Part shown: positions 1-64,000 of the stretch, piece after piece
How the letters are laid out: the number at the start of each line of letters is the position of its first letter
How positions within the stretch are numbered: the first letter of the stretch is position 1
Assembly: GCF_024199925.1 (NCBI RefSeq)
Contig: NZ_JANADR010000003.1
Span: forward strand, 150,101-214,100
Source of the DNA: Bradyrhizobium sp. CCGUVB1N3
GTDB taxonomy: Bacteria; Pseudomonadota; Alphaproteobacteria; Rhizobiales; Xanthobacteraceae
Direction of reading: 5' to 3'
Length of the DNA stretch: 64,000 bases
Position numbers and translations under genes: made by a program
Notes under the pieces: model-generated
Told to the model about the DNA's origin: nothing
Database searches by the model: none
The model's input: only the letters and a program-made list of their open reading frames with translations

Positions 1-628
1 CCCCCGTCCATTGCGTCCACTCCGCGATGGTCCCAACGATGGTCATGGAGTAGGGAGCGATCTTCAGTATTTTGCCTCCGACGCAAACGTGAGTTCGCAA
101 CCACGAGTCCGTTGGCAAACCGTCGGCACGTTGCAATGTGACATACTCGTGCATTGCCGTCCGCGAGTCGAGGTGCTTTTGGCTGGGCCGGATAGGGACA
201 AACATTTCTGCAAAGCCCATTTTCTTCGCGCACGCCTTCAAGGCATCCAACATCGCCAGTGCATTGCCAATGCCCCTCGCCTTGGTGACAAGGGTGATTT
301 CGAGCGCGCTTATCGTCGTCGGCCTACGCCCAACAAGCCTGTCTTCGTGAGCCCAGCGGATAACCTGGTCCCAGCCGCCGTCAGGCAATTCGGTGCGGCC
401 CTCGATGTTGAAGGCAAATGGAACACCAAAGGCGCGCCCGACGATCTCGCCATCGAGAAGTGCCCCAAAGGCGTAGTCGAGGTAATCGAAAAATACAGAT
501 TGCCCAAAATAGAGCTTTGCCGTCGCGTCATGTCGCATGAACTCGGGCCACACCGCCTCCAAGTCATTCGAAAAGACCAACGGGATCAAATCTGGTCGTT
601 CCCGCAATGAGAATATCTGTATCTTCAT
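1..628 (-). CDS. GNAT-like acyltransferase, N-terminal ~209 residues; gene continues beyond the left edge
   Basis: An uninterrupted frame runs from an ATG at 628 to the window edge on the minus strand with no stop, so only the N-terminal part of the protein is present. It starts MKIQIFSLRERPDLIP and contains the stretches GWDQVIRWAHED, AEMFVPIRPSQK, LPTDSWLRTH and TIAEWTQWTG. These match, from memory, a family annotated as GNAT-family transferases, in which a VRP(S/T)xK stretch, an LPxDxWLR stretch and an (A/T)EWxxWTG stretch recur. The substrate cannot be told. The gene is divergent from the effector and NRPS genes, so a role in the peptide pathway is only possible. A plus-strand frame across the same bases has no recognisable features and is judged a shadow. 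Confidence 0.7.
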   Translation of the reverse strand, partial: MKIQIFSLRERPDLIPLVFSNDLEAVWPEFMRHDATAKLYFGQSVFFDYLDYAFGALLDGEIVGRAFGVPFAFNIEGRTELPDGGWDQVIRWAHEDRLVGRRPTTISALEITLVTKARGIGNALAMLDALKACAKKMGFAEMFVPIRPSQKHLDSRTAMHEYVTLQRADGLPTDSWLRTHVCVGGKILKIAPYSMTIVGTIAEWTQWTG

Positions 629-1056
629 TCTTCGTAACACCACTGCAGCCATCGCGAAAACTCTTCTTAAAGACTCTGCCACCAGATTTCTAGCGGCCTA
701 ACTTAGCCGGGCTTGGCAACTGCGGTCTAAATCGACAGTCGAATGACGTCTCGTTCGATTTCAAAACAATCGATCTTCAGAACTTGAGAGATTCGTGTGC
801 TTTGGCCACGAGAGGGAGCATTAGACCTCCACGGACCGGCCGCAGCGATCCGGTCTAAATGTCTTTGGATAGACGACTATTGGGCGACCGACCCCGTCCG
901 CTCCGGTATGGCGCAACTCTCACGATGAGTGCGTGTCACCCTGATCGTCGCCGCCCACAATGCGTTGATCGAGGGTATTTGCTGACCAGAAACGCTGATC
1001 TCATTCTCCACGATGAGATCCAGCTGGCGCGCTTGGGCCGTAGTGGAACGAGACCT
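629..1056. other. Non-coding stretch, no gene recognised
   Basis: No convincing coding sequence was seen on either strand. The run AAACAATCGAT at 764-774 resembles the 3' core of a nod box, but the 5' half does not fit. A short plus-strand frame from 859 is mostly antisense to the IS630 scrap next to it. Confidence 0.4.
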
Positions 1057-1192
1057 TCACCCTGTTCCAAAGGTTTTCACATCCAAGATCACGAACACGC
1101 TCGCGGTGCCCTTGTGCCGGTACTCACAGTCGTAGTGCTCGATCTGCACCGATTCGGGCCTGATCGGCGGGTGCACTTCGCCGATCAGTAAG
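1057..1192 (-). pseudogene. IS630-family transposase remnant
   Basis: Read on the minus strand, about 45 codons give LIGEVHPPIRPES, then HYDCEYRHKGTASVFVILD, and then a stop. This corresponds to the conserved region of IS630-family transposases just before the second catalytic Asp block (known pattern: LIGEVRPPI...YDCEYRRNGTxNLFxFLD). The rest of the gene is missing or scrambled. No terminal repeats were identified. Confidence 0.6.
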
Positions 1193-1246
1193 CATGAACT
1201 CCAATCGAGGGAGCGTCACTTCTGCAATAACCGCTACTTTCTGCCC

Positions 1247-1276
1247 CCGTCAGCTTCTCGAAAGCTAACCATCGTA
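1247..1276 (+). promoter_or_regulatory. tts box (TtsI-binding site)
   Basis: The sequence GTCAGCTTCTCGAAAGCTAA followed by CCATCGTA fits the rhizobial tts-box consensus (GTCAGcTT-n-TCGaaAGCT plus a trailing ...TA) essentially completely. In rhizobia the response regulator TtsI binds such boxes and, downstream of flavonoid/NodD signalling, switches on type III secretion and effector genes. It lies about 130 bp before the effector-like start at 1407 and on the same strand. Confidence 0.9.
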
Positions 1277-1406
1277 GTTTGACAATGTTGGATCTCTCGG
1301 TGCCGATACTGCCTTGAGCATCATGCAACATCTCGAACGGATGTCATCCGAGCTACGTCAAACAGTGCGGAATAGTTTGTTTCTCGCAGGTTAGATGAGG
1401 ATAGAA

Positions 1407-2047
1407 ATGGGCGGCTGCATCTCTCGGCTGAGCGGAAGTCATGACACCTCTCAGCACGATCAATACGTTCAGGAGACCGAATTTGCCGCTCACGTCCGGT
1501 CCTTACGGCCAAGCCAATCTCGATCCATTCAACGCCAGTCGCCAGGGTCATCTCGCCCCACCGACGACGGGACTACATCGAGCGCCCACGAGGCCCCACG
1601 CATTGGCGAGAAGCTCGAATTGCTCTCCCAAACGCTGCAGCGTGCGAGGCAAGCGCAGCTTTCATCTGGCCTGATGGAATACGGTCAGCAGGTCGCTTCC
1701 TATTTGTCTGCCAACAAACAGCCCGACGACCAACTCTTGTCGTTGGACATTGACAATTTCCATCAATTGGCGGCCAGCTATAACCAGCGCTCCTCGGACC
1801 TTAACCTTAGGCACATAGAGTCGCCCGCCCAGTTTCTCGCTGCGCTGGCCCACCAGTCGTCAGATTGCGCCTGGCGCGCTGTCGTGCGACTGAAGGACGG
1901 GAAATGCACCACGTTTCCGCCGATGTTCGGATGCGCGCGGGTGGAGCTCCGACCATCATCGTGATGGAGCCTGCCAACCTTTATACGTTCATAACTTTCT
2001 ATTTTGGACTGCGGCAGCAATCGATACAACAGCTTGGATCACATTGA
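1407..2047 (+). pseudogene. YopJ/NopJ-family type III effector, frameshifted and 3'-truncated
   Basis: The frame from ATG 1407 (MGGCISRLSGS; GAGG ends 6 nt upstream) runs to about 1897. Near 1900 a single-base loss moves the reading to the frame beginning MHHVSADVR and ending at a stop at 2047. After the shift the protein reads HHVSADVR...IIVMEPANLYTFITFY. In the YopJ/HopZ (peptidase C55, Ser/Thr acetyltransferase) family the catalytic His and Glu are 19 residues apart, and the spacing is exactly that here. The catalytic Cys, expected about 44 residues after the Glu, is absent because the frame stops after 25. MGGC fits an N-myristoylation/palmitoylation signal for host membranes. An in-frame ATG at 1395 is the alternative start. 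With the tts box this was a type III effector gene; it is now probably inactive. Confidence 0.75.
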
Positions 2048-2129
2048 CTTGGTTGGCGGACTTCCGCAGCGCGGAGTTACCACCCGCGGCCGAGCCACTT
2101 GTGCACGAAACGGTTAGCTGAGGTGTGAA

Positions 2130-18743
<16,614 letters not shown>

Positions 18744-18745
18744 AA

Positions 18746-35799
<17,054 letters not shown>

Positions 35800-35803
<4 letters not shown>

Positions 35804-37347
35804 CGCGGCTCTTCCACGCTGGCTCTTATCTTCCGCCAACTAACGAATTGTTGACTGAGGGGGGCGATGAGCGGATTCAACTTGACCCGAGGGGAGTGAC
35901 CAATAAATACGGGTGCCAACCTAGCCCCGACAGCGGCCTGCTTGCATTTGGTTCTGCGACGGCGTCCACGATCTCTGAAGCTGGATATTTTGCGGCTGAG
36001 CAGATCCGAAGCAGGCTGTTGGCGACCTTGCATGGCGATAACGCAGCAGAAATCTATTTGGCGGAGATCTCCAGGATACGCAACGAATTCCTTGATCTCT
36101 ACGGCCTAAGACAAGTTTCCAGAGTTGAGGCCATTGTGTGTCGGTCTGCGACGGACGCTCACATGCTCGCCGCGAAACTAGTGGCCGGAAGCCCTGCCGC
36201 AAAGATGTTGGCAATTATGGTTCAATCATCGGAGACCGGGAGCGGTGTCGCGGACGCTTTGACTGGAGCTATGCATCCTCAGTACGCAGCCCAGGATGCT
36301 TCGGGTGCAACAGGTAACCTCCGCAACTCCATTGATGTTGAAATGATCGCGATTCGCACCAAAGACTGCAGGCTCCGATCGATTGCGACCATTGATGATG
36401 AACTCGAAGCGATGGTATCAAGGGCTGTGACGCGGTACGATCGTATTCTAGTCGTGCTGACCGACCTTTCGAAAACTGGAGTGTTGGCTCCGAGTCCCAC
36501 TCGGGTGCTAGATCTAAAGCGTCGCTGGCCTGATGCCATCGAAATTCTTGTCGATGCAGCTCAGTTCCGTTTGGCGGCAAGCACGTTACAGAGCTATCTC
36601 ACCGCGGATTGTCTTGTGGTCATCACTGGGTCCAAGTTTGTGGGCGGTCCCGCATTTTCCGGGATGTTACTAATTCCAGCGGCGGCTGCGTGCCGCTTGA
36701 TGAAGCACCCCGTGAATTTCTCGCTCAGTGAGACTAGCGCACGCGCGGAATGGCCACAACATTGGCCTGGCGTCCGCTCACTTGACCATGTCAGTAACTT
36801 TGGACTGCTTTTGCGCTGGGAGGCTGCCCTCGCGGAATTGCGCGCCTTCTGCGCTATTCCAGACCAGGATGTTGGAAAGGTCGTCCAATCTTTTCGCGAT
36901 GCGATTGGCTCCTGGCTCGGCGAGGCCTGTCATTTTGATCTGCTAGAACAACCGGGCTTGCATCGCTTTCCCTCGGTGGCCGGAGAGCCGTGGGATCGGA
37001 TGCCGACGATCTTTCCTTTCCTTTTGTTTCGAAGCGATCAGGGAGCAGGACGAAAGCCGCTGCCTGCCAAAGAGGTCAACAAAGTCTACATGCAGATGAG
37101 GGAACCCCTGGTCACGGCAGAGGGCTTGCCGGAGAAGTCCAAGACATTGGCTTCGCGCTGCGAATTGGGGCAGCCGGTTCTCTGTGGCGAGTTGGAGGGA
37201 ACGGCCGTGGCTGCTCCGCGTCTATGTCTTAGCGCGAGATTAATCGTGGAAGCAGTCGCTGCCCGAGATCGAGGTCTCAACTGCCTGATCGAACGAGGAC
37301 TCACTTTGCTTGAAAAGGCCGCTTTCCTCGCCAGCAACATGTCCTAG
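35800..37347 (+). CDS. PLP-dependent fold-type I enzyme (aminotransferase class V / decarboxylase-like)
   Basis: A 515-residue protein whose ATG overlaps the NRPS stop as ATGA, so it is translationally coupled to the synthetase. Visible cofactor-site features are Asp252 in LVDAAQFR (pyridine-N partner) and Lys279 in VVITGSKFVGG (Schiff-base lysine). This is the normal order and spacing for fold-type I enzymes. No close family was recognised. It could make or modify an unusual building block, for example for the unassigned pocket used three times, or act on the finished peptide; this is inference from position only. Length is somewhat above that of a simple aminotransferase. Confidence 0.75.
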
Positions 37348-37496
37348 GTCTCATAACATTTGAGCCGCGGGGCATCCACTTTTCCAAGAATGCGTTGACG
37401 GTGGTGTCGAGCGCCCTGACCTTCGGCCCGCCGCGCCAGCCGGCGCAAACCGCTGCAAAATCCGTTCGAACCCGAACCGGCCGCGATCGTATGCGC

Positions 37497-38924
37497 TCAA
37501 GCATCGCTTGTGAAAACGAGTCTGCTCGTCAGCCGCCACAAACGCATGACAAGGAGCGCCGCGTAGACGGCCGTCCCGATTGATAAGCCAATCCAAATAC
37601 CGATTGCGCCGAGGCCCATTTTCAAACCGAGCAGGTAGCTGAGGGAAAGGCCGACCAGCCAATAAGCGATGCCAGCGAACAGAAGCGGCACGCGCGTGTC
37701 CTTCAATCCGTGAAGGCTGCCCGCAGCGATGCTCTGCACGGCGTCGGTAACAAAAAAGCTTGCGCCGACCAAAAGCAGCTCTGCAGCGAGTCCAATCGTC
37801 GCGCCGGCATTTATGGACGATTCGCCCAAAAATAACTCAGCGATCTCAAAACGGGCCGCGATCACCGCAAGGGTCACAACTGCAGTGATTGCGACACCGA
37901 ACAACATCGCGACCAGACCCGCGCGCTTAACGGCAGAGACGTCATTGCGGCCTGCAGCGTGTCCCACCCGCACGGTCGCCGCCATGCTGATGCCGAAGGG
38001 AATCATGAGCAAAATCGTGGCAACCTGGACGGCGATCTGGTGGGCTGCAAGCGCAGTGGTGCTGGTCGCGGCTACCAGGAAGGCCGAAGCAGAAAAAAAT
38101 CCAGACTCGATCAGAATGGCCATGGAGATCGGCGTCCCGACCCCAAACAGCTGCCGCATCAGGGGCCAATCGAGGCGCCAGAGATCTGCAAGCACGTGGT
38201 AGTCATGGAAAGGTCGACGCTTGGTGACGAACCACAAGGCGGTCAAAAACGTCGCGCAGTTCACCATCGTCGTCGCAAGACCCACTCCTAACAGTCCGAG
38301 CTGTGGCAGCCCAAGCTGGCCGCAGACCAAGAGAAAGACCAACAGCGCATTGATGGGAATTGCCACCAGCGTGATCCACAAGGCTGGCTCGGGCCGGTTA
38401 ATCGCAGCCATGAAACTACGGACGGCGGAGAACCACATGGCTGGCAGCGCGCCCCAGGCGAGCCCAAACAAATATTGCTGCGCAAGCCGAGCCGTTTCCG
38501 GAGGGGAGCTGAGTGCAAGCAGAAGTTCTTCGCCATACAGCGGAAAGGCCATCATTGGCATCCACAGTAGGAGCGCCGCCCAGAATCCCGTACGTAGGCA
38601 GCGTGCTACCAGAGCCGGATTGGCTGCGCCAAAAGCCTGAGCCGAAAGCGGCGCCACTGCTGACACCACGCCTGAGGCGAAGGTGAGGCTGATGGACAAG
38701 ACTGTGCCCGCCAGCACTGCCGCTGCCATCGCTTCGGCGCCGATCCGTCCAATGAACGCAAGATCGGTCGTCATCATCGCGATTTGCCCGAGCTGAGTCA
38801 GCGCCATTGGGAACGCGAGTCTCGCTGTTTCGCTGAGCTCGACAGCGAGGTGATGGCAAGCCATCCATCTTGGCAGTCCATACCGCAAACGTGACGTCGC
38901 ATTTGTTCCGGTTATCTTTTCCAT
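37497..38924 (-). CDS. MATE-family efflux transporter
   Basis: A 475-residue, very hydrophobic inner-membrane protein with about twelve membrane segments in two similar halves. The N-terminal half begins LAFPMALTQLGQIAMMTTDLAFIGRIG and the second half LFGVGTPISMAILIESGFF, both typical of NorM/MATE exporters, which use H+ or Na+ gradients to expel cationic or amphipathic molecules. Usual family length is 440-480. It is convergent with the PLP gene (150 bp between stops), so it is not in the same transcript, but it is the only transporter near the NRPS and the obvious candidate exporter of the peptide. A second possible start lies about 20 codons downstream, at MACHHL. Confidence 0.9.
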   Translation of the reverse strand: MEKITGTNATSRLRYGLPRWMACHHLAVELSETARLAFPMALTQLGQIAMMTTDLAFIGRIGAEAMAAAVLAGTVLSISLTFASGVVSAVAPLSAQAFGAANPALVARCLRTGFWAALLLWMPMMAFPLYGEELLLALSSPPETARLAQQYLFGLAWGALPAMWFSAVRSFMAAINRPEPALWITLVAIPINALLVFLLVCGQLGLPQLGLLGVGLATTMVNCATFLTALWFVTKRRPFHDYHVLADLWRLDWPLMRQLFGVGTPISMAILIESGFFSASAFLVAATSTTALAAHQIAVQVATILLMIPFGISMAATVRVGHAAGRNDVSAVKRAGLVAMLFGVAITAVVTLAVIAARFEIAELFLGESSINAGATIGLAAELLLVGASFFVTDAVQSIAAGSLHGLKDTRVPLLFAGIAYWLVGLSLSYLLGLKMGLGAIGIWIGLSIGTAVYAALLVMRLWRLTSRLVFTSDA

Positions 38925-39448
38925 AGAGGTTCTGCTCGGTTGGCTTCTTGTAAAGCAAACCGCTTCACTGAGAGCATCCTCCTTCCGCTCTGGTTCGCGA
39001 CGGCACCCGATACGGACCCACTATCCAGCGTGGCAGCGAAGCGCAGGCGAGCTCCTGTCCTACATTGGCGCCGGTTTCTGGCGAATTTCGACAAGCACCA
39101 GGGACTATGCCGGGCCGTATTGGTTCGACTGCAATCCTATTAAGTGGAGCGTTCGCCATTTTTGTTACTCGTTGAAAGCTTCTGCGCGAGAGACGTCGTC
39201 CCGATTTCGAGATCGTACAATTCAACGCTACGTGCGATTCAAGCCCCCTCAAGAGCCCCTTGTGTGCTTGGGCCGAAACCGAAAAAGAGAGCAGACGTGC
39301 GCATTATTGATGCTGGAGTCATCGACTTTTCGAGAAGCACTAAGGCTACGAGAAGAGCTCAAAGCGAAGTTCTTTCGTGCTCAATCGGATCTGGCCAGGT
39401 ACAAGGCGGAGTTGTCGAAACTCGAGCAAAGGGTGGTGAGGGATCTGG
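38925..39448. other. Stretch without a firm gene; one short coiled-coil frame
   Basis: The only frame of note is 39172-39448 on the plus strand. Its end ([16 protein letters not shown], then [19 protein letters not shown]) looks like a charged coiled coil, and it is cut off by the IS3 left end. It may be the tail of a disrupted gene. No promoter or RNA structure was recognised. Confidence 0.3.
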
Positions 39449-39752
39449 TGAACCGCCCCGGGTTTGCCGGAGGCTCCAACTCCTGAGAGGATGGAGCCAT
39501 GACGAGCAAGACGACGAACAAGTTTTCACCCGAGGTCCGGGCCCGTGCGGTTCGGATGGTTCTGGACCACGCGAACGAGCATCCGTCGCGCTGGGCGGCG
39601 GTGACCTCGATTGCGGCCAAGATCGGCTGCACGCCGCAGACGCTGCATGACTGGGTCAAGAAGGCCGAGATCGACAGCGGGCAGCGGGCCGGCGTTCCGA
39701 CCGACATGGCCGAGAAGCTGAAGGCGCTCGAGCGGGAGAACCGCGAGCTTCA
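39449..39752 (+). mobile_element. IS3-family element, left end and truncated orfA
   Basis: The left end starts TGAACCGCCCCGGGTTTGCC, a terminal repeat type seen in IS3-family elements. It is followed at 39499 by orfA ([20 protein letters not shown]), with a helix-turn-helix ([20 protein letters not shown]) and the start of the leucine-zipper part ([13 protein letters not shown]). At about 39752 the frame runs into antisense IS110 sequence, so the rest of orfA, all of orfB and the right end are missing. Confidence 0.85.
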
Positions 39753-40073
39753 CATGCCGTGTCTCGAGCAAAACCGCATCGCGTCCGCCGGCCACAAGCC
39801 CGGCACGCAGCCACTGCGACAACGGCCCTGCTTCGAGCCCAATGCGGCTGACAGCTAATCCAGCTCGTCGAAATAGCCAATAAGCACCTCAGGCTCGCTG
39901 GCGACCTTGACCTCGCGGACGACCTTGCCAGTCCCGTCAACAACGCAGATGCTGCTCTCTTTCAAAGACACGTCGATCCCCGCATAATAGTCCATGGCTG
40001 TTCCTCACTTGATGCCTGGAGCCGATCATTCGGACTCCGTTTCAACATCATCATTCTGAGGGACAGCCACATA
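39753..40073 (-). mobile_element. IS110-family element, left end and N-terminal fragment of the transposase, frameshifted
   Basis: Minus-strand ATG at 39995 gives MDYYAGIDVSLKESSICVVD, the N-terminal DEDD-transposase signature of IS110. The frame stops after FDELD, and a neighbouring frame continues [17 protein letters not shown] to LLETRHVK. The element is therefore both frameshifted and cut off at the junction with the IS3 fragment. The ~75 bp before the ATG (to about 40073) look like its left flank. Confidence 0.8.
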
Positions 40074-40083
40074 ACCTGGCTAG

Positions 40084-40545
40084 CCTCGCGAAGGCCGGCC
40101 CATTACGGCATCTAGCATCCTGCCAGCGACCGCGGCGACGTTCGCGAAGACCCTCGGCAAGACCGCGACGGTCGGCGAGCCGCGTACCACGCATCGGCGA
40201 ACTCGTCGGCCCTATAAGACCAGAGTTCGCATGCCGTCCAAGCTCGACCCGCATATTGCCGCGATCGAAGCGTGGCTCGCAGAGCAGCCACAGCTGACGG
40301 CGCTCGCAATTGTCGGCCGGCTGCGAGAGAAATACCCCGAGGAGTTTGGAAAGAGACAGCATTCGATTGTGCAACGTCTGCTGAGGGCACTCAGACGGAG
40401 GGCTGCCGAACGGTTGGTCGCCCAGGGCCCACTCGACGACGCCACGACCACTGCCCCATTGCCCGGGGCTGTGGACGACTCGGGCTATATAGGGCCTGAC
40501 CCGCCCACAGCCCCTCTCGTCGAGCAAGTCGGGAAAGCCATCTAA
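40084..40545 (+). pseudogene. Transposase C-terminal remnant (rhizobial integrase-core type)
   Basis: Open frame ending at 40545 with RPYKTRVRMPSKLDPHI, IEAWLAEQPQLTALAIVGRL and FGKRQHSIVQRLLRALRR. I recall these as the C-terminal end of DDE integrase-type transposases that are common in Bradyrhizobium. The catalytic core is missing upstream, where the IS110 left end begins. The family is not certain. Confidence 0.55.
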
Positions 40546-40706
40546 CGCGACCGATCAATCGACATCGGATCGCCATCGGCAATGGCGCCATCAGGGTAAC
40601 ATTCGCAGATGCGGCAATACGCGGGGCCCAGTCCAATGCCGATTGACAGGCTGGCGTGACGAGCGCAAAGCTCAGATATCGTCCTGGACCCCGGGAATGC
40701 TCGTGA

Positions 40707-41579
40707 ATGCTTGTAAGCCTCGAAAGCGGCGCCGCTCGCGCCTGCGTCGACCTCCATGGTGGCGAACTGCGCAGCTGGTTCGTCGGCGGCCGCGAACTGC
40801 TCTGGAATGCAGATCCTGTCTGGTGGGATCAGTCCGCGCCGATATTGTTTCCGATTGTCGGATCGGCCAGCGGAGGTCAGATTCGGGTCGATGGCAGCGG
40901 GAGGCCGATGGCCGTCCACGGCTTCGCACGGCAGCACGAGTTCGCCGTGTCGGGCCGCGATCCCGCCAGCATAACAGTCACGCTAACAAGCAATCAGGAG
41001 ATCCGAAAGGTCTATCCGTTCTGGTTCCAGCTCTCGGTCACCTATGCACTCGCCGGCTCGTCATTGACGGCCAGCTTTTCTATTGCGAATCTGGATCGCC
41101 GGAGCATTCCTTATGCGCTCGGCTTTCATCCGGCTTTCCGCTGGCCGTTCGACGATGTTCCCAGGCACGAATACAAGATCCGGTTCGAAGCAGAAGAGAG
41201 CCCGCTGGTTCCCGAGGTCACGTCCGACGGACTTATATCGGCACGGAGAAGACTCCTGCCGATCAAAAGACGGATTCTCGATCTCGCGGACGAACTCTTC
41301 ACGTCCGATGCGATGTGCTTTCTGAATGCCAGGAGCGGCTGGTTCAGTCTTGACGCCGGTGGCAGCGGCTCCTGCATCACGCTTGAAGCCACCGGCTTCC
41401 CGCATCTGGCGCTGTGGTCACGGCCCGGTGCGCCCTTTGTCTCGATGGAAACGTGGACGGGCCATAGTGACCCCGAAGGGTTCACCGGGGACTCGTTCGA
41501 AAAGCCGTCGATGCGCATCCTCGCTCCGGGCGAGACTGCAGATCATTGCGTTCGATTGTCGTTTCGCACGGCCGATTGA
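40707..41579 (+). CDS. Aldose 1-epimerase (galactose mutarotase-like) family protein
   Basis: A 290-residue cytosolic protein with the beta-supersandwich family pattern: GGELRSWFVGGRELLW near the N-terminus, ILFPIVGSA, HGFARQHEF (His-containing active-site strand), LGFHPAFRWP (second conserved His) and MRILAPGET at the end. Members interconvert sugar anomers; this shorter LacX/YeaD-like branch is often uncharacterised. It seems complete and intact, in contrast to its neighbours, with a transposase remnant upstream and a group II intron fragment starting within ~10 bp of its stop. The ribosome site is weak, so expression from an upstream start outside the present remnants may have been lost. 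Confidence 0.85.
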   Translation: MLVSLESGAARACVDLHGGELRSWFVGGRELLWNADPVWWDQSAPILFPIVGSASGGQIRVDGSGRPMAVHGFARQHEFAVSGRDPASITVTLTSNQEIRKVYPFWFQLSVTYALAGSSLTASFSIANLDRRSIPYALGFHPAFRWPFDDVPRHEYKIRFEAEESPLVPEVTSDGLISARRRLLPIKRRILDLADELFTSDAMCFLNARSGWFSLDAGGSGSCITLEATGFPHLALWSRPGAPFVSMETWTGHSDPEGFTGDSFEKPSMRILAPGETADHCVRLSFRTAD

Positions 41580-41589
41580 TCGCGGGCCT

Positions 41590-41913
41590 CTCGGCGTTAG
41601 GCATTCATGTCCAGCCGAACGGCAAGGCCTGTACTTCGGCTTCTGCCAGACCCCCGTGGTGCTCACGAACCTGGAAGCATGGATCCGCCGAAGATTACGC
41701 ATGTATCTTTGGCGGCAGTGGCGGAACGGGTACAATCGCTTCAAGGAACTGCGCCGTCGTGGCGTCTCAAATATCCAAGCAGCGACTACCGCCAGTTCAG
41801 CATCGACGGGGCCCTGGCGCATGTCAGGACATCCGGTAATCCAGAAAGCCCTGCGCAACCACGCGTTCGATCAACTCGGGCTTCCCCGACTCTACGTGCC
41901 CGCCGAAGCATAA
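41590..41913 (+). pseudogene. Group II intron reverse transcriptase/maturase, C-terminal (GIIM) fragment
   Basis: The recognisable part starts near 41632 (YFGFCQTP) and reads LEAWIRRRLRMYLWRQWRNG, NRFKELRRRG, TGPWRMSGHP and HAFDQLGLPRLYV before the stop. This is the maturase (GIIM) domain that ends group II intron proteins; the reverse transcriptase domain is gone. The fragment begins immediately after the epimerase stop, so an intron or its remains were joined there. Confidence 0.85.
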
Positions 41914-42156
41914 CTCGGTCGAACCGCCATGGTACGGACCCGTATGCCTGGTGGTGTGAGAGTTGCGCCGTGCATGTGCAAGTGCGTTGAACTCTGTCGC
42001 CTGAGATGGCGGCCGCGGTAAAGCCTAGCGAGCAGCCGCGAACCGAGTCTTACGTGGTGTCCGGTAACGGCCACTGCGAAGCGTAGACAGGGAGGTTGTA
42101 GGCCGGAATAAAGTGAACGGGAAAATAGCCCCGAAATCGAACGTGATCGGAGTGGC
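41914..42156 (+). mobile_element. Probable group II intron RNA remnants
   Basis: Just after the maturase stop, GAACCGCC...GGACCCGTATGC...GGTGGTGTGAGAG matches the hairpin region that usually follows such ORFs. From about 42025 to 42146, GCGAACCGAGTCTTACGTGG and GCGTAGACAGGGAGGTTG resemble 5' (domain I) intron sequence. Finding 3'-type before 5'-type sequence suggests two fragments or a rearrangement. This is memory-based matching. Confidence 0.45.
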
Positions 42157-42282
42157 TGTGAATGCTGATCGAAAAATGACCCCCATCGGCGTCGTCGGGA
42201 CCCCTTCAGGCCATTGATTTCATTGAATTGAAATGATGGGACCCCCACGCCGATCATGGTTGAGACCCCACGCCGAAAAACA
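42157..42282 (-). repeat. ~126-bp TGTG...CACA repeat, copy A (inverted relative to B and C)
   Basis: Starts TGTGAATGCTGATCG and ends ...CCCACGCCGAAAAACA. It is the reverse complement of the units at 48881 and 63875 with few differences. Inside, the motif GGGGTC recurs at both ends with ~20-bp spacing, as in the repeated terminal sites of IS21-family elements. It carries no coding sequence of its own. Confidence 0.85.
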
Positions 42283-42693
42283 GAGCTTGGCCGGGTTCTC
42301 GACGCGCGTGCGGCAAGCCGTCCGCAGGATACGCACGAAGCCGCTCTTGCCGCTCCCATTACGGCCATACACGATCGTTAAGGCCTTCGGGCAAAAGGTG
42401 AGGCCGGCCTTCGGAACCAGACGGTTGATGTTTTCGACGTTGGCGATGCCTTTCAGGATGATGGGCTGATGCTTCCCACCCCCGAAATGGGCCTTCGCAA
42501 ACGGGACGGCGCCGGGGGGTGCGCTCGCAAGGCTGAAGCCCGCGGCGGTCTTGACCATGGCGAGCAACTCGCCAAGGTCCGTGTCCGTGAGGTCATTGCT
42601 GATCGCGAGCCGCCGCAGTGCGTCCTGTTTCCAGGATGAGAGCTTCTTGGCCCAGTCCAAGACGTCGTCGATCGGCTCTGCAGTCATCACCAT
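42283..42693 (-). pseudogene. AAA/SMC-like ATPase, N-terminal fragment cut off by repeat copy A
   Basis: Begins MVMTAEPIDDVLDWAKKL; ATG at 42687 is an alternative. WKQDALRRLAISNDLTDTDL is followed by a P-loop YGRNGSGKSG at about residues 108-117. This resembles, from memory, the N-termini of large AAA_13-type ATPases found in defence islands (RloC/PrrC-like or overcoming-lysogenization-like). After VENPAKL the frame enters the repeat (CFSAWGLNHDRRGG) and ends, so Walker B, the coiled coils and any nuclease part are lost. It is divergent from the nuclease gene at 42834. Confidence 0.7.
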
Positions 42694-42833
42694 CCCCCCC
42701 GGACAGATAACAAGCTATTCGTGTGATTCTTGCGGGTAACCCGGCTCCGTTGAGCTATTTCAATATCACGCTGATTGCCCAGCGCGTAAGGTCCGGCGGA
42801 CGCGCAGGGGACATAAACAGGGGGTGGGAGACG

Positions 42834-44102
42834 GTGACGTATCGCTTTGTCCATGCTGCGGATATTCATCTTGATTCACCCCTGCGCTCGCTTGCGCTGC
42901 GCCATCCCGACCTGGCGGAGCTGATCGGCAACGCCACCCGGCGCGCCTTCGTCCAGGTGATCGACCTTTGCCTGGACGAGCAGGTCGACGCGCTCCTGAT
43001 CGCCGGAGATCTCTACGACGGCGATCAGACCTCGATGAAGACGGCGCGCTTCCTCGCCGAACAGCTCCGACGGCTCAGCCAAGCCGGCATTCGAGTCTTC
43101 ATCATCCGCGGCAACCACGACGCGCTGTCGAAAATCACCAAGGAATTGGTCCTGCCAGATTCCGTAAAGGTCTTCGGCGGGCGAGGGGAGGCAATCGATA
43201 TTGATCGCGCGCCGGGCCATGTTCCTGTTGTCGTCCACGGCCTGAGCTTCGCGCAACCGCACGCTCCGGAGAGCCTCCTCGGACGATTTCGTCCGGCGGT
43301 CGACGGTGCGGTCAATATCGGCCTCCTGCACACGAGCCTCGCAGGAGCTCCGGGACACGATCTCTACGCGCCGTGCAGCATTGCAGATCTCCAGGCGACC
43401 GGCTTTCACTATTGGGCCCTCGGTCATGTGCACAAACGCTCGGCTATAAAGGGCGGATGCGCGATCGTAATGCCCGGCATGCCGCAAGGCCGCGACATCA
43501 ATGAGGCCGGCCCGAAATCGGTGACGCTCGTGACCATCGCCAACGATCGCTCGATTCACGTCGAGGAACGGATCACCAGCGTGGCTCAGTTCGAGCGGAT
43601 TTCAGTCGACGTGAGCGGCCTGGAAGATTGGCGCGACCTCGTCGCGGCAGTGACCCGGGCACTTGAGAAGGAGCGCGACGCTCTCCGGTCCGAGCACCTG
43701 GTCGCCCGCGTGCGCATAACGGGTGCGACGCCGCTGGCATGGCGCATCCGGCGCGACGCGGACTTGCTGAAGACAGAGGCCGACGACAGGGGCTCCGTCA
43801 TAGGGGGATGCTGGATCGAGCAACTCGAAATCGCCTGCCGGCCGGCCGAGCAGCAGGACCAGACGTCGGGCGATCCGATCAGGGAGCTCCATCGCCTGAT
43901 CGAAGACGATGTCTTCGGATCGGAGGCGTTTCGAAGCGAACTGATGGGCGTGGCCGAGGAGATCAGGGCTCAGCTTCCGCAAGAGTGTCGTGACCTCTTC
44001 GGATCGGACGAAGCCTCTTTCAAGGAGGCGATCGCACGCCTGGCGCGCGAAGGCGCCGAGGGCGTCATGGCGCGTCTCGAGGCTGTCGGCGAGGAGACTT
44101 AA
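42834..44102 (+). CDS. YhaO-like metallophosphoesterase (SbcD/Mre11-type DNA nuclease)
   Basis: A 422-residue protein if read from GTG 42834, chosen because GGGAG lies just upstream and the protein then begins MTYRFVHAADIH, the usual family start. The longer frame from 42723 adds an unlike tail. Metal-site motifs are DIH (Asp10, His12), GDLYDG (58-63), GNHD (93-96) and GHVH. The C-terminal half is the usual capping/partner-binding region. Mre11/SbcD-type enzymes cut DNA ends together with an SMC-type ATPase, and that partner is encoded 3 nt downstream. The genomic setting (cut-off ATPase, AbiE-like pair) suggests a defence role rather than housekeeping repair (inference). Confidence 0.88.
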   Translation: MTYRFVHAADIHLDSPLRSLALRHPDLAELIGNATRRAFVQVIDLCLDEQVDALLIAGDLYDGDQTSMKTARFLAEQLRRLSQAGIRVFIIRGNHDALSKITKELVLPDSVKVFGGRGEAIDIDRAPGHVPVVVHGLSFAQPHAPESLLGRFRPAVDGAVNIGLLHTSLAGAPGHDLYAPCSIADLQATGFHYWALGHVHKRSAIKGGCAIVMPGMPQGRDINEAGPKSVTLVTIANDRSIHVEERITSVAQFERISVDVSGLEDWRDLVAAVTRALEKERDALRSEHLVARVRITGATPLAWRIRRDADLLKTEADDRGSVIGGCWIEQLEIACRPAEQQDQTSGDPIRELHRLIEDDVFGSEAFRSELMGVAEEIRAQLPQECRDLFGSDEASFKEAIARLAREGAEGVMARLEAVGEET

Positions 44103-44105
44103 GTC

Positions 44106-46811
44106 ATGCGCCTGCGTCGCCTCGACCTTACTCGATACGGCAAGTTCACCGACTGCAGCCTCGACTTCGGCGAGCGGCGCGAAGGAGAGCCGGATCTGCA
44201 CGTCATTTACGGGCCGAACGAAGCCGGCAAGTCGACCGCTTTCGCGGCCTTTCTCGATCTGCTGTTCGGGATCGGTTCGCAGAGCCCATTCGACTTCATC
44301 CATCCATACCCCACGATGCGGATCGGCGCGGCGTTGGACTTGGCTGGCGACACGCGGGAGTTCGCGCGGATCAAACGGCCGCAGAACAGTCTCCTCGACG
44401 GAGCCGATCGTGCGTTGCCCGAGGCCGCAATCCGGGCCGAGCTCGGCGGCATCGAGCGCGATGCGTACCGCACCATGTTCTCGCTCGATGATGAGACGCT
44501 CGAAAGAGGCGGCGAGAGCATTCTGGCGAGCAGGGGAGATCTCGGACAGTTGCTGTTTTCGGCAAGTGCGGGCCTCTCGCACCTCAGCGACAAGCTCGTC
44601 GGCCTCAAGGGGGAAGCGGACGGCTTCTACAAGTATCGCGCCCGCACGGGAGCACTCGCTGATCTGAAAGCGCGGCTGGCAGAACTCAAGGCTGAGCGCG
44701 AGCAATTCGACACTCTCGCCTCCGATCACGCCCGGCTCATCGACACGCGCGACCGGGCGTCCCTGCAATATGATGAGGCGGTCGAGGAACGCGGGCGTAT
44801 CCATCGACGCAGTGATGAGATCGAGCGCTACCTCGCGGCGTTGCCGCGTCTCTCCGCCTTGCGTGGCATCCGCGCGCGACTTGCGCCGCTGGCTGACGTG
44901 CCTGCGGACCCGCCGGCATGGGCAGGGGAACTGCCCCAGCTTCGAAAGCAAGAGATCGAGCTCGGAGTCAAAACCAAAGCGATCGCCGAGCAGATCGATC
45001 AGCTGGCGATCGAGCTCGCCGAGGTCGTTTTTGATGAGGCCGCGTTGCGCCTCGAGGAGCATGTAGAGCGACTGGCCGACTTGCGTGCCCGCCACGTGAC
45101 CGCCGACAAGGATATTCCCGAGCGGCGTTTGCAATTGCGTCAGCTCGACCTCGCGATGTCCGGGATCCTGCAGCGGATCGAGCGATCCGAAGAACCTGAT
45201 CCCAAACGCCTCGTGCTGCCAGCGGCGACCATCGGCCGCTTGCGCGATCTGATCGAATCCCGCTCGGGCATCGAGGGCGCGACGCGCAACGCCGCGCGAG
45301 AATTGGACGAGGCGCGGCAACGCCTCGACGAGGCGACGTCGAGACTGCCGGAGAGCGAAGCGGATCCTCACCTGCGTGCCGAACGGGATCGCGCTTTGGC
45401 TGAGCTGGCCGTCGTGGTCGAGGCGCTACGCTCCGCCGACCACCATGTTCGGCGCCGGCTTGCAGAGCGTGCCCGCGAGGCCGCGCTCGATCTGCTAACA
45501 GATCGACTTGCCGCTTTGGGACCATGGCATGGCACCGTCGATGAGCTTGTCGCCATGCAATGCCCCGGCGCCGAGGCCCTGCAGTATTGGAAGGCAGCGC
45601 GAGGCGAGGCGGAGGTTGCAGTACTGCGTCATCAGGGGGAGGTCGAACGGCTGACCACGCTGGTCCGGCACTGTGAAGCTGAAGAAACGAGCTTCGCTTC
45701 TACGACCGGCATCGTGTCCGACCACGAAGCTGCCGACATACGGGCGCGGCGTGAGCAAACTTGGGCGGCACATCGGCGCCTGCTGGACGTCGACTCTGCC
45801 GACGCCTTCGAGGCGGCGCTGCGTCAGGACGACATCATCAATGCGAGTCGGTTTTCACACATATCAGAGTTGGCGAAGCTGCATCAAAGCGGACAGGCGC
45901 TTGCCCTCGCACGAGCGGACCATGACCGCGCTCTCGAGCTCAGCGAGCGCGCCACCGCGGTCCAGGTCGCCTCTCTGGAGGAGGTGGCGCAAAAGATTTC
46001 CGATATCGCTCGCCGCGCCGATCTCGTCGAACAGGCAGGGCAGGCGGAGCAGGACATCGTCGAGGCATTGCGCGCGACGGATCTTCAGAGCGCGGAAGCC
46101 GCGCTCGATGCAGCAGACAGATCAGCTCTGGAAACCGAACTCGCCGAGTTGACGGCCCGCGCAGACGATCAGGACAAGCGGTGTCACGAGCTGTTCGCGG
46201 CGAAGTCGGCGGCCGAAGATCGCGTAGAGGCGATCGGCGGCGATGCGAGAGTCGCCATCATCGAGGAGCGTCGGCGGACGACGCTGCTTGAGATCGAGGA
46301 TCGCGCGATGCGCTATCTGCAGCTTAGAGCGGGCATCGCGGCCACCCAGCAGGCGCTCGCCACTTATCGCGAACGGCATCGTAGCTCCATGATGACGCGC
46401 GCGTCGGAGGCGTTCCGCACCATCAGCCGCGGCGCCTATACGGGGCTCGTCGCCCAGCCTGGCAGGGATGGCGATACATTGATCGCGGTCGCGGCCGAGG
46501 GAGGGTCAAAGGCCGCCGACAAACTCTCCAAGGGTACCCGCTTCCAGCTCTATCTTGCACTGCGCGTCGCGGGCTACCACGAGTTCGTGCGGGCTCGCAG
46601 CTCGGTCCCCTTCGTCGCGGACGACATCATGGAGACGTTTGATGATTTCCGCGCGGAGGAGGCGTTCCGGCTGTTCGCGGAGATGGCTCAGGTCGGGCAG
46701 GTGATCTATCTCACGCACCACCAGCATCTGTGCGAGATCGTCCAGCGTGTCTGTCCGGCAGCGCGCGTCCATCACCTCGATGAAGCGTCGTTGAAGCGCA
46801 AAGTGGCTTGA
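44106..46811 (+). CDS. YhaN-like SMC/Rad50-type AAA ATPase
   Basis: A 901-residue protein with a Walker A near the N-terminus (YGPNEAGKST, 36-44). A long charged, coiled-coil-rich middle follows (about 170-830, with several Leu/Glu/Arg-rich stretches). The C-terminus has an ABC-signature-like LSKGTRFQLYLALR and a Walker B VPFVADDIMETFDD followed by LTHHQHL. This is the SbcC/Rad50 layout. The N-terminal LFGIGSQSPFDFIHPY region is typical of the YhaN branch. It should form an ATP-driven complex with the nuclease encoded 3 nt upstream. Length is normal for YhaN-like proteins, shorter than SbcC. Confidence 0.88.
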   Translation: MRLRRLDLTRYGKFTDCSLDFGERREGEPDLHVIYGPNEAGKSTAFAAFLDLLFGIGSQSPFDFIHPYPTMRIGAALDLAGDTREFARIKRPQNSLLDGADRALPEAAIRAELGGIERDAYRTMFSLDDETLERGGESILASRGDLGQLLFSASAGLSHLSDKLVGLKGEADGFYKYRARTGALADLKARLAELKAEREQFDTLASDHARLIDTRDRASLQYDEAVEERGRIHRRSDEIERYLAALPRLSALRGIRARLAPLADVPADPPAWAGELPQLRKQEIELGVKTKAIAEQIDQLAIELAEVVFDEAALRLEEHVERLADLRARHVTADKDIPERRLQLRQLDLAMSGILQRIERSEEPDPKRLVLPAATIGRLRDLIESRSGIEGATRNAARELDEARQRLDEATSRLPESEADPHLRAERDRALAELAVVVEALRSADHHVRRRLAERAREAALDLLTDRLAALGPWHGTVDELVAMQCPGAEALQYWKAARGEAEVAVLRHQGEVERLTTLVRHCEAEETSFASTTGIVSDHEAADIRARREQTWAAHRRLLDVDSADAFEAALRQDDIINASRFSHISELAKLHQSGQALALARADHDRALELSERATAVQVASLEEVAQKISDIARRADLVEQAGQAEQDIVEALRATDLQSAEAALDAADRSALETELAELTARADDQDKRCHELFAAKSAAEDRVEAIGGDARVAIIEERRRTTLLEIEDRAMRYLQLRAGIAATQQALATYRERHRSSMMTRASEAFRTISRGAYTGLVAQPGRDGDTLIAVAAEGGSKAADKLSKGTRFQLYLALRVAGYHEFVRARSSVPFVADDIMETFDDFRAEEAFRLFAEMAQVGQVIYLTHHQHLCEIVQRVCPAARVHHLDEASLKRKVA

Positions 46812-46910
46812 AAGAGACGATTCCGAGCTGACGGTATTTAGGTGCCGCCCCAACGTAGCGTGGAACCGCTGAACACGCCGTTTTGACCCTCCCATCCGAA
46901 TATGGTTGGG

Positions 46911-46936
46911 TGTCCCCTGTCCTAGGACAGAGGACA
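46911..46936. promoter_or_regulatory. Nested inverted-repeat operator upstream of the AbiE-like pair
   Basis: The arrangement is TGTCC-N2-TGTCC-TA-GGACA-N2-GGACA, with a perfect 14-bp core CTGTCCTAGGACAG at 46917-46930. It ends 12 bp before the ATG at 46949, where bound protein would block transcription or translation. In AbiE-type systems the antitoxin AbiEi binds inverted repeats in its own promoter, so the downstream winged-helix protein is the likely ligand (inference). Confidence 0.6.
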
Positions 46937-46948
46937 AAGGCGGCGGGG

Positions 46949-47518
46949 ATGATGAAAAGCCAAGATCTGGTCGTTCTACTCAAGCTCGTGAGCCTGGAAG
47001 ACGACGAACACAATAAGGGCCAGCACCTTGCTCGTCACCGGGGCGAGCAGGGGGACGATCCCTATTCGGTCCGAGGGTTAGAAGCAGCTCTCGGGATCAG
47101 CAAGACCGAAATCAGCGCTTCCATCAACCGCAGCTTGGCATCGGGCCTCGCGATCAAGGACCGGAAGACCGGTCGCCCCAAGCCAAATCGGCGTCACTTG
47201 CGCGAGTTCATCGTCCATGGTCTGAAGTTCGTCTTTCCCGCCAAACCCGGGTCGATGCAGCGCGGGCTGCCGACGGCGTTCGCCGCGCCCGTCCTCAAGG
47301 AATCCCTGCACAGCGCTGGCGACCTCATCAGCGTGTGGCCCTATGCGCGCGGACGAGACCTCGGCCAATCGATCGAACCGCTGTTCAAGACCGTGCCGGA
47401 AGCGGTCGAAAAGGACGACGGTCTCTACGCCTATCTCGCTCTCATCGATGCCATACGGCTTGGCAACCAGCGTGAAGCCAGCCTGGCTGCAGACGTGCTC
47501 GCAAAGAGGTTGGCATGA
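46949..47518 (+). CDS. Winged-helix regulator, probable antitoxin of an AbiE-like pair
   Basis: A 189-residue protein starting MMKSQDLVVLLKLVSL; the start was chosen after the operator. An upstream TTG would place the operator inside the gene. A helix-turn-helix region is visible at YSVRGLEAALGISKTEISAS followed by SLASGLAIKDRKTGRPKPN, which reads like a wing. The rest is an uncharacterised C-terminal half. Its stop overlaps the next start as ATGA, so the two are co-translated. This is the arrangement of type IV (AbiEi/AbiEii) abortive-infection systems. It was not recognised as a standard AbiEi, so the assignment rests on context. Confidence 0.6.
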   Translation: MMKSQDLVVLLKLVSLEDDEHNKGQHLARHRGEQGDDPYSVRGLEAALGISKTEISASINRSLASGLAIKDRKTGRPKPNRRHLREFIVHGLKFVFPAKPGSMQRGLPTAFAAPVLKESLHSAGDLISVWPYARGRDLGQSIEPLFKTVPEAVEKDDGLYAYLALIDAIRLGNQREASLAADVLAKRLA

Positions 47519-48219
47519 CCATCCAAGGGCAGCTGAAAGAAATGCTCAAAACCGTCGCCGTGGCTCTCGGCGACGATCTGCGTGAGCGCCTGGTCTTCGT
47601 CGGTGGCTGCACGACGGCTCTCTATATCACCGATCCCATAACGCTCGAGGGCGTACGGGCAACGGATGATGTCGATCTCATCGTCGATCTCGCCGGCTTC
47701 GCGGCATGGGCTGAACTGATGGACCAATTGCGCCAGCGCGGTTTCGCGGAGGCGCCCGAGGACAACGTCATCTGCCGAATGAAGCTTGGCGAGCTCAAGG
47801 TCGATTTCATGCCCGACGATGAAGCGATCCTCGGCTTCAGCAATCGCTGGTACGCGAAGGGCATCGAAACGGCCGTCCCCACGGCGCTTGATGAAGCTCT
47901 CGTGATACGGCGCCTTACGCCGCCGCTGTTCGTCGCGACTAAGCTCGAAGCCTACCGCGGGCGCGGCGGCGGCGACCTTATCGGTAGTCGCGACGCCGAG
48001 GACATTCTGCTGCTCGTCGACGGACGCGAGGAACTGACTGACGAGGTGGCGGCCGCCGAGCCCGAGATTCGGGACTATATCGCCGAACAGATCACGGAGC
48101 TGTTCCTTGCCGATGAAAACTTCGATCATTTTCTCGAAGGCAATATTCGAGGGCCAGAGGGCCGTGCCGACATCGTCAACGATCGCCTCGAGGCGTTAGC
48201 TGGTACTGGCCAGCCCTAA
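47515..48219 (+). CDS. Nucleotidyltransferase, AbiEii/AbiGii toxin-like
   Basis: A 234-residue protein with the minimal nucleotidyltransferase pattern: VFVGGCTTAL (28-36) followed by ATDDVDLIVD (Asp52 and Asp54 as metal ligands), a third strand with LKVDFM, and KLEAYRGRGGGDLIGSRDAEDI resembling the KxxAxxxR...DxxD region of AbiEii. AbiEii-type proteins transfer nucleotides to RNA acceptors and stop growth on phage infection. Coupling to an upstream DNA-binding protein with its own operator supports the toxin-antitoxin reading. Housekeeping nucleotidyltransferases of this fold also exist, so toxicity is inferred. Confidence 0.72.
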   Translation: MTIQGQLKEMLKTVAVALGDDLRERLVFVGGCTTALYITDPITLEGVRATDDVDLIVDLAGFAAWAELMDQLRQRGFAEAPEDNVICRMKLGELKVDFMPDDEAILGFSNRWYAKGIETAVPTALDEALVIRRLTPPLFVATKLEAYRGRGGGDLIGSRDAEDILLLVDGREELTDEVAAAEPEIRDYIAEQITELFLADENFDHFLEGNIRGPEGRADIVNDRLEALAGTGQP

Positions 48220-48237
48220 GATGCCCTTCGACATCAA

Positions 48238-48880
48238 ATGGCACTCTCAGCAGGGGACGAGAACACCAAGACCGCCGCCATGCTGCACTACCTCAACGAC
48301 AACCCGTTCTTCCCGAACCACGGCATCCCCTACGGGGGCTGTCAGTTCGTTACCGTCAACGTCAAGGCGCCCACCACGCTCGCCCAGGTCGGCATGTCCT
48401 CGCTGCGCGCCACCCACTATCCGATCGAGCGCGAACTGCGCGAGGCCCAGGCATGGGCCCAGGTCCACGCCCAACTCAAGGGACAAGCCATCCTGTTCAT
48501 GCACTTCGCCGACCGGTCACGGCGCGCTGCACGATTTCGCGTACCACATCGCCATGGCCCTCCCGCGCCTGGCCAAGCTCGCCGACGCCGAGCCGCAGGA
48601 GCCGTCCGACTTCGAGACCTACGTCGCCGCACGGCTCGACGGCCGGAAGGCCTCGCCGCTGCTCGACCCGATGCCGCTCGACCAGGCCGTGCGCCTCGTC
48701 GAGACCGCCGGCGCCGTCGAGCAATGGGGGCCGAAAATCAATCTCAACACGCTCTCCGACGCCTCGCGCCGCATCGCCGGCGCGCGCGGGTTCGAGGCCA
48801 TCGCAACCGGCCCCGAGGCGTTCGCCGACCTGCTGCAGAGGCTGCAGGGCAAACGCGGCCGCCACCGCCAGGACGGCGCA
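48238..48880 (+). pseudogene. Unrecognised protein, frameshifted and cut off by repeat copy B
   Basis: Two frames join near 48515. The first reads AAMLHYLNDNPFFPNHGIPY to AILFMHFADRS; the second reads HGALHDFAYHIAMALPRL to PEAFADLLQRLQGKRG. One base appears lost in the CGGTCACGG stretch. The combined product of about 210 residues then runs into repeat B. I do not recognise the family. It lies 19 bp after the nucleotidyltransferase stop and could have been part of the same operon. Confidence 0.5.
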
Positions 48881-49007
48881 TGTGTTTCGGCGTGGGGTCT
48901 CAACCATGATCGGCGTGGGGGGTCCCATCATTTCAATTAAATAAAATCAATGGCCTGAAGGGGTCCCGACGACGCCGATGGGGGTCATTTTTCAATCAGC
49001 ATTCACA
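48881..49007 (+). repeat. ~126-bp TGTG...CACA repeat, copy B
   Basis: Starts TGTGTTTCGGCGTGGGGTCT and ends CAGCATTCACA. The first half holds two spaced CGGCGTGGGGTC-like sites, the second half two GGGGTC sites. It differs from copy C by a few substitutions (for example AATTAAATAAA in the centre against AATTCAATGAA). Confidence 0.85.
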
Positions 49008-49634
49008 CCAAACTGCGGGCTGGCCGATACGTCTGGCTTTCGTCCGGCTCACTCGCCCGTCATCACGGGGTTCGCTGCCAACGGATGAGCGAGTTGATAA
49101 GAGCGATCAAGGCCAGATTGGCAGCATCCAACCATCCCGCGACAACCATGTCAGACCCGCAGAACAAGCCAGAGAAAAGAGGCCGCCCCAAAGCCAGGAG
49201 CGGCCGCGGGCGGCGCTGATTGATCGCAAGTAGAGGTAGGCTCCAAGCAGCTTGCCGTAGTTTCTTCTAAAATCGCCATTCAGCAGCGCGATCTTTGATA
49301 GCTCAGGCGTATCAACTTCATTCGACATGGGCTGGCTGCGTACGCCGAGACGATAAGCGGCGTGGTAGGCCTCTTCGGTCGCCCTGCGCCCAATTGATGC
49401 GTCGCGCCGCTAGGCGCCCTCAGCCATCGGTTTGCGAAGCACGATCCTGACAGTGCCAGTCCTGCGCGATGAGCATATTAAAGCCCTTGCCGCCGTCGCT
49501 CTGCCGCGCGGCACCCCGACAAACCCAGCCCCCCTAAGTGGAAGGCGAAGAGTATGGCGCATTTTGCCCGTAGAAGTGCCTTTTGGCCGAACTTCCTGGA
49601 AAGGGCCTGCCCTATGCAAGATCGGCTTGGTCCC
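49008..49634. other. No gene recognised between repeat B and the tRNA fragment
   Basis: A 73-codon minus-strand frame (49107-49328; MSNEVDTPELSKIALLNGDF) has a plausible start but no recognisable family. Other frames are short. The region is probably decayed mobile-element or island-edge DNA. Confidence 0.35.
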
Positions 49635-49683
49635 ACCGCTCATAACGGTCTGGTTGCAGGTTCGAGCCCTGCCGGGCCCACCA
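49635..49683 (+). tRNA. tRNA-Met (CAT) 3' fragment, likely integration (att) scar
   Basis: CCG-CTCATAA-CGG forms an anticodon arm with a CAT anticodon. It is followed by the variable loop GTCTGGT, the T arm GCAGG-TTCGAGC-CCTGC and an acceptor strand CGGGCCCA-CCA. The 49 bp correspond to the 3' two-thirds of alphaproteobacterial elongator tRNA-Met. The 5' part (GGGCCC..., D arm) is not present upstream, so it is not a working gene. Tyrosine-recombinase elements that insert into tRNA genes leave such 3' copies at one border. Confidence 0.8.
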
Positions 49684-50379
49684 ACGTGATCGATAGCTTA
49701 CTTCGTTCTTGTTGCCTGCAGCGCGACCGCCGCACCAGAAACCGCACCAGATACGTCCACATTTCGTTCGCGCGGACGAGTCGCGCTCCATTTCCACGGC
49801 TACGACCTACCTCGCAGCTGTCACGTCCGCTAAGGGTTCAATCTCGGAAATGGACATTCGGATCTTAATGGTTCGCAAAGCGCCGCAAACAGAAGTCGGC
49901 AAAACCACGCGTCGGTGCAAGTGACACGATTTAGAGCACACGCTTGGCCGGCGGCGGCACCCATTGGCCCGTAAGGATTGGCTGGCGCGAAGAATGAAGG
50001 CGAAGAATGAAGTGTGAATGGTTGCCTCGCAGCGACGAGCGGCCAATTGGCCTGCATCACTATAACCCGACGATAGCATGACCTGTCGTGAACCCATTTC
50101 CATCCTTATTCGAACCGCAGCTGGATCAGGTTCACCCTGAAATATTTGTGATTCTACTTGTGCGTGCGGTCACTAATCGCTACCCTCACCAAATTGGATA
50201 GTAGATTTTAGGACGCGTCCTTTGGACGCCAAATGTTGCCTTCGACGCCCAAGGAGCCTAGCCGCTCGCCTCAGCTCTGTGTCGTGTCTTCGTGTAATGA
50301 AATGCGGGCAAGTCGCCAAAGCATGAGAACTCATTCTTCTGCGGACATCTCTTTGTAACAATTTTTCCTGGACCGCCAC
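49684..50379. other. No gene recognised downstream of the tRNA fragment
   Basis: Only short frames without family resemblance. The minus-strand frame across the tRNA fragment (RQGSNLQPDRYE) is the usual artefact of translating tRNA antisense. No integrase gene is in this stretch. Confidence 0.4.
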
Positions 50380-51426
50380 ATGGATTTCCTAAAGGATTTT
50401 TTTGACGCCGTAGTCCAAGTCATCACCATTATTACGAGTTCATCGTCGACCGCGTCGCTTTCAGCGATCGGCGCTATCTTGCTTCTGCTCACCGCCGTGT
50501 TGGCTTACGTTGCCCTGAAAACGCCACCGGAGAAGATCTCTAGGTGGGTATGGGTCGCGCTATTTTTCTCGCTGGTCGGCGGCATGGGATTTTCGGCCGC
50601 CGGCCCCGGGCTCGCGCTATTCTACGTCTCGCAGAACACTATCAAGCGCATGGATAGCCAGCTCGCCATCAAGCACCTCGAAGAGAACGCCGAGGTCAAC
50701 TACCTGGTGCGTCTCGTGCCTTACGACCCCGTCTCGGGGGCAGCGCTCGCTCTGGAGCGCATCGAGAACCTGGGTCCCAAGGAACAGGTCTACTCCTTCG
50801 TCGCCAGCTATGACGAGCTGGTTGGTTACACCGCGAGCGAGGCCGTCCGAAAAGTCGGGGGCCTATTTAAGCCGGGCAACCATATATCGGCGGTGATTTT
50901 TCCGCTGCTTGGCCAGCAACTATACCCGGCCAATGCGCGCGGATTGCTGCAGGTCATCAGCGACGTCGAACAGCGTAAGGACATCCCTGAAATAAAAGAG
51001 CGATTCCTGGTCGGCGGGCGTAGCCTTACGAAAGAAGACAAAGACGAGCTGAAATCGACCGACGAATACGCCTATCAGCTAAAGAATTTCGTAACCCAGT
51101 ACGCTCACTACTGCGAGCTCGCTTACACCTTCAAATGCGACCAGAACAATCTATATTCCGCCCGAACCTACATCGGTGGTCTCTCGCGAGACTGGCACCC
51201 CCTCGGGTTCTCACAAATGAAGCTCGATAGCGATCCCTGCGCCAAGCCAGTGAAAGCGTACTGCGAGTTCGATGATTGGAAGAAAATGGCCTCGCTTGAC
51301 AAGAAAGATTTTGGCGCGCGTGTATTCTTGATCCGGAATCTAGAGATCGCAAAAATACCGGGGCGGATCCTTCTCGATTTCGATAAACCGAGCGAGCAGC
51401 TGATTCCCGACATTGGCACGCGATAG
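50380..51426 (+). CDS. Membrane-anchored protein of unknown function
   Basis: A 348-residue protein with two N-terminal membrane segments (about 30-48, LSAIGAILLLLTAVLAYVAL; and 57-80, WVWVALFFSLVGGMGFSAAGPG) and a large soluble C-terminal part, probably periplasmic or cytoplasmic depending on topology. That part contains five Cys (including YCELAYTFKC and AYCEFDDWKK), suggestive of disulfides and so of a periplasmic location. No family was recognised. It is 72 bp upstream of the DUF2235 gene on the same strand and may form an operon with it. Confidence 0.65.
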   Translation: MDFLKDFFDAVVQVITIITSSSSTASLSAIGAILLLLTAVLAYVALKTPPEKISRWVWVALFFSLVGGMGFSAAGPGLALFYVSQNTIKRMDSQLAIKHLEENAEVNYLVRLVPYDPVSGAALALERIENLGPKEQVYSFVASYDELVGYTASEAVRKVGGLFKPGNHISAVIFPLLGQQLYPANARGLLQVISDVEQRKDIPEIKERFLVGGRSLTKEDKDELKSTDEYAYQLKNFVTQYAHYCELAYTFKCDQNNLYSARTYIGGLSRDWHPLGFSQMKLDSDPCAKPVKAYCEFDDWKKMASLDKKDFGARVFLIRNLEIAKIPGRILLDFDKPSEQLIPDIGTR

Positions 51427-51498
51427 GCGGGCGCGGCGCTCGACACGCCGGCGCATTTCAAGCTGCGGTGTCATCCTTAACCAAGACAATGGGATACA

Positions 51499-52647
51499 AT
51501 GATGAAGCGCATTATCGTTTGCTGCGATGGTACCTGGAATGCGGACGACACCCAGACCGATGACACAAACGTCGCGCTTCTCGCGCGATCAATCCATGGC
51601 TCCCTGCAGACCGGTGGCACGCTGCAAATCGTCCTCTATTTGCGGGGCGTAGGAACGACAGGCCTAAAGCTCGAGAGCTGGATCGAAGGCGCCACCGGCA
51701 TCGGCGTCGATGACAATATCCGCTCCGCTTATCAATTCATCGCGCAGAACTATCTGCCCGGCGACGAGATCTATTTGTTCGGGTTCTCGCGCGGTGCGTT
51801 TACCGCCCGCAGTCTTGCGGGCCTAATCTCGGCTTGCGGTATTCTGTTTCGCCAGTCGTTGGGCGCCCTGCCTGATGCCTGGAAATACTACCGCAGCCCG
51901 AAACCTCACTCGCCCAAGGCCTTCGCCGATGCGTACAAGGTGAAGAGCCACCTGGAGCCTAGTATAGCCTTCCTCGGGGTCTGGGACACTGTGGGAAGCC
52001 TTGGCATACCGGGCAGCCTTCTGGCAGCCAGCAACAAGGAGAAGTTCGCGTTTCACGATACGACCCCGTCGCCGTTCGTGAAGCACGCCGTGCATGCTCT
52101 CGCCATTGATGAGCACCGGCACGACTTCACGCCCACGTTCTGGACTGGCGACGTGCCCGCAGGCGTGACGATCCAACAGGTCTGGTTTGCCGGTGCTCAC
52201 TCGGACGTCGGCGGCGGCTACAACACCCGAACCCTTGCCGACATCCCGCTGGTTTGGATGGTCAAGCAGGCCGAAGGGGTTGGCCTTGCCCTGGACTGGA
52301 CCTGCCTTCCCGATCCCACCATGCTCGACCCGACAGCGCCCTCACATGACTCCTCTTCGGGCCTATTCGCGCTGGACCGTTACCATCCGACCATCCGGGA
52401 CGTGGGAATGAAGAAGTGCATAGTGAAGCTCAACGAAAGCCTTTACTGCGCTCTCGATGAAAACGGTAAGCCGACCACCACGATCAATGAGGGCGTCCAC
52501 CGCAGTGTTCTGACGCGCTACTCGGGCTCTTCACAGATCTGTTCCGACGACGCCAAAGGCGTTTGTAGTCTGGGGCCGTATAAGCCGGAAAACTTGGCGC
52601 CCTTGTTCAACGGCGGCACATTCGCCGGTCTGCCTATTGTCGACTAA
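51499..52647 (+). CDS. DUF2235-family alpha/beta hydrolase (T6SS Tle1-like phospholipase fold)
   Basis: A 382-residue protein starting MMKRIIVCCDGTWN, the standard DUF2235 beginning. It has YLFGFSRGAFTAR (GxSxG-type nucleophile elbow, Ser97), GVWDTVGSLG, HALAIDEHRHDFTP and VWFAGAHSDVGGGY (the family's conserved His block). DUF2235 proteins include the Tle1 antibacterial phospholipases, but most are stand-alone enzymes of unknown substrate. No VgrG or immunity partner is next to it, so secretion by a type VI system is not supported here. Second ATG at 51502 is possible. A hairpin follows the stop. Confidence 0.88.
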   Translation: MMKRIIVCCDGTWNADDTQTDDTNVALLARSIHGSLQTGGTLQIVLYLRGVGTTGLKLESWIEGATGIGVDDNIRSAYQFIAQNYLPGDEIYLFGFSRGAFTARSLAGLISACGILFRQSLGALPDAWKYYRSPKPHSPKAFADAYKVKSHLEPSIAFLGVWDTVGSLGIPGSLLAASNKEKFAFHDTTPSPFVKHAVHALAIDEHRHDFTPTFWTGDVPAGVTIQQVWFAGAHSDVGGGYNTRTLADIPLVWMVKQAEGVGLALDWTCLPDPTMLDPTAPSHDSSSGLFALDRYHPTIRDVGMKKCIVKLNESLYCALDENGKPTTTINEGVHRSVLTRYSGSSQICSDDAKGVCSLGPYKPENLAPLFNGGTFAGLPIVD

Positions 52648-52652
52648 AACTG

Positions 52653-52684
52653 GGCCGAGAGCCCCACCGCCGGGGGGCTCGGCC
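52653..52684 (+). terminator. Hairpin after the DUF2235 gene
   Basis: GGCCGAG pairs with CTCGGCC (7 bp), then a 2x2 internal loop and four more C-G pairs around a short loop. It lies 6 bp after the stop. There is no T-run, so it may be a weak or factor-assisted terminator. Confidence 0.45.
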
Positions 52685-53011
52685 GGGGCACCAGCAAGGT
52701 AGGGGGCGATACGCGAGTTAACGAAGCTCAGCGCCATACGTCCCGACGCAACGATAGAATTGTGGATTTATGGTGCGCTCGGAGCGCGCACTCATTTGAC
52801 GTGATTTCAATGGGTTACGGAGTCAAGCAAGGGGTATAGGTGCATTTCAAACGCAAAAGTACTTTTCGAAAAGCTCCGACGGAACGGCTTGACTGCAAGC
52901 ACTCCGAAGAGATCGCTGCGAGAGGGCCGACTCCGGCGCATCGGGCGCAAGCCCGCCAGTATTTCTTCCAATTTGATCGAGTAGAATGCCTTCAACCAGA
53001 CGACGCTGCGG
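52685..53011. other. Intergenic stretch, nothing recognised
   Basis: Lies between the convergent ends of the DUF2235 gene and the GYF-domain gene. Short frames on both strands show no family features. Confidence 0.4.
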
Positions 53012-53756
53012 TCAGACGTGCTCAAACATCCAGAATGCCAGCATGCGCGCACCGTAGGTAAGGGCGATACCTGTGAGCATCATCCCGATCGCGCTCCAGT
53101 CGCTGTTGAAGAGCGAGGCCAGGAGCGCCACCGGCACGACGCCGACACCAAATAAGCACATGCCGATGATAATGGATTTAAGTCCCCAGTAAAAATAAGC
53201 ACTGAGCAGCCCCATCATCCAGATGGCAAGTGCCGAAAATGTAAGATGTTGAGAAAAAACCGACAGCGCTTATGATGCGGGTTCGTCGAAACACGGCGAG
53301 CGGCGCCAGGATCACGATAGAGATCACGATGGCCCATTGCGCAGCCAGGATTGCGTAACGGAGCAGATGCTCGGAGGCCCAGGTGGCGCCGTAGAAGACC
53401 ATCATGGTCAATGCGACGAGCCCGATCCCGATTCCGCCGGCCAGCAGGACCCCACCGATTGCCTGTAACGTCTCCTTGGCCCGGGTTGCGGTTCTTGTCG
53501 CTGCACCGCGACTTGGCTCGTCGGCACTCAGCGGCAGAACAGGCCGGAGCTCGAGCTCCGGTGGCGGCAAAGGTACGGCAGGAGGCGGCGGGAGCAGTTC
53601 CTCGACCTGCGAGACCTTCTTCCAGGCATCAAACCCGGCCTGCCAAACGAAGACATCGCCGGGCCGAGCCATCTCTCGCAAGAGACCGATCAGACGGTCG
53701 CGCGCCAGTGGACCGATGGTCTGTCGGTTCTCATCGACATAGTACCAGGCGGACAT
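53012..53756 (-). pseudogene. GYF_2-domain membrane protein, frameshifted in an A6/T6 run
   Basis: Starting at MSAWYYVDENRQTIGPL (53756), an N-terminal GYF_2 domain of ~50 residues (WYYV...IGPL...VWQAGFDAWKKV) precedes a proline-rich linker (LPPPPAVPLPPPE) and several membrane segments. The frame breaks at the A6 run 53254-53259 (T6 on the coding strand). Shifting one base there gives SQHLTFSALAIWMMGLLSAYFYW and continues to the stop at 53012 with two more membrane segments. The run could be a sequencing error, phase variation or true decay. It is the third gene in the minus-strand operon protease - KTSC protein - GYF protein. Confidence 0.7.
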
Positions 53757-53791
53757 CCAGCCCTCCTTCGTTCGCGCACGGCGCGATAAAA

Positions 53792-54148
53792 TCAATATTC
53801 GGGCACGGGGTGCGTGCGGCAATCGAAGGGGCCATCGCGACCCGTTCCCTTGATATGCTGGTTATAAAAGCTGCCCATCGATGGCGCGTCGAGGAACGCG
53901 CTGAATGTGGCGGGCGGCAACTCGCAATAATGGTAGTAGGTCGTATTGAGACGGATGATCATATACTGCTTGGCGCGGTCGTAGCACACACGAGTGATGA
54001 AGCTGCTGCGACTTATATCGTTGCACGCAAAGGTCTTAAGATCGACCGGACCGCGATATTTAACGTCGACCGTCTCGCCATGGGACGGCAGGAGATAGAA
54101 GGCGAGCAGCAAGAGTGCGGCCAGGATGAAGCTTCGTTGTGCGCGCAA
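53792..54148 (-). CDS. KTSC-domain small exported protein
   Basis: 118 residues with an N-terminal signal or anchor (ILAALLLLAFYLLPSHG). It is followed by a short domain reading SRSSFITRVCYDRAKQYMII, LNTTYYHYCELP, FSAFLDAPSMGSFYN and HIKGTGRDG. This matches the KTSC domain, a ~60-residue module found alone or fused to lysyl-tRNA synthetases and nucleases; its function is unknown. The conserved YxY...P...F....S.G.(F/Y)N.(H/N)I pattern is complete. It starts 9 bp after the protease stop, so the two are co-transcribed. Confidence 0.75.
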   Translation of the reverse strand: MRAQRSFILAALLLLAFYLLPSHGETVDVKYRGPVDLKTFACNDISRSSFITRVCYDRAKQYMIIRLNTTYYHYCELPPATFSAFLDAPSMGSFYNQHIKGTGRDGPFDCRTHPVPEY

Positions 54149-54157
54149 CGCTGATCC

Positions 54158-55333
54158 TCAATAGCGGGTACCGGGGATGTATTTTTCCAGGCGCGAGGGT
54201 GTCAGCTTGCCGTCGGGATGATAGCCGACGAGATCGATCTTACCGTCGAAATCAACGTCGTGAAAAGAGATGTCCCATTTCTGGTCGCGGTTGCGGTCCT
54301 CGACGGAGATATCGGTCTTGCCATCAAAGTTCGTGTCGAGATGCGCCGAGATGGGCTTGGTACGGTCGTCGGGCGTGACAAAGGAATAGTCCGGTTTGCC
54401 ATCGCAGTTCGTGTCGTACTGAACCAGTGTCGCGATCTCTTGCCGGTCCCTTCCCTCATAGAGCTTTACGGACTTGCAGGTCGCCGGCGGCTTGATCGGG
54501 ATCGGCTGCCCGGCTTTTGCGAGAAAGGCCTGCACGTCGGCAATCGAGATCGCGAAGTTGAGCGCCTCGCCTTTGGCTTTGAACGCATTACCGCCGATCA
54601 GCTTGCCGTCATCGGAGAGCAACGGCCCTCCTGAGTTTCCGGGGTTGATGGGCGTCTGGGTCTGGATCACGCTAGCTTTGTGGGATCCTTCTTCGTCCCG
54701 CCATTCATAATCCTTGCGGTATTGGCTGATGAAGCCCTTGGTGTAAGTCCAGGCTTCGCCGGTGGGATGCCCGATGGCGTGCACATCGGCGCCCACCTGA
54801 ATGTCGGACTCCGCCCCCAGCATGATGGGTTTAACATCGCGGGGTAAGGCTGCAACACGCAAGAGAGCCAGGTCGCGGCCAGGATCGATCTTGATCACGT
54901 CGGCGATCTCGATGTCGGCCTCGGACGGCTTGCTGCCTTCGGCCGGAGGCTTAAAGACGAGACCAACCTTTTGAAAGCCTTTCACGACGTGCCAGTTGGT
55001 CAGCACACTGTCGCCGCTCCCGATAAAGGAGCCTGAACCTATGCCGTCGTCGGTAGCGACAATGACGACGGACGGCGAGAGGGCGCGATAGATCTCGGAC
55101 TCATGGCGGCCGCGTCCGCTGTAAGGCGCGTCACCCAGCTTGGTCCCCGCATATTTGGTGACGGCCTTAGCCGAGAGGCCGCCCAGGTCGTAAAGTTCGG
55201 GGCTGTTCTCGACCGAGATCATGCTAGCGTTGTCGGGGGATGCAGGAAGAGCCATGCCAATCAGGCTCTCCTGCGCCATGGCAGGATCCGCGAGAACGAC
55301 GGCAATGACGGCTGACAACGCGGCGCGCTTCAT
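54158..55333 (-). CDS. Exported trypsin-like serine protease with C-terminal calcium-loop repeats
   Basis: 391 residues from MKRAALSAVIAVVLADPAMA, a clear signal peptide with an AMA cleavage site. This start was preferred to the upstream one at 55402, which precedes the signal. The catalytic triad fits an HtrA/S1-type fold: His115 (LTNWHVVKG), Asp154 (GRDLALL) and Ser234 (PGNSGGPLL). There is no PDZ domain. After ~300 the chain holds four short DxxxDGxxD-type loops (307, 333, 346, 359), as in EF-hand/dockerin-like or FG-GAP-like calcium sites. It probably acts in the periplasm or outside. It is divergent from the CHAT protease with only 22 bp between starts, which suggests joint action. Confidence 0.85.
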   Translation of the reverse strand: MKRAALSAVIAVVLADPAMAQESLIGMALPASPDNASMISVENSPELYDLGGLSAKAVTKYAGTKLGDAPYSGRGRHESEIYRALSPSVVIVATDDGIGSGSFIGSGDSVLTNWHVVKGFQKVGLVFKPPAEGSKPSEADIEIADVIKIDPGRDLALLRVAALPRDVKPIMLGAESDIQVGADVHAIGHPTGEAWTYTKGFISQYRKDYEWRDEEGSHKASVIQTQTPINPGNSGGPLLSDDGKLIGGNAFKAKGEALNFAISIADVQAFLAKAGQPIPIKPPATCKSVKLYEGRDRQEIATLVQYDTNCDGKPDYSFVTPDDRTKPISAHLDTNFDGKTDISVEDRNRDQKWDISFHDVDFDGKIDLVGYHPDGKLTPSRLEKYIPGTRY

Positions 55334-55355
55334 ACGAAAGGGCCCCCCTGCCCTG

Positions 55356-58300
55356 ATGTCGGTGCTGGCAGCGATGCTGCTCTGCACAATCCTCCAACTC
55401 ATTCCCGTCTCACGAGCATTTTCACAGCCCGCACCGGATTTGGAAAGCCGAAAACAGGCTGCCTACCAGAAATTTCATCAGGGTAAGGTGCGCGAGGCGG
55501 CGCGGGAGATTGCAGAGCTTGCCGAGCAGGAGACCGACAAGCGCGCGAAAGCCTATCTACTTCGCGATCTGACGGAGATCTGCTCGACAGCTTACGAACT
55601 CGGTTGCGCCCTAGAGTCCGAAGTCGCAGCGTATGAGATCGTCAAGGACGACAAGTCGCTCAATCCGCTCTTTTCAGATCTTTACGCCTATTTCGTGCGT
55701 GCGCAGGTTTGGGCCAACAATCCTGAAATCCTGAAAGGCATTTTCAAAGACAACAAAGTCGCGTTCAACCCGGCGGCGACACCCTACCCGGCAGCATCCG
55801 CCAATCTGGCCGCCGTCATTTATTTTCTCCGCGCGAACGATATGCGGCTTGTCGAAAAGGCCTACTCGAGCGCTGTCATCAGTCTTTTGTTGATCGATCC
55901 GAAGGACAAATACAGCATCTGCAAGATACTCGCCGAGTTGCTCGAATCTCTCGTCACGCAGCAGGACATTGCGAGCGCACAAACGCTTGCGCGTCTTATT
56001 GACCCCTACATGTCCGCCAACCTCAATCATGAAGGGCCGATCTTCGCCAACTACATGATAATCGTTACGAAGCTGTACGCTATGACTACGCGCTCGAAGC
56101 AGGTCGCGGGATTTCTCGAGGAAGGGATCCGGCTTAACGAGCGTCTCGATATTAATGAGAACGTGAAGCTGTACCGGACATCGACGAGCAACAGCCTGGC
56201 GTCCCTCTCGACCCTCTTCGAGGGTACGCCTGACGAGGCGGCGGCCATCCATGCGCGTCACCCTCTACAATCGCAGCGAGAGGCAATTCTTGCGCGCGGT
56301 CATTTTGATAACCTGCAGGAGTTTTACTTTGCGCTGTCGGACTTGCTGATCGACAGTTTCAAGGATCACGCGCGCATGCAGGTCTGGAAACCGCTCTTTG
56401 GTTCGCTCCCTGAAGCGTGGCAGCTAAAGGGGTTGATTGAAGAAGACATCGAATCTTATCGCCATTTTGCGCTTGGGCTCATTGCTGCAGAGAATTCGAA
56501 GGCCGAAGCAGCCGCTCTCGTGCAGACGGCGGCCCGGGAACGTATCGAGGTTTTCGAGACGTTTCTGAAGCAACGCTATGAAGGGTTTCAGCTTCCGACT
56601 CTCGTCGATCTGCTGATGATCGAGTCCGCCCTCACAACACTGGCCGAGTATCCACCGGCGGATGCGGCCGATCTTGCGCTGAAGGGCAGCGAGATGTTGG
56701 CACGCACGCTACGACATCAGACCAGCGACTTTGCCGTGCTGATCGGCGCGCAAAAGACTGAGCGGGCCCGCGCGGCGGTGCGTTCCTACTACCTTCTCCT
56801 TCAGCAAAAACGGCAATGGGAGTTCGATCAGATCAAGCTTCTCATGGCCGGCGGCAAGAAAGAGGCCGGGTATCTGATCACGACCTACGCACATCTGACA
56901 GAGACGGTCACGCAGCTTGGTGACGCAATCGCAAAGGGTGAGGACTACGCCAAAACAATCGGCTATCCACGTGTAGCGCAGATTCAGTCGGTCCTGCAGC
57001 CCAACGAGGTCTTCTTGACCTACTTTCTGACGCTCAAGGGCATGGGGCGGCTCTGCATCTCCGGATCGACCGTGGTCCATTCGGTATCGGATGTTGACCC
57101 GCAGCAAGCGCTCCGGGATGCCAAGCTCTTGCGTCTGGCGCTGACGCAGGAGCGCGCGGCCGACGAGGCGCTCGACAGCCAGTACCCGGTCGAGGCGGCC
57201 GTACGGCTGAAGGATCTCATGTTCAAGGGCCTTGAGGGCTGCATAAGGCCCGGCGCGTTGGTCAATGTCGCACCTCCTGATGAGCTCGCGGGCATTCCAT
57301 TTGCGGCGTTGCTGGAGGAAGCGCCTCCCCAGATGGGCGATGGCTATGATCTCGCGGCGGCGCGCTGGCTCGGCAAGACATACCGCTTCGCCACGACCAT
57401 TTCGGCGCGTCACTTCCTCGGTATGCGGGCGTCCGTCACCAATCAACACGCCCCGCTTCCCTATTTGGGGATTGGCAACCCCTCGCTCGCGAGCGTCGCC
57501 GCCCAGGCGAGCCTTACCCGCGGTGCCGCCACGAATAACTCCCTACGCGGCGCCCTGAGCGAACTTGGATCGCTGCCGGAGACAGAAGATGAGATCCTCA
57601 ATGTCGCGAAGCTGCTGAAGGCACGGAAAGAGGATGTTCTACTCGGTGCCGGTGCGTCCGAAGAAGATGTCCGCAGCAAGGATCTCGGCAAATACGACGT
57701 CATCCATTTTGCGACCCACGGATTGTTGCGCAATGATCTGCCGGGCCTGAACGAGCCATCCCTTGTTCTGACGCCGAATGACGTTTCTGACAGTTTCGAC
57801 GATGGTCTGCTGACGGCGTCCGAAATTACCCGGCTCCCGCTCGATGCGCGGCTGGTTGTGCTGTCGGCCTGCAATACAGCGCGCATCGATACCTCCGCCG
57901 CCAATCTCGGCATCACCGATCTTGCGGCAGCCTTCTCGGTGGCGGGTACGCCAACCTTGCTCGCCTCCCTCTGGACGGTTGAAACCAACGCGACCCATGA
58001 TCTGATGCTCGAATTCTTTCAGTCCTGGAATGCGCAGCAGCACAAGAGCGCGTCCTTTGCGCTTTTTGAGGGCATCGAGCACTATCTCGCCAAGGCCGAT
58101 AGAGCTCATCACCATCCTCGGTTCTGGGCGCCCTTCATCGTATTCGGCTATGGGGCAAGCCTGACCGAACAGGGTGATCCTCCCGCCGCGCTGACCTTCG
58201 ATTATACGCACTTAAATAGCGACGATGTCGGTGAGGTTTTCGATGCGAAGCCGCTTGCCGGTCGGCTGCTGCTCTCAGTCATGGGCGACTGGGACGGAAA

Positions 58301-59327
58301 GTCGATGGCAAGCGTCATCAGGGAGGCGGGACCGAAGTCGTCGTCGTCCTTTCCTACGTCCCATGAAATCGCCGCCGGCAACCTCCTTATCGATCAATCG
58401 CAGGTCTATGCCTTTGGCTACAAGACATCAGAACACCCTTACCCGATCGTCAGACGATTTACCCCGGATGGAGTGGAGGTCTGGAAGAAGGAATGGCCTG
58501 ATCTTGCGAATAATATGTCCTTCGGTTCAGTAACGTCCGGCAACCACATCGTGATGCTGTCGGGATCCAGCCTGTCGTCGACGGACGAGCGCATTGCGCA
58601 CATCGTCCGCTTCGATCGCGACGGCAACGAGATGGCGCGCAGGGACATCGAGGTTGGGCAGTCTGCGTTCATCATCGGCCGATGGGCGCTCTTGTCGAAG
58701 ATCGGTCCGGATCTCGCACTGATCATCAATTCACGACAGTTTGGCAATTTCGGCTCAAGCGAGGCTTTATTCGGTCTGCCGACATTGTGCCAAGGCCCGC
58801 AACAAGCAACAATCTATCGGCTGGATGCTGCAACCTTGGATGTGAAGAGCACATCCACACTTCCGGATTTTCAAGTCTTTGCCGCGGAGGCCGGCGAGAG
58901 CCAACTCAGGATCGCAGGTCAAGTGCACGGACCATGCGAGGAAGGCGGCAAAGGGCTTCTTCTCAGCGTGACCCCGGAACTGACATCGACGACGCTCTGG
59001 AAAGATGACGATGCATTCCCATCGAGTGTTCAGTCACTGGCAACATCCGGTGACCAAACCGTATTCACGGTCAAACGGCAACGGCCGATTGGCGTGCGAC
59101 GCCTCAATACGGCCGCGCCTGAGATCACAACCAAGCGATGGGGCGATGCCGGTGATGAATTGCTTGAATTCTCTGTTCTCAACCTTGGCACTGACGGGAG
59201 TGCCACCTCGCTCTTTAACTCTGCCTTCGGCCTAAGCGCTTTCGCTCAGGGTATTGTGCTCAACGCAGGCAAGCCCGTGATCTTTGGCAGTCTCGGCGGG
59301 CGGGCAGCGATTTCCGCAGTTCCTTAG
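55356..59327 (+). CDS. Exported CHAT-domain caspase-like cysteine protease
   Basis: 1,323 residues from ATG 55356 (MSVLAAMLLCTILQLIPVSR, a signal peptide ending near AFSQP; GAAAGGG lies upstream). The frame is open further upstream to 55221, but that part is antisense to the protease signal peptide. The N-terminal ~600 residues are helical and TPR-like (for example AYQKFHQGKVREAAREIAEL). The CHAT domain spans about 620-950 with the dyad His788 (VIHFATHG) and Cys839 (VVLSACNTA) and the usual GTPTLLASLW motif. The C-terminal ~350 residues look like a beta-propeller (repeated FDRDGNE-, LDAATL-like strands). CHAT proteases are separase/caspase relatives that cut partner proteins in bacterial conflict systems. 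An exported one is unusual. The partner may be the divergent trypsin-like protease (inference). Confidence 0.88.
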   Translation: MSVLAAMLLCTILQLIPVSRAFSQPAPDLESRKQAAYQKFHQGKVREAAREIAELAEQETDKRAKAYLLRDLTEICSTAYELGCALESEVAAYEIVKDDKSLNPLFSDLYAYFVRAQVWANNPEILKGIFKDNKVAFNPAATPYPAASANLAAVIYFLRANDMRLVEKAYSSAVISLLLIDPKDKYSICKILAELLESLVTQQDIASAQTLARLIDPYMSANLNHEGPIFANYMIIVTKLYAMTTRSKQVAGFLEEGIRLNERLDINENVKLYRTSTSNSLASLSTLFEGTPDEAAAIHARHPLQSQREAILARGHFDNLQEFYFALSDLLIDSFKDHARMQVWKPLFGSLPEAWQLKGLIEEDIESYRHFALGLIAAENSKAEAAALVQTAARERIEVFETFLKQRYEGFQLPTLVDLLMIESALTTLAEYPPADAADLALKGSEMLARTLRHQTSDFAVLIGAQKTERARAAVRSYYLLLQQKRQWEFDQIKLLMAGGKKEAGYLITTYAHLTETVTQLGDAIAKGEDYAKTIGYPRVAQIQSVLQPNEVFLTYFLTLKGMGRLCISGSTVVHSVSDVDPQQALRDAKLLRLALTQERAADEALDSQYPVEAAVRLKDLMFKGLEGCIRPGALVNVAPPDELAGIPFAALLEEAPPQMGDGYDLAAARWLGKTYRFATTISARHFLGMRASVTNQHAPLPYLGIGNPSLASVAAQASLTRGAATNNSLRGALSELGSLPETEDEILNVAKLLKARKEDVLLGAGASEEDVRSKDLGKYDVIHFATHGLLRNDLPGLNEPSLVLTPNDVSDSFDDGLLTASEITRLPLDARLVVLSACNTARIDTSAANLGITDLAAAFSVAGTPTLLASLWTVETNATHDLMLEFFQSWNAQQHKSASFALFEGIEHYLAKADRAHHHPRFWAPFIVFGYGASLTEQGDPPAALTFDYTHLNSDDVGEVFDAKPLAGRLLLSVMGDWDGKSMASVIREAGPKSSSSFPTSHEIAAGNLLIDQSQVYAFGYKTSEHPYPIVRRFTPDGVEVWKKEWPDLANNMSFGSVTSGNHIVMLSGSSLSSTDERIAHIVRFDRDGNEMARRDIEVGQSAFIIGRWALLSKIGPDLALIINSRQFGNFGSSEALFGLPTLCQGPQQATIYRLDAATLDVKSTSTLPDFQVFAAEAGESQLRIAGQVHGPCEEGGKGLLLSVTPELTSTTLWKDDDAFPSSVQSLATSGDQTVFTVKRQRPIGVRRLNTAAPEITTKRWGDAGDELLEFSVLNLGTDGSATSLFNSAFGLSAFAQGIVLNAGKPVIFGSLGGRAAISAVP

Positions 59328-59478
59328 GGCCCCGTTGCAAGCATTCACGCCAGTCCGATGGCAGGCAGCTTCGATCACCGGCAATTCAGCACAACCTTTG
59401 AGACGGCAATGCCCTGCTGCATCGCCGCTTCTCGGCATCTGTTTTCCATTCAACGGTGATTGTCCTGTAGGCCAGGGT

Positions 59479-60978
59479 TTATCTGCGAGTGATCCACTTG
59501 GTCGGCTTGAGGTGATCAACGGCAGCTCGCAAGGCCGTCCGTACGCGCTCACCAACGCTGCGCCGCGCCGTCGGCGGCTCGTCGATGCGCTCGACCGTCG
59601 CGTCTCTGCCTGGCGGCTTGGGACCGGTGACGTCGATCTTGGAGTGGTCGCCCTGCGCGATGAGGGTCGGGAACAGGCACTCTGGCTGGCAGGTACCCCA
59701 CTTCGGCGGCTCCATGTGCGCGCCGACGAAGTGGTAGAGTTGCTCGCCGGGATTGGCGCGTCCGAGAGGGGCAACGACCATCGCAAGCATCTGCAGCATT
59801 TGCTGGGCGGCACACGCCATCGAGAACGCAAACACGTTCTCGCTCACGCGCAACGGATGGTCCTTGGCCAGGTTCTGGATGTAAGTCGGATCGTCCAGGC
59901 GGCCCTCGCGTTCAAGCTGAACGAGGCCGGTGTCGTATTGGCCGATGCACTCCATACACCGGTGGTCGGCCGTGACGGTGTGCGCCCGCCAGTCGGCCGC
60001 CGTGAGCTCGTCTTTGCGGTTCTTCCGGACAGAGATTCCGCCGTCGATAACTGGGATCAAGTGCGCGTAGGCGATGAAGTTGAGGACGTGGCGCCCCCAG
60101 GGACGGTCGACGCACGAGAACAGCACGTCGCAATCGAGCGCGGCGCGGAATCCCTCCTCCTCGTAGACCGCGAAGGGCACGGGAATCGCCTCGAACCGGC
60201 GCGCGGTCGCGACCTCGCGCAGGCGATCACCCAGCGCGACGGCCTTGAGCTGGTGGATAATCCGCCGAGTCGCGTAGAGGAGGCGGTCGAGGTTTTTGCG
60301 CTCAATGCGGTCGTAGTCGATGACGATCACGTCCTCGCAGCCGGTGCGCGCCAAGCCTTCGGCAATGAAGCTGCCGACGCTACCAGCACCGATGACTCCG
60401 ACGCGCAGCCGAGCAAGGTGCTGTTGCGCCCGCTCGCCCCATGCCGAGACGGTCCGAATCTGCTCGCCGGTCGTGGCTGGTGGCGGCGCGAGCTTGTTCA
60501 TGTAGGTGACCTGAAGGCGGTCGCCGACCACGCGAACCGTAGCGCAATCGCGGCGGGCGTATCGACGGGGGCCGACACGCTCCCAGAACCTGGCACTCCA
60601 CGCGCCATCAGCGGCCACGGTCAAGCCGACGAATGACAAGCGTGTCGCGCCGTAGACAGCGGCCGCGTTGCCCTGCTCGGCGGCAATGTCGTCGGAACTC
60701 ATGTCTTGCCATTGCCGGCCGAGCGGATGGCTGTGGAGCAACGCAAGCCCGGCGCCGGCCTTCGCCGCCTCGGTCATTGCACGCTGCAAGTAAGTGGCGT
60801 GAAAGCTCACGTTGCCGTGGACGGTGCGGTCACCTTCGCGCGGCAGGATCAAGGTCTCGATCAACGCGGTCATGCGCGTGCAGCCCCGGCTCGGGCGCCA
60901 GAGCGCGAAGGTGAGGTCCTCCTGGCCGTCAGCGCGCAGGAGATGCCGACGCGCTGACTCGTGGACCGTTGTCGTCAT
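59479..60978 (-). CDS. E1-like ThiF enzyme fused to an N-terminal JAB isopeptidase
   Basis: 499 residues from MTTTVHESARRHLLR; the longer frame to 61101 overlaps the upstream gene. The N-terminal JAB/JAMM domain (~1-135) has HSHPLGRQWQDMSSDD (His82, His84, Asp96/97), the zinc site of deubiquitinases. The E1-like domain (~185-430) has GAGSVG (197-202) for ATP/NAD-fold binding, IDYDRIERKNLDR (the Asp/Arg motif of adenylating E1s) and a Cys pair CMEC (341, 344), candidate catalytic or zinc Cys. Such fusions are known from bacterial ubiquitin-like (multiubiquitin/DUF2604 and Bil-type) operons. They activate and also deconjugate the modifier. The ATG is 23 bp after the stop of the Ubl-E2 gene; one operon. 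Confidence 0.9.
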   Translation of the reverse strand: MTTTVHESARRHLLRADGQEDLTFALWRPSRGCTRMTALIETLILPREGDRTVHGNVSFHATYLQRAMTEAAKAGAGLALLHSHPLGRQWQDMSSDDIAAEQGNAAAVYGATRLSFVGLTVAADGAWSARFWERVGPRRYARRDCATVRVVGDRLQVTYMNKLAPPPATTGEQIRTVSAWGERAQQHLARLRVGVIGAGSVGSFIAEGLARTGCEDVIVIDYDRIERKNLDRLLYATRRIIHQLKAVALGDRLREVATARRFEAIPVPFAVYEEEGFRAALDCDVLFSCVDRPWGRHVLNFIAYAHLIPVIDGGISVRKNRKDELTAADWRAHTVTADHRCMECIGQYDTGLVQLEREGRLDDPTYIQNLAKDHPLRVSENVFAFSMACAAQQMLQMLAMVVAPLGRANPGEQLYHFVGAHMEPPKWGTCQPECLFPTLIAQGDHSKIDVTGPKPPGRDATVERIDEPPTARRSVGERVRTALRAAVDHLKPTKWITRR

Positions 60979-61001
60979 GGCGACGCTGTGCGTGGCCTGG
61001 C

Positions 61002-61853
61002 TCACTGCGTGTCCCACAGGCGCCAGATGTGACTCATGTAGACCGCGACGGTCTTCTTGGTCTTGGCCCAGTCCTTGAACGGCCGCGACCAGTACTCCCA
61101 CGCGCCGCCTGTGGCCTTGAACGGGACCGGGCTGTCGCTGATCGCGCCGGTCGGGTGCTGCTGCCCAGTCGGGTTCGGGTGGAAGCGGGGCGACACGTTC
61201 GGGCCGCCAGGAGGTGTCAGCGGGAAGTCGGCCGGGATGACGAGCCCGATGCGCACCTTAGTGCCGGCGTACTTGCCGGTCTCGATCCTGTAGTCGAAGG
61301 CCACATGGTCGGTCGTGCCCGCCACGACCGTCGGCGCGCAGCCGAGCTTGGTGAGCTCGGCGACGAACCGCTCGGTGCCGACCAGAGTGCGGCCGTCCGA
61401 GACCGGCGTCGGGCCGACGGTCACGATCTGGAACCGCTCGCAGTCGTGCAGCCTGATCGGTTCGTTGCCCTTGCCCTCGAAGCTGACCGACTTGTTACCG
61501 ACGATCTCGACCAGGTAGCTGTCGGCCGGGTCGCGACCGCCGAACTCCTTGATGATCTCGTTCGGCGTCCATTCGACCCGCTTGGTGCTGAACTCCTCAC
61601 CGTCCACCTCGAAGTGGATAACGTGGTCGTGGCGCGTCCTCTCGAGATCGGTCTCGGCCTCCTCGAGCTTGTGGGTCGCCTCCTCTAAGTCAGCGAGGCC
61701 GTGTTTGACCTCTTGCTCGGACTCGGTGACCTTCTCCTTGGCAGCCTTGACGGCCGCCAAAGCGGCCTGCTCGGCGTCGTCGCCACAGCCCTCGCGGCCG
61801 TGGCCCGGCAGATCGGGCGGAGAGGTATCCTGTGATTCTGGAGGGGTATTCAT
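61002..61853 (-). CDS. Ubiquitin-like protein fused to an E2-like domain, with N-terminal coiled coil
   Basis: 283 residues from MNTPPESQDT; upstream codons to 62321 are antisense to the XRE gene. Residues ~28-75 form a heptad coiled coil (KVTESEQEVKHGLADLEEAT). Residues ~77-150 fit the multiubiquitin (DUF2604-like) beta-grasp fold (VIHFEVDGEEFSTKRVEWTP ... DCERFQIVTVGPTPVSDG). Residues ~160-283 fit a prokaryotic E2-like fold (FDYRIETGKYAGTKVRIGLV, IPADFPLTPPGGPNVSPRFH, ending YMSHIWRLWD). The only cysteines are 23, 138 and 172, none where an E2 active-site Cys is expected, so the E2 part may be non-catalytic or work otherwise. First gene of the operon with the E1-JAB fusion. Confidence 0.82.
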   Translation of the reverse strand: MNTPPESQDTSPPDLPGHGREGCGDDAEQAALAAVKAAKEKVTESEQEVKHGLADLEEATHKLEEAETDLERTRHDHVIHFEVDGEEFSTKRVEWTPNEIIKEFGGRDPADSYLVEIVGNKSVSFEGKGNEPIRLHDCERFQIVTVGPTPVSDGRTLVGTERFVAELTKLGCAPTVVAGTTDHVAFDYRIETGKYAGTKVRIGLVIPADFPLTPPGGPNVSPRFHPNPTGQQHPTGAISDSPVPFKATGGAWEYWSRPFKDWAKTKKTVAVYMSHIWRLWDTQ

Positions 61854-61913
61854 GGTTGTTTCTTTCGTAGTTTCAGATTGATAGGTCGTCCGGCTAGGAA
61901 GACCCTGTCCGTA

Positions 61914-61942
61914 TAGATATATCGAACGTTGCCGTTTGTCAA
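61914..61942 (-). promoter_or_regulatory. Sigma70-type promoter of the ubiquitin-like operon
   Basis: On the minus strand TTGACA (61942-61937), 17-bp spacer, TATCTA (61919-61914), about 60 bp before the Ubl-E2 start. It lies in the 174-bp region shared with the divergent XRE gene, a natural place for repression by that regulator. No clear inverted repeat was found. Confidence 0.55.
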
Positions 61943-62027
61943 TCGACGTGGTACGACTGCGTTCGCCATTGAAAACGCGCCGCCGCGCGGTCGTGAGCAA
62001 ATCCCGATTCAATAGAAAGTCTAACGA

Positions 62028-62348
62028 ATGAGCTTGGGCGCACGCCTCAAGGAGCTGCGAGTCCAGCGGAACCAGTCGCTGCAGGATGTCGCCGACGCCG
62101 TTGGAGCGTCGAAGGCGCACATCTGGGAAATCGAGCGCGGTGGGAGCAAGAACCCGACGATGGACCTTCTCACCAAGTTGGCATCGCACCTCGGCGTCTC
62201 GGTTGCCTATCTCGTCGGCGAGCAAGCAAACCAGAAGGACGCCGAGGCTGTGGCCATGTTCCACAAATTCAGGAGTCTGGACGACAGCGACCGCGAGGCC
62301 ATCAACCGGCTCATGGAGCATTTGAAGAAGAAGGAAGGCGGTGGCTGA
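62028..62348 (+). CDS. XRE-family (Cro/CI-type) transcriptional regulator
   Basis: 106 residues: LGARLKELRVQRNQSLQDVA and GASKAHIWEIERGGSKNPTM give the five-helix HTH_3 fold (about 4-62), followed by a short helical tail. Members bind short palindromes as dimers. It is divergent from the ubiquitin-like operon and overlaps the next gene by one base (TGATG), forming a regulator/metallopeptidase pair. In such pairs the ImmA/IrrE peptidase cleaves or inactivates the XRE repressor in response to a signal. Confidence 0.92.
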   Translation: MSLGARLKELRVQRNQSLQDVADAVGASKAHIWEIERGGSKNPTMDLLTKLASHLGVSVAYLVGEQANQKDAEAVAMFHKFRSLDDSDREAINRLMEHLKKKEGGG

Positions 62349-63244
62349 TGCCCATCTCGCGAATGGACATTGACGGAAGGGGGTCGGGCTCGCCGATGGG
62401 TATCGTGGGGTTGATCTTAAAGCATGAGCCCGACATGCGCCCGCCGATCCCGATTGAACGATTGTGCGCGCAACTCGACATCGTGGCGATCGAGGAGCAC
62501 GACAGCGACAACTTTGAGGGCGTCCTCGTCACCGATGTCAACAAGCACTCAGGCTCAATTGGTCATAAGCGCGGACGTCCGCGTCAGCGAAGCCGGTTCA
62601 CGATTGCACATGAGCTCGGGCACTTCTTAATAGCGACGCACAAGCCGCTGTCGCCCGACGGTTTCCGGTGCACGCGCGCCGACATGTACATACGCGACGC
62701 CGCCGAGGCGGACCGGCGCGGACGCATGGAGGTCGAGGCGAACCAGTTCGCGTCCCTCATGCTGATGCCGCCCCCCTTCCTCCGCCAGGCGTTCAAGACC
62801 CAGGGCGAGCCAAACCTCCGGCACGTTCCGGCAATGGCGGTCGATTTCGACGTGAGCAAGGAGGCGATGGCCCGCGCCTATGCCGAGAACCATCCTGAGC
62901 CGCTCGCCATCGTGATCACTCAAAATGGACGCATCCTGCGCTCATATCGGAATCGCATCCGGTTTCCGTTTATCCAGCCGCGTAGTGGCGATGCGGTCCC
63001 GCGAGGATCACTATTCCATCGCGGCAACCATCAGCGCGGTGCGGCTTCGGCCACTGAGGAGTGCGTGCCCGACCTGTGGATCGAGGTCAAACGCGGGGAG
63101 CGGGCGCCGACAGTGTACGAGCAGGTCCTTCTCCAACAGGAGGGGTTCGCGATGATCATGCTTCATCTTGAACAGGCCGAAGAAGGGGACGAGGAAGAGG
63201 AGCGCGATCTAGAACGCAGTTGGCAACCGAGATTTCGCCGCTAG
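62348..63244 (+). CDS. ImmA/IrrE-family zinc metallopeptidase
   Basis: 298 residues with SRFTIAHELGHFLIAT (HExxH zinc site at about 95-99) and EVEANQFASLMLMPPPFLRQ, where the Glu is the third metal ligand and the MLMP stretch is typical. Family members (ImmA of ICEBs1, IrrE/PprI of Deinococcus) cleave XRE-type repressors. The C-terminal third (after ~190) is an extension ending in an acidic tail (EEGDEEEERD). Its gene overlaps the XRE gene by one base. It probably controls the divergent ubiquitin-like operon (inference). Confidence 0.9.
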   Translation: MPISRMDIDGRGSGSPMGIVGLILKHEPDMRPPIPIERLCAQLDIVAIEEHDSDNFEGVLVTDVNKHSGSIGHKRGRPRQRSRFTIAHELGHFLIATHKPLSPDGFRCTRADMYIRDAAEADRRGRMEVEANQFASLMLMPPPFLRQAFKTQGEPNLRHVPAMAVDFDVSKEAMARAYAENHPEPLAIVITQNGRILRSYRNRIRFPFIQPRSGDAVPRGSLFHRGNHQRGAASATEECVPDLWIEVKRGERAPTVYEQVLLQQEGFAMIMLHLEQAEEGDEEEERDLERSWQPRFRR

Positions 63245-63874
63245 CCCCGCTTGCCTCACTCCACCAGAGGACGCACCCTGACAAGGACTTCGCACAGTCC
63301 GAGCGACGCCGTGACGCAGTCGGTCAAACGCGAGGGCTGCCGGCGGAGCCCACTGATCCTTGATCGAAGAGCGCGACCTGATCGCCCCAACAGTGCCCGC
63401 CCGCCAGCAGCCTCTCGATCCGCTCTCTCACACAGTCTGGCTTGCGGCTGTGCTCGCGTCGCTCGCCCCCCGGACAGGTAAGTTGTTCGTCGTCACGGTC
63501 GAATCCCGATTGCCGCCGAAGATCGGTGGCCTAGACTGATAATACCTGCGGTAGATGTTGGCTGAAATGCGAACAGCTTTTCAGCGTGGGCTATCAAGGC
63601 CTGCCCGCGAACTCGGCCTCGTTATCATCCCCCTTTTCGGCTTTCAGCCTTACCGCTGCGTCGTATTCGGGGCGGTCGCGCATGGAATATGTTTCTAAAG
63701 CAAGTTCGGGCTATCTATTAGGAGAAGCCCTCCCTCCCGAAAATGTCCATGCCCATCCAGGGGGTCAGGGCCGCCCTAAGCGCCTATGAGGCAAGTGTGA
63801 CTAGAAAAGCGGTCTCTGCGGGATCTCCAAATCCTGCTGCCGAGATTCAAACATCTTCGGCTCCTGAATAGCAG
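63245..63874. other. No gene recognised before repeat copy C
   Basis: Only short frames without family features; the codon pattern is poor on both strands. Probably decayed DNA or an intergenic region. Confidence 0.4.
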
Positions 63875-64000
63875 TGTGTTTCGGCGTGGGGTCTCAACCA
63901 TGATCGGCATGGGGGTCCCATCGTTTCAATTCAATGAAATCAATGGCCTGAAGGGGTCCCGACGACGCCGATGGGGGTCATTTTTCGATCAGCATTCACA
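63875..64000 (+). repeat. ~126-bp TGTG...CACA repeat, copy C
   Basis: Same orientation as copy B, starting TGTGTTTCGG and ending ATTCACA at the last base of the window. Whether further element sequence follows cannot be seen. Confidence 0.85.

Follow-up and report, generated by a model that had tools for sequence, protein, structure and literature searches.

A probable Bub-type ubiquitin-like conjugation operon of a diverged branch beside a CapH/CapP-like gene pair

Genes and features of the locus

Within a stretch of 64,000 nucleotides of DNA (the window), we analysed two neighbouring genes on the reverse strand and the two genes divergent from them. The following features were assigned:

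59479..61005, reverse strand: JAB-E1 fusion gene (BubCD type), 508 aa from a GTG start
59629..60486, reverse strand: E1 adenylation domain, residues 165-450 (PF00899; G197xG199xxG202, R232, K245, D291)
59881..59883, reverse strand: codon of the invariant Tyr366, by alignment the equivalent of Citrobacter BubCD Y370
60499..60978, reverse strand: JAB/JAMM peptidase domain, residues 1-160 (E20, H82, H84, S94, D97; BubCD-like fold from residue 1)
61002..61005, reverse strand: GTGA overlap of the Ubl-E2 stop and the probable JAB-E1 start (4-nt ATGA/GTGA overlap in 9/9 loci)
61002..61853, reverse strand: Ubl-E2 fusion gene (BubA-BubB type), 283 aa, ATG start
61005..61397, reverse strand: E2-like domain without conserved cysteine, residues 153-283 (AlphaFold2 model, 159-283)
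61395..61415, reverse strand: junction G147-P-T-P-V-S152/D153, predicted Ubl C-terminus and JAB maturation site (V151/S152 conservation; ends of relatives)
61398..61628, reverse strand: ubiquitin-like beta-grasp domain, residues 76-152 (AlphaFold2 model, 79-145)
61629..61781, reverse strand: N-terminal coiled-coil helix, residues 25-75 (AlphaFold2 model)
61854..62027, no strand: intergenic region shared by Ubl-E2 and CapH, expected operator/promoter (divergent gene starts)
62028..62348, forward strand: CapH-like HTH repressor (PADLOC capH, 1.3e-26)
62348..63244, forward strand: CapP-like M78 metallopeptidase, HELGH active-site motif (PADLOC capP, 2.4e-52; PF06114, 5e-14)

The earlier note had placed modifier, E1, E2-fold and deconjugase domains in two fusion genes, and the ORFs, Pfam, the JAMM residues and the AlphaFold2 models agree on this. 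Its spacing of 23 bp was measured to an internal ATG, and this is probably not the true distance, as a GTG overlapping the Ubl-E2 stop gives a 4-nt overlap instead. A 4-nt ATGA/GTGA overlap was found at nine of nine loci (the window and eight others), and in each the protein then begins alike, with A-M at residues 9-10. Residue numbers of JAB-E1 refer to the 499-aa form counted from the ATG at 60978. The proposed survey of other genomes recovered the adjacency of Ubl-E2 and JAB-E1 in eight further loci, in one of which (L003) Ubl-E2 has a stop at the junction. The interval 59479-63244 also holds the divergent HTH and M78 peptidase genes, which the earlier note had left unnamed. Since RepB and RepC genes are present on the window's contig, the contig is probably a plasmid, and the operon is most likely carried on a plasmid of a Bradyrhizobium-like bacterium.

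Domain architecture and relation to known systems

The AlphaFold2 model of JAB-E1 reached a mean pLDDT of 84.7 and a pTM of 0.86. Among 31 relatives, the JAMM residues E20, H82 and H84 were conserved in all and S94 and D97 in 30, and the ATP-site residues G197, G202, N229, R232, K245 and D291 were found in 31/31 rows, with G199 in 30/31. JAB-E1 homologs numbered at least 3854 among the 8000 scored candidates listed.

Ubl-E2 was modelled (73 rows, mean pLDDT 87.8) as a helix (residues 25-75), a beta-grasp domain (79-145) and an E2-like fold (159-283); pTM was only 0.55, and the relative placing of the domains is therefore unsure. Models lacking beta-grasp or E2 folds had been named in advance as the outcome that would speak against the reading, and both folds are present. 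Of the HMM searches proposed with it, the ThiF profile (PF00899) matched the E1 part at 4.7e-28, while the 283-aa Ubl-E2 gave weak matches to UQ_con (0.076) and, with its C-terminal part, to Prok-E2_E (0.046). Multi_ubiq (PF14452) did not match the window's Ubl-E2 at E up to 1 but was found, at the same limit, in 8 of 26 homologs, and Prok-E2_E in 19 of them. Sequence searches of the PDB gave nothing useful with the Ubl-E2 profile and nothing convincing with an actinobacterial Ubl.

Bacterial Ubls carry diverse N-terminal domains. The coiled coil, regarded earlier as an oddity, is indeed there, but it is one among several variable N-terminal modules. We found 81 Ubl-E2 homologs, counting the window's own; for the 80 with a recognisable junction, a crude composition rule assigned 34 modules as coil-like, 20 as short, 12 as mid, seven as long and seven as other.

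A conserved E2 cysteine is missing: every E2 column holds at most five Cys among the 73 rows, and position 239, matched to the E2 cysteine by eye on the strength of the motif, is H in 48, S in nine, Q in six and L in three, besides others. This absence had been passed over in the earlier note. Ser256, within a WSR motif, is found in 72/72 non-gap rows (split relatives show WSR, HSR or WSH by eye) and was considered as a candidate E2 nucleophile. The C-terminal Gln of the E2-like domain is equally constant (72/72 non-gap rows). We dropped it as a second E1 substrate: its codon shares a base with the ATGA overlap, and the split actinobacterial E2s do not have it.

The operon type 6e, as given in the relevant passages of Iyer, Burroughs and Aravind 2006 (PMC1779556), has a JAB mostly fused to the E1 N-terminus and one to three Ubls, which may be joined to a Cys-less RWD-like E2-like domain. 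In the window, the JAB domain sits on the E1 N-terminus and is homologous to BubCD, the Cys-less E2-like domain is homologous to BubB and the single beta-grasp Ubl to BubA. Among the solved systems found, with Bil considered by its general definition only, the nearest is Citrobacter Bub (BubA/BubB/BubCD; PDB 9ea4, 9ea5, 9ea8, 9eae, 9eav), whose BubCD is also a JAB-E1 fusion. The two JAB-E1 proteins share about 22% identity. Unlike Citrobacter Bub, the window has a single Ubl behind a coiled coil, a tail of V-S where the other branch has T-T-E-G, and no DUF6527 zinc-finger gene, an accessory Bub/6e trait. The type 6e zinc-finger gene (sll6052 of Synechocystis), taken to be the DUF6527 gene of locus L041, is likewise absent here; the 6e passages of PMC1779556 do not make it universal.

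The suggested kinship to multiubiquitin operons is upheld. That such relatives usually use separate genes is not supported, given the fusions in the 6e passages of PMC1779556, the fused Citrobacter BubCD and the Ubl-E2 fusions at 14 of 31 loci. Because the double fusion was described there in 2006 and recurs on the JAB-E1 tree, we rejected it as a novelty, and most of what first made the locus interesting had been known before. What this analysis contributes is the modifier tail, the lack of DUF6527, an E1 Tyr that does not vary and a repressor-protease pair that often stands next to the operon.

Alternatively, the operon could belong to the antiphage systems Bil or type II CBASS. Bil comprises Ubl, E1, E2 and JAB in separate genes, with a cysteine E2. 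The window has these four parts, PADLOC E1-E2 models match its E1 (2.4e-15) and CapHP is named for CBASS; by that general definition only, the window departs from Bil in its fusion genes and in an E2-like domain without conserved cysteine. Type II CBASS (Cap2/Cap3) shares the JAB protease and, in the relevant part of PMC10097602, a tail in Gly or Ala as in the window's split relatives, but it has a CD-NTase substrate, cysteine thioesters and an E1 fused to E2. A Pfam scan of the 19 window proteins detected no CD-NTase, the window E1 carries JAB and not the E2 of a Cap2-kind fusion, and BubCD outscores Cap2 as a match to JAB-E1 (1.4e-24 versus 2.1e-6). Membership in Bil or CBASS is disfavoured, and we regard it as highly improbable.

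Modifier tail and proposed transfer without cysteine

In the window group, V151 is found in 73/73 and S152 in 72/73 rows, the next residue being D (69), E (3) or N (1). Residues 150-153 are one of two stretches with pLDDT below 50 in the Ubl-E2 model (the other being 17-23), and in a fold comparison residue 152 pairs with residue 229, the last aligned of the solved BubA construct. Nine standalone Ubls from split loci end at the junction point, in V-A (eight) or F-A (one). With an actinobacterial Ubl as query, 231 matches were obtained, and the 120 that were listed and examined end in V-A (108), V-G (11) or F-A (one); fusions could not appear among these matches, because the search admits only short proteins. 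Relative P0081 ends in GPTPLS, and L003 has a TAG directly after GPTPVS, possibly an error since L003 is a metagenome contig. The Gly/Ala interchange resembles the cGAS tail of CBASS, where the end is Gly or Ala and a Ser mutant failed (relevant part of PMC10097602); this failure is therefore a point against a Ser tail in the window Ubl.

A midpoint-rooted tree of 31 JAB-E1 proteins, with long branches for L045, L033 and L023 and possibly false joins of L033 and L045, separated 12 rows from the 19 of the window's branch (support 100/100). On the 12-row branch, standalone Ubls end exactly in T-T-E-G in L038, L041 and L042 and are 2-8 residues longer in L034, L036 and L037; fusions have T-T-E-G at the junction in L035, L039, L040, L043 and L044, and L033 is without it. 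On the 19-row branch, the archaeal L045 lacks the tail of that branch. A DUF6527 gene was found at 12/12 loci of the other branch versus 0/19 of the window's branch, window included, with a model built from 11 of those same 12 loci and with two short contigs (L023, 5.9 kb; L003, 9.6 kb). By sequence, the modifier tail and the accessory genes mark a separate, little-described Bub branch.

The constancy of the fusion could also mean that the Ubl is never freed, Ubl-E2 of a Bub-type operon staying in one piece, for instance to serve as a scaffold or filament, while JAB acts elsewhere. Consistent with this, the fusion is intact in eight of nine loci of the nearest group, the terminal Gln of the E2-like domain is invariant and, judging from PDB titles, filaments are possible for multi-Ubl proteins. 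However, the junction is just where the split relatives stop, model confidence is low there, and the Gln codon also serves the ATGA overlap. The 31 loci, labelled by reading them (L028, without an annotated E2 gene, was called split), comprise 14 Ubl-E2 fusions and 17 split layouts, and the label changes seven times on the tree, at least five of these forced by supported branches (shuffled mean 10.4). Such repeated changes are expected if Ubl and E2 parts work apart. An unreleased Ubl is thus unlikely, and we favour cleavage at the junction.

Bub works through oxyesters. Y366 of the window E1 is invariant (31/31 rows; 40/40 in a close set) and, aligned through L033, corresponds to the Tyr of the BubCD 'GYI' motif that is changed in Y370F, a mutation named in the title of PDB 9eav (BubCD(D104A/Y370F)-BubB-BubA(155-229)). 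We infer that Tyr366 is the putative E1 nucleophile, and the invariant E1 Tyr may be a family-defining trait of Bub.

ThiF carries a catalytic Cys. No conserved Cys was seen in E1 where that residue is generally placed, the conserved Cys (C341, 30/31; C344, 29/31; C430; C434) look like zinc ligands, and MccB and MoeB are among the fold neighbours of the JAB-E1 model. The E1 might thus only adenylate, as MoeB or MccB do, yielding a thiocarboxylate or a modified Ubl and no protein conjugate. Yet the E2-like partner and the fused JAB are kept in the examined loci, and viewing the annotated neighbours by eye revealed neither a rhodanese nor any other sulfur gene. We consider adenylation alone improbable, more so than an unreleased Ubl, and prefer conjugation.

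CapH/CapP-like neighbour, proposed mechanism and distribution

A predicted HTH repressor and an HExxH M78 peptidase, together a CapH/CapP-like pair, adjoin the operon. Like CapH/CapP, the pair is divergent from the operon, with strong PADLOC matches; elsewhere in the window's branch, other HTH-M78 subfamilies occur, some co-directional or fused. At 26/31 loci, an M78-type peptidase gene is located no further than about 1.5 kb from the Ubl gene (ten calls besides the window's above cut-off in Pfam/genome searches, L030 below it, the rest annotated as ImmA/IrrE), namely 9/9 in the window group, 7/8 in the actinobacterial group and 10/12 in the other branch. This frequency links the poorly understood Bub operons to DNA-damage control. 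All 26 peptidases, the window's included, contain HExxH. None was seen at L023 (5.9-kb contig), L032, L034, L044 (3.1 kb upstream viewed) or L045. Eight genomes, about 54 Mb in all, contain 22 M78 genes, and each of the eight (8/8) has one of them no more than about 1 kb from Ubl-E2; this sample is not independent, because six of the eight belong to one genus. The promoter scan of 61854-62027 found no consensus promoter; the region has a single weak 13-nt inverted repeat (77%).

In the relevant parts of PMC13373217, CapW or CapHP stands beside 219 of 544 Bub operons, CapP is activated by ssDNA and then cleaves CapH, and phage protection by Bub is given as not demonstrated so far. By analogy, the pair in the window probably switches the operon on under DNA damage; the 6e passages of PMC1779556 mention no such pair.

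We therefore read the locus, with a probability of roughly 0.7, as a Bub/'6e' operon from a branch that has diverged, probably plasmid-borne and under a divergent CapH/CapP switch, which works as follows. CapH would repress the operon until DNA damage (ssDNA) activates CapP, which would cleave CapH as in characterised CapHP. The JAB domain would cut the Ubl-E2 precursor between S152 and D153, which would release the E2-like partner and a Ubl with GPTPVS as its end. E1, whose site residues are conserved, would adenylate the carboxyl end of the freed Ubl, which would be handed on without cysteine, most likely as an ester on Tyr366. The Cys-less E2-like domain would place the Ubl for transfer to a target, from which JAB could later remove it; the biological end may be phage defence or a DNA-damage response.

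More tentatively, and at somewhat under even odds, this would be a wholly Cys-free branch of Ubl conjugation: JAB separates a Ubl with a Ser, Ala or Gly tail from the E2-like domain fused to it, E1 forms an ester on its invariant Tyr, there is no zinc-finger helper, and a damage-triggered, repressor-cleaving protease is the switch. The comparison suggests that the Bub family is split into at least two branches, distinguished by their modifier tails, accessory genes and control proteins. It offers precise and cheap tests of Cys-free Ubl conjugation, namely the cut between S152 and D153, the Tyr366 ester and CapHP induction. Among the titles listed in literature searches, none was on the window's branch, which published Bub work may cover.

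The distribution of the operon is sporadic. No relative was confirmed in the viral contigs searched, and the Ubl-E2 search of plasmids gave no match. Counting the window's own genome each time, a JAB-E1 relative was found in six of 265 genomes of the genus (at 1e-40) and in two of 398 of the phylum sample; Ubl-E2 was found in three of 100 relatives, one marginal (9.9e-4), and its profile matched three of 385 in the class sample.

Neighbours of related Bub loci

Directly downstream of the JAB-E1 gene, two Bradyrhizobium-group relatives, L017 and L002 (L-numbers denote related loci), encode proteins that are alike:

L017:10102-10491 and L002:12308-12694, proteins of 128-129 aa

A Pfam scan returned no match for these proteins, and by eye no counterpart was seen beside the window locus. 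In the Rhodococcus Bub loci L029, L030 and L031, the genes in the regulator position are annotated as a toxin of the RelE/ParE family and an antitoxin of the HigA family. The antitoxin of L029 is a fusion of HTH and M78 (a metallopeptidase family), and that of L030 scores below the M78 cut-off. In L018, a second HTH and M78-like pair was found about 4 kb past the JAB-E1 gene (3430-4822). On a Nostoc plasmid (L042, a member of the other, DUF6527 branch), nucleotidyltransferase and SAVED-domain genes lie close behind the Bub operon, as a CBASS-like neighbour.

Other genes of the window

Pfam matches were obtained for the following genes:

54158-59327, CHAT-domain protein (PF12770, 2.8e-45) and, head to head with it, trypsin-like protease gene (PF13365, 5.4e-27)
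51499-52647, protein with a T6SS Tle1-like phospholipase domain (PF09994, 6.8e-84)
42723-46811, metallophosphoesterase, then AAA_27 ATPase
1395-1964, short protein matching the YopJ acetyltransferase family

Judged by eye, the CHAT-domain protein appears to carry a signal peptide. ORFs near the Bub loci of L002 and L020 resemble, again by eye, the Tle1-like protein. The metallophosphoesterase and the ATPase look like a pair of the DNA-repair type. The YopJ match covers only the start of the family (2-78 of 263).

Giant ORFs

Two adjoining giant ORFs were listed in the window:

2130-18743, 5537 aa
18746-35803, 5685 aa

Since antisense ORF patterns recur in them, they probably encode long tandem-repeat proteins.
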